Assembly (NCBI GenBank): GCA_030656215.1
Contig: JAUSOD010000070.1
Location: 248,001-312,000 of the forward strand
Direction: 5' to 3'
Origin: Azoarcus sp.
GTDB lineage: Bacteria > Pseudomonadota > Gammaproteobacteria > Burkholderiales > Rhodocyclaceae
DNA length: 64,000 nucleotides
This document shows positions 1 through 64,000 of this stretch, piece by piece. The first letter of the stretch is position 1, and each line of letters starts with the position of its first letter. A model generated the notes under the pieces. That model was given only the letters and a program-made list of their open reading frames with translations. It had not been told where the DNA came from and ran no database searches. The translations under genes and the position numbers were made by a program.

Positions 1-70
1 GCTACAATCGGGACAATGATTCCGACGCCTGCGATCGGCATGATCCAAATCAGAATGGACTCCTCGAGAG

Positions 71-487
71 ATGGACACACTGGCTTCCCTGAATGCAGCG
101 CAGAAACTACGCCATGCCGGTGTACCGCTGACGGTGCCGCGTCTTGAAATCGCCCGGGTATTGCTGACCGAGCCGGTCCATCTTGCGGCCGATCAGGTGC
201 TCGCGCTGGTGCGCGAACGCTCGCCTGAAACGTCCCGGGCCACCGTCTACAACACGCTGCGCCTGTTTCGAGAGAAGAACTTGGTTAGAGAGCTGATCGT
301 TGACCCCGAGCGGGTGGTGTATGACTCGAACACCGACCCCCACTATCATCTGTACGACGTCGACACTGGGCAACTCACCGATGTCTCGGCTGACGAGTTG
401 CGCGTTGTCGGCATGCCCCAGCTACCCGGTCACGTCGAACTGGATCAGGTCGACGTGATCATCCGGGTGCGTGGCAAGCGTTCCTGA
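71..487 (+). CDS. Fur-family transcriptional regulator, Irr-like
   Basis: A 138-residue Fur-superfamily repressor. An N-terminal winged helix (about residues 10-85, with the family segment SRATVYNTLRLF) is followed by a short dimerisation/metal domain carrying PHYHLYD. The C-terminus VDVIIRVRGKRS closely resembles the end of rhizobial Irr (iron response regulator) rather than classical Fur, and the Cys-rich zinc motifs of Fur are absent. The heme motif GCPWHD known from Bradyrhizobium Irr is not seen. Known Irr proteins repress or activate iron and heme genes according to heme status. The gene converges on a hemP-to-exbD iron operon, so control of heme/iron genes is a natural inference. The start is preceded only by a weak purine stretch (cgagag). 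Family sure; Irr subtype likely. Confidence 0.85.
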   Translation: MDTLASLNAAQKLRHAGVPLTVPRLEIARVLLTEPVHLAADQVLALVRERSPETSRATVYNTLRLFREKNLVRELIVDPERVVYDSNTDPHYHLYDVDTGQLTDVSADELRVVGMPQLPGHVELDQVDVIIRVRGKRS

Positions 488-550
488 GCGAAGCGCTGCT
501 GCCTATGGGCGGTCAAGGCTGACGGAGGCAAGGCTGGCTGGCAATGCGGC

Positions 551-967
551 TTATTTTGCCGGGACGGTGATGAATCCCATTTTTTCGATACCTGCTTCGC
601 GTGCGGCAGACATCAGCTCGGCCAGCTTCTGGTAACGGGTGTCCTGGTCGGCACGCAAGTGCAGTTCGGGTTGAGGGCTTTTTGCCGCTGCGTCTCGCAG
701 GCGAGCGTTCAGTGCATCTTCCGACAGCGGTTCGTCGTTCCAGTACATCTTGCCGACCGCGTCGAGCGCGAGCGTAACCGTTTCCGGCTTCTCTACATTC
801 GGTTGGCTGGCCGCCTTGGGCAGGTCGATCTTCACCGAATGCGTCAGCAATGGCGCCGTGATCATGAACACGATCAACAGCACCAGCATCACGTCGATCA
901 ACGGAACCATGTTGATCTCGCTGGTGGGTAGCCGCTCACTGCCCTGACTGAAGCCACCGAAGGCCAT
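551..967 (-). CDS. exbD: Biopolymer transport protein ExbD
   Basis: A 138-residue inner-membrane component of the TonB energising complex, which couples proton motive force to outer-membrane TonB-dependent transport. The N-terminal cytoplasmic tail contains SEINMVPLIDVMLVLLIVFM, a single transmembrane helix (about residues 18-38) with the conserved Asp used in proton conduction (PLIDVML). A periplasmic domain rich in KPETVTLALD-type beta segments follows. I chose the internal ATG (MAFGG) because its TAATG overlaps the exbB stop by one base; the longer ORF runs back into exbB without a ribosome site. It is the last gene of the tonB-exbB-exbD run and is co-translated with exbB. Confidence 0.95.
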   Translation of the reverse strand: MAFGGFSQGSERLPTSEINMVPLIDVMLVLLIVFMITAPLLTHSVKIDLPKAASQPNVEKPETVTLALDAVGKMYWNDEPLSEDALNARLRDAAAKSPQPELHLRADQDTRYQKLAELMSAAREAGIEKMGFITVPAK

Positions 968-1716
968 TATGCCGCCTCCGGTGATGGGCTGCGTGCGCCG
1001 GCCTTGCGGCTTTCCGTGCGTTCGTCCAGCGGTGCAATCCGGGCACCGGTCGTAAACCATGCTTGCAGATCGTGAGCGAAGGCGTCCAGTTCGGAGAGCT
1101 CCACGCGATTGGCGCGGGTAAAGGCGTTGTAGGCAAGGACCGCCGGAATGGCCACGAACAGGCCGAAGGCGGTCATGATCAGCGCCTCGCCCACCGGGCC
1201 GGCGACCTTGTCCAGGGTAGCCAGGCCGGAGGCCGAGATATTGACCAGGGCGTGGTAGATGCCCCAGACGGTACCGAAGAGGCCGACGAAGGGGGCGGTG
1301 GAGCCGATCGAGGCGAGCATGGTGAGGCCGGACTCGAGCCTGGAGGTCGACATCGCAATCGACTTGCGCAGGGCGCGGGTCACGAACTCGTCCGCGTCCA
1401 GCGTGCCGCCGAGGGTTTCACGATGGCCGTGCTGGCGTAGGTGGTCGGTGGCGGCAGCGCCCTGACGAGCGAGTTCCTCGAAGGGCGATTCGGGTGCCTG
1501 TTCGCTCAGGCGTTGCAGGCCGGCGCTCAGGCTGGGGGCTGCCCAGAACGCGTCAACCGCGTTGTCGCTGCGACGGGCGCGCAACTGGCGCAGGCTGCGG
1601 ACGAGGATCAGATACCAGCTGGTGATCGACATCAGCAGCAGGATGGCGCCGACGGCTCTGATGATGTAGTCGGACTGACCCCACAGGTGGGCAAGGCCGA
1701 AGGTTTGGGTTTCCAT
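967..1716 (-). CDS. exbB: Biopolymer transport protein ExbB (MotA/TolQ/ExbB family)
   Basis: A 249-residue polytopic inner-membrane protein that forms the pentameric stator of the TonB motor with ExbD. A first helix (around residues 18-38, AVGAILLLMSITSWYLILV), a long cytoplasmic loop and two C-terminal helices are visible. These include the family hallmark ASIGSTAPFVGLFGTVWGIYHAL and the segment GPVGEALIMTAFGLFVAIPAVLAYN. Length is typical. It begins two bases after the tonB stop and overlaps exbD by one base, so the three genes form one translational unit. TolQ is the alternative within the family, but the tonB/exbD context makes ExbB the better call. Confidence 0.95.
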   Translation of the reverse strand: METQTFGLAHLWGQSDYIIRAVGAILLLMSITSWYLILVRSLRQLRARRSDNAVDAFWAAPSLSAGLQRLSEQAPESPFEELARQGAAATDHLRQHGHRETLGGTLDADEFVTRALRKSIAMSTSRLESGLTMLASIGSTAPFVGLFGTVWGIYHALVNISASGLATLDKVAGPVGEALIMTAFGLFVAIPAVLAYNAFTRANRVELSELDAFAHDLQAWFTTGARIAPLDERTESRKAGARSPSPEAA

Positions 1717-1718
1717 GC

Positions 1719-2630
1719 TCAGTTTCCTTCCAGTTTGAATATGATTGGGACCAACACCGAGGCTTCGATGGCACGCTCGCCCTGGCGCGCAGGAACGAAC
1801 CGCCAGCGTGACACCGCATTGCGCGCCGCTTCGTCAAGGCGTTCGGAACCCGAGCTGCGGGCCGTTTCGATGCGGCCGGGGAGCCCGTCCGGTTTGACCA
1901 CGACGCGCAGCATCACCTTGCCTTCTTCGCGCATACGGCGCGATAGCGGTGGGTAGGCTGGAGCCGGGTTGTTGAGATAGTCGGCATCGAAGCGGGCAGC
2001 GCTGACGGCTGCGGGCGCTGGCGCGGCGGGGCCGGTGTCTGCGGCTATCGGCTGTGCCGGTGCCATCGGAGCAGGGGCCGGTGCCGGCTCGGGCTCTGCG
2101 CTGGAAAGTGCGGTCGCGGACTGGGTGAGTACCGGTTCGGCCGGCTTCGGCGGGGCCGCTTTGGGCGGGGGAGGTCGTTTGACCGGCTGCGGCTTGGGGG
2201 GGGCGGGCTTCTGGACCGGTATCGGTATCGGGGGCGGCGGCGCAGGGGGCTGCACCTCCGGCTGGGGGGGGGCTGCCTGCGGAATGAAGGAAACCTCGAT
2301 CGGGCGGATCTCCGGCGGTGTCGCCGTCCGGGTGCCCAGATACGTCAGGGCCAAGCCACCCGTGGCGTGCAGGGCCACCACCAGCAGCAGCACGATTGCG
2401 CGCCGCCCAAGGGTGTTCTTCGGTGCCCCGGCGCTCCGGCTGATGAGGGGCTGCACATCTGCGCGACGGGGCTGGGCGGGCGGGAGTCTGTCCATGAACG
2501 GGGCCGCAGGCAGCGGGAGTGCGGTGGAGGCAGCGTGCATTGTATGAAGGTTTGGGGTCGGAATCGCGTTCTTGGGGTCTGCAGTCAGACGACTATCAGT
2601 GGGTTCAGGGACGGCCAGCAGCGGGTTCAT
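1719..2630 (-). CDS. tonB: Energy transducer TonB
   Basis: A TonB protein spanning the periplasm to deliver energy to TonB-dependent receptors. A cytoplasmic N-terminus, one transmembrane helix (about residues 77-97, RRAIVLLLVVALHATGGLAL), and a long Pro/Ala/Lys-rich periplasmic linker with PPAPPPPIPIPVQKP-like repeats are followed by the C-terminal domain (YLNNPAPAYPPLSRRMREEG ... SGSERLDEAARNAV). That domain carries the family YP and SG motifs. The ORF track start gives 303 residues with an unusually long N-terminal tail; an internal ATG at codon 31 (MHAAS) would give 273. Neither start has a clear Shine-Dalgarno sequence, so the start is uncertain. It heads tonB-exbB-exbD. Confidence 0.93.
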   Translation of the reverse strand: MNPLLAVPEPTDSRLTADPKNAIPTPNLHTMHAASTALPLPAAPFMDRLPPAQPRRADVQPLISRSAGAPKNTLGRRAIVLLLVVALHATGGLALTYLGTRTATPPEIRPIEVSFIPQAAPPQPEVQPPAPPPPIPIPVQKPAPPKPQPVKRPPPPKAAPPKPAEPVLTQSATALSSAEPEPAPAPAPMAPAQPIAADTGPAAPAPAAVSAARFDADYLNNPAPAYPPLSRRMREEGKVMLRVVVKPDGLPGRIETARSSGSERLDEAARNAVSRWRFVPARQGERAIEASVLVPIIFKLEGN

Positions 2631-2632
2631 TC

Positions 2633-2649
2633 ATGCAAGTTTATTGCAT
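2633..2649. promoter_or_regulatory. Perfect inverted repeat at the tonB start, possible operator
   Basis: ATGCAA-N5-TTGCAT is a perfect 6-5-6 inverted repeat abutting the upstream tonB start codon. It is AT-rich in a GC-rich neighbourhood and its ATGCAA half also occurs (as TGCAAAT/ATTTGCAT) in the Fur-box-like site upstream of hemP. I infer a possible Fur/Irr-type operator or a site in the tonB leader. If so, translation may really begin at the downstream ATG. No experimental support. Confidence 0.35.
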
Positions 2650-2657
2650 TAATGGGT

Positions 2658-2801
2658 TCACAGGCTTGCCGAACCGATCATCGTGTACAGCAGCATGGCC
2701 GCCGCGATCAGGTAGAGCGCTAGCCGCTTTGTCTGGAAGATCGGTCGGGGACCAAGGTGCCGATCGGGTGCGGGCAGGTGTGGGGGCGGGACAAAGCGCA
2801 T
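2658..2801 (-). CDS. Small single-pass membrane protein in the iron operon, unknown function
   Basis: A 47-codon ORF too short for the ORF track, lying between the bacterioferritin remnant and tonB on the same strand. It starts MRFVPPPHLPAPD, has a Pro-rich cytoplasmic-like head with basic residues (FQTKRLALY), then one predicted membrane helix (LALYLIAAAMLLYTMIGSA). A GAGGAAA ribosome-binding stretch lies 11 bases upstream of the ATG, which is the main reason to believe it is translated. It ends 27 bases before tonB. I do not recognise a family. Its position suggests a role with heme/iron uptake or the TonB complex, but that is only inference. Confidence 0.55.
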   Translation of the reverse strand: MRFVPPPHLPAPDRHLGPRPIFQTKRLALYLIAAAMLLYTMIGSASL

Positions 2802-2847
2802 GACTCAGGTTTCCTCGTCACATGGCACAGGGAGGCCCCCGCGCCGG

Positions 2848-2958
2848 TCAGAATGCAGCGTGATCCATCCGCAAGCGCAGAAAATACGGATTGATTGCAG
2901 CCAGCTCGATGCTCAGTTGCCTGTTCAGGAACTGTATGACCTTCTTGTCGACTTTCAT
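2848..2958 (-). pseudogene. bfr: Truncated bacterioferritin (N-terminal 36 residues only)
   Basis: A 36-codon ORF (MKVDKKVIQFLNRQLSIEL ... INPYFLRLRM) matching the first helix of bacterioferritin, which typically begins MKGDxKVIxxLNxxLxxELxAINQYFLHARM. Glu18, a ferroxidase-centre ligand in Bfr, is in register. The reading frame stops right after the first 31 homologous residues (then DHAAF), and I see no continuation in any frame downstream. The other metal ligands, the heme Met52 and four-fifths of the four-helix bundle are missing. The start codon forms an ATGA overlap with the bfd stop, the classic bfd-bfr arrangement. It is either a decayed gene or a retained micropeptide. Confidence 0.75.
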
Positions 2959-3197
2959 GTTGCTTCCAGCGCAATGCGGTACGAGGCGCGTTGCACCGCA
3001 TTGGGTGCTGCAATCTCGCAGTCCGGTTTCGGCTCGCCGAGTGCAGCACGCAGGCAGTCTCGCGCACATACCGCGCACCGGCCGCATTCCTCGGTCACGC
3101 CCAGTTCCTCGCGCAGGTGGCGCAGGGTGGAGCTGCCATTGCGGACTGCGTCGCCGATGTGGCGCTCGGTCACTGCTTTGCAGACACAGACATACAT
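2955..3197 (-). CDS. bfd: Bacterioferritin-associated ferredoxin Bfd
   Basis: An 80-residue [2Fe-2S] protein of the Bfd/NifU-middle family. Four cysteines are arranged as CVC near the N-terminus (MYVCVCKAVTE) and CGRCAVC about 32 residues later, the BFD-like Fe-S ligand pattern. In known systems Bfd docks on bacterioferritin and passes electrons to release stored iron; it is made under iron starvation. Here its usual partner is reduced to a 36-codon remnant overlapping its stop codon, so a full-length Bfr must lie elsewhere or Bfd serves another role. It sits 40 bases downstream of hemP and probably shares its Fur-controlled transcript. Confidence 0.93.
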   Translation of the reverse strand: MYVCVCKAVTERHIGDAVRNGSSTLRHLREELGVTEECGRCAVCARDCLRAALGEPKPDCEIAAPNAVQRASYRIALEAT

Positions 3198-3237
3198 AGT
3201 TTAGCCTCGTCGATCAATATTTCCGCTTTGTGGCGGT

Positions 3238-3450
3238 CTATTTGGTCAGGATCAGCTTCCCGGCACGGGTGGCACGCAAGATGTAGGCCACGCCCAAGTG
3301 ATTGATCGTGACGCTGGATCTGCCCTCAAGCAACTGGCTGCTTACAATCGCGTTTCCCGATGTTTCGGCTGGGAGCACGACTGCATCCGGCACCTCTGTT
3401 TGCCTGTTGGTGTCTGCAGGATAGCTGCCTTCAGCAGTCGAGTTGCTCAT
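3238..3450 (-). CDS. hemP: Hemin uptake protein HemP
   Basis: A 70-residue small protein of the HemP family. The conserved half is SSQLLEGRSSVTINHLGVAY and the C-terminal ILRATRAGKLILTK, which fits the usual pattern ending RLTRxGKLILTK. The first about 30 residues are a variable, hydrophilic extension. HemP is required or stimulatory for expression of heme uptake genes in several proteobacteria, and its mechanism is not well defined. It is the first gene of the minus-strand iron run, with a Fur-box-like sequence about 15 bases upstream of the start. No heme receptor gene is next to it here. Confidence 0.9.
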   Translation of the reverse strand: MSNSTAEGSYPADTNRQTEVPDAVVLPAETSGNAIVSSQLLEGRSSVTINHLGVAYILRATRAGKLILTK

Positions 3451-3465
3451 CGAGGTAATTTAACG

Positions 3466-3486
3466 AATAAGAATGATTTGCATTAA
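3466..3486 (-). promoter_or_regulatory. Fur-box-like site upstream of hemP
   Basis: Read on the minus strand, AATGCAAATCATTCTTATT resembles the proteobacterial Fur operator (imperfect GATAATGATAATCATTATC) and the AATGCAAAT...TTATT form common before heme and siderophore genes. It is an AT-rich island immediately upstream of hemP, where a Fur/Irr operator is expected. The match is by eye; not scored. Confidence 0.6.
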
Positions 3487-3540
3487 ACCAGAGTGCTATA
3501 GCTGCGTCAATGTTTTTCCCTGCGTGTCTGCGCCGGTGGA

Positions 3541-3993
3541 TCAACGAAGGGGAAGGAGTGCCTGTAGTCTGCTGTCGGCATGGTCTGCCGGCAGGTAACC
3601 AATTGCGCCCGGCGTGGTGGCGATCCAGTTGCCGGCCTGCTCCGCGCTTGGGGCTTCGCGGGGCGGTTGCGCGCGACCGGTGAAGACCTGTCGTGACCAG
3701 TAGGCGCGGGTCTGGATCGGGTTCTTGCCGGTGAGAAGCAGGTAAAACCGGTCACGAACCGGCCCGGCTGGCAGGTCGATGAGGGCTACCGGGGTGCCGT
3801 CGGACAGCGTCGTTCTGCGACCGAGGAAAAGTTGTTCTGCTTCGTCACGGGTGAGTTTGGCGATCGGCCCGTTGCGGGCGCTGACAATGAGGACCTCGGA
3901 CGCGTTCGCGCTGGGTGAGCTCATCAGCGCTCCTCCGGCGAGAAGACCGGCAACCAGTAGCGGAACCACGAGGCGTTGTTCAGAACGTGACAT
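3541..3993 (-). CDS. Small periplasmic PstS-like substrate-binding protein
   Basis: A 150-residue exported protein. It has a signal peptide (MSRSEQ ... LLVAGLLAGGALMSS, cleavage near ANA-SE), then a compact PstS/PBP-like domain with DEAEQLFLGRRTTLSDGTPV, an AYWSRQVFTGRAQPP segment and GAIGYLP. These are typical of the short phosphate-binding-like proteins annotated as PstS-like but lacking a permease. The start was chosen at MSRSEQ because it opens with a signal peptide and overlaps the porin stop by 14 bases; the ORF extends upstream only by reading through that gene. It is the last gene of the mcd/EAL/porin run. I infer a ligand sensor for the neighbouring c-di-GMP enzyme rather than an importer. 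Confidence 0.75.
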   Translation of the reverse strand: MSRSEQRLVVPLLVAGLLAGGALMSSPSANASEVLIVSARNGPIAKLTRDEAEQLFLGRRTTLSDGTPVALIDLPAGPVRDRFYLLLTGKNPIQTRAYWSRQVFTGRAQPPREAPSAEQAGNWIATTPGAIGYLPADHADSRLQALLPLR

Positions 3994-5170
3994 CGAGCGC
4001 AACACCCAACATATTGATCGCACGATCGCGCGGATCCGTGATGGCCGGATTCCCGCGCGGGAAATAGCTTCCCCAACTGTCGTTCCTTGTTTGAGTGTGG
4101 CTGAGTTCGACCTTAAGTGCAGCATCGCGGCGGACGTCCCAGCGTGCTCCCAGCGTGATGCTGTGCTGAGCCATATTGCGCGATGCCAGGAAGCCGTTCA
4201 GATAGGGCTCGAGTGGTGCGGGAACAGATGCGGTGGTGATCGGGCGATCCTCCGTCTGACGAGCCAGCGTCACATACGGCATCACGTTTTCGAACCGATG
4301 GCCGACGGTGAAGTGCCACCCATGCGCGCTGTTGGCGTAGCGCCGGTTCACCCGTCGCGCGTACTCTCCGACCAGGAGCCAGCGCCCGTCGTCCCACTGA
4401 AACCCGGCAGAGCTGAAGGTGGCATAGCCATCGTTGCCCGAGAGTTCGCGATTGACCTCCGTCGGCACGATGGCGGTGAGCAATGAGAAGTTCGCGTCGG
4501 ACCATTTCAGCGTGAGGTCCGACTCACCGTGACCGACGAAGAGCGTAAACCGTTCGGTGGTAAGAGTCAGGTTCACGCCCATCAAGCGGTCGAGGCGCGC
4601 TTTACCGTCGCGGTGAATCGGGATGTAGCTCCTGCCCAGATAGGGGTGTATTTCCAGGTCTGCGTTGGCGATCCGGGTACGAAACAGCAGGTCGATGCCA
4701 TCGAGGTCGGAAAACGGGTTCAGCCCATAGACCTCGACTGGCGGGCGTATCCATGGATTGGCGTAATTGATGTCGAGCGAATCGGACAGCATGAAGAAGG
4801 GGATGCGCAGGCGTCCGGCGCGGACTGTCAGCTCCGGTGCGAGACTGTGGCTGACAAAGGCCAGGCTTGCGCGCGGCGTGTAGTCTCCCTGGGGGCTTTC
4901 CCTGCTTAGCAGCTGAACAACCATACTGGTGCGAGGGGTAAACACGACGTTGCCCTGGATGCCAAGGACAGTGTCCGGACCGAAGTCCGGAGACTCTGCG
5001 CCGGGATGATCGAGACCCACGCGAATGAAGCGGATGTCCGACTGGTTGACCGCGACCATGCCCAGGGTCCCGAAACCGGAAAGGTGTATGCTGGGCGCAT
5101 CGGCCAGGGTCGATGTCGCGGTGCATGCCATCACGAGAGCAATACCCCCCGCACGCAATGCTTTGATCAT
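3980..5170 (-). CDS. Outer-membrane beta-barrel (porin-like) protein
   Basis: A 396-residue protein with a signal peptide ending near STLADA and a mature start IHLSGFGTLGMVAVNQSD, typical of porin-like barrels. Alternating hydrophobic/polar strands run throughout (MVVQLLSRES, LTVRAGRLRIPFF, YVTLARQTED), and the last residue is Phe in LGVALDVTF, the outer-membrane assembly signal. This barrel type is often found beside a short PstS-like protein and a sensor enzyme, as here. The start overlaps the upstream GGDEF-EAL stop as ATGA. A substrate cannot be told from sequence. It may feed ligand to the periplasmic partner or act structurally in sensing. Confidence 0.8.
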   Translation of the reverse strand: MIKALRAGGIALVMACTATSTLADAPSIHLSGFGTLGMVAVNQSDIRFIRVGLDHPGAESPDFGPDTVLGIQGNVVFTPRTSMVVQLLSRESPQGDYTPRASLAFVSHSLAPELTVRAGRLRIPFFMLSDSLDINYANPWIRPPVEVYGLNPFSDLDGIDLLFRTRIANADLEIHPYLGRSYIPIHRDGKARLDRLMGVNLTLTTERFTLFVGHGESDLTLKWSDANFSLLTAIVPTEVNRELSGNDGYATFSSAGFQWDDGRWLLVGEYARRVNRRYANSAHGWHFTVGHRFENVMPYVTLARQTEDRPITTASVPAPLEPYLNGFLASRNMAQHSITLGARWDVRRDAALKVELSHTQTRNDSWGSYFPRGNPAITDPRDRAINMLGVALDVTF

Positions 5171-7614
5171 GGCTGCTTTTCCTTGAGGCCGTGGGCGAGG
5201 AGCTGCGCTGCGGCTTCTGCGGGGACAGGACGCGAGAACAGATAACCCTGGCCAAAATCACATCCCATGGCGGCAAGCGTGGTGGCCTGCTCCTCTGTTT
5301 CGATACACTCGGCGACCACTGCAATGCCCAGATCGTGGGCGAGTTCGATGCTGCGACGGACGATGGCACGCAGGCGCAGGTCCTTGGTGATCGCGCCGAC
5401 GAAGCTGCCGTCGAGCTTCAGTACGTCGCAGGGGATCGTGTGCAGATAGCTGAGCGCCGAGTATCCGGTGCCGAAGTCGTCGATCAGCACCTTGATGCCG
5501 GCGTTGCGAAGTCGCTGCAGGGTGAGGCTGGCGGGACCGTCGGGGCGGGCGAGCACGCTCTCGGTGACCTCGAACCGCAACTGACCTGGCTCCAGGTCTG
5601 CCGCATGGATGATGGCGATAAGTTCATCTGCAAGCTTGGGGCGAGAAAGTTGTTTGGCCGACAGATTGACGCTGACCGGCGGGGTGGGCGCATTATCGGC
5701 TTCAAGCTGCCATTGGCGGATATCCTCACAGGTGCGGCGCAGTACGACGAGGCCGAGCTCATGGATCATGTCGAGCGTTTCCGCCAACGGAATGAACTGT
5801 GATGGGGGCAGCATGCCGTGGATCGGATGCTTCCATCTCACCAGTGCCTCGAAACTCGCAATCTGGCGCATGGCAAGGCATACGATGGGCTGATAGTGCA
5901 CACTCAGTGCGCCGGATGCGAGCGCATTGCGCAGGTCGATTTCAAGTTGCAATGTATTGAGCGCGAGCGTGTGCATCGAGGCGTGAAAAACCTCGACCGA
6001 CCCCGTGTCCGACAGGCGTGCCATCTGCAGCGCATTGTCGGCGTCGCGCAACAGGGCTTCGGCGTCGTTGCGTTCGCTGTCGCTCATCGCGAGCCCGATA
6101 CGGCACTTCGGATAGAGCTTGCGATCGGCTCCGGCGCTGTCAAAGCCGGGCAGCTCCACCAAGGTTTCGGCCGTGCGCAAGGCCTCGGTGGTATCGGTGA
6201 TGCCGTTCAGCAGCACGGCAAACTGGTCGCCACCGACTCGAGCAGCCAAATCGCCTTCCCTTAGCGAGTGGACAAGGTGGTTGGCAACGCCGCGCAGCAG
6301 ATGATCGCCGGTGGCGTGGCCGTAACTGTCGTTAACCAAGTGGAAGCGCTCAAGATTGATCGCCAGCACGGCAAAGTGATAACTGTCGTCCCGCCGTTGC
6401 TGACCAAGTGCCAGGCGCACATGCTCGATGAACAGGGCCCGGTTGGGAAGCCCGGTAAGGCCGTCATGAAGCGCGTCATGCACGAGTTGCTGCTCGGCGC
6501 GCTTGCGCAGGTGGACGTCGCTGATGGAGCCCGCCATCCGGACGGCTCGTCCTTTGGCATCGCGTTGTGCCACCCCGCGGGTCATGATCCAGCGATAGCT
6601 GCCGTCGGCCTGGCGGATTCGGTGTTCGAGCATGAACTGGGGGTTGTCACCCTTGAGGTGGTCCACCATGCGAGCGCGATATCCCGGGGCATCTTCGGGG
6701 TGCAGTCGCTCGGTGAAGGGGCTTGCGTCGGTGTCGTGAATACCGGATGGCAAGCCGACCAGTTCGCAGAACCGGGGCGAAAAATAAGTTCGGTCATGGG
6801 TGATGTCCCAGTCCCACAGTCCGTCGTTGGCTCCCTTAATTGCCAGCGCATAGCGCTCTTCACTGGCCTTCAGTCGATCTGCCGTCTGCTGCAGTTCGGC
6901 TACTCGCTGTTGCAGCGTCGAGGCCATGATGTTGAAGTGGTGGGCAAGGCGCGCGAGTTCGTCTTCGCCTTCGTCGGGCAGGCGATGATTGAGAAAACCG
7001 TCGGTGATCGCCTTGCTGCCCGCAAGCAGGCCGGCAAGCTTGTTGCTGAGCAGGTAGCCGATACCCGATAGCAACACGAAAGTGATGAAAATCTCGACCA
7101 GTGCGATCAGCAGGCCCTGCGCAACAATCGCGCTGCGTGCGGCAGCCAGCACCGAAACCGACACCCCGAACTGCAGGAAGCCCACTTCGTTACGCGGTAG
7201 CAGAAGCGGTCGCCGGACATGGATCACCGGCTGATCGAGCAGGGTGGCGAGTCCTTTGCCGAGTTCGGCGTTTGCTGGCGGGAGCGTTTGCATGGCGGGC
7301 TGGCCGGCACTCAGCATCAGCGCGCCACTTGCGTCGCCGATGCGCACATAAACCAGCCCTTCGCTGGAGTCGGCGAGCAGTTCTCCCAGGGTGTCCTGCA
7401 AGGTGCCGTAGTTTTGCCGTTCGCCGTAGGCGGTGGCCATCGCATGCAGCATGCTCGCATTCTGGTTGATCAGGGTCTCCAGGCTGGCAGTCGAGGCGTC
7501 GTTCATCAGCCGTACGCTGTTGGCCAGCAGCAGGCTCAGCAGCACGACCTGTACGGCCGTACTGGCGAGCAGCAGGCGTGCCCGGATCGAGCTGTTGCGG
7601 AATGGCATGCGCAT
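5167..7614 (-). CDS. Membrane PAS-GGDEF-EAL protein, probable c-di-GMP phosphodiesterase
   Basis: An 815-residue sensor. The order is: TM1 (about 13-33), periplasmic sensing region (35-160), TM2 (165-190), HAMP (to about 245), PAS (255-370), GGDEF-type (375-535), EAL (545-800). The cyclase signature is GGDQF instead of GGDEF, and the upstream metal-binding segment reads INLERF where DIDxFK is usual, so cyclase activity is doubtful. The EAL half keeps FEALVRWKHP, VNLSAKQL, IDDFGTGYS, LKLDGSFV and GQGYLFSRP, so phosphodiesterase activity is plausible. The start MRMPFRN was preferred to the track start because the longer form overlaps mcd. It is coupled to the downstream porin by ATGA. Confidence 0.88.
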   Translation of the reverse strand: MRMPFRNSSIRARLLLASTAVQVVLLSLLLANSVRLMNDASTASLETLINQNASMLHAMATAYGERQNYGTLQDTLGELLADSSEGLVYVRIGDASGALMLSAGQPAMQTLPPANAELGKGLATLLDQPVIHVRRPLLLPRNEVGFLQFGVSVSVLAAARSAIVAQGLLIALVEIFITFVLLSGIGYLLSNKLAGLLAGSKAITDGFLNHRLPDEGEDELARLAHHFNIMASTLQQRVAELQQTADRLKASEERYALAIKGANDGLWDWDITHDRTYFSPRFCELVGLPSGIHDTDASPFTERLHPEDAPGYRARMVDHLKGDNPQFMLEHRIRQADGSYRWIMTRGVAQRDAKGRAVRMAGSISDVHLRKRAEQQLVHDALHDGLTGLPNRALFIEHVRLALGQQRRDDSYHFAVLAINLERFHLVNDSYGHATGDHLLRGVANHLVHSLREGDLAARVGGDQFAVLLNGITDTTEALRTAETLVELPGFDSAGADRKLYPKCRIGLAMSDSERNDAEALLRDADNALQMARLSDTGSVEVFHASMHTLALNTLQLEIDLRNALASGALSVHYQPIVCLAMRQIASFEALVRWKHPIHGMLPPSQFIPLAETLDMIHELGLVVLRRTCEDIRQWQLEADNAPTPPVSVNLSAKQLSRPKLADELIAIIHAADLEPGQLRFEVTESVLARPDGPASLTLQRLRNAGIKVLIDDFGTGYSALSYLHTIPCDVLKLDGSFVGAITKDLRLRAIVRRSIELAHDLGIAVVAECIETEEQATTLAAMGCDFGQGYLFSRPVPAEAAAQLLAHGLKEKQP

Positions 7615-7630
7615 GAGGGCTGTGCTCGGG

Positions 7631-9013
7631 TCAGCGCCTGGCCAGGCGTTTGACCGCCGTCGAAGCGTCCACACGACCCTCGCGGGCGAAGCCCTCGAGG
7701 TTGGACTCGATGCGGTCAGGATCGTACAGATAGTTGACCATCAGGCCCCACGACTGCTTGATCCCCTTCACCGACTTGTCGGCAAGCCAGTTGAGCCGTT
7801 CCACGCGGGCGCCGTTGCCCAGATGGAAGCGCGCGACCGCATCGATCGGTTTGTCATCGCGCCGGGCTTCAGTCAGGTAGCGTGCGGCAAGACGCTGCAA
7901 GGGGTCGTGCAGTGCGCGGCAGATTGACTCGTTGTCGGTCCAGTCTGCCTGGCCGTCGAGCAGCGCACCCAGCAGCGGCGACGTCGGGCTGTCGACTCCT
8001 GCGGCGGTGAGGCGTTTCCAGTCTGCTGCAGTGATGGCCTCGGTGAGCGCTTGCGGATTGCGGCTGGCCCACCGCACCAGCCCGGGAATCGGCGACAGCG
8101 TGGCAAAGGTCTGCAGCTTCGGGAAGTCGCGCTGCAGATCTTCCACCACCCTCTTGAGCAGGAAGTTGCCGAACGAGACGCCACGCAGCCCGACCTGGGT
8201 GGCGCTGATTGAGTAGAAGATGGCCGTGTTGGCCTTGCTCGCATCGGCGAGCGGCGCATTGATGTCGAGCAGTTGCTGGACGTCGCCCGCCAGTTCTTCG
8301 GTGAGTGCGACCTGAACGAAAATCAGTGGTTCGAGTGGCATGCGCGGGTGGAAAAAACCATAGCAGCGACGGTCGGAGTCGAGCCGGTTCTTGAGGTCCT
8401 GCCACGACTGGATCTCATGCACTGCTTCATACTCGACCAGCTTCTCCAGCAATGCCGCCGGCGAGTTCCAGGTGATCCGTGCGAGCTCGAGAAAGCCGAC
8501 ATCGAACCAGGCGCCGAGGCGGGCCTCGAGCTCGCGGTCCAGCGGTTTCAGCAGCGGGTCGTCACCCAGAAAGCGCAGCAGGTCGGCACGCAGGTCAACG
8601 AGAAACTTGACCCCCTGCGGGATGGCATTGAACTGGGTCAGGATGCGGATGCGGCGCGAGCGCATCGCTGTCCGCAGGCGGGCCTCGGCGTCCCACTGCT
8701 GGTCCGTTCCGACTGCCGCCTGATAGTCTGAATGGGCTTGCGCGATGGCAGTCGGGTCGGGGCCGAAATCAAGGGCGATCATGCGCAGCATCGCGCGGCG
8801 CCCGTTGTCGTCCAGTTTGAGATAGGTGTCGGCAAGGCGCGCCGCACGTTGCCGGGTCGATATCTCGCCACCCAGACCTGCAGCACATTCGTCCAGTTGC
8901 CGCCGGATGCGATCCAGCACCTTCTCCGACGGCTCCTGCGCCTTGCCGGTCGCATGGGCGACGATCTCGCGCATTCTGGACAGACTTCTCGACACCAGGC
9001 CGGTCGCTGACAT
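7631..9013 (-). CDS. mcd: Malonyl-CoA decarboxylase
   Basis: A 460-residue enzyme converting malonyl-CoA to acetyl-CoA and CO2. An N-terminal helical region (about 1-170) precedes the GNAT-like catalytic domain with CYGFFHPRMPLEPLIFVQVA, the Ser-containing IFYSISATQVGLRGVSFGNF and the His-containing FHLGNGARVERLNW. The C-terminus SWGLMVNYLYDPDRIESN is also a family hallmark. I chose MSATGL because AGAGAGAG precedes it; the track start reaches further upstream without a ribosome site. The stop lies 16 bases before the GGDEF-EAL start, so the two may be co-transcribed. In bacteria this enzyme serves malonate use or removes malonyl-CoA; no malonate transporter is adjacent. Confidence 0.93.
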   Translation of the reverse strand: MSATGLVSRSLSRMREIVAHATGKAQEPSEKVLDRIRRQLDECAAGLGGEISTRQRAARLADTYLKLDDNGRRAMLRMIALDFGPDPTAIAQAHSDYQAAVGTDQQWDAEARLRTAMRSRRIRILTQFNAIPQGVKFLVDLRADLLRFLGDDPLLKPLDRELEARLGAWFDVGFLELARITWNSPAALLEKLVEYEAVHEIQSWQDLKNRLDSDRRCYGFFHPRMPLEPLIFVQVALTEELAGDVQQLLDINAPLADASKANTAIFYSISATQVGLRGVSFGNFLLKRVVEDLQRDFPKLQTFATLSPIPGLVRWASRNPQALTEAITAADWKRLTAAGVDSPTSPLLGALLDGQADWTDNESICRALHDPLQRLAARYLTEARRDDKPIDAVARFHLGNGARVERLNWLADKSVKGIKQSWGLMVNYLYDPDRIESNLEGFAREGRVDASTAVKRLARR

Positions 9014-9092
9014 GATGCTCTCTCTCTTGCGTATGGAATTTCTGCTCGGCTTGATCATATCGCGTTCGGGTGACGCGTGAGCTTCCAATACT

Positions 9093-9893
9093 CTACAAAA
9101 CCTTGCCTCGACTTGCCTGGATGCGAAGCAGCAGGCCAGCGCCGAAAACGATCATGGGTATGCATAACCATTGAGCGGTCGAGATGCCAAGCGTGAGGGT
9201 ACCGAAGATGCCAGGGTCGGGCGTGCGAAAAAATTCCGCAACGAAGCGAAACAAGCCGTAGCCGATCAGGAACACGGCCGACACCGCACGCAAGGGGCGC
9301 GGGCTGGCCGAATACACCCACAGGATCACGAACAGCAACACGCCTTCGCCGGCGGCCTGGTAGAGCTGTGACGGGTGGCGCGGGAGTGCGTCTACCCAGG
9401 GGAAGACCATCGCCCAGGGCAGGTCGCCGTCGACCGGGCGGCCCCACAACTCACCGTTGATGAAGTTGCCGATGCGCCCGGCTGCGAGCCCGGTGGGGAC
9501 CAGCGGGGCGATGAAATCGGTGACCTGCCAGAACCCTTTGCCATGCTTGCGACCGTATAGCCACATTGCCGCCAGCACGCCGAGGAAGCCGCCGTGAAAG
9601 CTCATGCCGCCTTTCCAGATGGCGAGTATCTCGCCCGGGTGCGCAAGGTAGTAGCCCGGCTGGAAGAACACCACCTCGCCCAGCCGGCCGCCGACGATGA
9701 CTCCGAGTACGCCGTAGAACAACAGGTCGTCGATTGCCTGAGCGTTCCAGCCCAGCTCGGGGCGGCGCCGGGCATGGGCGCGGCCGAGCACAATGAACAG
9801 CACGAAGGCCACGAGATACATCAGCCCGTACCAGCGCACGCTGAGCGGGCCTAGCGATAGGGCGATCGGGTCAAACTGGGGATGGATCAGCAT
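9093..9893 (-). CDS. lgt: Phosphatidylglycerol:prolipoprotein diacylglyceryl transferase
   Basis: A 266-residue polytopic inner-membrane enzyme for the first step of lipoprotein maturation, moving diacylglycerol from phosphatidylglycerol onto the lipobox cysteine. The signature [20 protein letters not shown], the [11 protein letters not shown] segment with the essential His, and several hydrophobic helices ([13 protein letters not shown] near the N-terminus) are present. Length is normal for the family. It starts 24 bases downstream of the yceH stop on the same strand and ends 79 bases before mcd. Several lipoproteins that would be its substrates are encoded nearby (the glycine-zipper, BON-domain and pyrC-linked ones). 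Confidence 0.97.
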
Positions 9894-9917
9894 GGTTGCA
9901 GGGCTTGTTCGCAGGGC

Positions 9918-10601
9918 TTATTCAAACTGGTGGCGGAAGTCGGCAAACTCGAGTTTCAGCGCATCGAGCTCTTCACGCAGGCGTCGAACCTCGTCCTCAA
10001 GTTCCGCACTGCGCCCGCGACCGCCCCCCGCAGCAGGCAGTCCCGACGCCTGGGCTTCGATCGCGGCCTGCAGCGGCTCGTCGCCACCGAGCAGATGCAT
10101 GTAGCGGGTTTCCTTGGTGCCGGGGGCACGCGGCAGGCTGGCGACCATGGGCGGATATTTTTCCGCCAGATGCTCCAGGGTACCCTCGATGGTGGCGATG
10201 TCGTCGAATCGATACAGGCGCTCGCATCGGCTGCGGATCTCTCCAGCGGTCTGGGCGCCACGCAGCAGCAGGGTCGCCAGTACTGCCTGCTCCGGAGGCG
10301 GGAGGGAGTGGCGCAGCCTGACCTGATGCTCATACTTTGCCACCCGGGCGCTGGCCTGATCGCGGCGCGATACCAGGCGGCGTGCCATGAGACTGTCGAT
10401 GGCATCCTGCACCGCGCTCTCGTCGAGCGACATCACCGGCTCGCGCGCGGTGAGCTGGTTGCACCCGTTGAGGAGCGCGTTGAGCGACATCGGGTAGGCA
10501 TCAGGGGTGACGAATGCCTTTTCGATCAGAACCCCGAGAACGCGGACCTCGATCGGCGTCAGGTCGAAAGTGGCATCGGTTGCGGTGGGCGTGTTGTCCA
10601 T
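9918..10601 (-). CDS. YceH family protein (DUF480)
   Basis: A 227-residue protein of the YceH/DUF480 family, made of tandem winged-helix-like repeats. Visible hallmarks are LTPIEVRVLGVLIEKAFVTPDAYPMSLNAL with CNQ after it, and PPEQAVLATLLLRGAQTAGEIR. A C-terminal coiled coil (LEDEVRRLREELDALKLEF) follows, consistent with oligomerisation. The start MDNTPT has GGAG five bases upstream and was chosen over the longer track ORF. The molecular role is not established in any organism that I know of; DNA or protein binding is inferred from the fold. It precedes lgt on the same strand. Confidence 0.88.
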   Translation of the reverse strand: MDNTPTATDATFDLTPIEVRVLGVLIEKAFVTPDAYPMSLNALLNGCNQLTAREPVMSLDESAVQDAIDSLMARRLVSRRDQASARVAKYEHQVRLRHSLPPPEQAVLATLLLRGAQTAGEIRSRCERLYRFDDIATIEGTLEHLAEKYPPMVASLPRAPGTKETRYMHLLGGDEPLQAAIEAQASGLPAAGGGRGRSAELEDEVRRLREELDALKLEFADFRHQFE

Positions 10602-10770
10602 GCGTGCTCCGGATAAGGCGAGAGGGGCGATGATAATGGACCCGGCGCCGCCGTGCTCGGTTGCCGTGTCTGGTGGAATGCTCCGGAGCATCTTGAACCG
10701 ACCCGAAAACTGTCCCCGGGGTGCGGTGGTCCGGTCGACGCGTGGTCGTCCGGTTGCTGCTGACGCGGCC

Positions 10771-10776
10771 TATAAT
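10771..10776 (+). promoter_or_regulatory. Candidate -10 box for the PfkB kinase gene
   Basis: A perfect TATAAT hexamer 30 bases upstream of the kinase start, in the 205-base gap between yceH and the kinase. No convincing -35 hexamer sits 16-18 bases before it. The rest of the gap shows nothing else I can support, apart from the leader of yceH. Confidence 0.5.
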
Positions 10777-10806
10777 CACCGGCTTTATCCGATTGCAGGG
10801 TTTGCC

Positions 10807-11745
10807 ATGTCCATTCTCGTCTGCGGTTCAATGGCCTACGACACCATCATGGTGTTTCACGATCGTTTCAAGAACCATATCCTGCCCGAGCAGATCCACA
10901 TTCTGAATGTTTCCTTCCTGGTGCCGGACCTGCGGCGCGAGTTCGGTGGTTGCGCCGGCAATATTGCCTACAACCTGCGTCTGCTCGGCGCGGACCCGCT
11001 GATCATGGCGACCGTGGGCGATGATGTGGCGGCCTATCGCCAGCGCCTGGATGAGCTCGGCCTGCGCCAGGATCACGTGTTGCATGTTCCCGGCACCTAC
11101 ACTGCGCAGGCTTTCATCACCACCGACATCGATGACAACCAGATCACCGCCTTCCATCCCGGGGCGATGATGCACTCCCATCTTAACCGGGTGCAGGATG
11201 CGGTCGGGGCAAAAATAGGGATCGTCGCGCCTGACGGGCGTGACGGCATGTTGCGCCATGTGCAGGGCTTTGCCGATGCGGGCGTGCCCTTCATCTTCGA
11301 TCCGGGCCAGGCGCTGCCCATCCTGTCCGGCGACGAGTTACTGCATTGTCTGAAACTGGCGCGCTATTGCACGGTCAATGACTACGAGGCGCGGCTGATG
11401 TGCGACAAGACCGGGCGCTCGATCGAGCAGCTTGCGGCCGAAGTCGACGCGCTGGTGATCACGCTGGGGGCGGAGGGGTCGCAGATCCATGCTGCGGGTG
11501 AGTGCATTCACATTCCGGTGGTCAAGGTCGACGATGTGATTGATCCCACCGGGTGTGGTGATGCCTACCGGGCAGGCTTGTTGTATGGCCTGCTCAATGC
11601 TTGGGAATGGCAACGGACGGGTCGCCTCGCGGCAGTCATGGGGGCGATCAAGATCGGACATCGGGGGGGGCAGAATCATCGCCCGAGTCGGGATGAAATC
11701 GCTGCCGTCTATCAGACGGCGTTTGGAGAGGTGTTATGGACTTGA
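10807..11745 (+). CDS. PfkB-family carbohydrate/nucleoside kinase
   Basis: A 312-residue ribokinase-fold sugar/nucleoside kinase. It has the N-terminal substrate-binding region GSMAYDTIMVFHDRF and the Gly-rich FGGCAGNIAYNLRLLG. The C-terminal PfkB signature is DVIDPTGCGDAYRAGLLYGL, where the Asp of GCGDA is the catalytic base. Proteins of this kind are often annotated as adenosine kinase, and the substrate cannot be settled from sequence. The track ORF extends far upstream across the promoter; MSILVCG was chosen as the conventional family start. Its stop overlaps the following lipoprotein gene by 10 bases, suggesting co-translation. Confidence 0.87.
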   Translation: MSILVCGSMAYDTIMVFHDRFKNHILPEQIHILNVSFLVPDLRREFGGCAGNIAYNLRLLGADPLIMATVGDDVAAYRQRLDELGLRQDHVLHVPGTYTAQAFITTDIDDNQITAFHPGAMMHSHLNRVQDAVGAKIGIVAPDGRDGMLRHVQGFADAGVPFIFDPGQALPILSGDELLHCLKLARYCTVNDYEARLMCDKTGRSIEQLAAEVDALVITLGAEGSQIHAAGECIHIPVVKVDDVIDPTGCGDAYRAGLLYGLLNAWEWQRTGRLAAVMGAIKIGHRGGQNHRPSRDEIAAVYQTAFGEVLWT

Positions 11746-12209
11746 AGAGGGGCATGGACTGGCGCGCATTGTGCGGTGCGCTTGCGGCGACGCTGATCAT
11801 AGGCGGCTGTGCTTCGGGGCAGGGGGGCGGTACCTATTCGCGTGACGAAGCCAGGCGCGCCATGGTGGTGCAGTTTGGTTCGGTGGAGTCGGTGCGTGGC
11901 GTGCAGATCGAGGGTACCAAGAGTCCCGTCGGGACCTTTGCCGGGGCCGCGGTGGGTGGTATTGCCGGCAGTTCGGTGAGCGGTAGTCGCGGTTCGGCCA
12001 TCGGTGCGGTGGTCGGTGCGGTTGCCGGTGGGCTGGCCGGCTCCGCCATCGAAGAGGGGGTCACCCGGGCGCAGGGCGTGGAAGTCACCGTGCGTCTTGA
12101 GAATGGTCAGTATCTCGCGGTGGTTCAGGAGGACCAGGGCGAGCGCTTCATGCCAGGGGAGCGGGTGCGGGTGCTGCGCGATGGGGGTACCACCCGGGTG
12201 ACACGTTGA
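11736..12209 (+). CDS. Glycine-zipper outer-membrane lipoprotein (SlyB/Pcp type)
   Basis: A 157-residue lipoprotein with a lipobox (LIIGGCASG, Cys about residue 29). A glycine-zipper region (GTFAGAAVGGIAGSSVSG ... AIGAVVGAVAGGLAGSAIEEG) occupies the middle, and the C-terminal small beta domain ends with VRLENGQYLAVVQEDQGERF. This is the SlyB/PcP architecture of peptidoglycan- or outer-membrane-associated lipoproteins linked to envelope integrity. The start has a strong GGAGAGG site and overlaps the kinase stop. An internal ATG (MDWRAL) also has an AGAGGGG site, so the exact start is slightly uncertain. It converges with dgkA. Confidence 0.85.
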   Translation: MDLKRGMDWRALCGALAATLIIGGCASGQGGGTYSRDEARRAMVVQFGSVESVRGVQIEGTKSPVGTFAGAAVGGIAGSSVSGSRGSAIGAVVGAVAGGLAGSAIEEGVTRAQGVEVTVRLENGQYLAVVQEDQGERFMPGERVRVLRDGGTTRVTR

Positions 12210-12215
12210 CTGAAC

Positions 12216-12237
12216 GCCTGACCCCGCGGGATCAGGC
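12216..12237. terminator. Convergent-gene hairpin
   Basis: GCCTGACCC-CGC-GGGATCAGGC can form a stem of about nine pairs with one mismatch, between the convergent lipoprotein and dgkA genes. There is no U-tract, so it may be an attenuated or bidirectional stop, or only a stem. Confidence 0.35.
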
Positions 12238-12245
12238 TGAAAGCA

Positions 12246-12641
12246 TCAGCCCCAGAGCACCAGCAGCCACACCAGCGCAAGGTTGATGAGGGAGATCAGC
12301 ACGGCGGCGCTGCCGATGTCTTTCGCCCGCTTGGCAAGCAGATGGTGCTCAAGGGACACCCGGTCCACGGTGGCTTCGATGGCTGAGTTGAGGAGTTCCA
12401 CGACCAGCACGAGCAGCGCGCTGGCAACCAGCAAGGCCTTGCCCGCACCATTCGTCGGCACGAAGAGGGCAGCCGGGATGAGGATGGCCACCAGCAGACA
12501 TTCCTGGCGAAAGGCGTCCTCGTGGCGAAATGCGGCCCGCAGGCCTGCCAGCGAGTAGCGCAGGGCGTTAAATACTCGGGCCAGTCCGGTCTTGCCCTTG
12601 AATGGGCTTTCGGTATGCGGCGTTTGTTCAGGGGCGTTCAT
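12246..12641 (-). CDS. dgkA: Diacylglycerol kinase (prokaryotic DgkA)
   Basis: A 131-residue small trimeric membrane kinase recycling diacylglycerol to phosphatidic acid. The family signature ELLNSAIEATVDRVSLEHH holds the catalytic Glu, followed by AKDIGSAAVLISLI. Three hydrophobic helices are visible (ECLLVAILIPAALFV, ALLVASALLVLVVELL, AVLISLINLALVWLLVLW). I chose the ATG (MNAPEQ); the track start is a GTG six codons upstream. The basic N-terminal extension before the first helix is ordinary. It is the last gene in the minus-strand run that begins with the conserved gene divergent from mpl. Confidence 0.94.
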   Translation of the reverse strand: MNAPEQTPHTESPFKGKTGLARVFNALRYSLAGLRAAFRHEDAFRQECLLVAILIPAALFVPTNGAGKALLVASALLVLVVELLNSAIEATVDRVSLEHHLLAKRAKDIGSAAVLISLINLALVWLLVLWG

Positions 12642-12730
12642 GGTCTCGCTTCGGGGCACAGGGAACTGCGGGCGGAGTATTGCATAGTGCGATGACCTCG
12701 CCGTGACGCAATGTGGGCCGCCGCCATGGA

Positions 12731-14167
12731 TCAGGGATAAAAGACATAGACCCGGTAACCGGTTGGCGCCAGATCGGTGACATTGAATGCCTGGCGCACC
12801 ACCGCATCACCCCGCGCAGCGAATCCGGCGTCCAGGCGGCTGGGGGCAACCCACTCCGAAGGGGTGAATACCCTGCGCGCGAGCGGTGTGTCGGCGCCAT
12901 CGGTGAGCGTGAGCTCAAGGTGAGGCCACTCCTGGAGAAAGTCTGCGCGATTCCGGACCGTGGCATGCAGAATGAAGCTGCCGGCACGACCCGGCTCGGA
13001 CTGCAGGTCGGAGGTCTCGATTGCGATCAAAGCCGCGTCGCGTGGCAGCGGCATGTCGCATCCGAGTCGGTCGCAAGCGGATATCAGGAGCGGCCTCAGG
13101 CCGGGCAGGGTGCGCGCGATATCCTGGCGGAAAAGGTAGGTGGCCTGCATCGTCAGCGTACCCGCGAGCAAACCCACCGCAAGCCCCCGCAGAGTGCGCT
13201 TCAAAGCACTCGGTTGGTCGGGCTTGCCGTAGGTCGCGTCCAGGTATTCGGTGTCAATGTCGGGCTCGACCGTACGGGCGGACCCGAGTTCGGCCTCGAG
13301 GTCTGTTTCCACCTCGTTGTCCGCCACGCGCAGCTCGAACGTGGCCGCTGTGTCCGTGAGCTCTGCCGGGGGCGGGTCGGCATCGCTTGGCGCCGCCGGC
13401 GGTGGAGCATCTTCTCTCGCGCTCGCTTCATGGCCCCTGCGCTCGGCTCGAATGACGTCGGGGAACGGGATGTTATTGCGGATGGCGGGGGCGTCTGCCA
13501 TCCACGGGGCGGCCTCGGAGGCAGGTGTGTCCTCGGGCTCTTGTGTCACCCGGCTTTCTGCGGAGGATTCCCCCGTCAGTGGCTCAAGCGCGGGGAACGA
13601 GATCATCCCGGCCCCGGGCGGCTGATGACTGAATTCCGCTTCCGCTTCAGATCGCAGGGTATGGAGATCGGGCTCGAGAAAAGTCGAGAAGTCGATCTCG
13701 TCGAGCGACGGCTCCCTGCGCTCGGCGCCGGCAGCCTGGCGGGTGTCCGCGCGACCGGCCGGGTGACCTGTCCTGCCCATGATGTCGTCCGGAATGTCGA
13801 AGTCGAGATCGCTCAACATTCCGGTGTCCGGGCCTGCCCTTAGCGCAGGGGTCTCGTCAGCGGCGCCCTGCCGGTCATCGCTTCCATCTTCATCGTGACG
13901 GACGGGTGAGATTGCTTCCGGCGATGAGCTTGAGGCGACTGGAGTGGTTATGTCGGACGGCTCGTCTTGCTCGACCGGAGGTGGCGTGAACGAGGGTGGC
14001 GAAGTCGTGGGTTCCGGCGTGGCAGCTCCTGCTGCCTCGGCAATGAGATGATCAAGCGCATTGAAGGGGTTGAAGCAGTGGCCGCAGCGCACCTCACCAT
14101 GGCGCGCGCGGAGCTGCTCTGCACGCAGACGGAAAACGGTCTGGCACGCAGGGCAGCGGGTGAGCAT
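12731..14167 (-). CDS. Zinc-ribbon / DUF3426 membrane protein
   Basis: A 478-residue protein in three parts. The N-terminal MJ0042-type zinc ribbon (MLTRCPACQTVFRLRAEQL ... VRCGHCFNPFNAL) has two CxxC pairs. A long acidic, Pro/Ser/Glu-rich low-complexity linker spans about residues 50-325. One transmembrane helix (LRGLAVGLLAGTLTMQATYLF, about 330-350) and a C-terminal DUF3426 domain (about 365-478) with SDLQSEPGRAGSFILHATVRN and APTGYRVYVFYP follow. It lies just after prmA, with one base between its start and the prmA stop. Function is unknown; the family is common in betaproteobacteria next to prmA. The track ORF extends into prmA, so the zinc-ribbon Met was chosen. Confidence 0.85.
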   Translation of the reverse strand: MLTRCPACQTVFRLRAEQLRARHGEVRCGHCFNPFNALDHLIAEAAGAATPEPTTSPPSFTPPPVEQDEPSDITTPVASSSSPEAISPVRHDEDGSDDRQGAADETPALRAGPDTGMLSDLDFDIPDDIMGRTGHPAGRADTRQAAGAERREPSLDEIDFSTFLEPDLHTLRSEAEAEFSHQPPGAGMISFPALEPLTGESSAESRVTQEPEDTPASEAAPWMADAPAIRNNIPFPDVIRAERRGHEASAREDAPPPAAPSDADPPPAELTDTAATFELRVADNEVETDLEAELGSARTVEPDIDTEYLDATYGKPDQPSALKRTLRGLAVGLLAGTLTMQATYLFRQDIARTLPGLRPLLISACDRLGCDMPLPRDAALIAIETSDLQSEPGRAGSFILHATVRNRADFLQEWPHLELTLTDGADTPLARRVFTPSEWVAPSRLDAGFAARGDAVVRQAFNVTDLAPTGYRVYVFYP

Positions 14168-14168
14168 G

Positions 14169-15053
14169 TCAGCGCCGGCCTTGCAGCCGTACCCAGCCGT
14201 CGAGCGTGGCGCCGATCTCAAGCGCGATCCACGGAGCCCAGGCTTCGATGACCTGTCCGGCCTGTTGTTCAAGCACGCCTGATAGTGCAACCTGGCCACC
14301 CCGGCCGACGCGCGCGGCAATGGCAGGCGCCAGCACACACAATGGGTTGGTCAGGATGTTGGCAACGACGAGGTCGAAGGTCTCGCTCAAGGCGACCCCG
14401 GAATGCTGCAGTCGCAGCTTGACCGCGTTGCGCTGTGCATTGTCGAGTGCGGCCTCGACGGCCTTCTCGTCGATGTCGACGCCGAGCACGTCGCCAGCAC
14501 CGAGGCGGACGGCGGCAATGCCGAGAATGCCGGAGCCGCAGCCGTAATCGAGCACCGACTGTCCGGGTTGCACTGCGTCGCATAGCCACTCGAGGCACAG
14601 GCGGGTGGTGGGGTGGGAGCCGGTGCCGAACGCCATGCCGGGATCAAGCTCGATGTTGATCGCACCGCGGTCTGGCGCTTCGTGCCACGACGGCACGATC
14701 CACAGCCGGTCGGTGATACGGATCGGGTCGAACTGGCTCTGGGTGAGCTGCACCCAGTTCTGTTCGGCGATCTCTTCGGTGGTGAATGGCGGGACCGCGT
14801 CGAAGCCGGCTGCGCTGGCGGCTTCGGTCAGTGCGGGTTCGAACGCGACATCGCGATCAAACAGCGCAATGACGCGGCTGTGATCCCACAGGCTGGTGGG
14901 CAGGTGGCCGGGTTCGCCGAACTGCGGCGTTTCGGCTGCGGTGCCGGCGTCCGCATCCTCTATCGAGACCGACAGCGCACCAACGTCCATCAAGGCGTCA
15001 GACAGGGCTTCTGCCTTGTCGGCGTCTGCCTGCAGGGTGACCGAAATCCACAT
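14169..15053 (-). CDS. prmA: Ribosomal protein L11 methyltransferase
   Basis: A 294-residue SAM-dependent methyltransferase that trimethylates ribosomal protein L11. The N-terminal substrate-recognition domain (about 1-95) is followed by the Rossmann core with motif I DYGCGSGILGIAAVRLGAGD and the acidic VDIDEKAVEAALDNA. The MAFGTGSHPTTRLCLEWL segment is diagnostic for PrmA, as is VANILTNPL for the active site. Length equals that of the E. coli enzyme. It lies 12 bases downstream of accC, and the accC-prmA neighbourhood is conserved in many proteobacteria. Confidence 0.97.
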   Translation of the reverse strand: MWISVTLQADADKAEALSDALMDVGALSVSIEDADAGTAAETPQFGEPGHLPTSLWDHSRVIALFDRDVAFEPALTEAASAAGFDAVPPFTTEEIAEQNWVQLTQSQFDPIRITDRLWIVPSWHEAPDRGAINIELDPGMAFGTGSHPTTRLCLEWLCDAVQPGQSVLDYGCGSGILGIAAVRLGAGDVLGVDIDEKAVEAALDNAQRNAVKLRLQHSGVALSETFDLVVANILTNPLCVLAPAIAARVGRGGQVALSGVLEQQAGQVIEAWAPWIALEIGATLDGWVRLQGRR

Positions 15054-15065
15054 TGCAGCTACCCT

Positions 15066-16427
15066 TCAAGCCGTCTTGACTTCGCCACGTTCCGCGAGCT
15101 TGTGCTCGAGGTAGTGGATGCTGGTGCCGCCTTCGATGAAGCGCGCATCGAGCATCAGCTCCTGGTGCAGCGCGATGTTGGTCTTGATTCCGCCCACCGC
15201 CATTTCGGAAAGCGCAATCCGCATCCGGCGTATGGCCTGTTCGCGGGTGTCGCCGTAGGAGATCACCTTGCCGATCATCGAGTCGTAGTGCGGGGGCACG
15301 GTGTAACCGTTGTACACGTGAGAGTCCACCCGGATGCCCGGGCCGCCGGGTGTATGCCAGTTGGTGATCTTGCCCGGTGAGGGGGTGAACTTGAACGGAT
15401 CTTCCGCATTGATCCGGCACTCGATCGAATGGCCGCGGAACTGGATGTCGCGCTGGCGGAACCAGAGCTTCTCGCCGGCAGCGACCCGGATCTGGGCCTG
15501 GACGATATCCACGCCGGTGATCATCTCGGTGACCGGATGCTCGACCTGGACGCGGGTGTTCATCTCGATGAAGAAGAACTCGCCGTTCTCGTACAGGAAT
15601 TCGAAAGTGCCCGCGCCGCGGTAGCCGATCTTGCGGCAGGCTTCGGCGCAGCGCTCACCGATCCTGGCAATATGCTTGCGATCGATGCCAGGCGCAGGCG
15701 CCTCCTCGATGACCTTCTGGTGGCGGCGCTGCATGGAGCAGTCGCGCTCGCCGAGGTACACCGCATTGCCATGCTGGTCGGCCATGATCTGGATTTCCAC
15801 ATGGCGGGGGTTCTCGAGGAACTTCTCCATGTAGACCACCGGATTGCTGAAGGCGGCCTGGGCTTCGGCACGGGTCGTGGTGACTGCGTTGAGCAGCGCC
15901 GCTTCGGTGTGCACCACACGCATGCCACGACCGCCGCCACCGCCGGCAGCCTTGATGATCACCGGATAGCCAACCGCGCGCGCGATCTTGACGATCTCTT
16001 TGGGGTCGTCCGGCAGCGAGCCTTCCGAGCCGGGTACGCAGGGCACCCCGGCCGCTTTCATCGCATCCTTGGCCGATACCTTGTCGCCCATCAGGCGGAT
16101 GGTGTCGGAACGGGGACCGATGAAGACAAAGCCGGACTGTTCGACGCGTTCGGCAAAATCCGCATTCTCGGACAGGAAACCATAACCGGGATGGATCGCT
16201 TCGGAGTCGGTGACTTCGGCGGCGGAGATGATTGCCGGCACATTGAGGTAGCTCAGGCTCGATGCGGCGGGTCCGATGCACACGGACTCGTCGGCGAGCT
16301 TGACGTATTTTGCCTCGGTATCGGCTTCGGAATGGACGGCAACCGTCTTGATTCCGAGTTCGCGGCAAGCGCGCAATACGCGGAGTGCGATCTCTCCCCG
16401 GTTCGCGATCAGGATCTTCTCGAACAT
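15066..16427 (-). CDS. accC: Acetyl-CoA carboxylase, biotin carboxylase subunit
   Basis: A 453-residue ATP-grasp enzyme that carboxylates biotin on AccB, the first half-reaction of fatty acid synthesis. It shows [20 protein letters not shown] at the N-terminus, the glycine-rich ATP loop [31 protein letters not shown], and the catalytic [26 protein letters not shown] was chosen because the track start lies within accB. AccB is five bases upstream, the normal accBC pair. The carboxyltransferase subunit gene accA is far away in this window and accD is not seen. Confidence 0.98.
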
Positions 16428-16432
16428 GGCGA

Positions 16433-16879
<447 letters not shown>

Positions 16880-16930
16880 GCTGTTCTCCGGGCAAAACGG
16901 TGCCCCGGTGGGGGCTGCCGTAGTGGATGG

Positions 16931-17428
16931 CTAGTTGTTGTGTTCCCGCAGGCGGGTAAGTGCGAATTCGAGTGCAGCGAGGTAACCGTGTGCGCCAAGA
17001 CCGCAGATCACGCCGACGGCAAGATCCGAAAAGTGGGAGTGATGACGGAACGGTTCGCGGGCGTGGATGTTGCTCAGGTGCACCTCCACGTAGGGAATCT
17101 GCACCGCGGCCAGTGCATCACGCAACGCAACGCTGGTGTGGGTGTAGGCGGCCGGGTTGATGATGATGAAGGCCACGCCTTCAGTCGCCGCGGCCTGGAC
17201 CCGATCGATCAGCTGACCCTCATGATTGCTCTGGAAGGACTCGAGCATCACCCCGTCTGCACGGGCACGGGACTCCATGGCGACATGGATGTCTGCGAGG
17301 GTGGTCTTGCCGTAAATTTCCGGTTCCCGGCTCCCCAATAGATTGAGGTTCGGGCCATGAAGGACCAGGACCCGAGGCTGGGGCGGTGGAGGCGTGTCGG
17401 CTTTTTGGCTGCGTTTTGAGCGCGTCAT
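16931..17428 (-). CDS. aroQ: 3-dehydroquinate dehydratase, type II
   Basis: A 165-residue type II dehydroquinase of the shikimate pathway, a dodecameric enzyme. The core starts [21 protein letters not shown], with the catalytic Tyr in the EIYG loop. It continues with [36 protein letters not shown] (Asn and His of the active site) and [21 protein letters not shown] short basic, Pro-rich tail ([18 protein letters not shown]) precedes the core and is not part of the usual fold, so the true start may be further in, though no better Met is available. Confidence 0.96.
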
Positions 17429-17482
17429 GGCGGCAAGTTTGCCGTAATTGGCGACAACTTGTCCAGCGTGGCCTGTTTTTGC

Positions 17483-18037
17483 TCAGGTCCGCTCGGCGAG
17501 CAATGCGCGGATTTTGCTCTCGAGTTCGCTTTGATTCAAGGTGCCGAGCTTGATGTGGCGAACCACGCCGCTACGGTCGATGATGACCGTGAAGGGCAGC
17601 CCCTGCGCTGCGTTGCCGAAGCCGCTTGCAAGTCCGAGGACCTGTGGCGACGCAATCAGCAATGGGTAGGGAACGTCGAACTCGTCTTCGAACGCCTTCA
17701 CTTTCGCAGTCGAGTCGATGCTCAGTCCCACGAACTGCACCGGGGCGTCTGAAAAGCTGCGGCTGGCCGCGGCGAAATCAGGAATTTCCTTGCGACACGG
17801 TGGGCACCACGTCGCCCAGAAATTGGCCACGATGACCTTGCCGCGCCACTGTTCCATGGCGTGCAACTCCCCCGCCGTGTCTGGCAGCGTGAGTGCGAGG
17901 AGGGCTGCGGTGGCAGCACTGCTTGCTGCGGTTTCGACCGGAGCGGCGGTGGTTGCGGTGCGACTGGTCGCGTAACCCGCGACGGCGGCAATGGCTGCTA
18001 CGGAAGCAATCAGGGCGTATTGAACGTATCGATTCAT
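17483..18037 (-). CDS. TlpA-like membrane-anchored thiol-disulfide oxidoreductase
   Basis: A 184-residue thioredoxin-fold protein. An uncleaved signal anchor (YALIASVAAIAAVAGYATS, about residues 6-24) and an Ala/Thr-rich linker precede the redoxin domain with VIVANFWATWCPPCRKEIPD, where CPPC is the active site. The later QGLPFTVIIDRSG holds the cis-Pro loop. This is the TlpA/ResA/CcmG group used in cytochrome maturation or periplasmic disulfide reduction; the specific client is not evident and no ccm genes are adjacent. It ends 54 bases before aroQ and begins three bases after the upstream gene. Confidence 0.88.
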   Translation of the reverse strand: MNRYVQYALIASVAAIAAVAGYATSRTATTAAPVETAASSAATAALLALTLPDTAGELHAMEQWRGKVIVANFWATWCPPCRKEIPDFAAASRSFSDAPVQFVGLSIDSTAKVKAFEDEFDVPYPLLIASPQVLGLASGFGNAAQGLPFTVIIDRSGVVRHIKLGTLNQSELESKIRALLAERT

Positions 18038-18040
18038 GGC

Positions 18041-18643
18041 TTATTCGGCTGCGGCGGCAAGGTTCAGTAGCGCTTCGACCTGGGCCAGGCGGGCACGTTC
18101 CTGGTGGTGACGGCGGCCGCCGCGCCCGGCACTGGCGGGATAAATGGACAGGCGTACCGGGATCTCTTCCCACTCGAGGCTGAGCACGGATTCGGGGGCG
18201 CCCGGTGCAGGTTTGCGCGGTTCGCGGTGCTCGTAGGCGAGGTCTTCGTTGAGGAAGAAGATCTCGACCTCCTTGGTACTCTCAGGGTAGAGCTCGATCT
18301 CGAGCTCGGAGTAACGGCCCGCTGTGCCGTCGAGCGCGCCACCGGTGAGGTAAGGCCGGAACTCGGCCAGCAAGCGCATGATCTCGACAGCGGCCCGGCG
18401 CATGGCCAGCAGGCGCTCGACCTGCTCCTCGTCCTGGTATAGCGCTTGCCAGGCCCGCAGTTCGGTTTCGATCTCGGCATTGGTCGGTAGCGAGTCGGAC
18501 TCGCCGGCGCCGAGCTGTTTTGCCGCCTTGCGTTTGGCGAAGCCGAAGTCGCTGATGCCGTCCTCGGCCATCATGCGGGCTGCCAGAGCGGCGATTTCCC
18601 GTCGAAGTGTGCCGATTTTGGGGTTGTTTGCATGAGTTGGCAT
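18041..18643 (-). CDS. Conserved hypothetical protein, divergent from mpl
   Basis: A 200-residue soluble protein that I recognise as a betaproteobacterial conserved hypothetical. It has an N-terminal RREIAALAARMMAEDGISDF and AKRKAAKQLG, a central ERLLAMRRAAVEIMRLLAEFRPYLTGGALDGTAG, and EIELYPESTKEVEIFFLNED. The AEFRPYLTGG and ElelY blocks give a faint nucleotidyltransferase-like impression, but no catalytic motif can be stated. MPTHAN was chosen because the track ORF otherwise runs into the mpl coding region. It shares a symmetric promoter region with mpl and its stop is three bases before the TlpA-like gene, so it probably heads that operon. Confidence 0.72.
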   Translation of the reverse strand: MPTHANNPKIGTLRREIAALAARMMAEDGISDFGFAKRKAAKQLGAGESDSLPTNAEIETELRAWQALYQDEEQVERLLAMRRAAVEIMRLLAEFRPYLTGGALDGTAGRYSELEIELYPESTKEVEIFFLNEDLAYEHREPRKPAPGAPESVLSLEWEEIPVRLSIYPASAGRGGRRHHQERARLAQVEALLNLAAAAE

Positions 18644-18669
18644 GGATGCGGTGACGTCTGTGCCATCGG

Positions 18670-18690
18670 GTAGAATGCGGCCCATTCTAC
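18670..18690. promoter_or_regulatory. Symmetric divergent -10 region between mpl and the opposite gene
   Basis: GTAGAATG-CGGCC-CATTCTAC is a perfect 8-5-8 inverted repeat in the 88-base divergent gap. It reads TAGAAT (five of six to TATAAT) on both strands, so each strand carries a plausible -10 hexamer. No good -35 was found on either side. It could be two overlapping divergent promoters, an operator, or both. Confidence 0.5.
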
Positions 18691-18731
18691 ACGGGCGGCT
18701 TTCATCCGCTTCGTGCTCTTCCGGAGCCTTC

Positions 18732-20081
18732 ATGCATATCCATATTCTCGGCATCTGCGGCACCTTCATGGGTGGCGTTGCGCTGCTCGCCCGTGCAGCC
18801 GGGCACACGGTGACCGGTTGCGATGCCAACGTCTATCCGCCGATGAGCACGCAGCTCGAAGAGCAGGGCATTGCGCTGACCGAGGGATTCGATCCGGCGC
18901 AGCTTGATCTGGTGCCGGATGTGTTTGTGGTTGGCAATGCGATTTCACGCGGCAACCCGTTGCTCGAGGAGATTCTCGATCGCGGCCTGCCTTACGTGTC
19001 GGGGCCGCAGTGGCTGGCCGACCATGTGCTTGCCGGACGCTGGGTGCTGGGGGTGGCGGGCACCCACGGCAAGACGACGACGACATCGCTGTTGGCCTGG
19101 ATTCTTGAAGACGCGGGTCTTAATCCCGGGTTTCTGGTGGGTGGTGTACCGCAGAATTTCGGTCTGTCGGCGCGACTTACCGACTCGCCCTTCTTTGTCA
19201 TCGAGGCCGACGAGTACGACACCGCATTCTGCGACAAGCGGTCAAAGTTCGTGCACTACCGTCCGCGCACGCTGATTCTGAACAATCTTGAGTTCGATCA
19301 TGCCGACATCTTCGCGGATCTGGCCGCGATCGAGACCCAGTTCCATCATCTTGTGCGTACCCTGCCGCGCACCGGCCGGATCATTGCCAACGGAGCCGAG
19401 CCGGCCCTGCAACGCGTGATTGAACGTGGCTGCTGGTCGGAGCTGGAGTGGTTCAATGCGGTGCGGGGTTGGTCGGCAAGTGTGGGTGGGTGCGACGCGG
19501 AGGCTGTATTTGCCCTTGACGGGGTCGAACTCGGGCGGGTCGAACTGGCTATGGCGGGTCGGCACAACCGGGAAAACGCGCTGGCGGCGATCGCTGCTGC
19601 GCGTCATGTCGGGGTTACGCCGGCACAGGCCATCGCCAGTTTGGCGCGTTTCGAGGGCATCAAACGGCGTCTGGAGGTCCGGGGGGTGGTGCGCGGGGTG
19701 ACGGTGTACGACGATTTTGCCCATCATCCGACCGCCATTGCACTGACAGTCGAGGGCTTGCGTCGTCGCGAACCCGAAGGCCGCATACTCGCGGTGCTCG
19801 AACCCCGTTCGAACACGATGAAGCTCGGGGTGATGAAGGCGCAGTTACCGGTGAGCCTTGCCGACGCCGACCGCGTGTATTGCTACACCCGCGGGCTGGG
19901 GTGGGATGCAGCCGGTGCGTTGGCGCCGCTGGGGTCGAATGCGGTCTGCCATGAGGACCTGGATGCGCTGGTTGCCGACGTGGTGCGGCAGGCTCAGGCC
20001 GGGGACCACGTGCTGGTCATGAGCAACGGCGGTTTTGGCGGGGTGCATCAGAAGCTGCTCGAGGCGCTGGTCGAAGGCTGA
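18732..20081 (+). CDS. mpl: UDP-MurNAc:L-Ala-gamma-D-Glu-meso-DAP ligase
   Basis: A 449-residue Mur-ligase-fold enzyme that re-attaches the tripeptide recovered from cell-wall turnover to UDP-MurNAc. Motifs are MHIHILGICGTFMGGVALLA, the ATP loop [37 protein letters not shown] (Mpl-specific, differing from MurC) and YDDFAHHPTAI with EPRSNTMKLG. Length matches E. coli Mpl (457). The start MHIHIL was chosen because the track extends 30 codons into the promoter. Mpl recycles muropeptides, complementing the de novo Mur ligases of the dcw cluster further on. Confidence 0.96.
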   Translation: MHIHILGICGTFMGGVALLARAAGHTVTGCDANVYPPMSTQLEEQGIALTEGFDPAQLDLVPDVFVVGNAISRGNPLLEEILDRGLPYVSGPQWLADHVLAGRWVLGVAGTHGKTTTTSLLAWILEDAGLNPGFLVGGVPQNFGLSARLTDSPFFVIEADEYDTAFCDKRSKFVHYRPRTLILNNLEFDHADIFADLAAIETQFHHLVRTLPRTGRIIANGAEPALQRVIERGCWSELEWFNAVRGWSASVGGCDAEAVFALDGVELGRVELAMAGRHNRENALAAIAAARHVGVTPAQAIASLARFEGIKRRLEVRGVVRGVTVYDDFAHHPTAIALTVEGLRRREPEGRILAVLEPRSNTMKLGVMKAQLPVSLADADRVYCYTRGLGWDAAGALAPLGSNAVCHEDLDALVADVVRQAQAGDHVLVMSNGGFGGVHQKLLEALVEG

Positions 20082-20138
20082 GCAGATCAAAGCTCGCCGC
20101 GGCGGGGAGTTTGTTCAGCCTCGCCGCGGGACTCCCGC

Positions 20139-20785
20139 TCATCTGCTGCTTGAGTTGCTCCCGATGCGTGCGTCCATCCGGCGCGCATCTTCGTCGCTGA
20201 CGTATTCGAATACCCGGACAACCTTGCGCACGCCCTGGCTGGTGCGGGCGATCTCGCTGGCTGCATCGGCTTCGGCGCGGGTGACCAGGCCCATCAGGAA
20301 AACCACGTTGGCTTCGGTTACCACCTTGACGTGATTCGCTGCAAAGCTGCGCCCATCGACAAATCGTGCCTTGACGTTTGAGGTGATCAGGCCGTCGTTG
20401 GCGCGCGCAGTCATCGACGAGGGGGCGCCGATGGAAAGTTCGTTGATGATGCCGCGAACATTCTCGATGCCGGCCACAAGGCGTTCAGCTTCCGCGCGAA
20501 CATTGTCGTTCTGCACTTCGCCGGTCAGCAGGACGTTGCGGTTGTACGAAGTGACATTGATGTGGTTGAGCGTACCGAAGTGCTCTCGCAGGCGGCTGGC
20601 GCCCTTCCATTCGATACCTTCGTCCTCGACATAAATGCCCGAGGTGCGGCGGTCGGCGATCATCATCGCGCCCGAAGCGACACCGGTGGCAACCACCGGG
20701 AAGCAGCCCTGCAGCAGAGGAAGGGTGCCCGCGGCGAGCAGGCCGAGGAGCAGGGTGCGGCGACGCTTGACGTGCGGTGTATTCA

Positions 20786-20786
<1 letters not shown>
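20139..20786 (-). CDS. BON-domain lipoprotein (DolP/YraP-like)
   Basis: A 215-residue outer-membrane lipoprotein. Its signal peptide ends LLQGCFPV with the lipidated Cys near residue 27, and two BON domains follow (about 60-125 and 140-205, including NHINVTSYNRNVLLTGEVQN and ANHVKVVTEANVVFLMGLVT). E. coli DolP, with the same layout, sits in the same yraNOP order and maintains outer-membrane integrity with BAM and amidase regulation. The start MNTPHV overlaps the upstream SIS gene stop by one base (TGATG), so the two are translationally coupled. Confidence 0.87.
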
Positions 20787-21394
<608 letters not shown>

Positions 21395-21554
21395 TCATGC
21401 GTGGGGGCTTGAAGTCTAGCATGCAGCGTTGACTGCCTCGTTTCAACAATGGGCCTGAGCGTGGAGGTTTGCACGCGGCCTTACAAGGACTTACCGTCCG
21501 GCGCTGTCTGACAAGACGGCGGTACGCGGCGATTGCCCGGTTTTTTCCATCGCG

Positions 21555-21971
21555 CTATTGCCCTGCGTCGAAGGCGGCTCTGATCCAGTTCAGGCTCTCC
21601 GCCTCCGGTGTGTCGAACAGCATCGCGTCGAAACGGCAGGGATGTCCGGCAAAGCGCCGGCCACTGCCCGCCAGCCACCACCGCGCCGCGAGGATGACCC
21701 GGCGCTGCTTCTCGGTGGTGATGCTGGCCGCGGCGCCGCCGAAGCGGTGGCTGCCGCGCAGCCGGACTTCGACGAAGACGACCGTGTCGTGCTCGAGCCC
21801 GACAATATCGACCTCGCCGCCGCGGCAGCGAACGTTGCGTGCAAGGATGCGCATGCGGTGGCGGGCCAGGTGCGCGGCGGCCAGATCCTCTGCAATCCGT
21901 CCCCGTGCTTGCGCCGGGGTGGCTTGCGCGCCGACAATCGACTTCCTGTCTTCCTTCTCCGACCTATTCAT
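21555..21971 (-). CDS. yraN: YraN family protein (UPF0102), nuclease-fold
   Basis: A 138-residue UPF0102 protein with a PD-(D/E)XK nuclease-like core. [27 protein letters not shown] is followed by [22 protein letters not shown], where the Asp and Glu-x-Val-x match the nuclease pattern (Lys replaced by Arg). The remaining VTEKQRRVI-like element appears as [17 protein letters not shown]. Function is not established, with a Holliday-junction-resolvase fold suggested. Start at MNRSEK was chosen over the longer ORF that reads into rsmI. It shares its initiation CATG with the divergent rsmI. The 175 bases between it and the SIS gene show nothing I can support. Confidence 0.88.
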
Positions 21972-22836
21972 GACCGATTCTTCCGCTTCACCGCTGTCAA
22001 GGACATCGTCATTGTATGTGGTGGCGACCCCGCTGGGAAATCTGCGCGATATCTCCATGCGTGCGCAGGACATCCTGCGCGCGGTCGATGTGATCGCGGC
22101 CGAGGATACCCGTCACAGTCAGCGTCTGCTCGATGCCTATGGCATTCGCACCAGGCTTGCGGCGCTTCATCAGCACAACGAGCAGCGTGCTGCGGAGCAA
22201 CTGGTCGAGTGGCTGGCGGCCGGCAAGCACGTGGCGCTGATCAGTGATGCCGGCACCCCGGCGGTGTCCGATCCCGGGGCGAAGGCGGTGGCCAGGGTCA
22301 GGCTGGCGGGGTACCCGGTGGTGCCGCTGCCGGGACCCTGTGCGGCGGTGGCGGCACTGTCGGTTTCGGGGTTTGCCGAGGGCGGGTTTCGCTTTGTCGG
22401 TTTCTTGTCGCCCAAGTCCGGCGCCCGTCGCGCGGCATTGGCTGCGCTGGTCGGCGACCGCGATGCGCTGGTGTTCTACGAGGCGCCGCACCGGGTGGTC
22501 GAAAGTGTGGCGGACATGCTGCTGGTGTTCGGGGCCGAGCGCCAAATCCTGGTGGCGCGGGAAATGACCAAAATGCATGAGGAGATCGTACGCATGCCGC
22601 TGGGTGAGACCACGGCGTGGTTTGCGGCGGACAGCAATCGGGAGCGGGGCGAGTTTGTGCTGATCGTCGAAGGTGCGCCCGAGCTCGAGGAGATGGGGGT
22701 TGAAGTGGAGCGGGTGCTCGGACTGTTGCTCGCCGAGCTGCCAGTCAAGACCGCTGCCCGACTCGCCGCCGACATTACCGGCGCGCCGCGCAATGCGCTC
22801 TACGCCCGGGCGCTGGCGCTCAAGGGGAGCGCGTGA
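21970..22836 (+). CDS. rsmI: 16S rRNA (cytidine(1402)-2'-O)-methyltransferase
   Basis: A 288-residue tetrapyrrole-methylase-fold enzyme methylating the 2'-O of C1402 in 16S rRNA. Hallmarks are [54 protein letters not shown] and [18 protein letters not shown]-binding-like C-terminal helix region ([22 protein letters not shown]) is typical. The start MTDSSA was chosen because the track ORF begins more than 150 codons upstream in antisense sequence. Its ATG and the yraN ATG are the two readings of a single CATG. E. coli lpoA, normally between rsmI and yraN, is missing here. Confidence 0.93.
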
Positions 22837-22863
22837 TCCGCGCCGCGTGGGCGCCTGGCCGCT

Positions 22864-22869
22864 TATAAT
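22864..22869 (+). promoter_or_regulatory. Candidate -10 box for pyrC
   Basis: A perfect TATAAT 27 bases upstream of the pyrC start and 27 bases after the rsmI stop. A -35 hexamer with the right spacing is not obvious. It suggests pyrC has its own promoter despite the close rsmI gene. Confidence 0.5.
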
Positions 22870-22896
22870 GGGCAGAAATGACCATAGAGCAAGCCG

Positions 22897-23934
22897 ATGC
22901 ACACGATTACCCTGATTCGCCCCGATGACTGGCACCTGCATGTGCGCGACGGCGACGCATTGGCCACGGTGGTACCCCACACCGCCAGGCGTTTCGGTCG
23001 CGCCCTGATCATGCCCAACCTGCGGCCGCCGGTGACGACCACGGTGCAGGCGCTGGCCTATCGTGACCGAATCCTGGCCGCGGTGCCGGCTGGAGTTCGG
23101 TTCGAGCCGCTAATGACGCTGTATCTCACCGACAACACGGCGCCGGACGAAATCGACAAGGCGAGTGCGAGCGGGCATGTCATCGCGGCAAAGCTGTATC
23201 CGGCCGGTGCGACCACCAACTCCGATGCCGGCGTGACCTCGATCGACAAGATATACCCGGTGCTCGAGCGGATGGAGGCCTGTGGCATGGTGCTCTGTGT
23301 GCACGGTGAGGTGACCGCGGGCGACGTCGATGTGTTCGATCGCGAGCAGGTGTTCATCGAGCGCGTACTGTCGCCGGTGGTGAGGCGTTTTCCCGGCCTG
23401 AAGGTGGTGTTCGAACACATCACCACGGCTGAGGCTGCACAGTTCGTGCGGGCGGCGGGGGCGAACGTGGGTGCCACGGTCACGGCGCATCACTTGCTAC
23501 TCAACCGCAATGCGCTGTTTGTCGGCGGCATTCGTCCGCATCACTATTGCCTGCCGGTGCTCAAGCGCGAAGCGCATCGCCAGGCCTTGGTCGACGCCGT
23601 GACGTCGGGCAATACGCGGTTTTTCCTCGGTACCGATTCGGCTCCGCATACGCGCAGTACCAAGGAGTCGGCCTGTGGTTGTGCCGGGTGTTACACCGCG
23701 CACGCCGGGATCGAGTTGTATGCGGAAGTGTTTGATGCCGCCGGTGCGCTTGATCGGCTCGAGGCATTTGCCAGCCTCAATGGCCCCGCGTTCTATGGCC
23801 TGCAGCGGAATCCGGATCGAATCACCCTGCAGCGCGATAGCTGGACTGTACCGGACGTTTATGACTACCTTGGCGCAGATCCGCTGGTGCCCCTGCGCGC
23901 AGGCGAGTCGGTCGCATGGACCTTGCTCCCTTGA
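22897..23934 (+). CDS. pyrC: Dihydroorotase, class II
   Basis: A 345-residue zinc metallohydrolase closing carbamoyl-aspartate to dihydroorotate in pyrimidine synthesis. The first metal motif is [11 protein letters not shown] (HxH). The carbamylated Lys lies in [18 protein letters not shown]; a catalytic His is in CVHGEVT and another in [10 protein letters not shown]. The terminal metal Asp lies in [16 protein letters not shown]. Length matches the E. coli homodimer (348). It is followed after a few bases by a lipoprotein gene whose start overlaps or abuts its stop, suggesting a two-gene unit. Confidence 0.97.
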
Positions 23935-23948
23935 TGAGGTGTGTTTCG

Positions 23949-24371
23949 ATGCCCTCCCCTCTGGTCCGCTGCGTCGTGCTGGCGGGTGTGCTGCCGCTGC
24001 TTGCAGCGTGCGAAAACAGCGCCGTTGCCTACTCGATCGAGGGCAACCAGCACGCGCTTACGCTGATTCGCGAGCAGCCTTATTTTTGGGACGACGAGGT
24101 CCGGCAGTTCATCGTTGCTGCGCGCCTGCCGCATTGTCAGCGCAAGGTGAGTATCCACCCCGGGCGTACCGCGATGACCGAGATCGAAGTGTTCCAGGCG
24201 GGCGACCAGATGTGGGCGCTGCATCAGGGCCCGCGCTGGTATCTGGCGAGCACCGAAGAGTGTCGGGTTCAGGACTGGGATAACGCTGCCGGCACACCGC
24301 CGGGGCCGCTGGTCGGGCGCTTCCAGTTGAAGGACGGTTCTGCGGTATTTACGGTCGCAGCCGGGGAGTGA
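23949..24371 (+). CDS. Small lipoprotein of unknown function
   Basis: A 140-residue predicted lipoprotein. A signal peptide (MPSPLVRCVVLAGVLPLLAACEN) has the lipobox LLAAC, with the lipidated Cys at residue 21. The mature part has SIEGNQHALTLIREQPYFWDD, two more Cys residues (LPHCQRKV and EECRVQDW, possibly a disulfide) and many aromatic residues. I do not recognise a family. The start was chosen by GAGG 11 bases upstream; an ATG that overlaps the pyrC stop (TGATG) has no ribosome site. It is 12 bases before the rnpB -10 box and its stop lies inside a perfect palindrome. Confidence 0.72.
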   Translation: MPSPLVRCVVLAGVLPLLAACENSAVAYSIEGNQHALTLIREQPYFWDDEVRQFIVAARLPHCQRKVSIHPGRTAMTEIEVFQAGDQMWALHQGPRWYLASTEECRVQDWDNAAGTPPGPLVGRFQLKDGSAVFTVAAGE

Positions 24372-24389
24372 TCACTCCTGACGTATAAT
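24365..24389 (+). promoter_or_regulatory. rnpB promoter with palindromic spacer
   Basis: A perfect TATAAT lies seven bases before the start of the RNase P RNA. Instead of a -35 hexamer, the upstream stretch holds the 14-base perfect palindrome GGAGTGATCACTCC, which contains the stop codon of the lipoprotein gene. An activator or repressor site is a possible reading. Confidence 0.55.
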
Positions 24390-24395
24390 CCGCCC

Positions 24396-24823
24396 GGGAA
24401 GTTCGCCAGGCAGTCGCTGCATGCCTTCGGGTATGTGGAGGAAAGTCCGGGCCCCGCAGAGCAGGATGCCGGCTAACGGCCGGGCGTCGTGAGGCGACGG
24501 AAAGTGCAACAGAAAGCAAACCGCCGATGGCCTTCGCAAGAGGGATCAGGTAAGGGTGAAACGGTGCTCCGTGACGCGCAAGCGTGATGGGGGTCGGGGT
24601 GCAAACCTCGGCGGGTAAGAGCCCACCGCAGGACTGGTAACAGGACTGGCACGGCAAACCCCATCCGGGGCAAGGCCAAATAGGGGAGTAATGGCGTGGC
24701 TCGCGTCGCTCCCGGGTAGGCTGCTAGAGCTTCACGGTAACGTGTCGCCCAGAGGAATGACTGCCCGATGATCCGGTTTGCGCCGGGTCGTTCGACAGAA
24801 CCCGGCTTATCGGCGAACTTCCC
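24396..24823 (+). ncRNA. rnpB: RNase P RNA, bacterial class A
   Basis: The catalytic RNA of RNase P, which matures tRNA 5' ends. The terminal stem P1 is visible as GGAAGTTCGCC at the 5' end and GGCGAACTTCC at the 3' end. Between them lie universally conserved elements: GAGGAAAGTCCGGGC near the start, GGGTGAAACGGTG and TAAGAGCCCACCGC in the middle, and GAGGAATGACTGCC near the end. Its length of about 428 bases is on the long side for class A, with an elongated P-stem area. Boundaries are inferred from the P1 pairing and could be off by a few bases. Confidence 0.95.
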
Positions 24824-24960
24824 AACTCCGATTTCAAATGTGGCCGCAAGCTACCGGCGTCCGGTAGGCCCATGCGGCTTGAGGCGCGCCAGTGGGTGCT
24901 CTGCGCACCCCGGCGCACCCCTGTTCCCCACTTCGCCCCACTCTTGGCGTGAACCGATCC

Positions 24961-24988
24961 CGACTTCATGCGAACTTGCATGAAGTCG
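24961..24988. repeat. Perfect 11-bp inverted repeat between rnpB and mraZ
   Basis: CGACTTCATGC-GAACTT-GCATGAAGTCG forms an uninterrupted 11-bp stem with a six-base loop. No T-tract follows, so it is not a standard terminator. The 356-base interval between rnpB and the mraZ start is otherwise noncoding and holds this repeat, a 12-bp palindrome, and the mraZ promoter and operator. Confidence 0.6.
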
Positions 24989-25034
24989 CGCTATTTACCT
25001 TGATTTTTCAGGGTTTATGCCTGATCGCCTACTT

Positions 25035-25046
25035 TGACTTAAGTCA
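25035..25046. promoter_or_regulatory. 12-bp palindrome upstream of the mraZ promoter
   Basis: TGACTTAAGTCA is a perfect 12-bp palindrome 34 bases before the mraZ -35 box, nested in a wider CTTTG...CAAAG inverted repeat. It is AT-rich and could be an activator or repressor site for the dcw cluster. No family can be named. Confidence 0.4.
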
Positions 25047-25079
25047 TTGTGTCACAAAGAGTTTCCCCTTTTCGTCGGC

Positions 25080-25108
25080 TTGACCGGGTGTGCCCTTTAC
25101 TCTACAGT
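25080..25108 (+). promoter_or_regulatory. mraZ (dcw cluster) promoter
   Basis: TTGACC (five of six) and TACAGT (four of six) are 17 bases apart, a good sigma-70 arrangement. It lies about 70 bases upstream of mraZ, with the first MraZ repeat overlapping the -10. This is the expected site of the main dcw promoter, Pmra in other bacteria. Confidence 0.65.
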
Positions 25109-25140
25109 GGGAATAAGTGGTGAAAAGTGGTGAAAAGTGT
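25106..25140 (+). promoter_or_regulatory. MraZ operator: four direct repeats at 10-bp spacing
   Basis: AGTGG, AGTGG, AGTGG and AGTGT occur at exact 10-base intervals (AGTGGgaataAGTGGtgaaa and onward). Known MraZ operators are direct repeats of TGGG/GTGG-like boxes separated by five bases, bound by the MraZ oligomer to repress its own operon. The first copy overlaps the -10 hexamer, consistent with autorepression. This is one of the clearest regulatory signals in the window. Confidence 0.8.
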
Positions 25141-25179
25141 CATTTCGATGCTTTTCCCGAACAGTCCAGGGGGGGGTCG

Positions 25180-25623
25180 ATGTTCCAGGGAGCCGCAGCG
25201 CTCAGTCTCGATGCGAAGGGTCGCCTTGCGATTCCTGCCCGGCATCGTGATGCGCTTGCTATTGAGAATGGGCAGGTGGTTATCACCGCCCATCCGGAAG
25301 GCTGCCTGCTCGTCTACCCCGTTCCGGCCTGGACTCCGATCCGGGACCAGGTGCTCAGCGCGCCCAGCTTCGACCCCCGGTCCGCGCTGCTCAAGCGCCT
25401 GTTGGTCGGCTTTGCTCAGGATGAGGCGCTCGACAGCGCCGGTCGGGTGCTGATCAATCCTGCCCTGCGCCAGTTCGCCAAGCTCGAGAAGCAGGTCTGG
25501 CTCGTGGGGCAGGGGCAGCACTTCGAACTGTGGTCGGATGCCGGCTGGCAGAAGCAGCTGGAGGCGATGATGACGCTGGATGGTAGTAGCCTCCCCGCGG
25601 GTTTTGAGAGCCTCGCCCTGTGA
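25180..25623 (+). CDS. mraZ: Transcriptional regulator MraZ
   Basis: A 147-residue AbrB-fold DNA-binding protein that represses the dcw operon in E. coli. Two SpoVT/AbrB-like repeats are visible: [26 protein letters not shown] and [30 protein letters not shown]. The DAKGR and DSAGR loops contain the conserved DxxGR used for DNA contact. The start was set at MFQGAA, the normal family start; the track ORF reads upstream through the operator repeats. Its stop overlaps the rsmH start as GTGA, opening the long coupled series of the dcw cluster. Confidence 0.97.
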
Positions 25624-26558
25624 GCGCGCTTTCGTCGCACATCACCGTGCTGCTGCGCGAGGCAGTGGACGCGTTGTCGATCCGTCCCGACGGCATTTAC
25701 GTGGACGGAACTTTTGGGCGCGGCGGACACAGCCGGGCAATCCTTGCGCGGCTCAACGAAGATGGTCGCCTGATCGCGTTTGACCGCGATCCGGTCGCGA
25801 TCGAGGCTGGCGCAGCGCTCGATGATGCCCGCCTGACACTGGTGCATGCACCTTTCAGCGATCTGGAAGAAGAGCTGCAGCGCCTCGGCATCGAACAGCT
25901 CGACGGTGTGCTGCTCGATCTCGGGGTGTCGTCGCCCCAACTCGACGACGGTGCGCGAGGCATGAGTTTTCGCTTCGATGCGCCGCTCGACATGCGTATG
26001 GATACGAGCCGCGGCCAGACCGTCGCAGCGTGGCTGGCGGATGCGTCCGTCGCTCAAATCACGGAGGTTATCAAGGGCTATGGAGAAGAACGGTTTGCTT
26101 ATGCGATTGCAAAGGCGATTGCAGCTGCTAGGGCAGGGGGGCCTGTCGCGACCACTGGACAACTTGCCGCGATCGTGGAAAAAACGGTCCGCACACGCGA
26201 GCCGGGGCAGCATCCGGCGACGCGCAGTTTCCAGGCTCTACGGATTTTCATCAATCAGGAGCTTGAAGAGCTGACGCAGGTTCTGCCTGTGTGCGCGTCC
26301 CGGCTGCGGGCCGGAGGGCGGCTGGTGGTGATCAGCTTTCATTCGCTTGAGGACCGCATCGTCAAGCGTTTCATGCGTGACGAGTCGCGACCGCCGCAGC
26401 TGCCCGCTCGTTTGCCGGTGCGTGCTGCCGACCTTCCCTCACCCCGCCTGCGCTTGATCGGTAAGGCGCTACGCCCGGGCAGTGACGAGGTGGCTGCCAA
26501 CCCGCGTTCGCGCAGCGCGGTCATGCGCGTCGCCGAGCGCTCCGAGGGGGAGGCATGA
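25620..26558 (+). CDS. rsmH: 16S rRNA (cytosine(1402)-N4)-methyltransferase
   Basis: A 312-residue SAM methyltransferase (MraW) acting on the base of C1402, the same nucleotide whose ribose is methylated by RsmI, also in this window. Motifs are [55 protein letters not shown] and [17 protein letters not shown]. It starts with GTG inside the mraZ stop and ends in an ATGA overlap with ftsL. The C-terminal [16 protein letters not shown] is typical. Confidence 0.97.
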
Positions 26559-26821
26559 TGCGGCTCGATGCGCTGCTCGTTGCGCTGGCCGTGGCCAGTG
26601 CCCTCGGTGTGGTTGCCGCCCAGCATCAGGCGCGCAAGCTGTTCTCGGCGCTTGAGCGCGAGCAGACCCGTACCCACGGCCTTGAGGTCGAGTGGGGACA
26701 GCTGCAGCTCGAGCAAAGCACCTGGGCTGCGCATGGCCGAGTCGAGAAGCTGGCACGAGACAAACTCGGATTGCGCCCGCCTGCCCAAGGGCAGATGGTG
26801 GTACTGGAGCCGCAACCTTGA
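26555..26821 (+). CDS. ftsL: Cell division protein FtsL
   Basis: An 88-residue bitopic divisome protein that works with FtsB and FtsQ and helps activate FtsWI. A short cytoplasmic head is followed by one transmembrane helix ([22 protein letters not shown], about residues 4-25) and a periplasmic coiled-coil segment ([23 protein letters not shown]). Identification rests on size, topology and position between rsmH and ftsI, as FtsL is poorly conserved. The double ATG at the start leaves one codon of ambiguity. FtsB is not in this cluster. Confidence 0.93.
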
Positions 26822-28581
26822 AAAAACAGCGCACCGTCACCTTCAATCACAATCCGCTGCTCAAGCGCGAATTGCCCGCATGGCGCTCGCGCTTCGTGCT
26901 GATGGCGCTGCTCGGTTGCTCGGCCGCGCTGGCGGGACGTGCGCTCTACCTGCAGGGTATCCACAATGAATTCCTCCAGGCCAAGGGTGAGTCGCGTTAC
27001 GCCCGGGTGCTCGAGGTGCCTGCAACCCGCGGACGGATCACCGATCGTTATGGCGACATGCTGGCGGTGAGCACGCCGGTGCGCTCAGTGTGGGCGATTC
27101 CCGGTGATGCCCAGCTTGAGCCGGGTGATGCCCGCCAGTTGGCCAAGTTGCTCGAGATGAACGCGGTCGAACTCGATGCCAAGCTCGCTGGTGGGCGTGA
27201 TTTCGTGTACCTGAAGCGCCAGCTCGCGCCCGATGTGGCGGACCGGATCAGTGCGCTCAAATTGCCCGGTATTCATCAACAGCGTGAATACCGTCGCTTT
27301 TATCCGGGCGGCGAGGTCATGTCGCATGTGCTGGGCTTCACCAGTATTGAGGACCGTGGTCAGGAAGGCATCGAACTTGCGTTCGAGAAATTGCTTGCCG
27401 GGCAGCCCGGGTCACGGAGGGTGATCAAGGACCGCCGCGGGCAAGTGGTGGAAGACGTGGAGTCCATCCGCCAGCCACGTGACGGGCAGGATGTCGTGCT
27501 GGCGATGGACGGCAAGGTGCAGTATCTGGCCTATTCGGCCCTGCGCGAGGCGATGCAGACACACCGCGCCAAGGCGGGCGCGGTGGTGGTACTCGACGTG
27601 CGCACCGGAGAGGTGCTGGCGCTGGCCAACGCACCAACTTTCAATCCCAACAACCGTGCCAATCTGACCGGCGCCCAGTTGCGCAACCGGGTGTTTACCG
27701 ACACCTTCGAGCCGGGTTCGGTCATGAAACCCTTCATTGCCGGACTCGCGCTGGAGCGCGGCAAGTTCAAGGCCACGTCCACGATTGACACCAGTCCAGG
27801 ACGGATGACGATCGGCGGTGCCTCGATCGGAGATGCGCACCGCCACGGGGTGTTGACCGTTGCCGAAATCATTCAGAAGTCCTCGAACATCGGCACAGTG
27901 AAGATGGCGCAGCAGTTCACGCCGGACGAAATGTGGCGGCTCTTCGACCAGCTGGGCTTTGGCTCACCGTTGAACATGGGTTTTCCCGGTGAGGCAGGCG
28001 GGCGACTGCGTCCAGCCAAGAGCTGGCGCCCGATCGAGCAGGCGACCATGTCCTATGGTCATGGCATATCTGTCAGCCTGATCCAGATGGCACGCGCCTA
28101 TCTTGCCTTTGCTCGCGACGGAGACCTGCCGTCCCTGTCCCTTACTCGTGTCGATGCGGCATCGGTGGCTGGACGCAGGGTGTTTTCGCCTGAGGTTGCG
28201 CGTGAGCTCCGGACAATGCTGGAGATGGCTGCGGGCCCCGGCGGCACCGCACCCAAGGCCCAGGTTCCCGGCTACCGGGTGGCGGGCAAGACCGGTACGG
28301 CACACAAGCTCGAAGGCGGGCGCTATGCGAACAAGTATGTATCGTCGTTTGTCGGTTTTGCACCGGTCTCCAATCCGCGCCTGGTCGTAGCGGTGATGAT
28401 CGACGAACCGTCGGCAGGCCAGCATTACGGCGGTGCAGTCGCCGCGCCGGTGTTCGCGAGGATCGTCGAGGGTTCGTTGCGGGCACTCGGTGTTGCACCC
28501 GATGCACCGCTGACCCCCTTGCAGTTCGCGCGCAAGCCAGGTGACGCGGCGGTGGTCGTTGCGGTCGAGGAGAGCATGTGA
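26818..28581 (+). CDS. ftsI: Peptidoglycan D,D-transpeptidase FtsI (PBP3)
   Basis: A 587-residue class B penicillin-binding protein that cross-links septal peptidoglycan. One N-terminal membrane anchor (FVLMALLGCSAALAGRALYL, about 25-45), a pedestal domain, and the transpeptidase domain with the three motifs SVMK (GSVMKPFIAG), SSN (KSSNIGTVKM) and KTG (AGKTGTAHK) are visible. No ATG is suitable. I place the start at a TTG whose last two bases plus A form the ftsL stop (TTGA), with GGAG eight bases upstream; the resulting N-terminus [18 protein letters not shown] is as expected. The track's Met start lies inside ftsL. Confidence 0.94.
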   Translation: MKKQRTVTFNHNPLLKRELPAWRSRFVLMALLGCSAALAGRALYLQGIHNEFLQAKGESRYARVLEVPATRGRITDRYGDMLAVSTPVRSVWAIPGDAQLEPGDARQLAKLLEMNAVELDAKLAGGRDFVYLKRQLAPDVADRISALKLPGIHQQREYRRFYPGGEVMSHVLGFTSIEDRGQEGIELAFEKLLAGQPGSRRVIKDRRGQVVEDVESIRQPRDGQDVVLAMDGKVQYLAYSALREAMQTHRAKAGAVVVLDVRTGEVLALANAPTFNPNNRANLTGAQLRNRVFTDTFEPGSVMKPFIAGLALERGKFKATSTIDTSPGRMTIGGASIGDAHRHGVLTVAEIIQKSSNIGTVKMAQQFTPDEMWRLFDQLGFGSPLNMGFPGEAGGRLRPAKSWRPIEQATMSYGHGISVSLIQMARAYLAFARDGDLPSLSLTRVDAASVAGRRVFSPEVARELRTMLEMAAGPGGTAPKAQVPGYRVAGKTGTAHKLEGGRYANKYVSSFVGFAPVSNPRLVVAVMIDEPSAGQHYGGAVAAPVFARIVEGSLRALGVAPDAPLTPLQFARKPGDAAVVVAVEESM

Positions 28582-30077
28582 GCGTCGCTGCGCTAGCCAT
28601 CCTCGAACAACTGCGTGTTGCCGGCGTGGTGCCAGGAGGGATCACCGCCGATTCGCGCAAGATTGGTCCTGGCGACCTGTTTGCCGCGTGGCCCGGTTAC
28701 GCCACCGATGGTCGGCGTTACATCGAAGCGGCCATTGCGCAGGGCGCCGCGGCGGTGCTTTACGAAGGTAGCGACGGCTATCGCGCGGAGGGACTGGCGC
28801 GACCCGCAATTGCGGTAGACCACCTGCGTGACCTGGCCGGACATCTTGCCCACGAGATCTATCAGCGGCCGTCTGAGAGCCTGTGGCTTGCCGGAGTGAC
28901 CGGCACCAATGGCAAGACCACCGTCAGCCAGTGGCTGGCACGTGCGCTTGAGGACCTCGGGTGCCGTTGCGGTATCGTCGGCACGCTTGGTTGCGGCTTT
29001 CCCGAGCAGCTGGCGGCGAGCAACAACACCACGCCGGATGCCCTCGAACTGCATCGGGCGCTGGCCGAATTTCGGGCCGCCGGGGCTGCTGCAGTCGCCA
29101 TGGAGGTGTCCTCCATCGGTCTCGACCAGGGTCGGGTCAATGGCGCCTCCATGGACATCGCAATTTTCACCAACCTGACCCGGGATCACCTCGACTATCA
29201 CGGCACCATGGAGACCTACGCGGCGGCGAAGTCGCGCATCTTCTCGCTGCCCGGTTTACGTGCCGCCATCATCAACCTGGATGATGCGTTTGGCCTGGCG
29301 CAGGCACGTCGCCTGGTCGGCGAGGGCCTGCAGGTGATCGGCTATACCTGCGTGGCCTCCAATGCCGATGCCGTGCCGGGTGCCCAGGTGCTGGTTGCCG
29401 ACCACATCCGCACATCGGCATCCGGTCTGCAATTCACCGTGATCTGGGAACGCAGCCAGGCGGAGTTGCAGGTGCGCATGGTTGCCCCCTTCAATGTATC
29501 GAACCTGCTCGCCGTGATTGCGGCATTGCTCGCGCGTGGCGTGGCGCTGGACGAGGTGCTGCATGTCGCCGCCCGCCTGACGCCGCCGGAAGGCCGGATG
29601 CAACTGGTCGGCGGCGTGGGCGAGCCGCTGGTCGTGATCGACTATGCGCATTCTCCCGATGCCCTGGCGAAGGTGCTCGCGGCGGTGCGGACCACAGTCC
29701 GCACGCGCGGCGGGCGCCTGGTTTGTGTGTTCGGCTGCGGTGGTGATCGTGATCCGGGCAAGCGGCCGTTGATGGGTGAAGTAGTGCGCGAACTCGCCGA
29801 CCGCGTGGTGGTGACCAGCGACAACCCGCGCAGTGAAGACCCGCTGACGATCATCGAGGCCGTAGCCGCCGGTGCCGGACCGGCTGCGGAGTGCATTGTC
29901 GACCGGGCGCAGGCCATCCGCATCGCGATCGGCGAGGCCGCTGCCGATGACGTGATCGTGCTGGCCGGAAAGGGGCATGAGCCCTATCAGGAAGTGCTCG
30001 GGCAACGTTTGCCGTTTTCGGATCTTGAGCAGGCGCGAGCCGCCTTGCTCGAATGGAACAGGAGTGCCGGCGCATGA
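28578..30077 (+). CDS. murE: UDP-MurNAc-tripeptide ligase MurE
   Basis: A 499-residue Mur ligase adding meso-diaminopimelate to UDP-MurNAc-L-Ala-D-Glu. Motifs are GITADSRKIGPGDLFAAWPG, the ATP loop [32 protein letters not shown] (with carbamylated-Lys region) and VVTSDNPRSEDP, where DNPR is the diaminopimelate-recognition motif. That implies A1-gamma-type, DAP-containing peptidoglycan. GTG start overlaps the ftsI stop. The end overlaps murF by four bases. Confidence 0.97.
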   Translation: MSVAALAILEQLRVAGVVPGGITADSRKIGPGDLFAAWPGYATDGRRYIEAAIAQGAAAVLYEGSDGYRAEGLARPAIAVDHLRDLAGHLAHEIYQRPSESLWLAGVTGTNGKTTVSQWLARALEDLGCRCGIVGTLGCGFPEQLAASNNTTPDALELHRALAEFRAAGAAAVAMEVSSIGLDQGRVNGASMDIAIFTNLTRDHLDYHGTMETYAAAKSRIFSLPGLRAAIINLDDAFGLAQARRLVGEGLQVIGYTCVASNADAVPGAQVLVADHIRTSASGLQFTVIWERSQAELQVRMVAPFNVSNLLAVIAALLARGVALDEVLHVAARLTPPEGRMQLVGGVGEPLVVIDYAHSPDALAKVLAAVRTTVRTRGGRLVCVFGCGGDRDPGKRPLMGEVVRELADRVVVTSDNPRSEDPLTIIEAVAAGAGPAAECIVDRAQAIRIAIGEAAADDVIVLAGKGHEPYQEVLGQRLPFSDLEQARAALLEWNRSAGA

Positions 30078-31486
30078 TGACTTTGCTCGACGCCGTTCGT
30101 GCGCTGGCTGCCCAAGGGGCACGCGCCCTGGGCACTGCGCGCTTCGAATCGGTCGGCACCGATAGCCGTGCCATCCGCCAGGGGCAATTGTTTGTTGCGC
30201 TGCGCGGCGAGCACTTCGACGGGCATGACTTCGTAGAGCTTGCTGTTGCCGCGGGTGCCGCGGCCGCGCTGGTGGATGCGCGCTGGGCTGAGTCACATGC
30301 CGGCGTGTCCTTGCCGCTGGTGGTGGTCGATGACACGCGTGTTGCGCTCGGCGCGCTCGCAGCGGCGTGGCGCGCCGGCTTCGATCTGCCCGTGCTCGGG
30401 GTGACGGGCAGCAACGGCAAGACCACGGTGAAGGAAATGTGCGCCGGGATCCTGCGCGCCCAGGCGGCGCTTCACGGGGTGGGCGGGGAGTCGGTGCTGG
30501 CGACACGCGGCAATCTGAACAACGACATCGGCTTGCCGCTGACCCTGCTCGAACTGCGCGACCATCACCGTGCGGCGGTGGTCGAGATGGGCATGAACCA
30601 TCCGGGCGAGATCGGTTACCTGACCCGCCTGGCGCGGCCGACGGTGGCCATCGTGAACAACGCACAGCGCGCCCACCTGCAGGGCATGGGCACGCTGACC
30701 GAGGTTGCGCGCGAAAAGGGGGCGATCTACGAGGGGCTGCGCTCGGATGGCGTTGCAGTGATCAATAGTGACGATCCGCACGCCGCTTACTGGCGCGATC
30801 TCAATGCGGGTCGCCGGATTGTGACATTCGGTATCGACCAGCCTGCAGACGTTCGCGGCCGGTGTACCCTGCACGGCCTCGGATCGCGGCTCGATCTTGA
30901 TACTCCGCAGGGGCGGGTTGAAGTCGTGCTGCAGGTTCCGGGGCTTCACAATGCACGCAATGCCGTGGGCGCGGCGGCGGCTTGTCTCGGTGCGGGTGCC
31001 TCGCTTGAAGCGGTGGCCATCGGGCTGGGCGAATTTGCCGGAACCCGTGGGCGACTGCAGCGTCGATCTGGCCCGAACGGGTCGGTGATCCTCGACGACA
31101 GCTACAACGCCAACCCCGATTCGGTGCGGGCGGGTATCGATGTGCTCGCCCTGACGCCAGGGCACACCTTTCTCGTGCTTGGCGACATGGGCGAGGTCGG
31201 CGAGACCAGTGCGCAGGTGCATGACGAGATCGGCGGATATGCCAAGAGCAAGGGCGTCGACGGGCTGTTTGCCCTTGGTGAGTCGAGCGCGGTGGCCGCG
31301 CGCAACTTCGGTGAGGGCGGTCAGCATTTTGATCGGGTGGAGTCGCTGGTGGCGGCGCTTGCCCCCCGGCTCGATGCCGACGCCGTCGTGCTGGTGAAGG
31401 GCTCACGCTTCATGCGCATGGAACGTGTGGCGAATGCCCTTGCCGCACTGCACAATACCGCCCCTCGCACCGAAACAGGCTCGTAA
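30074..31486 (+). CDS. murF: UDP-MurNAc-tripeptide:D-Ala-D-Ala ligase MurF
   Basis: A 470-residue Mur ligase adding D-Ala-D-Ala to complete UDP-MurNAc-pentapeptide. It shows [24 protein letters not shown] loop [35 protein letters not shown] and [20 protein letters not shown]. The start ATG overlaps the murE stop (ATGA) and has GGAG nine bases upstream; a second in-frame ATG follows at once. The track start lies seven codons upstream inside murE. Confidence 0.97.
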
Positions 31487-31487
31487 C

Positions 31488-32576
31488 ATGCTCCTCGAAC
31501 TCGCCCTCTGGATCAGCCAGGACATCCGCGGTTTCAACGTCTTCGGCTACATCACGCTGCGCACGGTGCTGGCGGCACTGACCGCACTGGTGATCTCGCT
31601 GATTGCGGGGCCGGGCGTCATCCGCTGGCTGGCGGCAAAGAAAATCGGCCAGGCGGTACGCGATGATGGCCCCAAGTCGCACCTGACCAAGACCGGCACC
31701 CCGACCATGGGCGGCGCGCTGATCCTGATCTCGATCGGGATCACGGTGATGTTGTGGGGCGACCTGTCCAATGGATATATATGGGTGACGCTGTTCGTCA
31801 CCCTGGGGTTCGGTGCCGTGGGTTGGGTGGACGACTGGCGCAAGGTGGTGCACCGCGACCCGAAGGGGCTGGCCAGCCGCTGGAAGTATCTGTGGACCTC
31901 GCTCATTGCCCTGGCCGCGGCGATCTTTCTCGGCATCACGGCGAGCACCCCGGCTGAAACCGAGCTGATCGTGCCCTTCTTCAAGGCCGTGACCTACCCG
32001 CTCGGCATCTTCGGCTTTATCGCCCTGACCTACTTCGTGATCAATGGCACCAGTCATGCGGTGAACCTGACTGACGGCCTCGATGGCCTGGCGATCATGC
32101 CCACGGTGATGGTTGCCGGTGCGTTGGCGATCTTCGCCTATGTGGCAGGGCATGCCGGCTTCTCCAAGTACCTCGGCGTGCCCTATGTCGCAGGGGCGGG
32201 CGAGCTCGCCATCTTCTGCGGCGCAATCTGCGGGGCCGGCCTCGGCTTTCTGTGGTTCAACGCTTACCCGGCCGAAGTGTTCATGGGTGACGTCGGCGCG
32301 CTGGCGCTAGGCGCCGCACTCGGGACGATCGCGGTGATCGTGCGTCAGGAGATCGTGCTCTTCATCATGGGCGGCCTGTTCGTGGCTGAAACCCTGTCGG
32401 TGATGATCCAGGTGCTGTATTTCAAGGCGTCCGGCGGCAAGCGCATCTTCCGCATGGCGCCGCTGCACCACCACTATGAACTTGGTGGCTGGAAGGAAAC
32501 ACAGGTGGTGGTTCGCTTCTGGATCATCACCATCATGCTGGTCCTGTTCGGTCTTTCCACGCTGAAACTCAGATGA
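31488..32576 (+). CDS. mraY: Phospho-MurNAc-pentapeptide transferase MraY
   Basis: A 362-residue polytopic membrane enzyme (about ten helices) transferring phospho-MurNAc-pentapeptide to undecaprenyl phosphate, forming lipid I. The first signature [15 protein letters not shown], the aspartate motif [15 protein letters not shown], the nucleophile region [14 protein letters not shown] and the histidine motif [14 protein letters not shown] are all intact. The start MLLELAL follows murF by one base. It ends in an ATGA overlap with murD. Confidence 0.98.
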
Positions 32577-33973
32577 GTACGTTCGCGGGCAAACACGTTC
32601 TGGTACTCGGGCTCGGTGAATCGGGCCTGGCGATGGCACGCTGGTGTGCCTGCCAGGGGGCCCGGCTGCGCGTCGCCGACAGCCGGGAATGTCCGCCGGG
32701 CGTCGATGCGCTGCGTGAGGACGCGCCGCTGGCCGAGATCGTTACCGGCCGTTTCGGTGATGAAGTGCTCGACGGCATCGACCTGGTGGCGGTCAGCCCG
32801 GGGCTCGACCCGCGTGTCGGCGTGATTGCCGAGGCGCGCCGGCGGCAGTTGCCGGTCACCGGCGAAATGAGCCTGCTCGCCGCAGCGCTGAACGACCTCG
32901 ATGTGCGCAGTCGCACCCGCATCCTGGCCATCACCGGCACCAACGGCAAGACCACCACCACTGCGCTGACGGCGGCGCTTGCCGCGTCGGTCGGGCTCGA
33001 TGCGGTGGCCGCGGGCAACATCAGCCCGGCCGCGCTCGACGTACTGATGGATCGCCTCGAACGCGGAGAGGATCTGCCCGAGTGCTGGGTGCTGGAGCTC
33101 TCGAGCTTTCAGATCGAAACCCTGCAGGGCCTCGATCCGGATGCGGCCACGGTGCTCAACGTCAGCGACGATCATCTCGATCGCTATGCCGACGTGCACG
33201 AGTACGCGGCGGTCAAGGCGCAGGTATTTCAGGGGCAGGGTGCCCTGATCCTCAATCGCGACGATGAACGCGTGCGTAAGATGGCGCTGCCGGGGCGGCC
33301 GACGATCTACTTTTCCACTGCGGCACCTGTGGGCGACAGCGACTACGGCCTGATCGAGCGTGGGGGCGAGTGCTGGCTGGCGCGGGGTGAGTCGGCGTTG
33401 CTGCCGTTGGCGGCGCTTCCGATCGCCGGCCGCCACAATGCCGCCAATGCGCTGGCGGCGCTGGCGCTGTGCGAAGCCGGCCTGGGCCTGTCGGCAGAAA
33501 CCCTGTTGCCTGGTCTGAAGACCTTCCGCGGTCTGCCGCACCGGGTCGAACTGGTGGCGGAGCGCACGGATGGCGTGCGCTACTACGATGATTCCAAGGG
33601 CACCAATGTCGGGGCCACCGTCGCCGCGCTGGACGGTCTTGGCGGCAAGGTTGTACTGATCGCGGGTGGCGACGGCAAGGGGCAGGATTTCGCGCCGCTT
33701 GCCGCGCCGCTTGCCCGTCATGCGCGCGCGTTGGTGCTGATCGGACGCGATGCCGCACGAATCGAGGCTGCGGCGGCCGGGGCCGGGGTGGCGATTGAAC
33801 ACGCGACCGACCTCGATCTCGCTGTCGAACAAGCCAACCGGCTGGCGCAGCCCGGCGACGCGGTACTGCTGTCGCCCGCGTGCGCAAGCCTCGACATGTT
33901 CCGCAACTATGCCCATCGAGCCGAGGTGTTCATCGCCGCGGTGCGTCGGCTGCCGGGAGTGAGCCCGCGATGA
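32573..33973 (+). CDS. murD: UDP-MurNAc-L-Ala:D-Glu ligase MurD
   Basis: A 466-residue Mur ligase adding D-glutamate to UDP-MurNAc-L-Ala. Motifs are [70 protein letters not shown], and [18 protein letters not shown]. Length is slightly above E. coli MurD (438) because of an insert around the N-terminal third. Both ends overlap neighbours by four bases, with mraY and ftsW. Confidence 0.97.
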
Positions 33974-35193
33974 AGCTCGGCGCCATTCTCCCCGGTTCGC
34001 GCACGAGCACCGGCAACCGCGCCAGCGAGCGGACTGTCAGCCGTCTGGTGCGCCCGTCGGCCCCTGCTCGCGAGCTCGATCTGCTGCTGATCTGGTCTGC
34101 GGTCGGTCTGCTGTTGATCGGGCTGGTGATGGTGTATTCGTCCTCGATCGCGATTGCCGAGGGCAGCCGCTTTACCGGTTACCAGTCGCACTACTTCCTG
34201 ATGCGGCATGCGGTCTTTCTCGCCGTGGGTATCGGCCTGGGGCTGATCGCGTTCCAGTTGCCGATGACCCAGTGGCAACGCCTCGCGCCGGCCTTGTTCG
34301 TCGCCGGCGTGGTGTTGCTGATCGTGGTGCTGATTCCCGGGGTGGGGCGTGAGGTCAACGGCGCACAGCGCTGGCTGTCGCTCGGACCGGTCAATCTTCA
34401 GCCGTCCGAACTGATGAAGATCTTCGCCGCGATCTATGCCGCCGACTACACGGTGCGCAAGCTCGATGCGATGGGCAGCTTCATGCGCGGCTTCCTGCCG
34501 ATGCTGGTGGTGATTGTATTCGTGGGTTTTCTGCTGCTGCGCGAGCCGGACTTTGGTGCCTTTGTGGTGATTACCACGATCGCGTTCGGCGTGCTCTTTC
34601 TCGGTGGGGTGAATATCCGCGTGTTTGCGCTGCTCGGCGTGTTTGCGCTGATCGGTTTCATGATCCTGATCTGGACCTCGCCCTATCGGCGCGAGCGCAT
34701 CTTCGGTTTCATGGACCCGTGGCAGGACGCTTTCGGCAAGGGCTACCAGCTGTCGCACGCATTGATCGCTTTCGGCCGCGGTGAATGGTTCGGGGTGGGG
34801 CTTGGTGGCAGCGTGGAGAAGCTCTTCTATCTGCCCGAAGCCCATACCGACTTCTTGCTCGCGGTGATTGCGGAGGAGCTCGGGTTTGTCGGCGTGATGG
34901 TGGTGGTGGCACTGTTTGCGGTGGTGGTGCAGCGTGCCTTCGTCATCGGCCGCGAGGCGATCAAGCTCGAGCGCTACTTTTCCGGGCTGGTGGCGCAGGG
35001 CATCGGGCTGTGGATCGGGGTGCAGTCCTTCATCAACATGGGCGTCAATATGGGCCTGCTGCCGACCAAGGGGCTGACCCTGCCCTTGATGAGTTTTGGT
35101 GGCTCGGGCATCGTCGCCAACTGCCTCGCGCTGGCGATCCTGCTGCGGGTGGACTGGGAAGTGCGCCAGATGAAGCGGGGGGGCGGTTCATGA
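33970..35193 (+). CDS. ftsW: Septal peptidoglycan glycosyltransferase FtsW (SEDS)
   Basis: A 407-residue SEDS polymerase with ten predicted helices, working with FtsI. Landmarks are [53 protein letters not shown], and [37 protein letters not shown]. The essential catalytic Asp region lies in the EAHTDF loop, which is conserved. MKLGAI was chosen because its ATG overlaps the murD stop; the track ORF begins 30 codons earlier in murD. A 35-residue cytoplasmic head precedes the first helix. Confidence 0.97.
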
Positions 35194-36260
35194 AAACCCT
35201 GCTGATGATGGCCGGTGGCACTGGCGGCCACATTTTTCCCGGCGTCGCGGTTGCGGAAGCCCTGCGGGCGAAGGGGTGGCGCATCGTGTGGATGGGCAAC
35301 CCGGACGGGATGGAAGCCCGGATCGTGCCCGAGCGCGGTTACGAAACCGCGTGGGTGCGCTTTGGCGCGCTGCGTGGCAAGGGCCTGATGCGCAAACTGT
35401 TGCTCCCGCTCAATCTGTTGTCCGGGTTCTGGCAGGCGCTGCGTGCCTTGCGCAAGGTCCGGCCGGATGTCGTGGTCGGCATGGGCGGGTATATCACCTT
35501 CCCTGGCGGCATGATGTCGGTCTTGCTCGGGCGGCCGCTGGTATTGCACGAGCAGAATTCCGTTGCTGGTCTCGCCAATCGGGTGCTGGCGGTGGTGGCC
35601 GACCGGGTGCTGTCCGGCTTCCCCCATGTGCTGAAGAAGGCCGGCTGGGTCGGCAATCCGGTGCGCGCCGAGATCGCGACGGTCGCACTGCCCGCGGAGC
35701 GCTTCGCAGGCCGCAGCGGCCCCTTCCGTTTGCTGGTGGTGGGTGGCAGCCTGGGTGCGTCCATCCTTAACGATACGGTGCCGCAGGCGCTGGCCAGGAT
35801 TGCGCCCGAGCAGCGTCCGCTGGTTGTGCATCAGGCCGGCGCGAAGCAGATCGACGCCCTGCGCGCAGCCTATCAAAGTGCCGGGGTCGAGGGTGATCTG
35901 CGCCCCTTCATCGACGACATGGCAGCCGAATACGCAGCCGCCGATCTGGTGATCTGCCGTGCCGGCGCGCTGACTGTGGCCGAGCTGGCTGCCGTCGGGG
36001 TGGCCAGCCTGCTGGTGCCTTTCCCGCACGCGGTGGACGACCATCAGACCGGCAATGCCCGTTTTCTGGCCGACCACGGCGCCGCCTGGCTGCTGCCGCA
36101 AACCGAACTCAACGCCGAACGACTGGCCGGCATTCTCGCCAGTCTCGATCGTCCCCGCCTGTTGCAGATGGCCGATCACGCCCGGGCGCTGGCCAAGCCG
36201 CGCGCAACCGAGGCCGTGGTCCGCATCTGTGAAGAACTCGCGGGCAAGGGCAAGTCATGA
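35190..36260 (+). CDS. murG: Lipid II synthase MurG
   Basis: A 356-residue GT28-family glycosyltransferase adding GlcNAc to lipid I at the inner face of the membrane. The N-terminal glycine loop [49 protein letters not shown], and the C-terminal UDP-binding [30 protein letters not shown] segment are intact. It is joined by ATGA overlaps to ftsW and murC. The far longer track ORF extends into ftsW in another frame and is not the gene start. Confidence 0.98.
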
Positions 36261-37657
36261 AACACAAGGTCAAAAACATCCATTTTGTCGGTATCGGCGG
36301 TTCGGGCATGAGCGGCATCGCCGAGGTCCTGGTGAACCTGGGCTTTTGCGTCAGCGGCTCGGATCTGGGCGATAGTGCCGCCACCCGCCGGCTCAAGGCG
36401 ATGGGCGCACGCGTGGTGCTCGGTCACGATGCCGCCAATGTTGAAGTCGCCGATGTGCTGGTCACTTCCACTGCGGTCAAGAACGACAATCCTGAAGTGA
36501 TCGCCGCCCGTGCGCGCCACATTCCGGTGGTGCCCAGGGCGCAGATGCTGGCCGAGCTGATGCGGCTCAAGAGCGGGATCGCGATCGCCGGCACCCACGG
36601 CAAGACCACCACCACCTCCCTGGTGGCGAGCATCCTCGCCGAGGGCGCGATGGACCCGACCTTCGTCATCGGCGGCCGACTCAATGCGGCCGGCGCCAAT
36701 GCGCGGCTGGGCAAGGGTGACTTCCTGGTGGCCGAGGCCGACGAATCCGACGCGTCCTTCCTGATGCTCAGCCCGGTGATCTCGGTGGTGACCAACATCG
36801 ATGCCGACCATATGGATACCTATGGTCACGACTTTGCCCGCCTCAAGCAGGCCTTTGTCGATTTCCTCCAGCGCCTGCCTTTCTATGGCGTGGCGGTGCT
36901 GTGCGAGGACGACCCCCACGTGCGCTCGATCATGCCGCTGGTGTCGAAGCAGGTGGTGCGTTACGGCCTGTCGGAGACGGCCAACATCCGCGCCGAGAAC
37001 ATCCGTGCCGAGGGCGGGCGGATGCTGTTCGATGCGGTACGCGTCAATGGCAGCATTTCGCGGCTGCCGATCGCGCTGAACCTGCCGGGGGTGCACAACG
37101 TGCTCAACGCGCTGGCTGCGATCGCGGTCGCGACCGAAGTTCAGGTCGCCGACGAAGCCATCATCAAGGCGCTGGCCGAGTTCAGCGGGGTCGGACGGCG
37201 CTTTCAACGCTATGGCGAAGTGGCGCTGGCGGCCGGCGGCAGCTTCACTCTGGTCGACGATTATGGCCATCACCCGGTGGAGATGGAGGCGACGCTGGCT
37301 GCGGCGCGTGGCGCCTTCCCCGGGCGGCGTCTGGTGCTGGCCTTCCAGCCGCATCGATACACCCGTACCCGCGACTGCTTCGAAGATTTCATCAAGGTCC
37401 TGTCCACCGTCGATGCGCTGCTGCTGGCCGAGGTCTATGCCGCGGGCGAGGCGCCGGTGGTGGCCGCCGACGGGCGTGCCTTGTCGCGTGCGCTGAGGGT
37501 GGCGGGCAAGGTGGAGCCGGTGTTCGTCGAGGACATCGCGCAGATGCCGCAGGCCATTTCCGACGCGGCCCGTGACGGCGATGTGGTGATCACCATGGGT
37601 GCCGGCAGCATCGGTACGGTTCCAGGCAAAGTCGCGAACAGTGAGGAGCAGGCGTGA
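36257..37657 (+). CDS. murC: UDP-MurNAc:L-alanine ligase MurC
   Basis: A 466-residue Mur ligase adding L-alanine, the first amino acid of the stem peptide. Motifs are [68 protein letters not shown] and [14 protein letters not shown]. Note the Mpl/MurC difference at EADESDASF against EADEYDTAF in this same window. Stops overlap murG and ddl by four bases. murB, which usually follows murC in E. coli, is not here. Confidence 0.98.
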
Positions 37658-38568
37658 AGCAGCGGTTCGGAAAAGTTGCGGTTCTGTTCGGTGGTGCATC
37701 CGCCGAGCGCGAGGTGTCGCTGATGTCGGGCGCCGCGGTGCTAGCTGCCTTGCAGGGCGCCGGTGTCGACGCCCATCCCTTCGACCCGGCGCAGCGCGAT
37801 CTGCACGTTCTCAAGGAGGAGAGCTTTGATCGCGTGTTCATCGCACTCCATGGCCGCGGCGGGGAAGACGGCACGGTGCAGGGCGCACTCGAATTGATGG
37901 GCATCCCTTATACCGGCAGCGGGGTGATGGCTTCCGCGCTGTCGATGGACAAGTGGCGGACCAAGATGGTGTGGCAGGCCTGCGGCTTGCCGACCCCGCG
38001 CTATGCGATCCTCGACGCCGACACCGACTGGCAGGCAGTGGTGGATGATCTCGGCTTGCCGATTTTCGTCAAGCCGGTGCATGAAGGCTCGAGCATGGGG
38101 GCAACCAAGGTAACTGCCGCCGATCAGTTGCAGGCGGCGTGGGCGCTGGCCGCCCGATACGACGACCTGGTGATTGCCGAGGAGTTTGTAGCGGGCCAGG
38201 AGCTCACCGCGCCTTTCCTTGAGGACCGGGTGTTGCCGCTGGTCCGGATTGTTGCGCCCGATGGCAACTACGACTACCAGCACAAGTACTTCACCGACGA
38301 TACCCGTTACGACTGCCCCTGCGGCCTGCCCGACGCCCAGGAGCAGACGCTGCAGGACTTGGTGATGAAAAGCGCCCGGGTGCTCGGTTGCCGCGGCTGG
38401 GGTCGGGCGGATCTGATTCTGACCGATGACGGTCGGCCTTATCTGCTTGAGATGAATACCTCGCCCGGCATGACCGGGCATTCGCTGGTGCCGATGTCGG
38501 CCCGAATCGCCGGCATGTCGTTCGAGGCCTTGTGTCTGAAACTCCTCGATGGAGCCCGCCTTGGCTGA
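37654..38568 (+). CDS. ddl: D-alanine-D-alanine ligase
   Basis: A 304-residue ATP-grasp ligase making D-Ala-D-Ala for MurF. Motifs are [58 protein letters not shown] and [20 protein letters not shown]. It is the DdlB type by length and location between murC and ftsQ. GTG start overlaps the murC stop; the 3' end overlaps ftsQ by 20 bases. Confidence 0.97.
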
Positions 38569-39409
38569 AGCCCGCGTGCGCGCCACACCTGCTTCCACTC
38601 GCCAGACGGGTGGTGGCAGTGCGCGCGTGCGCGAGCGGCAGGGGCTGTGGAACCGGCCGGCGCTGCTCGACCTGATCTCCGACCTGCTGATGCTGTTCGC
38701 CGCGGTCGGACTGGGCTGGGCCCTGGTGACCTGGTTCCTGTCCCGCCCGCTGTTTCCCCTGCGCGAGTTGGTGGTGCTGACGCCGCCCGCGCGGGTGACC
38801 GAGGCCCAGCTTGAATATGTGTCACGTACCGCGATCCAGGGCAATTTCTTCACTATCGAACTGGAGAGCGTTCGTGCCCACTTCGAGAAGCTGCCCTGGG
38901 TGCGTCGCGCGGAGGTGCGTCGGCGCTGGCCCGACGGCATCGAGTTGCGTCTGGAAGAACATCAGGCGGTGGCCTACTGGTCCGCAAACGACAGCGGCGA
39001 TACCCGGCTGGTCAATCGTCAGGGCGAGGTGTTTACCGCATCGAGCGATGCCGCCATGCCCGCCTTCTCCGGCCCGCAGGGGTCGGCCGCGCTGCTGCTG
39101 GCGCGTCATGAAACCTATTCGAAACTCCTGCAGCCGATGGGGGTGACCCTGATCGGGCTGATGTTGTCAGCGCGTGAGGCCTGGCAGCTCAAGCTCGACA
39201 ATGGCCTGGTCATCGTTCTCGGGCGCGAGCAGGAGCGGGCACCGCTCGAGGCCAGGCTGACGCGCTTCGTCACCGCCTGGCCGTCGGTTGTACAGAACAT
39301 TGGATTACAGGTCTCGGTGGCGGATCTCCGCTATCCGGGCGGATTTGCATTGACCCCCGTGGACGCAGTGCCGGTTGAGCGGAACCCGACAGCGAAAGGC
39401 AAGAAATGA
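38549..39409 (+). CDS. ftsQ: Cell division protein FtsQ
   Basis: A 286-residue bitopic divisome protein. A basic cytoplasmic region (about 1-35) is followed by a transmembrane helix ([20 protein letters not shown], about 45-65), a POTRA domain ([20 protein letters not shown] to [13 protein letters not shown]) and the FtsQ beta domain ([12 protein letters not shown] onward). FtsQ bridges FtsB-FtsL to the ring. The start at MEPALA overlaps ddl by 20 bases; a later TTG that overlaps the ddl stop would shorten it by four residues. The C-terminus overlaps ftsA by four bases. Confidence 0.94.
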
Positions 39410-40635
39410 GCAAGGAACACAAGGAATTGATCGTCGGTCTGGATATCGGCACCTCGAAAATCACCTGCCTGGTGGCCGAGGTGCGTCCCGACGGACGTCT
39501 CAATGTCGTCGGGCTGGGTACCCAGCCCACCAATGGTCTCAAGCGTGGTGTGGTGGTCAACATCGAGGCCACGGTCGACGCGATCTCCCGGGTCATCCAG
39601 GAGGTTGAGCTGATGGCCGAGTGCAAGATCCATGATCTGTACACCGGTATCGCCGGCAGTCACATCAAGAGCTTCAACTCCAACGGCATGGTGGCGATCA
39701 AGGAGAAGGAGGTCACCCCGATGGATGTCGAGCGGGTGATCGAGGTTGCCCGCGCGATGCCGATTCCGGCTGAGCAGCAGATCCTGCACATCCTGACCCA
39801 GGAATTCATCATCGACGGCCAGGGTGGGGTGCGCGAGCCGATCGGCATGAGCGGGGTCAAGCTCGAGGTCAAGGTGCATATCGTCACCGGCGCGGTGTCG
39901 GCGGCACAGAACGTGATCAAGTGCGTGCGCCGCTGCGGACTTGAGGTGATGGACCTGATCCTGCAACCGCTGGCGTCAAGCTACGCGGTGCTGACCGAGG
40001 ACGAGAAGGAGCTCGGGGTGTGCATGGTCGATATCGGTGGCGGCACCACCGACATCGCGGTGTTTACCCAGGGCGCCATTCGTCATACCGCGGTCATCCC
40101 GGTTGCGGGCGATCAGATTACCAACGACATCGCGATGGCCTTGCGTACGCCGACCGCCGAGGCCGAGGACATCAAGATCCGTCATGGGGTGGCGATGCAC
40201 ACCCTGGCCGATCCGGAAGAAATGATCCAGGTGCCCGGGGTGGGCGACCGCCCGCCGCGGCCCTTGTCGCGCCAGCGTCTGGCCGATGTGATCGAGCCGC
40301 GGGTGTCCGAGCTGTTCGAACTGGTTCAGGCCGAACTGCGCCGTAGCGGCTACGAAGAGTTGTTGTCGTCCGGCATCGTGCTCACCGGTGGTTCGGCGGT
40401 CATGCAGGGCATGGAGGAGCTGGGCGAGGACGTGTTCCATATGCCGGTGCGGGTCGGTGCGCCGCAGTACGACGGTGGGCTGGCCGATGTGGTGTGCCAG
40501 CCGCGGTATGCGGCGGCGATGGGGCTGGTTATCGAGGGTGCAGCACAGCGCAGACGCGGTCTGCAGGCACGGGATACGCGCAGCGTGAAACAGTTTTTCG
40601 GACGTATGAAGACGTGGTTTGAGCGGAATTTCTGA
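39406..40635 (+). CDS. ftsA: Cell division protein FtsA
   Basis: A 409-residue actin-like ATPase that tethers FtsZ to the membrane. Phosphate and nucleotide loops appear as LIVGLDIGTSKITCLVAEV, GVCMVDIGGGTTDIAVFTQG and GIVLTGGSAVMQGMEEL. The FtsA-specific 1C domain lies at about residues 85-165. The C-terminal amphipathic membrane helix VKQFFGRMKTWFERNF is present. Separated from ftsZ by 143 bases with its own strong ribosome site on the ftsZ side. Confidence 0.98.
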   Translation: MSKEHKELIVGLDIGTSKITCLVAEVRPDGRLNVVGLGTQPTNGLKRGVVVNIEATVDAISRVIQEVELMAECKIHDLYTGIAGSHIKSFNSNGMVAIKEKEVTPMDVERVIEVARAMPIPAEQQILHILTQEFIIDGQGGVREPIGMSGVKLEVKVHIVTGAVSAAQNVIKCVRRCGLEVMDLILQPLASSYAVLTEDEKELGVCMVDIGGGTTDIAVFTQGAIRHTAVIPVAGDQITNDIAMALRTPTAEAEDIKIRHGVAMHTLADPEEMIQVPGVGDRPPRPLSRQRLADVIEPRVSELFELVQAELRRSGYEELLSSGIVLTGGSAVMQGMEELGEDVFHMPVRVGAPQYDGGLADVVCQPRYAAAMGLVIEGAAQRRRGLQARDTRSVKQFFGRMKTWFERNF

Positions 40636-40689
40636 CCGGCTGCAGGGGCAGCAGGTCATTTTGAATGAGGGTTCGATCCGATACCCATA

Positions 40690-40720
40690 TTTAGTATTAC
40701 ACTTCGCGGTTATTACTAAA
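40690..40720 (+). promoter_or_regulatory. AT-rich inverted repeat in the ftsA-ftsZ gap, possible ftsZ promoter region
   Basis: TTTAGTA and TACTAAA form a 7-bp inverted repeat 17 bases apart in the AT-rich part of the 143-base gap upstream of ftsZ. The gap is the one break in the coupled dcw series, so a separate ftsZ promoter is expected. AGGAGGCGAGG ahead of ftsZ is a strong ribosome site. I could not settle a -35/-10 pair. Confidence 0.4.
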
Positions 40721-40778
40721 TGCAGTTCGGTCGGGCGTTCTTGGCGCAGCAGGGCCGTTTATTCAGGAGGCGAGGCAA

Positions 40779-41918
40779 ATGTTTGAAATCATTGAGAAGG
40801 AACCGACCGGAACCGTGATCAAGGTGGTTGGCGTGGGCGGTGCCGGTGGCAACGCAGTCGATCACATGATTCGTGAGGGTGTGCAGGGGGTGCAGTTCAT
40901 CGCCGCCAATACCGACGCGCAGGCGCTGTCGCGCTGCCTGGCATCGACCAAGATCCAGCTCGGCATTACCGGCCTCGGTGCCGGCTCCAAGCCGGAAGCG
41001 GGCCGTGCCGCGGCGCAGGAGTCGCGTGAGGCGATCGCTGCCGCGCTTGACGGCGCGCACATGTGCTTCATCACCGGCGGCATGGGCGGTGGCACCGGTA
41101 CCGGTGCAGCACCGGTGGTGGCCGAGATCGCCAAGGAAATGGGCATACTCTGCGTGGCAGTGGTGACCAAGCCCTTCGACTTCGAGAACCGTATCCGGGT
41201 GGCCGAGAGTGGTGTCGAGGAACTGACCCGCCATGTCGATTCGCTGATCGTGGTGCTCAACGACAAGCTGCTCGACGTGTTCGGCGACGACGCCGGCTTC
41301 GAGGAGTGCTTCCGCTCGGCCGACAACGTGTTGCGTTCGGCAGTGGGTGGCATCGCTGAGATCATCAACGTCCCGGGCCTGGTCAACGTTGACTTCCAGG
41401 ACGTGCGTACCGCGATGGCCGAGATGGGCCGCGCGATGATGGGCTCTGCCGAAGCGTCCGGCATGGATCGTGCGCGTATCGCTGCCGAGCAGGCCGCCGT
41501 ATCGCCGCTGCTCGAAGGCACCGAACTGTCGGGCGCGCGCTGCGTGCTGATCAACATCACCGCCAGCAAGTCGCTGAAGATGTCCGAAGTGCGTGATGCG
41601 GTGAAAACCGTTCAGGCCTTTGCCGCTGCCGAAGCCTTCGTCAAGTACGGCACCGTGTTCGAAGAAAGCATGGAAGACCGCATCCGCATCACCGTGGTCG
41701 CGACCGGTCTCGGTTCGCCGCGTGCTGCCGCGCGTCAGCCGGTGATGCAGGTGGTGCAGGGGACGGGTACCTACGGTCCGATGGGTGGTGTCGACATGAA
41801 TAACCTGGACGTGCCGGCAGTGATGCGCAGCGGTCGCCGCACCACCGTCGATGCGATGAGCAACAACGGTGTCGGCACCTACGACATTCCAGCCTTCCTG
41901 CGCCGCCAGGCTGACTGA
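40779..41918 (+). CDS. ftsZ: Cell division protein FtsZ
   Basis: A 379-residue tubulin homologue that forms the cytokinetic ring. GTPase signature FITGGMGGGTGTGAAPVVAE; KVVGVGGAGGNAVDHMI at the N-terminus; T7 loop NVDFQDVRTAM. The conserved C-terminal peptide TYDIPAFLRRQAD binds FtsA and ZipA-type partners. The linker between core and tail is short. AGGAGGCGAGG precedes the start. The gene is followed by a strong hairpin terminator before lpxC. Confidence 0.99.
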   Translation: MFEIIEKEPTGTVIKVVGVGGAGGNAVDHMIREGVQGVQFIAANTDAQALSRCLASTKIQLGITGLGAGSKPEAGRAAAQESREAIAAALDGAHMCFITGGMGGGTGTGAAPVVAEIAKEMGILCVAVVTKPFDFENRIRVAESGVEELTRHVDSLIVVLNDKLLDVFGDDAGFEECFRSADNVLRSAVGGIAEIINVPGLVNVDFQDVRTAMAEMGRAMMGSAEASGMDRARIAAEQAAVSPLLEGTELSGARCVLINITASKSLKMSEVRDAVKTVQAFAAAEAFVKYGTVFEESMEDRIRITVVATGLGSPRAAARQPVMQVVQGTGTYGPMGGVDMNNLDVPAVMRSGRRTTVDAMSNNGVGTYDIPAFLRRQAD

Positions 41919-41940
41919 ACCCGGCTTGTCCGGGCCCGCA

Positions 41941-41989
41941 CGGGCACTCACGCACGAACTGTCGCCTCCGGTTCGTGCGTGGGTGCCCG
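41941..41989 (+). terminator. Terminator hairpin after ftsZ
   Basis: A 19-bp stem (CGGGCACTCACGCACGAAC with its complement, one T-G wobble) and an 11-base loop, located 22 bases after the ftsZ stop. It is followed by TCGGCGTTTTG, a weak T-run. It should at least attenuate transcription from the dcw cluster into lpxC. Confidence 0.75.
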
Positions 41990-42061
41990 TCGGCGTTTTG
42001 TGCACTGCAATCCGTGCTTTGACGCATGCTAAACTTCAGTCCTGAAACGGGAACGAAACAC

Positions 42062-42985
42062 ATGATCAAGCAACGAACCCTGAAAGCGATCGTCAAGGCA
42101 ACCGGCGTCGGCCTGCATGGCGGGCGCAAGGTCAATCTGGTGCTGCGTCCGGCGGCGCCCGATACTGGCATCGTATTTCATCGCGTGGATCTCGATCCGC
42201 CGCTCGATCTGCCTGCCGACCCCTATGCCGTGTGCGACACCCGCATGTGTTCGGGGCTGGAGAAGGGCGGAGAGAAGGTCGGCACCGTCGAACACCTGAT
42301 GTCAGCACTTGCCGGACTCGGTATCGATAATCTGCACGTCGATGTCGATGCGCCCGAAATCCCCATTCTCGACGGCAGTTCGGGCCCGTTCGTGTTCCTG
42401 CTGCAGTCGGTTGGCATCGAGGAGCAGTCCGCGCCAAAGCGGTTCATGCGGGTGAAGAAGGCGGTCGAGTATCGCGAGGGCGACAAATGGGTACGGCTCG
42501 AGCCTTACGACGGGTTCAAGCTGCAGTTCTCCATCGTGTTCAACCATCCCGCAATCGATAGCACCTCGACCTCGGTCACGGTGGATTTTGCCGAGCATTC
42601 CTATATTCGTGATGTGGCCCGCGCGCGCACCTTCGGCTTCATGCAGGAGGTCGAATACATGCGTGCCAACGGGCTGGCACTCGGTGGCAGCCTGGATAAC
42701 GCAATCGTGATGGACGAGTACCGCGTGCTCAATACGGACGGCTTGCGCTACGTCGACGAGTTCGTCAAGCACAAGGTCCTCGACGCAATCGGCGATCTCT
42801 ACCTGTGTGGCCATCCGCTGCTCGCCGCGTATTCGGCGCACAAGGCAGGGCATGCGCTCAATAACCAGGTGCTGCGTGTGCTGCTGGAAGACGAGTCGGC
42901 CTGGGAGATCGTGACCTTCGACAAGGTCGCCACCACGCCGGCAGCGGTCATCCACCAGTTTGCCAATCCTGTGTTGGCGACCTGA
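42062..42985 (+). CDS. lpxC: UDP-3-O-acyl-N-acetylglucosamine deacetylase
   Basis: A 307-residue zinc deacetylase catalysing the committed step of lipid A synthesis. The N-terminal [42 protein letters not shown] (zinc His and acyl-site), [13 protein letters not shown], and C-terminal [31 protein letters not shown] (zinc His-x3-Asp) are intact. MIKQRT start was chosen; the track start lies 12 codons upstream. The dcw-lpxC neighbourhood is common in proteobacteria. The gram-negative, lipid-A-bearing nature of the host follows from it. Confidence 0.98.
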
Positions 42986-42995
42986 GTTCGACCGG

Positions 42996-43184
42996 ATGCT
43001 GATCCTGCGTGTCGTCGGCGTGCTGCTGGTGTTGGGAACCGGAGGCTCGATACTGCTTTGGGTGCTCACCGGCAATCGCCGCTATCGAGCCTGGGCGTGG
43101 AAGATTTTTCGTGTCGGGCTGGTGTTCTTGCTGGTGGTGATGTCGCTGTTTGCCCTTGAGCGCGTTCTTGTGCCGATGATCTGA
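42996..43184 (+). CDS. Small two-helix membrane protein, unknown
   Basis: A 62-residue ORF following lpxC by 10 bases. Two predicted membrane helices are present: ILRVVGVLLVLGTGGSILLWVL and VGLVFLLVVMSLFALERVL, with a basic loop NRRYRAWAWKIFR between them. MLILRV was chosen over the longer ORF that overlaps lpxC. A poorly described small-protein type common beside lpxC or secA in Betaproteobacteria, as far as I recall. No function can be stated. It converges with the DciA-like gene after 15 bases. Confidence 0.68.
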   Translation: MLILRVVGVLLVLGTGGSILLWVLTGNRRYRAWAWKIFRVGLVFLLVVMSLFALERVLVPMI

Positions 43185-43199
43185 GGGCAGTTGTGCTGT

Positions 43200-43634
43200 T
43201 CAGCTCTCCCTGCTGCGCCGGGCAAGGCGCTCCAGTGCCTCGCGTAATGGCGAGCCATCGGGGAGGGTGGCAGCAAAATCAGTAAGACTGCTACGGGCCG
43301 AGACCGACATGCTGCGAACGGTTGGCGCACGCTTTTCCACCACCTGCTCGGGCGTTGAGACCTTTATTTTGATGGTCTTGAGCGGAAAGCCGGCGCGGAT
43401 GAAGTGGTCCAGCAAAGTCGGGGTCATCTGCTTCAGGCGTACTGCGATCGCACCGCCCCGTGCGGCAATCACCAGCACTTCATCCTTCAGGTTTGCAACG
43501 CTGCATGCGTTCGAGAACTGGGGCGGCAAGCCTGCTTCGAGGATGCCCTGCAGGCGACGAAGACGGGCGGCGTGGTCTTGCAGGCGGGTGAGGGCGTCGC
43601 CGCTGCCGAGGTAGCGTTGCAGGAGCTTGCTCAT
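43200..43634 (-). CDS. DciA-like protein (DUF721)
   Basis: A 144-residue DUF721/DciA-family protein. DciA is the ancestral loader of the DnaB replicative helicase in bacteria lacking DnaC. The KH-like core contains LPPQFSNACSVANLKDEVLVIAARGGAIAVRLKQ and FPLKTIKIKVS. A C-terminal Arg/Ser-rich tail (LREALERLARRSRES) is present. Between lpxC and secA, the same position as in many beta- and gammaproteobacteria (E. coli secM location). It is convergent with the small membrane protein and divergent from secA, and no dnaC-like gene is in the window. Confidence 0.8.
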   Translation of the reverse strand: MSKLLQRYLGSGDALTRLQDHAARLRRLQGILEAGLPPQFSNACSVANLKDEVLVIAARGGAIAVRLKQMTPTLLDHFIRAGFPLKTIKIKVSTPEQVVEKRAPTVRSMSVSARSSLTDFAATLPDGSPLREALERLARRSRES

Positions 43635-43725
43635 GACGGATCGGGCTCCGGGTCAGGTAGAAATACGGGTAGGCAGTGCGACATGATAAACTCGCCGCTT
43701 TGCCGAATCGACGTCGACCCCACTC

Positions 43726-46455
43726 ATGCTCTCCGGCCTTATCAAGAAAATTTTCGGTACGCGTAACGATCGTCTGATCCGCCAGTACTCTCAGACCGTC
43801 CGTCAGATCAATGCCATGGAACCCGAGATTTCGGCATTGTCGGACGAGGCGCTCAAGGCGAAAACGGTCGATTTCAAGCAACGTGTGGCCAATGGCGAGG
43901 CGATCGAGGCGCTGTTGCCCGAGGCCTTCGCGGTCGTTCGCGAGGCTGGCAAGCGCGTGCATGGCATGCGCCATTTCGATACCCAGCTGATCGGCGGCAT
44001 GGTCCTGCACAACGGCAAGATTGCCGAAATGCGCACCGGCGAGGGCAAGACCCTGGTTGCCACGCTGCCGGCCTATCTCAATGCGCTGACGGGCAAAGGT
44101 GTTCACGTCATCACGGTGAACGACTATCTCGCCAGTCGCGATGCCGAGTGGATGGGCCGCATCTACGGCTTCCTGGGGCTCACCACCGGCTGCAATCTGT
44201 CGCGCATGACGCATGACGAAAAGCAGGCGGCCTACGCGTCGGACATCACCTACGGTACCAACAACGAGTTCGGCTTCGACTATCTGCGCGACAACATGGT
44301 CTATGCGACCAGCGAGCGGGTGCAGCGCAAGCTCAATTTCGCCATTGTCGATGAGGTGGACTCGATCCTGATCGATGAGGCGCGTACGCCGCTGATCATC
44401 TCGGGTCAGGCCGAGGATCATACCGAGCTCTACCTGAAGATGAACCAGGTCGCGCCCCTGCTCAAGAAGCAGGAGGGCGAGGGCGACAATGTCACCGAGC
44501 CGGGTGACTACACCGTCGATCTCAAGGCGCACCAGGTGCTGCTTACCGAGCAGGGCCACGAGACCGCAGAGCAACTGCTTGTGCGCATGGGCATGCTCAC
44601 CGAGGGCGGCGGCCTGTACGAGCCGGGCAACATCCTGCTGGTGCATCACCTGTATGCCTCGCTGCGTGCTCACGCGCTGTATCACAAGGATCAGCACTAC
44701 GTGGTACAGAACGGCGAAGTGATCATCGTCGACGAGTTCACCGGGCGCCTGATGGCGGGCCGGCGCTGGTCCGACGGCCTGCATCAGGCAGTCGAGGCCA
44801 AGGAGGGCGCACGCATCCAGGCCGAGAACCAGACGCTGGCCTCGATCACCTTCCAGAATTACTTCCGCATGTACGGCAAGCTCGCCGGCATGACCGGCAC
44901 CGCCGACACCGAAGCCTTCGAGTTTCACTCGATCTACGGTCTCGAAACGGTCGTCATTCCGCCCAATCGCCCGACGATACGCAAGGACGGCAACGACAAG
45001 GTCTACCGTACCGCCAAGGAGAAGTGGGAAGCTGTCATCGCCGACATCCAGAGCTGCGTCAGCCGTGGACAGCCGGTGCTGGTGGGCACGACCTCGATCG
45101 AGACCAACGAGTATCTGTCGGGTCTGCTGAATCAGGCAAAGATCGGGCATCAGCTGCTCAATGCCAAGCAACACGACAGCGAGGCGCAGATCGTTGCCCA
45201 GGCCGGGCGTCCGGGTGTGGTCACGATCGCGACCAATATGGCCGGTCGGGGTACCGACATCGTGCTCGGCGGCAACATCGAGGCGCCCGCGGCGCGCATG
45301 CGCGAGGATGCGAGCATCCCGGCCGACGAGATGGAAGCACGGATCGCCACGCTGCGTGCCGAATGGCAAAAAGTCCATGAGCAGGTGGTGGCCGCGGGTG
45401 GCCTGCACATCATCGGCACCGAGCGCCACGAATCGCGCCGCATCGACAATCAATTGCGCGGCCGTTCGGGTCGGCAGGGCGATCCGGGTTCGAGCCGCTT
45501 CTACCTGTCGCTCGAAGATCCGCTAATGAAGATCTTCGCCGGCGATCGCCTCAACGCGATCATGGTGCGGCTGAAGATGCCCGAGGGCGAGGCGATCGAG
45601 CATGCGATGGTCACCCGCTCGCTGGAATCCGCCCAGCGCAAGGTTGAGCAGCGTAACTTCGATATCCGCAAGCAACTGCTCGAGTACGACGATGTCGCCA
45701 ACGACCAGCGCAAGGTAATTTACCAGCAGCGTAACGAGCTGCTAGAGAGCGCCGAGATCGTCGATACCATCACCGCGATGCGCCAGGGCGTGGTGCACGA
45801 CTGCTTCCGCATCTACGTGCCGGTCGACAGTGTCGAGGAGCAGTGGGACGTTGCAGGTCTGGAGCAGGCGCTCGCCGCGGATTTCCAGCTCAAGTTGCCG
45901 GTTGCCGAGTGGATTTCCGCTGAGCCCAGCCTTGACGATGATGCCATTCTCAAGCGTATTCTCGACGCGGCAGAGCAATCTTATGCGGGCAAGATTGCCA
46001 ACGTGGATCCGGTGGCCTGGCAGCAGTTCGAGCGCAACGTCATGTTGCAGAGTCTGGATACGCATTGGCGCGAACACCTGGCTGCGCTCGATCATCTGCG
46101 CCAGGGCATCCATCTGCGCGGTTATGCGCAGAAGAACCCGAAGCAGGAGTACAAGCGCGAGGCCTTCGAGTTGTTCGAAGGCTTGCTCGACACCGTACGC
46201 GCCGACGTCACCAAACTGCTGATGACCGTGCAGGTTCGCACCGAGTCGCAACTCGAGGCTGCCGAGACCCCGCCCGAAGTGGAGAACGTGCAGTATCACC
46301 ACGCGGACTACGACGAAGCGCTGGGCACCGCTGCCGGTGCTCAGCCCGACGCAGCTGGGCAGCCCGTTCATGCCGGGCCCAAGGTCGGTCGCAACGACCC
46401 GTGCCCCTGCGGGTCAGGCAAAAAGTACAAGCACTGTCACGGCAAGCTGAGCTAA
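43726..46455 (+). CDS. secA: Protein translocase ATPase SecA
   Basis: A 909-residue motor of the Sec export pathway. Walker A is in [20 protein letters not shown]; the DEAD-like [22 protein letters not shown] holds Walker [16 protein letters not shown] is motif VI region; the SEC-C zinc tail [19 protein letters not shown] is intact. N-terminus [20 protein letters not shown] and length are typical. The SecDF-YajC genes are about 4 kb downstream on the opposite strand. An extended -10-like TGATAAAC is about 40 bases upstream, but no good -35. Confidence 0.98.
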
Positions 46456-46470
46456 TTTCCGGAGATTTCG

Positions 46471-47709
46471 ATGGCTGTCAATCTGACGACCCCGAATGCT
46501 GCTGACCTGAACCCCGTTGCCGGTGTGCGTCTTGGCGTGGCCGAAGCGGGAATCCGCAAGGCCAATCGTCGCGACCTGACCGTAATCGAGCTGGTACCGG
46601 GTAGCCGGGTGGCGGGCGTATTCACTCTCAACCGTTTCTGTGCCGCACCGGTGCAGCTATGCAAGGCTCACCTGCTGCACGGCGAAATCCGGGCGCTGGT
46701 GATCAATACCGGGGTGGCGAATGCCGGTACCGGTGAGCCCGGCCTGGCCAATGCGCGTGCCACCTGCGAGGCGCTTGCGGCGCAGCTTGACGTGCGTGCC
46801 GAGCAGGTGCTGCCGTTCTCGACCGGCGTGATCCTCGAGCCGCTGCCGGTGGATCGTCTGGTTGCCGGCTTGCCGAAAGCGGTTGCCGATCTGCGTGCCG
46901 ACGGCTGGTTCGATGTCGCGCACGCGATCATGACCACCGATACCCTGGCCAAGGCGGTATCACAGCAGGTCATGGTGGGCGGGCGTAGGGTCACGCTGAC
47001 CGGGGTGAGCAAGGGCGCGGGCATGATCCGGCCCAATATGGCGACGATGCTCGGTTTTCTCGCCTGCGATGCTGCCATCAGCCAGTCCCTGCTCGATGCG
47101 CTGACCAGGGAGGCCGCCGATCTGTCCTTCAATAGCATCACTGTCGATGGCGACACGTCGACCAACGACTCGTTCATCGTCATCGCCACCGGCCAGGCAG
47201 GCAACGCCGAGATCACCGATGCGGCCTCTGCCGACTATCAGGCCTTGCGTGATGCCATCGTGGCGGTCTCTGTCCGCCTGGCCCAATCGATTGTGCGTGA
47301 CGGCGAGGGTGCCACCAAGTTCATGACCATTGCCGTCGAAGGCGGCACCAGTCGCGACGAATGTCGCAAAGTCGCCTATGCGGTGGCGCATTCGCCGCTG
47401 GTCAAGACCGCCTTCTTTGCTTCCGACCCCAACCTCGGGCGCATTCTCGCTGCGATCGGCTACGCCGGCATCGACGATCTCGATGTCAGCCGCCTGAGGG
47501 TCTGGCTCGGCAGCCCCGCGGAATCGGTGCTGGTGGCCGAACAGGGAGGGCGTGCGGCAAGCTACGTCGAAGAAGCCGGCAGCCGGATCATGAAAGAAGC
47601 TGAACTCACGGTGCGCATCGATCTGGCGCGCGGCAGCGCATCCGCCACGGTGTGGACCTGCGATTTTTCCTACGACTACGTGAAAATCAACGCCGACTAT
47701 CGCAGTTGA
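46471..47709 (+). CDS. argJ: Bifunctional ornithine acetyltransferase / N-acetylglutamate synthase
   Basis: A 412-residue self-cleaving Ntn-hydrolase-like enzyme of arginine synthesis, recycling the acetyl group from acetylornithine to glutamate. The autocleavage Thr lies in [37 protein letters not shown] and [19 protein letters not shown] are conserved. The last residues [37 protein letters not shown] are typical. GGAG precedes the ATG by eight bases. It follows secA by 15 bases and ends before a T-tailed terminator. Confidence 0.98.
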
Positions 47710-47727
47710 TTGGTCGGTCGTTGAGAC

Positions 47728-47774
47728 GGGGATCTTGCGGTGCGTGATTGCATGGCACGGTCCCCAATTTTTTT
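47728..47774 (+). terminator. Rho-independent terminator after argJ
   Basis: GGGGATC and GGTCCCC pair (seven bp with one wobble) around a loop that itself can form a small TGC...GCA stem, followed by AATTTTTTT. A terminator for the secA-argJ transcript, 18 bases after the argJ stop. Confidence 0.7.
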
Positions 47775-47839
47775 GCACAGGCCTGCCCCGAAGCACCCTG
47801 ATCGCGCCGCTGCCAACGTGAAGGGCTCCTGGCTGTGTT

Positions 47840-49736
<1,897 letters not shown>

Positions 49737-49791
49737 GGCTCGGTGCCTTCGTGGACGCCCTTTTCCACCAATGCCCAATTCGAGGACAAAC

Positions 49792-50109
49792 ATGGCTTTT
49801 TCGGACAACCTGAAGCAGTTGCCAGGCGTTTCCCATCTGGCAGCAATCAACCTGATCGACGCCGAGGGCACCGTCGTGGCCGCGATCGAGAACAAGCCCG
49901 GCCAAGCCGGTTCCTTGTCGGTCTATAACCACTTGGCCCAGCTCTACGGAGCGATTACGCCGGATGCGGCGCGGAAGGGACTGGATATGTACGCCGAGCA
50001 TACAGAGGACGCGAGGCTCAGTCCCGGTAAGCATCCGAATATCGACCGTCTGATCGGCCTGATCGAGCGTGATGAGACGCTGCGGGTAAAACAGGTGTTC
50101 GCAGTCTGA
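49792..50109 (+). CDS. DUF2322 family protein
   Basis: A 105-residue protein with the DUF2322 pattern: FSDNLKQLPGVSHLAAINLIDAEGTVVAAIENKPGQAGSL, YNHLAQLYGAIT, and SPGKHPNIDRLIGLI. It is a small beta-rich soluble protein known mainly from betaproteobacteria, function unknown. MAFSDN was chosen as start over the earlier track Met because it is the family start. It follows purB and ends 28 bases before a large bidirectional terminator. Confidence 0.85.
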   Translation: MAFSDNLKQLPGVSHLAAINLIDAEGTVVAAIENKPGQAGSLSVYNHLAQLYGAITPDAARKGLDMYAEHTEDARLSPGKHPNIDRLIGLIERDETLRVKQVFAV

Positions 50110-50137
50110 GCGGGCTCGAGGCAGCCCTCAGCTAAAG

Positions 50138-50190
50138 CCACCTGAACATGAAAAAGGGCGCCTTAGGCGCCCTTTTTCATGTTCAGGTGG
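50138..50190. terminator. Bidirectional terminator, perfect 25-bp stem
   Basis: CCACCTGAACATGAAAAAGGGCGCC is followed, after TTA, by its exact complement. The AAAAA/TTTTT tracts flank a GC-rich GGGCGCC inner stem, so it works in either orientation. It lies between convergent DUF2322 and secF and should stop both transcripts. Confidence 0.92.
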
Positions 50191-50198
50191 AGAATTCC

Positions 50199-51131
50199 TC
50201 AGACCACCGCTTCTTCCTTTTCCTTCTTCGGCTTGACGAACTGTTCGCGCGACACACCCAGCCACATCACCAGCGGGCTGGCGACCAGTACCGAGGAGTA
50301 GATTCCGAACAGGATGCCGATGGTCAGCGCGAGCGAGAAGTAATAAAGCGTCTCGCCACCGAAGATCAGCATCGACAACACCATGATCTGGGTGCTGCCA
50401 TGGGTGATCACGGTACGCGAAATCGTGCGCGTTATTGCGTGGTTAAGCACATCGGGCGTGCTCATATTGCGCTTCTTCTTGAAGGTCTCGCGTACCCGGT
50501 CGAACACGACCACCGACTCGTTCACCGAATAACCCAGTACCGCGAGCACCGCGGCAAGCACCGCCAGCGAGAACTCCCACTGGAAGAAGGCAAAGAAACC
50601 AAGAATGATGATCACGTCATGCATGTTGGCGATGATCGCCGACACCGAGAAGCGCCATTCGAAGCGCGCCGACAGGTAGAGCATGATACCGATGATCACC
50701 AGCAACAGTGCCATGGCGCCATCGGTGGCAAGCTCCTTGCCCACCTGCGGGCCGACAAATTCCACCCGACGCAGTTCGGGGGGCTCGCCCGCGATCTCGC
50801 CCAGGGTGTTCATCACCCGTTCGGACACCCGGCTGGTATCCAGGTCCTCCCGGTTCGGCATCCGGATCAACACGTCGCGCGCGCTGCCGAAGTTCTGCAC
50901 CTGGGCGTCGGGGTAGCCTTCCTTGGCGAGCGCCTGACGTATGGGCTCGAGCTGGGCTGCCTCGCTGTAGCTGACTTCGACCAGCGTGCCGCCGGTGAAC
51001 TCGACCGACAGGTGCAGGCCGCGGGTGGCGAGAAAGAACACGGCCAGCGCGAAAGTGAGCAACGATATAACGTTGAACACAACCGCGTGGCGCATGAACG
51101 GGATGTCTTTCTTGATGCGGAAAAATTCCAT
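50199..51131 (-). CDS. secF: Protein translocase subunit SecF
   Basis: A 310-residue RND-type subunit that with SecD uses proton force to pull exported proteins through the channel. Six helices, with TM1 at RHAVVFNVISLLTFALAVFF, the P4-type LHLSVEFTGGTLVEV, GYSVNESVVVFDRVRET and TRTISRTVITHGSTQIMVLSMLIFGG. The C-terminus is a basic-acidic tail (VKPKKEKEEAVV). It begins 21 bases after the secD stop on the same strand and is followed by a strong terminator. Confidence 0.97.
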   Translation of the reverse strand: MEFFRIKKDIPFMRHAVVFNVISLLTFALAVFFLATRGLHLSVEFTGGTLVEVSYSEAAQLEPIRQALAKEGYPDAQVQNFGSARDVLIRMPNREDLDTSRVSERVMNTLGEIAGEPPELRRVEFVGPQVGKELATDGAMALLLVIIGIMLYLSARFEWRFSVSAIIANMHDVIIILGFFAFFQWEFSLAVLAAVLAVLGYSVNESVVVFDRVRETFKKKRNMSTPDVLNHAITRTISRTVITHGSTQIMVLSMLIFGGETLYYFSLALTIGILFGIYSSVLVASPLVMWLGVSREQFVKPKKEKEEAVV

Positions 51132-51152
51132 GATCTTGTCCTTGTTTTCCGC

Positions 51153-53018
51153 TTAGTTATTGTCTGGCTTCCACACCTGCCCAATCGACAGGGCGTCGAC
51201 TTTGCGTCGACGACCGTAGATCAGGTTGATCAGCATCCGCGATACCAGAATCGCGCTGAACATCGAGGTGAGAATGCCCAGGCAATGGACCACGGCAAAT
51301 CCGCGCACCGGGCCGGAGCCGAACACCAGCAGCGCGACGCCTGCAATCAGGGTGGTTACGTTGGAGTCGATGATGGTGTCGAAGGCGCGATCGTAACCGG
51401 CATGGATTGCCGCCTGCGGCGTCGAGCCATTACGCAGTTCCTCGCGAATACGCTCGTTGATCAGCACGTTGGCGTCGATCGCCATACCCAGAGTCAGCGC
51501 CATCGCTGCGATACCCGGCAGGGTGAGGGTGGCCTGCAGCAGCGACAGCAGCGCCACCAGCAGCAGCAGGTTGGCTGCAAGCGCGATGCTCGACACCACG
51601 CCGAACAGCGCGTAATAGGCGCACATGAACACGGCGATTGCAAGGAAGCCCCACAGCGTCGAGTTGAAGCCCTTGGCGATATTATCGGCGCCCAGGCTGG
51701 GGCCGACGGTGCGTTCCTCGATGATCTCCATCGGTGCTGCCAGTGAACCGGCACGCAACAGCAGGGCGACGTCGTTGGCCTCGACAGTGGTCATACGGCC
51801 GGAAATCTGCACCCGGCCGCCGCCGATTTCGCTGCGGATCACCGGCGCGGTGACGACCTCGCCCTTGCCCTTTTCGATCAGCAGGATCGCCATACGCTTG
51901 CCGATGCTCTCGCGGGTGACGTCGCGGAAGATCCGTGCGCCGGCGGCGTCCAGCGTGAGGTGCACTGCGGCCTCGTTGGTCTGGCCGTCGAAGCCGGGCT
52001 GGGCGTCGGTGAGGCGGTCACCGGTCAGTACCACCTGTTTCTTGACCAGCAGCGGGGAGCCGCCGCGTTCGGTGTAGAGCTCGGTACCGAACGGGATGTT
52101 GCCCGTGAGTGCGGATTCCAGCGCACCCGGGGTGTCATCGACCATGCGCACTTCCAGGGTCGCGGTGCGGCCGAGGATGTCCTTGGCCTTGGCGACGTCC
52201 TGCACGCCGGGCAGTTGCACAACGATGCGCTCGGCGCCCTGTTGCTGGATCACCGGCTCGGCCACGCCGAGTTCGTTGATCCGGTTGTGCAGGGTGGTGA
52301 TGTTCTGCTTGATCGCAAAGTCGCGCATGGTCTGCTGCGCCTGCGGGGTCAGCGCGCCGATCAGCTTGAAGTCTTCGGCGCCGTCGTCGCGGTCAGTCAA
52401 CTGCAGGTCGGCGCTCGAAGCCTGGATAGCGTTGCGTCCGGCGTCGCGCTGGGCGGTATCACGGAAGCGGATGTGCACCGTATTGCCTTCGCGGGTGATA
52501 CCGGCGTGGCGTACGTTCTTGTCGCGCATCAGGGTACGCAGATCCCCGGTGGTGGCATCCAGACGCTTGGTCAGGGCGCCCGGCATGTCCACCTCGAGCA
52601 GGAAGTGCACGCCGCCGCGCAGGTCGAGGCCGAGGTACATCGGCAGCGCGTTGATCGAGGTCAGCCAGGCGGGCGATGCCGACAGCAGGTTGAGCGCCAC
52701 GACGTAGGCGGGATCCTGCGGATCGGGGTTGAAGGCGCGCTCGATGGCGTCCTTCGCCTGAAGCTGGATGTCGGTGGTGGCGAAGCGGGCCCGAACGCTG
52801 GAGACGTCGGAGAAGATTCCGATGTGCTCAATACCGGCGCTGCGCAATGCTTCTGCAACGCGCTCGGTGACCGCGGCCGGATCAAGCTTCACGGTAACCT
52901 TGCCGCTCGATACCTGAACCGCGGGTACCTCACCGTAGAAGTTCGGCAACGTGTAGATCAGGCCCCACACGAGGACAAGCCCGATGAGGATGTTCTTCCA
53001 GAGAGGATAGCGATTCAT
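51153..53018 (-). CDS. secD: Protein translocase subunit SecD
   Basis: A 621-residue SecD with a large periplasmic P1 domain. TM1 MNRYPLWKNILIGLVLVWGL; LDLRGGVHFLLEVDMPGAL; TLEVRMVDDTPGALESALTG; KGFNSTLWGFLAIAVFMCAYY; and LTLGMAIDANVLINERIREEL, which holds the conserved Asp. The start at MNRYPL is usual; the track ORF starts 20 codons earlier. Downstream of yajC after a 151-base gap on the same strand. A GGGGCG/CGCCCC hairpin lies in that gap. Confidence 0.97.
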   Translation of the reverse strand: MNRYPLWKNILIGLVLVWGLIYTLPNFYGEVPAVQVSSGKVTVKLDPAAVTERVAEALRSAGIEHIGIFSDVSSVRARFATTDIQLQAKDAIERAFNPDPQDPAYVVALNLLSASPAWLTSINALPMYLGLDLRGGVHFLLEVDMPGALTKRLDATTGDLRTLMRDKNVRHAGITREGNTVHIRFRDTAQRDAGRNAIQASSADLQLTDRDDGAEDFKLIGALTPQAQQTMRDFAIKQNITTLHNRINELGVAEPVIQQQGAERIVVQLPGVQDVAKAKDILGRTATLEVRMVDDTPGALESALTGNIPFGTELYTERGGSPLLVKKQVVLTGDRLTDAQPGFDGQTNEAAVHLTLDAAGARIFRDVTRESIGKRMAILLIEKGKGEVVTAPVIRSEIGGGRVQISGRMTTVEANDVALLLRAGSLAAPMEIIEERTVGPSLGADNIAKGFNSTLWGFLAIAVFMCAYYALFGVVSSIALAANLLLLVALLSLLQATLTLPGIAAMALTLGMAIDANVLINERIREELRNGSTPQAAIHAGYDRAFDTIIDSNVTTLIAGVALLVFGSGPVRGFAVVHCLGILTSMFSAILVSRMLINLIYGRRRKVDALSIGQVWKPDNN

Positions 53019-53169
53019 TGTGGAGGGCGGTGATGAGGGGATAAAGCAGAGGCGGGTCCGACAGGTGCATGTCCGCAAAACAGCGGATACGGCATGATGT
53101 TCGGGACGGAAAAGCCAAGCCTGCCGGGTGTCGGGGCGACGTTCGCCGCCCCGCTCCAGCGCATCAGGT

Positions 53170-53493
53170 TCAGATCGCCTTCAGCGTGCCCTTGGGCAGC
53201 ACCGTGGCGACAGCCTGCTTTTGCACCGCGACCACGGTGTTGGCGGCGATCTCGACCTGCACGAAGCTGTCGCCGACATCGGCAACGCGGCCCGCAATGC
53301 CACCGCCGGTGACGACTTCGTCGCCCTTGCTCAGCGCGGCAACCATGGCCTTGTGTTCCTTGGCCCGCTTCATCTGCGGACGGATCATCAGGAACCACAG
53401 CACCACGAACATCAGAATCAGCGGCAGCATGCCCATCAGTCCGCCGGTAGGATCGGACCCGGCAGCCTGGGCGTAAGCGTTGGAAATCAGCAC
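53170..53493 (-). CDS. yajC: Preprotein translocase subunit YajC
   Basis: A 107-residue single-pass membrane protein associated with SecDF. A short periplasmic head (SDPTGGLMGMLPLILMFVV) leads into the transmembrane helix, then LMIRPQMKRAKEHKAMVAAL and GDEVVTGGGIAGRVADVGDSF, the family cytoplasmic core. It is the first of yajC-secD-secF on the minus strand, downstream of tgt. The secDF-yajC-tgt-queA order matches E. coli. Confidence 0.96.
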   Translation of the reverse strand: MLISNAYAQAAGSDPTGGLMGMLPLILMFVVLWFLMIRPQMKRAKEHKAMVAALSKGDEVVTGGGIAGRVADVGDSFVQVEIAANTVVAVQKQAVATVLPKGTLKAI

Positions 53494-53525
53494 GTTGTAA
53501 CTCCAGAGTTTGCAAAAAGCGTTGA

Positions 53526-53531
53526 ATTATA
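53526..53531 (-). promoter_or_regulatory. Candidate -10 box for yajC
   Basis: Perfect TATAAT on the minus strand, 33 bases upstream of the yajC start, in the 66-base gap after tgt. No good -35 hexamer is visible at 17 bases. Confidence 0.4.
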
Positions 53532-53559
53532 GCAGCACAGTATGGCAGTGCCCTGACGA

Positions 53560-55708
<2,149 letters not shown>

Positions 55709-55725
55709 CAATCTAGTTAGGCAGC

Positions 55726-55755
55726 TTGCCGCAAACGGCATTGTTCAGTGATAAT
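55726..55755 (+). promoter_or_regulatory. tRNA-Leu promoter
   Basis: TTGCCG (four of six) and GATAAT (five of six, preceded by TG) are separated by 18 bases, 13 bases before the tRNA start. A likely sigma-70 promoter for the tRNA. Confidence 0.6.
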
Positions 55756-55768
55756 GCGTGCCCTCCCT

Positions 55769-55853
55769 GCCGGGATGGCGGAATCGGTAGACGCAGCGGA
55801 CTCAAAATCCGCCGCCGCAAGGTGTGTGGGTTCGAGTCCCACTCCCGGCACCA
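55769..55853 (+). tRNA. tRNA-Leu (anticodon CAA)
   Basis: An 85-base class II tRNA with encoded CCA. The acceptor stem GCCGGGA pairs with TCCCGGC, the D-arm GCGGAATCGGTAGACGC contains the GG pair, the anticodon loop CTCAAAA gives CAA, and the T-arm GTGGGTTCGAGTCCCAC is intact. The long variable arm (GCCGCAAGGTGTGTG region) identifies a leucine or serine type, and CAA decodes UUG. The 148 bases up to nhaR hold nothing clear. Confidence 0.97.
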
Positions 55854-56001
55854 GGTACAGGCAAGAACCGACAAGTTTGGCGCGCATCGAAAGCGGCGGA
55901 TTCTAGCAGCTTTAGACTGCAGGCTCGGTGCCGGTAGCATCCTTGTCTGTTCTATTTTCAGCGCCATGCTTCAAGGCCGTGTGCTGAGCCCCGCCTGATT
56001 T

Positions 56002-56907
56002 TCATTGATCAATGTCGCCTGCCGTTTGCAGGAAGGCCGCACTGGTGATTGCCTGAACCGCCGGATGGGTCAGTCGACGCTCGACCGATATCGCATAGAA
56101 CGATTCCCGTACGGTCTCCGCGGTGCCGAGGCGGCGCACGCCGTGTTGATGGCAGATCTCGTCCGCGATCAGCGCCGGGGTCGGAAATATCCCCACGCCG
56201 GCCTGGCCGAAGGCTTTCATCAGCGCACTGTCGTCGAACTCGCCGACGATACGGGGGCGTACCTTGTGCTCCTCGAGCCAGCGCAGCAGCGGCCGTCGTA
56301 CCGATGCCTCGGTGCCGGGTAGCAGCAGCGGCGCGCCATCGAGGCAGGCAGGAAATTCGCCTTTCAGTCCTGCTGCGAGCGCCGGGGTGGCAAAAAAACT
56401 GACTGCCGACTCGCCAAGCTTGTGGCTGTAGCCGCGCACGTCCATATTGGATGGCAGCGGGTTGTCGGCCAGCACCACATCGAGTTTGTGGATCGCAAGC
56501 TGGCCGAGCAACTGGTCGAGCTTGTTCTCACCGCAGATGATACGTATCGGTTCCGGCAGGTTCATCGAAGGCGCCAGCAGCAGGTACGCGATCGCCTTCG
56601 GCACCACGTCGGAAACGCCCACCCTGAATGGCAGGGTGCGGCCGGCTGCACGGCTGCCGAGCGCTTCTTCGAGCTCGTTGCCGAGGCGGAAGATCTCTTC
56701 GGCGTAATCGAGCACCATGTTGCCCGTTTCGGTCAGCGCCAGCCCACGTCCCTGGCGACGGAACAGGCTGATGCCGAGCGTGCCCTCCAGTGCGGCGATC
56801 TGTCCCGACAGGGTTTGCGGCGCGAGCCCTGAACGTTCTGCCGCGCGCACCACCCCGCCAGCGCGGGCCACGTTCCAGAAGTGGTGAAGCTGCTTGAAAT
56901 TGAGCAT
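56002..56907 (-). CDS. nhaR: LysR-family transcriptional activator NhaR
   Basis: A 301-residue LysR-type regulator. Winged helix NFKQLHHFWNVARAGGVVRAAERSGLAPQTLSGQIAALE, then KLFRRQGRGLALTETG-like FRRQGRGLALTETGNMVLDYAEEIFRLGNELEE, and a substrate-binding domain. The opening and the LSGQIAALEGTLG pattern match NhaR, which senses Na+/high pH and activates nhaA in E. coli. No nhaA gene is in this window. MLNFKQ was chosen. It is divergent from the ribosome-hibernation gene, with a perfect inverted repeat in between. Confidence 0.88.
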   Translation of the reverse strand: MLNFKQLHHFWNVARAGGVVRAAERSGLAPQTLSGQIAALEGTLGISLFRRQGRGLALTETGNMVLDYAEEIFRLGNELEEALGSRAAGRTLPFRVGVSDVVPKAIAYLLLAPSMNLPEPIRIICGENKLDQLLGQLAIHKLDVVLADNPLPSNMDVRGYSHKLGESAVSFFATPALAAGLKGEFPACLDGAPLLLPGTEASVRRPLLRWLEEHKVRPRIVGEFDDSALMKAFGQAGVGIFPTPALIADEICHQHGVRRLGTAETVRESFYAISVERRLTHPAVQAITSAAFLQTAGDIDQ

Positions 56908-56918
56908 GGTGATAACAG

Positions 56919-56965
56919 TTCGATAAAACCGGATAAACATTCCGTGGAACCCGTAGTTTATCGAA
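56919..56965. promoter_or_regulatory. Inverted repeat between nhaR and the HPF-like gene
   Basis: TTCGATAAA and TTTATCGAA form a perfect 9-bp inverted repeat whose arms are 29 bases apart, with a degenerate GGATAAAC copy inside. LysR-type regulators bind inverted repeats upstream of their own gene and a divergent target; this fits an NhaR operator. By-eye call. Confidence 0.5.
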
Positions 56966-57036
56966 CAGTCTGAGCCTTAGCATCTGGACTGTGCTTGTGC
57001 AGACCAGTACGTGCCATGAACCAAGGAGACTCAGAC

Positions 57037-57390
57037 ATGCGAATCGATCTGCATTGTGACGGTGTGGAAGCGGCCCCCGGGCTGCAGGACTACGTGGCCC
57101 GGCGGATGCGTTTTGCCGTCGGCAAATTCAGGGATCACATCCAGTGGGCGCGGATCAAGGTGGCCGATGTGAATGGTCCGAAGGGCGGGACAGACAAACG
57201 CTGCGTGGTGCAGCTGAAATTGCGAAATCTGCCCGACGTGGTGTTTGCGATCACTCAGATTGACGTTCGTGCCGCGGTGGACGAGGCTGCCGACCGGGTT
57301 TCGCGTGTGCTGGCTCAGCGCCTGCGCCGCAGCCGGCGTGTGGAGCATGTCCGCTATCCAGTGGTGGATGCCACCGTGGCACCGGCCTGA
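57037..57390 (+). CDS. Ribosome-hibernation/HPF-RaiA-like protein
   Basis: A 117-residue basic protein with the HPF/RaiA-like S30AE fold. IDLHCDGVEAAPGLQDYVARRM opens the domain. KVADVNGPKGGTDKRCVVQLKLRN and AAVDEAADRVSRVLAQRLRR resemble the two-strand, helix-2 layout of HPF, though the classical ribosome-contacting patch is only partly recognisable. AAGGAG ten bases upstream of MRIDLH decides the start. Known relatives stall or protect ribosomes in stationary phase. Divergent from nhaR, it may be NhaR-controlled. Confidence 0.75.
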   Translation: MRIDLHCDGVEAAPGLQDYVARRMRFAVGKFRDHIQWARIKVADVNGPKGGTDKRCVVQLKLRNLPDVVFAITQIDVRAAVDEAADRVSRVLAQRLRRSRRVEHVRYPVVDATVAPA

Positions 57391-57458
57391 AATCTTCCTG
57401 CAAATTCAAATTAGATCTAGACTGCGGCATTGCCGACAGAAACAAGGAGATTGAACTG

Positions 57459-58124
57459 ATGGAAAATCGAATTGCCTCCATGACCCGGTCGGAAGCCTCG
57501 GTGCTCTCGACCAACAAGGTCATCCGCAACACTTACATGCTGCTGTCCGTGACGCTGGCGTTCTCGGCGCTTACTGCCGGGGTTTCGGTGGCGCTCGGTC
57601 TGCCGCATCCGGGCATTATCCTGACGCTGGTGGGCTATTTTGGCCTGCTGTTCCTGACCACCAAGTTCCGTAACAGCGGGCTGGGCATTCTGTGCGTGTT
57701 CGCGCTGACCGGCTTCATGGGTTACACCCTGGGGCCGATCCTGACCCATTACCTGTCCATGCCCAACGGCAGTCAGGTGGTGATGCAGGCCATGGGTGGT
57801 ACGGCGGCGATTTTCCTCGGCTTGTCGGCCTATGCGCTGACCTCCCGCAAGGATTTCTCCTTCATGGGCGGCTTCCTGATGGTCGGTATCCTGGTGGCCT
57901 TCCTGGCTGGCCTGGGTGCGATCTTCTTCCAGATGCCTGCGCTGTCACTGGCAGTGTCGGCCATGTTCGTGTTGCTGATGTCCGGTCTGATCCTGTATGA
58001 GACCAGCAACATCATCCATGGTGGTGAAACCAACTACGTGATGGCGACTGTCACCCTGTACGTTTCGATCTACAACCTCTTCACCAGCCTGCTGCATCTG
58101 CTGGGGTTCATGAACAACGACTGA
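57459..58124 (+). CDS. Bax inhibitor-1/YccA family membrane protein
   Basis: A 221-residue seven-helix membrane protein of the BI-1/YccA family. Helices include [59 protein letters not shown] and [22 protein letters not shown] at the end, with a conserved [15 protein letters not shown] loop. E. coli YccA modulates FtsH proteolysis of SecY. AAGGAG upstream supports the start. It lies between the HPF-like gene and accA, with a stem-loop after it. Confidence 0.92.
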
Positions 58125-58150
58125 CGCGTTTGTGGCACACAGTCGTGCAA

Positions 58151-58179
58151 GGGGGCGACCACCGCAAGGGGTCGCCCCC
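58151..58179 (+). terminator. Hairpin after the YccA-like gene
   Basis: GGGGGCGACC-ACCGCAAGG-GGTCGCCCCC forms a perfect ten-bp stem 26 bases past the stop. It lacks a T-tract, so intrinsic termination may be partial. It is between the YccA-like gene and accA. Confidence 0.55.
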
Positions 58180-58257
58180 TCTGCGTTGACGAGGGGAGGG
58201 GGTCCACTTCTTCGCGAGCGGTTACAATGGCTGACTTTTTTCAACGGGAAAGGTCCG

Positions 58258-59223
58258 ATGAAGACTACCTTTCTGGATTTCGAGCAGGCGATTGCCGAAC
58301 TTGACGGCAAGATCGAGCAACTGCGCTTTGTGCAGGACGACTCCGCGGTCGATATCTCCGAGGAGATTACGCGCCTCGAGAACAAGAGTCAGACGATGAC
58401 CAAGGATCTCTACGCCAAACTCACGCCGTGGCAGATCGCCCAGGTAGCGCGTCATCCGCAGCGTCCCTACACGCTTGATTACGCCCAGCACATCTTCACT
58501 GATTTCGAAGAACTGCATGGCGATCGTGCTTTTGCCGACGACAAGGCGATTGTCGGTGGTCTCGCACGTTTCAACGGGCAAAGTTGCGTTGTCATCGGTC
58601 ACCAGAAGGGCCGCGACACCAAGGAAAAAATCATCCGCAACTTCGGTATGCCGCGCCCCGAGGGCTATCGCAAAGCGATGCGGCTGATGAAGCTGGCCGA
58701 AAAGTTCGGCCTGCCGGTGTTCACCTTTGTCGACACGCCGGGCGCCTACCCCGGCATCGGTGCGGAAGAGCGCGGCCAGTCCGAAGCTATCGGCCACAAC
58801 CTGTACGTGATGGCTGAGCTCAAGGTGCCACTGATCTGCACCATCATCGGCGAAGGCGGCTCTGGCGGCGCGCTGGCGATTGCGGTCGGTGACCAGGTGA
58901 TGATGCTGCAGTACTCGACTTATTCGGTGATCTCGCCCGAAGGCTGCGCGTCCATCCTGTGGAAGAGCGCGGACAAGGCACCCGAGGCGGCCGAAACCAT
59001 GGGTATCACCGCCGCGCGGCTGAAGTCCCTTGGTCTGATCGACAAAATCGTCAGCGAGCCCCTGGGCGGTGCGCATCGCGATCACCGTGCAATGGCGGTA
59101 AGCCTGAAGCGTGCACTGGCCGATGCGCTGCGTCAGGTCGATTCGCTGTCGCCGGCCGAACTGGTGGCGCAGCGCATCGAAAAGCTGATGGGCTACGGCC
59201 GCTTCAAGGAGCAGGCGGCCTGA
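58258..59223 (+). CDS. accA: Acetyl-CoA carboxylase carboxyltransferase, alpha subunit
   Basis: A 321-residue subunit carrying carboxybiotin and, with AccD, transferring CO2 to acetyl-CoA. [20 protein letters not shown] opens the family. [42 protein letters not shown] and [15 protein letters not shown] form the crotonase-type core. MKTTFL was chosen; the ORF track extends far upstream across the hairpin. Followed by tilS after 58 bases, the usual accA-tilS pairing. Confidence 0.97.
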
Positions 59224-59281
59224 GTTTGCGCCCGCCGGGTTTCAGTCCACTGAATTCAAGTCCATTGACTCTGCGCCCGAC

Positions 59282-60619
59282 ATGAGTGCAGCCCTGCTCG
59301 ATACCGTCGCGGAGGTGCTTGTTGCGTCCGGGGTGGGGCCGCACAGCCGACTGTGCTGTGCGCTGTCGGGCGGGGTGGATTCGGTGGTGCTTCTCGATGT
59401 GCTGGTCCGTCTGCGCGAGCGCTTCGGCTACGCGCTGTCGGCCGCCCATGTGCACCATGGCCTGAGCCCCGCGGCCGATACCTGGCTAGGCTTTTGCGCC
59501 GGATACTGCCGCCGGCTGGACGTCCCCCTTTCTTCGTTCCGTGTCGCGGTGCCCCGCGATGATCCGCAGGGGCTTGAGGCGGCGGCGCGGCAGGTCCGCC
59601 ATGCTGCACTCCAGTGTGTCGAGTGCGATTGGCTGGTGTTCGGTCATCATCGCGACGATCAGGCCGAAACCCTGCTGTTCCGCTTGTTTCGAGGTACCGG
59701 CTTGCGTGGGGCAGGGGCGATGCCGGCCGTCGAGCCGCCGGCCGCCGGGGTGCGCGGGAAGCTGCGGCCGTTGCTAGAGCAGGGTCGTACCGCACTCGTT
59801 CAATGGGCGCAGGTGCACGCCATCGACTGGGTCGAGGACGAGAGCAATGGCGATTGCCGGTTTACCCGCAACGACATCCGCCACCGTATCCTGCCGGCGA
59901 TCGAAGTCGCGTTTCCGGCGGCAAGTACGGCGCTCGCGCGGGCCGCCAGCCATTTTCGCGAGGCGAGCGATTTGCTCGACGAATTGGCAGCCGCTGACGA
60001 GCTTGCGTGCGGCGGAGCCTCACTCGAGCGTGTGGCCCTGCTGACCCTGTCCGACGCCCGCATCATCAATCTGCTGCGCTGGCAGGCGCGCCAGCGCGGG
60101 GTGCCTGCGCCGTCCAGCGCACGCCTGCGCGAGGGCTTGCGGCAGTTGCGCGCTGCACCGGCAGCACGTCCCTTGCACCTGCCGCTCGGTGAGCTTGCCT
60201 GCTGCGCTTATCGCGGCCGGGTCTGGCTGGAGCCGGTATTGACGCAAAGCCTTGTGGCCTGTACTTGGCGTGGCGGCGTGGTACCGGGACAGGCGTTGCA
60301 CTGGGGCGGCGGCAGTGTGGTGTTTCGCGCGGTGCCGGGCGCAGGCATCGCACCGTCCGTGCTCGGGCGGGCGATCCAGTGTCGGCTGGTGCCGAGAGCG
60401 CCTGGCCTGCGCTTGCGTCTTGGCCAAGGGCGCCCGAGCCGTACGGTGAAGAACCTGTGCCAGGAGGCTGGGATCCCGGTATGGATGCGGGAGCGCCTGC
60501 CGGTGCTCGAAATTGATGGCGCCACCGTATGGATCGCCGGCATCGGGGTCGATGCCGCCTTCGCCTGCCGGGCCGACGAGCTTGGCATCCTGCCGGAGTG
60601 GCTGCCCTTCAGCTTCTGA
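59282..60619 (+). CDS. tilS: tRNA(Ile)-lysidine synthetase
   Basis: A 445-residue enzyme that modifies C34 of tRNA-Ile(CAU) to lysidine. The PP-loop signature CCALSGGVDSVVLLDVLVRL, HHRDDQAETLLFRLFRGTG and GLRGAGAMPAVE are visible. The substrate-binding and two C-terminal TilS domains (from about residue 215 and 360 on) follow, with LDQRTLR-like text replaced by a divergent RTVKNLCQEAGIPVWMRERLPVL. Its last 11 bases overlap the convergent dctR-like gene. Confidence 0.95.
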   Translation: MSAALLDTVAEVLVASGVGPHSRLCCALSGGVDSVVLLDVLVRLRERFGYALSAAHVHHGLSPAADTWLGFCAGYCRRLDVPLSSFRVAVPRDDPQGLEAAARQVRHAALQCVECDWLVFGHHRDDQAETLLFRLFRGTGLRGAGAMPAVEPPAAGVRGKLRPLLEQGRTALVQWAQVHAIDWVEDESNGDCRFTRNDIRHRILPAIEVAFPAASTALARAASHFREASDLLDELAAADELACGGASLERVALLTLSDARIINLLRWQARQRGVPAPSSARLREGLRQLRAAPAARPLHLPLGELACCAYRGRVWLEPVLTQSLVACTWRGGVVPGQALHWGGGSVVFRAVPGAGIAPSVLGRAIQCRLVPRAPGLRLRLGQGRPSRTVKNLCQEAGIPVWMRERLPVLEIDGATVWIAGIGVDAAFACRADELGILPEWLPFSF

Positions 60620-61214
60620 GCGTGGTCAGTATCTGCGCGAGTTCGACCGCGGATCGTACCTGCATCTTGTCGAACACCCGTGAGCGGTGGGCTTCGACCG
60701 TGCGCATCGAGATCGAGAGCTGGTCCGCAATCACCTTGTTGTACTTGCCTTCCAGAATTAACTCCATCACTTCTCGTTCGCGTGCGGTCAAGGTCGCCAG
60801 ACGGGCTTCCACCGTGCCCCGATCGGCTTCTGCGCGGCGGTGTTCGGCGTCGTGGTCGATCGCACGCTGTACCCGCTCGATCAGTTCGTTGTCGTTGAAC
60901 GGCTTCTCGATGAAGTCGAAGGCCCCCTTCTTGAGCGCCCCGACGGCCATCGGCACGTCGCCGTGGCCGGTGATGAAGATCACCGGCAAGGCGCAATGAC
61001 GTTCGATGAGCGCGTCGAAGCACTCCAGTCCGCTCATGCCTTCCATGCGGATGTCGAGCACGATGCAGCCGCGCCAGTCTGCCTGCCAGGCGGCGAGAAA
61101 TGCCTCGGCGCCCGGCCACAGGGTGCATTCCACCCCGCGGGTGCGGAACTGCCACTGGAGGGCGTCGCGAATCGCTTCGTCGTCGTCGATGATGTGAGCG
61201 CAGGCTGGGCTCAT
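60609..61214 (-). CDS. dctR: DctR-like two-component response regulator
   Basis: A 201-residue FixJ/NarL-type regulator. The receiver (AHIIDDDEAIRDALQWQF, phosphoacceptor in CIVLDIRMEGMSGLE, switch Lys in FDFIEKPFND) is followed by a LuxR-type winged helix (LTAREREVMELILEGKYNKVIADQLSISMRTVEAHRSRV). With the upstream kinase and dctP, this is DctR for C4-dicarboxylate uptake in Rhodobacter-type systems, where sigma-70 type activation is used. Its start overlaps dctS as ATGA. It overlaps tilS at the end. Confidence 0.9.
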   Translation of the reverse strand: MSPACAHIIDDDEAIRDALQWQFRTRGVECTLWPGAEAFLAAWQADWRGCIVLDIRMEGMSGLECFDALIERHCALPVIFITGHGDVPMAVGALKKGAFDFIEKPFNDNELIERVQRAIDHDAEHRRAEADRGTVEARLATLTAREREVMELILEGKYNKVIADQLSISMRTVEAHRSRVFDKMQVRSAVELAQILTTLRS

Positions 61215-63229
61215 GGGCGTTCCGTCGGTAGCGTGAGGATGAAGATGGTACCGCCTGTCGGGTTCGGTTCGAAAGTCAGGCGACCGTGATGCAGTTCGGC
61301 AATCGAGCGGCAGATGTTCAGGCCCATGCCCATGCCCTCGGACTTGGTGGTGAAAAAGGGTTCGAAGAGCCGTTCGACCGTGGCAGCGTCGATGCCGCTG
61401 CCGTGGTCGCAGACCCGAGTCTCCAGGGTGTTGCCGAGCAGGCGGGTGCTGATTGTGATCTCGCGTCGGGCTGCTGGTGTGGCGACCATCGCGTCCATGC
61501 CGTTGCGGATCAGGTTCACCAGGATCTGCTCGATCATCACCGGGTCTGCGGTCAGAGCGGGCAGGTCGGGCGTCAGCTGGCTGCTGATACGCATCTGGCG
61601 CTTGCGTGCATCGGCCTCGATCAGGCCCACCGCGTCGCGGATGACATTGTTGAGATCGAGCGCTTCGCGCTTGGGCTCTGCGCGGCGCACGAAGTCATGC
61701 ACGCGGCGGATGATCTCGCCGGCGCGGCGCGCCTGGCGGCCGATTTTCTCGTGAACGCCGCGCAGTTCGGAGGGGTCGACCTGGCCGGCATCCAGACGAT
61801 TAATGCAGCCGGTGTTATAGCTGGAGATTGCAGCCAGCGGTTGGTTGAGCTCATGCGCAAGGGTGGAGGCCATCTCGCCCATGGTGACCAGGCGGGACGT
61901 GGCCTGCAGGCGCTCGTCCTGCTGGCGCGCAAGCTCCATGGCCCGCTTCTGCTCGGTGATGTCGAGTACCGAACCCATCCAGCCGCTGTGACGCCCTTCG
62001 GGATCGATCAGCGGGGCCTCGAAGATCAGGGCGTCGAAGCGCTCGCCGTTCTTGCGCCGCAACGAGACCTCGAGTCCGTCAGTGGGCGTACCGCCCCTCA
62101 TCACCATGTCGTGCACTTCCAGGGTGTGCTCCAGCTGGTCGAGGTCCCAGTAGGGCATCGGTGGGGTGGCTCCGACAAGCTCCTCGGCGCTGAACCCGGT
62201 CATGCGGCAGAACGCCGGGTTTACGTGGGTAATTCGGCCTTCCCGGTCGCGTGCGCGCAGCCCGGTGATGACCGAGTCTTCCATTGCCTTGCGGAAGGCC
62301 GATTCATGGCGCAATGCTTGTTCGGCCGCCTGCCGCCTGGCGAGCTGGCGCCGCAACTGCCATACGCTCCATACGATGATGACGCCAAACAGCACGATGG
62401 ACGCGATCAGCAGCACCGGCATCCAGCGTGTCTCGCCCTTGTAGGCGGTGATCTGCAGCGTCAGTCCGTGGCCGGGAGGTTCGAAGGGTGTGGTGTAGCT
62501 GCGGTAGGTCGCCAGGGGCGCGATTTTCGACTTGGCTGCGATCTCTTTGCCATCGGGGTCGAGCACCGCCACCCGATAGCGCTCCGAAAACCACCACGGT
62601 AGTTCGCGAACGACCAGGTCGGAGAGCGAATACACGGCCACGACTACCCCAAGGAAGGCGTCGTCGGACCAGGTGGGGACATGTACCTCGAAATTGAATT
62701 TTCCGCCGACTACCGGGTAGGCCGGGCCATAGACCGGTCTTCCCACCGCCCGTGCCAGCTTCATGACCGATTCGGCGGGTACGGTGCCGTCAGCTTCACC
62801 GACCAGACCGCTGTCGGTCTGCGGCGGCAGTGCGCCCTTCAGCCGACCGTGCTGGTCGAGCCAGAGCACGCGCACAATGCCTCTATCCTGACTCATCAGC
62901 TGGCGCAACTGGGCTTCGGTCTGGGAGGAGGGGCGATCGGCGCGCAGCAGGTCCAGTCCGACCTGTTGCAAAAGGGCTTCGTTGCGGTCAAGCTGAAAGC
63001 GCAGATTTTGCTCCATCCACAGGACATCGGTAATCAGCGAGGTCTGTTGTTCCTCGGCGTCATACTCGCGAGTCATCCAGACCAGCAGCGCAATGGTTGC
63101 CAGAAAGAGGGCGAGGACGAAATAGGGTAGCCGGCCAATCCAGCGGCCGCGGCGGTTGGCCGAATTGTCCTGCGTCGAGATGGCCGGTAACAGGGGCATG
63201 GGCGGCGGGGGGTGTCGAGTGGAGTGCAT
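61211..63229 (-). CDS. dctS: DctS-like sensor histidine kinase
   Basis: A 672-residue membrane histidine kinase. TM1 (about 36-52, YFVLALFLATIALLVWM), a periplasmic double-Cache-like domain (about 55-265), TM2 (about 268-290, WMPVLLIASIVLFGVIIVW), a PAS domain (about 310-430), and the HisKA with phospho-His in ASTLAHELNQPLAAISSY, then HATPase N/G boxes (VNLIRNGMDAM, DHGSGI, GMGLNICRSI). DctS of Rhodobacter has this architecture and senses C4-dicarboxylates. An internal Met ten codons in is an alternative start. Confidence 0.9.
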   Translation of the reverse strand: MHSTRHPPPPMPLLPAISTQDNSANRRGRWIGRLPYFVLALFLATIALLVWMTREYDAEEQQTSLITDVLWMEQNLRFQLDRNEALLQQVGLDLLRADRPSSQTEAQLRQLMSQDRGIVRVLWLDQHGRLKGALPPQTDSGLVGEADGTVPAESVMKLARAVGRPVYGPAYPVVGGKFNFEVHVPTWSDDAFLGVVVAVYSLSDLVVRELPWWFSERYRVAVLDPDGKEIAAKSKIAPLATYRSYTTPFEPPGHGLTLQITAYKGETRWMPVLLIASIVLFGVIIVWSVWQLRRQLARRQAAEQALRHESAFRKAMEDSVITGLRARDREGRITHVNPAFCRMTGFSAEELVGATPPMPYWDLDQLEHTLEVHDMVMRGGTPTDGLEVSLRRKNGERFDALIFEAPLIDPEGRHSGWMGSVLDITEQKRAMELARQQDERLQATSRLVTMGEMASTLAHELNQPLAAISSYNTGCINRLDAGQVDPSELRGVHEKIGRQARRAGEIIRRVHDFVRRAEPKREALDLNNVIRDAVGLIEADARKRQMRISSQLTPDLPALTADPVMIEQILVNLIRNGMDAMVATPAARREITISTRLLGNTLETRVCDHGSGIDAATVERLFEPFFTTKSEGMGMGLNICRSIAELHHGRLTFEPNPTGGTIFILTLPTERP

Positions 63230-63383
63230 TGATACGCTTTATGAGGCCATCTGTGATTATGCGGTATTCCACAATTGCGGCGTTTGCCTGTCCAGAACAA
63301 TACTGCAGCACTTTCCGCCGGATGTGTCTGTCCCGGAGGTCCTTGCTACAGGCCGATCGAGCGCCTTTGTAACAGGGTCAAAA

Positions 63384-63398
63384 ACGCATTCAATGCGT
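63384..63398. promoter_or_regulatory. Perfect palindrome upstream of dctP
   Basis: ACGCATT-C-AATGCGT is a perfect 7-1-7 inverted repeat, 27 bases before the dctP start. A weak TTGCTA-N17-TTTGTA promoter lies just upstream. It is a candidate DctR operator in the 196-base divergent gap; the rest of the gap is unresolved. Confidence 0.5.
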
Positions 63399-63425
63399 AC
63401 GTTGTTCAAACTGGAGGAGTGAGAA

Positions 63426-64000
63426 ATGAAAGTTCGTGCAATCCTGCTGGGTCTTGTTGCCGCCGGCCTGACCGCCACCGCAGCAGCCGCCGATCCGATC
63501 GTGATCAAGTTCAGCCACGTGGTCGCCACCGACACCCCCAAGGGCAAAGCCGCCGTAAAGTTCAAGGAACTCGCCGAGCAGTACACCAACGGTGCGGTCA
63601 AGGTCGAAGTCTACGCCAACAGCACCCTGTACAAGGACAAGGAAGAGATGGAGGCGCTGCAACTGGGCGCCGTGCAACTGCTGGCCCCGTCGCTGGCCAA
63701 GTTCGGCCCGCTCGGCGTGCGTGAATTCGAGGTGTTCGATCTCCCCTACATCTTCAATGGCCAAGAAGCGCTCAACAAGATCACCACCGGCCCGGTCGGC
63801 GCTCAACTGCTGTCCAAGCTCGAGCCCAAGGGCATCAAGGGTCTGGCGTACTGGGACAACGGTTTCAAGTCCTTCTCCGCCAACACGCCGATCCTGAAGC
63901 CGGAGGACCTGCGCGGCAAGAAGATGCGCATCCAGTCGTCCAAGGTGCTCGAGGAGCAGATGCGCGAGATCAAGGCGCTGCCGCAGGTGATGGCCTTCTC
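63426..64000 (+). CDS. dctP: TRAP transporter substrate-binding protein DctP (partial)
   Basis: The first 191 codons of a TRAP-type extracytoplasmic solute receptor; the gene continues past the window edge and is not in the ORF track. The signal peptide is MKVRAILLGLVAAGLTATAAAADP. The mature part starts IVIKFSHVVATDTPKGKAAVKFKELAEQYT, the family opening, and continues FDLPYIFNGQEAL and GFKSFSANTPILKPEDLRGKKMRIQ, where the Arg-containing KKMRIQ element binds the carboxylate. GGAGGAG is an excellent ribosome site. Divergent from dctS-dctR, so probably C4-dicarboxylate responsive. dctQM are expected just outside. Confidence 0.95.
   Translation, partial: MKVRAILLGLVAAGLTATAAAADPIVIKFSHVVATDTPKGKAAVKFKELAEQYTNGAVKVEVYANSTLYKDKEEMEALQLGAVQLLAPSLAKFGPLGVREFEVFDLPYIFNGQEALNKITTGPVGAQLLSKLEPKGIKGLAYWDNGFKSFSANTPILKPEDLRGKKMRIQSSKVLEEQMREIKALPQVMAF

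Follow-up and report, generated by a model that had tools for sequence, protein, structure and literature searches.

Directly after bfd in the window, a 64,000-nt stretch of an Azoarcus sp. genome (a 113-contig draft), stands an open reading frame (ORF) of 36 codons that begins as a bacterioferritin (Bfr) and soon stops. Does it encode a small protein, or is it what remains of a lost gene? An earlier note on this DNA left the choice between a recently decayed bfr and a retained micropeptide. The explanation held here with high confidence is that a single internal deletion has left the ORF as a bfr pseudogene, a redundant bfr having been lost in a lineage that relies on an unlinked pair of bfr genes.

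Identity and genomic position of the 36-codon ORF

The ORF (2848-2958, minus strand) encodes MKVDKKVIQFLNRQLSIELAAINPYFLRLRMDHAAF (36 aa). It lies in a minus-strand series of hemP, bfd, the 36-codon ORF, a 47-aa ORF, tonB, exbB and exbD, which a fur-like gene faces (Table 1). Its start codon and the bfd stop overlap in the sequence ATGA, and Glu18 falls in the Bfr register, just as the earlier note had described.

The ORF matches positions 1-32 of the NCBIfam bacterioferritin model TIGR00754 (E = 1e-7), its best match among solved bacterioferritins has E = 1.6e-7, and the match to a congener genome reaches E = 1.6e-10; bacterioferritin homology is thus not a matter of chance. Its TIGR00754 score of 32.1 bits is below the curated cut-off (125.55 bits) and so below the level of a functional bacterioferritin, against 250.1 bits for the congener gene and 218.3 and 155.9 bits for a tandem pair on another contig (C85). 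Pfam gave no match, for which the small size of the ORF is presumably the reason. A plasmid search with the locus returned no match, a promoter scan of the locus found no promoter-like site, and a terminator scan found one terminator-like site, on the plus strand, within chance expectation.

Table 1. Positions in the window of the bfr remnant and its neighbours
Feature	Position	Strand	Evidence
bfr first 31 codons (helix A), 5' part of the deleted gene	2866..2958	-	tblastn to three congeners, bfr N-terminus 77-84% identical; TIGR00754 positions 1-32
Deletion junction GATG, codon 31 ATG fused with codon 154 ATG	2866..2869	-	Alignment with G001/G002
bfr last five codons and stop, DHAAF (relatives DHASS)	2848..2865	-	G001-G003 tail QMDHASS-stop
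Former bfr ribosome-binding site inside bfd, GGAAG	2963..2967	-	Comparison with GGAGG of relatives
bfd, intact, 80 aa, [2Fe-2S] BFD domain	2955..3197	-	PF04324, E = 1.3e-8
hemP, first gene of the conserved hemP-bfd-bfr-tonB-exbB-exbD order	3238..3450	-	PF10636, E = 3.3e-15; synteny
Conserved 47-aa small ORF, hydrophobic C-terminal half, directly after bfr	2658..2801	-	Homologues in G001-G004
tonB	1719..2630	-	PF03544, E = 5e-22

The deletion and the state of the remnant

Three genomes of the same genus (G001, G002 and G003) have, in the same syntenic place, a bfr of 159 codons whose start likewise overlaps the bfd stop as ATGA. Their gene order, hemP-bfd-bfr-smallORF-tonB-exbB-exbD, is kept in the window, and the flanking order is conserved as well, including the homologues, upstream, of the ORFs of 835 and 396 aa in the window. 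Full-length bfr of 158-159 aa occupies this place in G030 and Azoarcus sp. TTM-91 too. For a pseudogene, one expects close relatives to have the orthologue intact at the syntenic position, and G001, G002, G003 and G030 do. The earlier note had named full-length bfr here in related strains as the finding that would tell against its proposal; the genes of G001-G003, G030 and TTM-91 are such a finding, and while they speak against the micropeptide, they bear out the other alternative, the decayed bfr.

The end of the ORF is equally informative. Bfr of G001-G003 ends in ...QSQMDHASS or ...QTQMDHASS, and the last residues of the window ORF are ...LRMDHAAF; in the DNA, GATGGATCACGCTGCATTCTGA of the window and GATGGATCACGCTTCATCCTGA of G002 match at 20 of 22 bases, counted by eye. 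Because the five residues after Met31 and the stop match the C-terminus of the congener gene, this is a gene with its middle removed and not an N-terminus joined to unrelated sequence. The abrupt stop after about 31 homologous residues, as first described, therefore needs rewording: the first 31 residues are genuine bacterioferritin, but DHAAF and the stop are the original bfr C-terminus.

Exactly 123 codons are missing from the window (480 - 111 = 369 nt; codons 31-153), in frame. The alignment with G001/G002 shows CGGATGTACAAG at the head, CAGATGGATCAC at the tail and CGGATGGATCAC in the window. The junction DNA of the window is CGGATG followed by GATCACGCTGCATTCTGA, and G002 has CGGATGTACAAG at codon 31 and CAGATGGATCACGCTTCATCCTGA at the gene end. 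The joint falls in a shared 4-nt GATG repeat, which takes the ATG of codon 31 to that of codon 154, so the disabling lesion can be identified as a 369-nt internal deletion with GATG at its joint. The 3' side is undisturbed, since a homologue of the 47-aa ORF directly follows bfr in G001-G003, and bfd in a fourth congener, G004. The scar resembles known bacterial gene inactivation between short direct repeats in its single deletion, the microhomology at the joint and a functional replacement elsewhere; it differs in that the deletion happens to stay in frame.

Compared with the bfd-linked Bfr of Parazoarcus/Azoarcus and relatives (TIGR00754; PF00210), the scar keeps the first 31 and the last 5-6 codons, the operon position and the ATGA overlap. 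The 123 codons that it lacks hold heme ligand Met52, the Bfd-docking residues Leu68 and Glu81, helices B-D and every ferroxidase ligand except Glu18. Among the ligands of a functional Bfr (Glu18, Glu51, His54, Glu94, Glu127, His130 and heme Met52, in the numbering of E. coli Bfr), only Glu18 is left.

Constraint on the rest also appears relaxed. The remnant has V3, A20, P24, R28 and L29, residues found at these positions in 0 of 56 intact bfd-linked Bfrs, and positions 3, 24 and 28 are invariant across the 56 (the change at 24 is Q24P). A leave-one-out comparison of 49 distinct intact sequences gave these 0-2 private residues each and the window five. A coarser measure, the number of highly conserved columns departed from, is three for the window, which equals the intact extreme, reached by one intact sequence. 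The ratio of nonsynonymous to synonymous change (dN/dS, Nei-Gojobori) against G002/G001 is about 0.10-0.19, a figure that covers 31 codons and is supportive only, and intact pairs lie mostly at 0.03-0.11. In this comparison, which the earlier note had proposed, the ratio is below 1 and modestly raised. A rise so modest implies that most of the history of the remnant was under selection and points to a recent deletion. The ribosome-binding site is GGAAG in the window vs GGAGG, at the same spacing, in 7 of 8 relatives with the same ATGA overlap; the eighth (L031) has AGGAG further upstream.

Several observations count against a pseudogene: the frame stayed open, dN/dS rose only modestly, the conserved-column count is at the intact extreme, and the family-wide association described below ignores kinship. 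The frame owes its openness solely to a deletion length that by chance is divisible by three, and a third of deletions would stay in frame.

Alternative readings of the short frame

A retained micropeptide would be a helix-A peptide, made through translational coupling to bfd, that binds Bfr subunits or Bfd and tunes iron release. It could draw on the open frame, the kept ATGA overlap, the presence of Glu18 with most of helix A and a dN/dS still below 1, but we judge it very improbable. The congeners carry the full-length gene, and the N-terminal matches listed in other relatives, near bfd or away from it, all lie in frames of full Bfr length. No other short version of bfr was found among 60 other relative genomes or loci next to bfd, and so no conserved length of a short form either; the search for such an ORF after bfd, suggested earlier, came back empty in the genomes examined. 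The remnant has five residues unseen in intact Bfrs, among them a proline at 24 inside helix A and Arg28, both in columns invariant in the 56; its ribosome-binding site is weakened, and it holds no Bfd-contact or ferroxidase residues beyond Glu18. As for the description of the frame as still coupled to bfd, the overlap is there, but it is inherited, being the same in intact relatives. More doubtful yet is that the 36-residue peptide, in this species only and after the deletion, came to bind C85 Bfr subunits or Bfd as a small partner.

An assembly or sequencing artefact, with full-length bfr here in the real genome, would fit an exact, in-frame deletion bounded by a short repeat in a draft of many contigs. 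A 4-nt repeat is not normally collapsed in assembly, however, the flanking codons have substitutions that no intact gene shows, the genome has a bfr pair that replaces the lost gene, and a congener with the pair has also lost bfr; the chance of an artefact is accordingly minimal. It is just as hard to credit that the short frame is kept as a regulatory leftover, a translated spacer that only couples bfd to the downstream small ORF and tonB. Gene order and the small ORF are indeed kept, but, as in relatives, non-coding sequence separates the scar stop from the small ORF, and G004 has no scar at all. The pseudogene thus remains the preferred reading, and any peptide from the 36-codon frame would be non-functional. 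A literature search on truncated bacterioferritin or bfr pseudogenes returned nothing relevant by title and abstract.

The unlinked bacterioferritin pair and the family-wide pattern

Two adjacent full-length bfr genes lie on another contig of the same genome (C85:1162-2129). Counted on the printed sequences, the heme-type product combines Met52, Leu68 and Glu81 with a degenerate ferroxidase site, in which positions 51 and 54 are Val and Glu; the ferroxidase-type product has Glu51 and His54, but Arg52 in place of Met52. Such a tandem of a Met52 subunit with a degenerate ferroxidase site and a ferroxidase subunit without Met52 is the mark of a heteropolymeric pair. In Magnetospirillum gryphiswaldense, the same division of labour between Bfr1 and Bfr2 has been shown experimentally, Met52 being the heme ligand (PMC6529640). 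The C85 pair is split in the same way; it differs in being a separate intact locus of which the window scar is no part. By analogy, it may assemble as a heteropolymeric Bfr. Bfd contacts Leu68 and Glu81 of Bfr (PMC13136788), and the retained Bfd would dock on the heme subunit of the pair, which the kept bfd probably serves.

With a two-subunit bacterioferritin elsewhere in the genome, the fragment very probably represents a dead gene rather than a new mini-protein. The deletion was most likely tolerated as the heteropolymeric pair does the work. The pair would have come first and made the bfd-linked bfr redundant; the deletion would have followed, by slippage or end-joining between short repeats.

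The pattern extends across the family. Among 103 family genomes with both bfr and bfd among the matches listed, 78 of the 82 in which no tandem pair was detected have bfr directly after bfd, vs 1 of the 21 with a pair (Fisher p = 2e-16, a statistic that ignores kinship), so that the two arrangements are nearly mutually exclusive. Two of the four exceptions without a detected pair (G121 and G215) resemble pair genomes, and their second copy perhaps lies outside the matches listed. Both states occur inside genera g1, g58, g61, g84 and g85, so the switch between them probably happened repeatedly. This near-perfect exclusion, seen with both states in no fewer than five genera, suggests that a cell can do with a single bacterioferritin system.

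The congener G004 has the tandem pair and no bfr after bfd at all. At its locus (L150 4687-5028) bfr is wholly gone and the C-terminus of bfd is shortened, a loss unlike that in the window. A tree of five proteins of the locus groups G004 with G001-G003 at 75% support, and the window genome is not firmly placed with G004. The different scars suggest that the two losses are independent.

No other bfr scar after bfd was seen in the pair-bearing genomes examined, and the window holds the only intermediate seen. The scar is ordinary but clean; it captures the step at which a single bfd-linked bfr was dropped and bfd kept, in a lineage with an unlinked two-subunit bacterioferritin. Natural species pairs are thereby at hand in which a role of Bfd at the heme subunit of heteropolymeric Bfr can be tested.

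Other arrangements also occur. In seven pair-bearing genomes (G167, G171, G184, G197, G203, G211 and G220) bfd stands directly after the pair and not before a single bfr, so it has changed place relative to bfr. Only in G202 (C59:14592-15972), of all genomes surveyed, do two tandem bfr genes follow bfd. Their identity to the congener Bfr is 77% and 53%, and the arrangement may represent an intermediate stage in how the pair arose.

The 47-aa ORF before tonB, which begins MRFVPPPHLPAP, has homologues of 47-51 aa in the corresponding position of each of the five genomes of the genus compared and no match in Pfam or NCBIfam; it is a conserved, unnamed small membrane-type protein of TonB loci. Between it and tonB lies a perfect inverted repeat, ATGCAA-GTTTA-TTGCAT (2633-2649), a candidate operator that is possibly Fur-like.

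Follow-up and report, generated by a model that had tools for sequence, protein, structure and literature searches.

The mraZ promoter and its phased boxes

The window analysed here, the whole 64,000-nucleotide stretch of contig JAUSOD010000070.1 from Azoarcus sp., contains a complete dcw cluster that is headed by mraZ, runs through to ftsZ and is followed by lpxC (Table 1). Its closest relatives are found in Azoarcus/Parazoarcus and Thauera. The mraZ gene is intact: its product scores 102 bits against the Pfam MraZ family and 125.9 bits against the NCBIfam equivalog TIGR00242 (cut-off 98.35), and carries both of the DxxxR loops of MraZ, here DAKGR and DSAGR. A scan around the mraZ start found a single promoter, of the sigma-70 type (TTGACC-17-TACAGT, 25080-25108). 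Directly upstream of this promoter, on the same strand, lies an RNase P RNA of bacterial class A (24398-24825), and no terminator-like site was found between this RNA and the mraZ promoter.

Table 1. Coordinates of the features at the mraZ locus (positions are those of the window)
Feature	Sequence or size	Position	Strand	Remarks
Second conserved element, TAAGTC(N)TTGT	TAAGTCATTGT	25040..25050	+	40 bp ahead of the -35 hexamer; candidate activator site
-35 hexamer	TTGACC	25080..25085	+	
-10 hexamer	TACAGT	25103..25108	+	17-bp spacer from the -35 hexamer
MraZ box 1	AGTGG	25106..25110	+	AGT = last three bases of the -10 hexamer
MraZ box 2	AGTGG	25116..25120	+	around the expected transcription start
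MraZ box 3	AGTGG	25126..25130	+	
MraZ box 4	AGTGT	25136..25140	+	
Ribosome-binding site, purine-rich	AGGGGGGGG	25168..25176	+	read from the sequence
mraZ	147 aa	25180..25623	+	ATG start backed by homologues aligning from residue 1
rsmH, ftsL, ftsI, murE, murF, mraY, murD, ftsW, murG, murC, ddlB, ftsQ, ftsA, ftsZ		25620..41918	+	
lpxC		42026-42985		after ftsZ

The segment from 25106 to 25140 reads AGTGGGAATAAGTGGTGAAAAGTGGTGAAAAGTGT, that is, three copies of AGTGG followed by AGTGT, with box starts at 25106, 25116, 25126 and 25136 and steps of exactly 10 bp. The four phased repeats reported for this segment in the initial annotation were confirmed letter by letter, and the overlap with the -10 hexamer described there is correct, box 1 supplying the AGT of TACAGT. 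Boxes 2 to 4 lie downstream of the -10, around and past the expected transcription start, and 40 bp separate the end of the array from the mraZ ATG. The description of the boxes as lying on one helix face holds approximately: steps of 10 bp against about 10.5 bp per turn accumulate a drift of only about 1.5 bp over three steps, so that the boxes face nearly, although not exactly, the same side.

The array is unique in both the window and the genome. A search with the four-box pattern at up to three mismatches returned three matches in the window, where shuffled sequences lead one to expect 0.02; the array is the sole perfect match, and one of the two others arises from it by a shift of one box. 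Across the 5.08-Mb genome, four RGTGK units at 10-bp steps occur once and the reversed control pattern not at all. Candidates for further MraZ targets were rejected: the looser three-box matches elsewhere in the genome (L001, L004) overlap long open frames and two-box matches occur at about the rate of the control (4 vs 2), and we therefore claim no wider MraZ regulon.

Conservation of the array and the number of boxes

The comparison drew on 272 mraZ upstreams, all distinct. Of these, 172 belong to the family and 57 to other families of the order (Burkholderiales under the usual nomenclature); a further 42 come from the rest of the class or phylum, and one is that of E. coli K-12. At least three GTG cores at a 10-bp step are present in 214 of the 272 (0.4 in shuffled sequence), and runs of at least three at steps of 7-9 or 11-13 bp number at most one for each step. 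The relation to the promoter recurs as well. Box 1 is joined to a TAnnGT hexamer in 185 of the 214 arrays and a TTGAC-like hexamer stands 27 bp ahead of the first GTG in 166 of them, so the fusion of promoter and operator seen here is the rule. In relatives the GTG cores keep their 10-bp spacing and the intervening letters differ; this conservation of the array partly reflects shared ancestry.

The bases flanking the cores are also constrained; in family arrays scoring at least 4, box 3 has its following G in 99% of cases, and about 90% of box 1 copies keep the preceding A. Box 4 may weigh less than the other three, since it is the least constrained beyond its GTG core in the family arrays. 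Its GTG-T form is the commonest form of the fourth box (44% of family four-box arrays) and is kept in the Azoarcus/Thauera relatives. An alternation of boxes with a 20-bp period (GTGGG in boxes 1 and 3, GTGGA in box 2) is seen in family arrays, was unclear across the order and was dropped as a candidate feature. An apparent loss of the array in three Accumulibacter members was likewise discarded, the array being present with one degenerate box. The operators upstream of mraZ in Denitromonas (L032, L034, L041, L042) alternate AGTGGG with AGTGCAC, and the GTGCAC form is palindromic.

Four boxes had initially been set against a more usual three, a contrast that the survey reverses. When one degenerate inner box is allowed, 63 family members have three boxes, 91 have four and 11 have more (n = 172), and the corresponding numbers for the order outside the family are 18, 32 and 4 (n = 57); four is the commonest count in both groups and not rarer than three among relatives. 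Counted by strict GTG cores, at least four boxes are present in 32 of the 57 order members outside the family, and all five genus members searched have four. The mraZ upstreams L040, L114 and L191 carry arrays of five GTG boxes in phase.

The four boxes could nevertheless be read as a special adaptation of this species for tighter and more cooperative repression. All four GTG cores are indeed intact, and box number tracks lineage instead of being scattered: a tree of 81 needs 7 changes, compared with 32 in shuffles (rows L007 and L026 are misplaced in this tree, apparently because the second gene was read in the wrong frame, and the change count alone was used). Yet the predominance of four boxes in the family and the order, their presence throughout the genus members searched, and the retention in E. 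coli of a degenerate fourth box in phase with three others make such an adaptation improbable. The same conclusion is reached from Burkholderia cenocepacia, which belongs to the same order as this bacterium. A four-repeat site has been published for that species (PMC7761207). Four boxes are what is normal for this order, a correction to the picture derived from E. coli, and box counts across many lineages are useful for relating the geometry of the MraZ ring to the length of its operator.

A second conserved element upstream of the promoter

With at most one mismatch, TAAGTC(N)TTGT is found in 158 of 172 family, 44 of 57 order and 5 of 42 other mraZ upstreams, shuffles giving 3.5 per 272 upstreams; at this threshold it is absent upstream of E. 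coli mraZ. At most of its positions the base hardly varies across mraZ upstreams, and most relatives have an A-rich stretch at +21 to +24 of the element, in place of which this window has GTTT. The element starts 37-42 bp before the -35 hexamer in 173 cases and 50-52 bp before it in 16, with 0 cases at 43-49 bp, the two positions (about 40 and about 51 bp) being one helical turn apart. A class-wide search added ten gammaproteobacterial families in which the element, with its promoter layout, precedes mraZ. A regulon for TAAGTCNTTGT was considered and rejected: exact matches elsewhere in genomes are no more frequent than reversed controls, most of them fall within long open frames and the promoter layout is missing, and no other genuine TAAGTCATTGT sites were found in the genome. 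A second exact TAAGTCCTTGT occurs at 21483-21493 on the minus strand, and the gene that begins 104 bp downstream of it (20786-21379) was judged by eye to be a diaA/gmhA-like SIS-domain gene. This copy is likewise without the mraZ-type promoter layout and may be due to chance. A literature search for the element strings gave nothing relevant.

The fixed helical phase of the element is the pattern that would be expected from contact between a putative activator and RNA polymerase. We tentatively propose, at a little short of an even chance, that TAAGTC(N)TTGT is an undescribed site for a dcw-dedicated activator or for some other DNA-binding protein that partners RNA polymerase. Such a site, widespread among the Burkholderiales and extending to several other families of the Gammaproteobacteria, would act from either one of two positions one helical turn apart. 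If it is a regulator's site, it would point to an unknown input into the expression of division and cell-wall genes across a large bacterial group. The element merits separate follow-up, whereas the array itself is one more clear instance of an operator already known.

The element also raises the question of whether MraZ is an activator or a minor modulator at this locus, with the main control of the promoter coming from TAAGTCNTTGT. In favor of such an arrangement, the element is conserved as strongly as the boxes and keeps its helical distance from the -35 hexamer. However, an array overlapping the -10 and the start site fits occlusion, and the MraZ roles published for E. coli and M. genitalium, as related in PMC8475190 and PMC7761207, are repression. 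Furthermore, in B. cenocepacia a 161-bp upstream fragment is as active as a 289-bp one (PMC7761207), which may count against the element as an activator if the shorter fragment lacks it. Taken together, these observations make it very unlikely that MraZ plays the lesser or the opposite role here.

The MraZ operator and its known counterparts

We are highly confident that the array is the autoregulatory operator of MraZ, the repressor of the dcw cluster, and as such a new example of a known operator type. At least three direct GTG-core repeats with a 10-bp period mark such operators, and here there are four perfect copies; they lie at the mraZ promoter that heads the dcw cluster, they keep their register ahead of orthologous mraZ genes (at least three phased cores in the 214 upstreams mentioned above), and the cognate MraZ has its two DxxxR loops. 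Gene identity, position, motif and conservation all bear out the initial assignment of an MraZ operator ahead of mraZ and the dcw cluster, as do published experiments in which B. cenocepacia MraZ bound such repeats (PMC7761207); binding to such repeats in E. coli and Mollicutes is reported by way of citing papers (PMC7761207, PMC5282649, PMC8475190). That the array is a direct repeat due to chance or low complexity, without regulatory role, as the double occurrence of GTGGTGAAAA and the identical unit AAGTGGTGAA in boxes 2 and 3 might suggest, has a negligible probability, being refuted by the GTG cores that relatives hold at 10-bp steps between varying letters and by the window and genome counts, including a chance expectation of 0.02 for even the loose pattern in the window.

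By analogy with other species, an MraZ oligomer would bind at this operator by docking four neighboring subunits on the four GTG boxes, each about one DNA turn from the next. The bound ring would extend over the -10 and the transcription start to about base 25 of the transcript (about -12 to +25), and RNA polymerase would be unable to open the promoter so covered; a fall in the level of MraZ would allow transcription of mraZ and of the genes that follow it. Solved MraZ structures include 1n0e and recent entries such as 9qlr (the structure table is silent on their DNA content). A multi-subunit ring would act by avidity, and the tight cooperative autoregulation suggested in the initial annotation is, beyond such avidity, a candidate property only. 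Control of the entire dcw cluster from the array is plausible in this organism, because B. cenocepacia transcribes its dcw cluster from mraZ to ftsZ as a single transcript, for which no active internal promoter was found (PMC7761207).

Like PmraBc of B. cenocepacia, the array consists of four GTG repeats with a 10-bp period at the dcw promoter; the B. cenocepacia repeats are of seven bases each, with three-base spacers, and overlap the dcw start site, and MraZ shifts a fragment carrying this four-repeat site (PMC7761207). The two systems differ in that the B. cenocepacia repeats are described as lying downstream of the -10, whereas here box 1 is part of it, and in that MraZ binding was demonstrated there by fragment shift, whereas the operator here is known from sequence. 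The array also resembles the E. coli Pmra operator (mraZ1p; L115), described by Eraso et al. (2014) as cited in PMC8475190 and PMC7761207, in having phased GTGG boxes near the -10 and the mraZ promoter start. The E. coli array (CAGTGGGAAA TTGTGGGGCA AAGTGGGAAT AAGGGGTGAG) has three intact boxes followed in phase by a degenerate fourth, AAGGGG, compared with four intact boxes here, and the TAAGTC element present in this window was not found upstream of E. coli mraZ. In Mollicutes the core site is given as (AAAGTGKN3)3 (Fisunov et al., 2016, as cited in PMC5282649), to which MraZ is reported to bind as an octamer (PMC5282649). In M. genitalium MraZ represses the cluster, the loss of MraZ raises expression of the rest of the cluster, and the only such motif sits in the mraZ promoter (PMC8475190). 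With its core AAAGTG[T/G], its 10-bp period and a GTG-T variant as in box 4, the Mollicutes site as so described is like the array of this window, even though the Mollicutes are wall-less, their core site is described as three units and the M. genitalium cluster is one of four genes.
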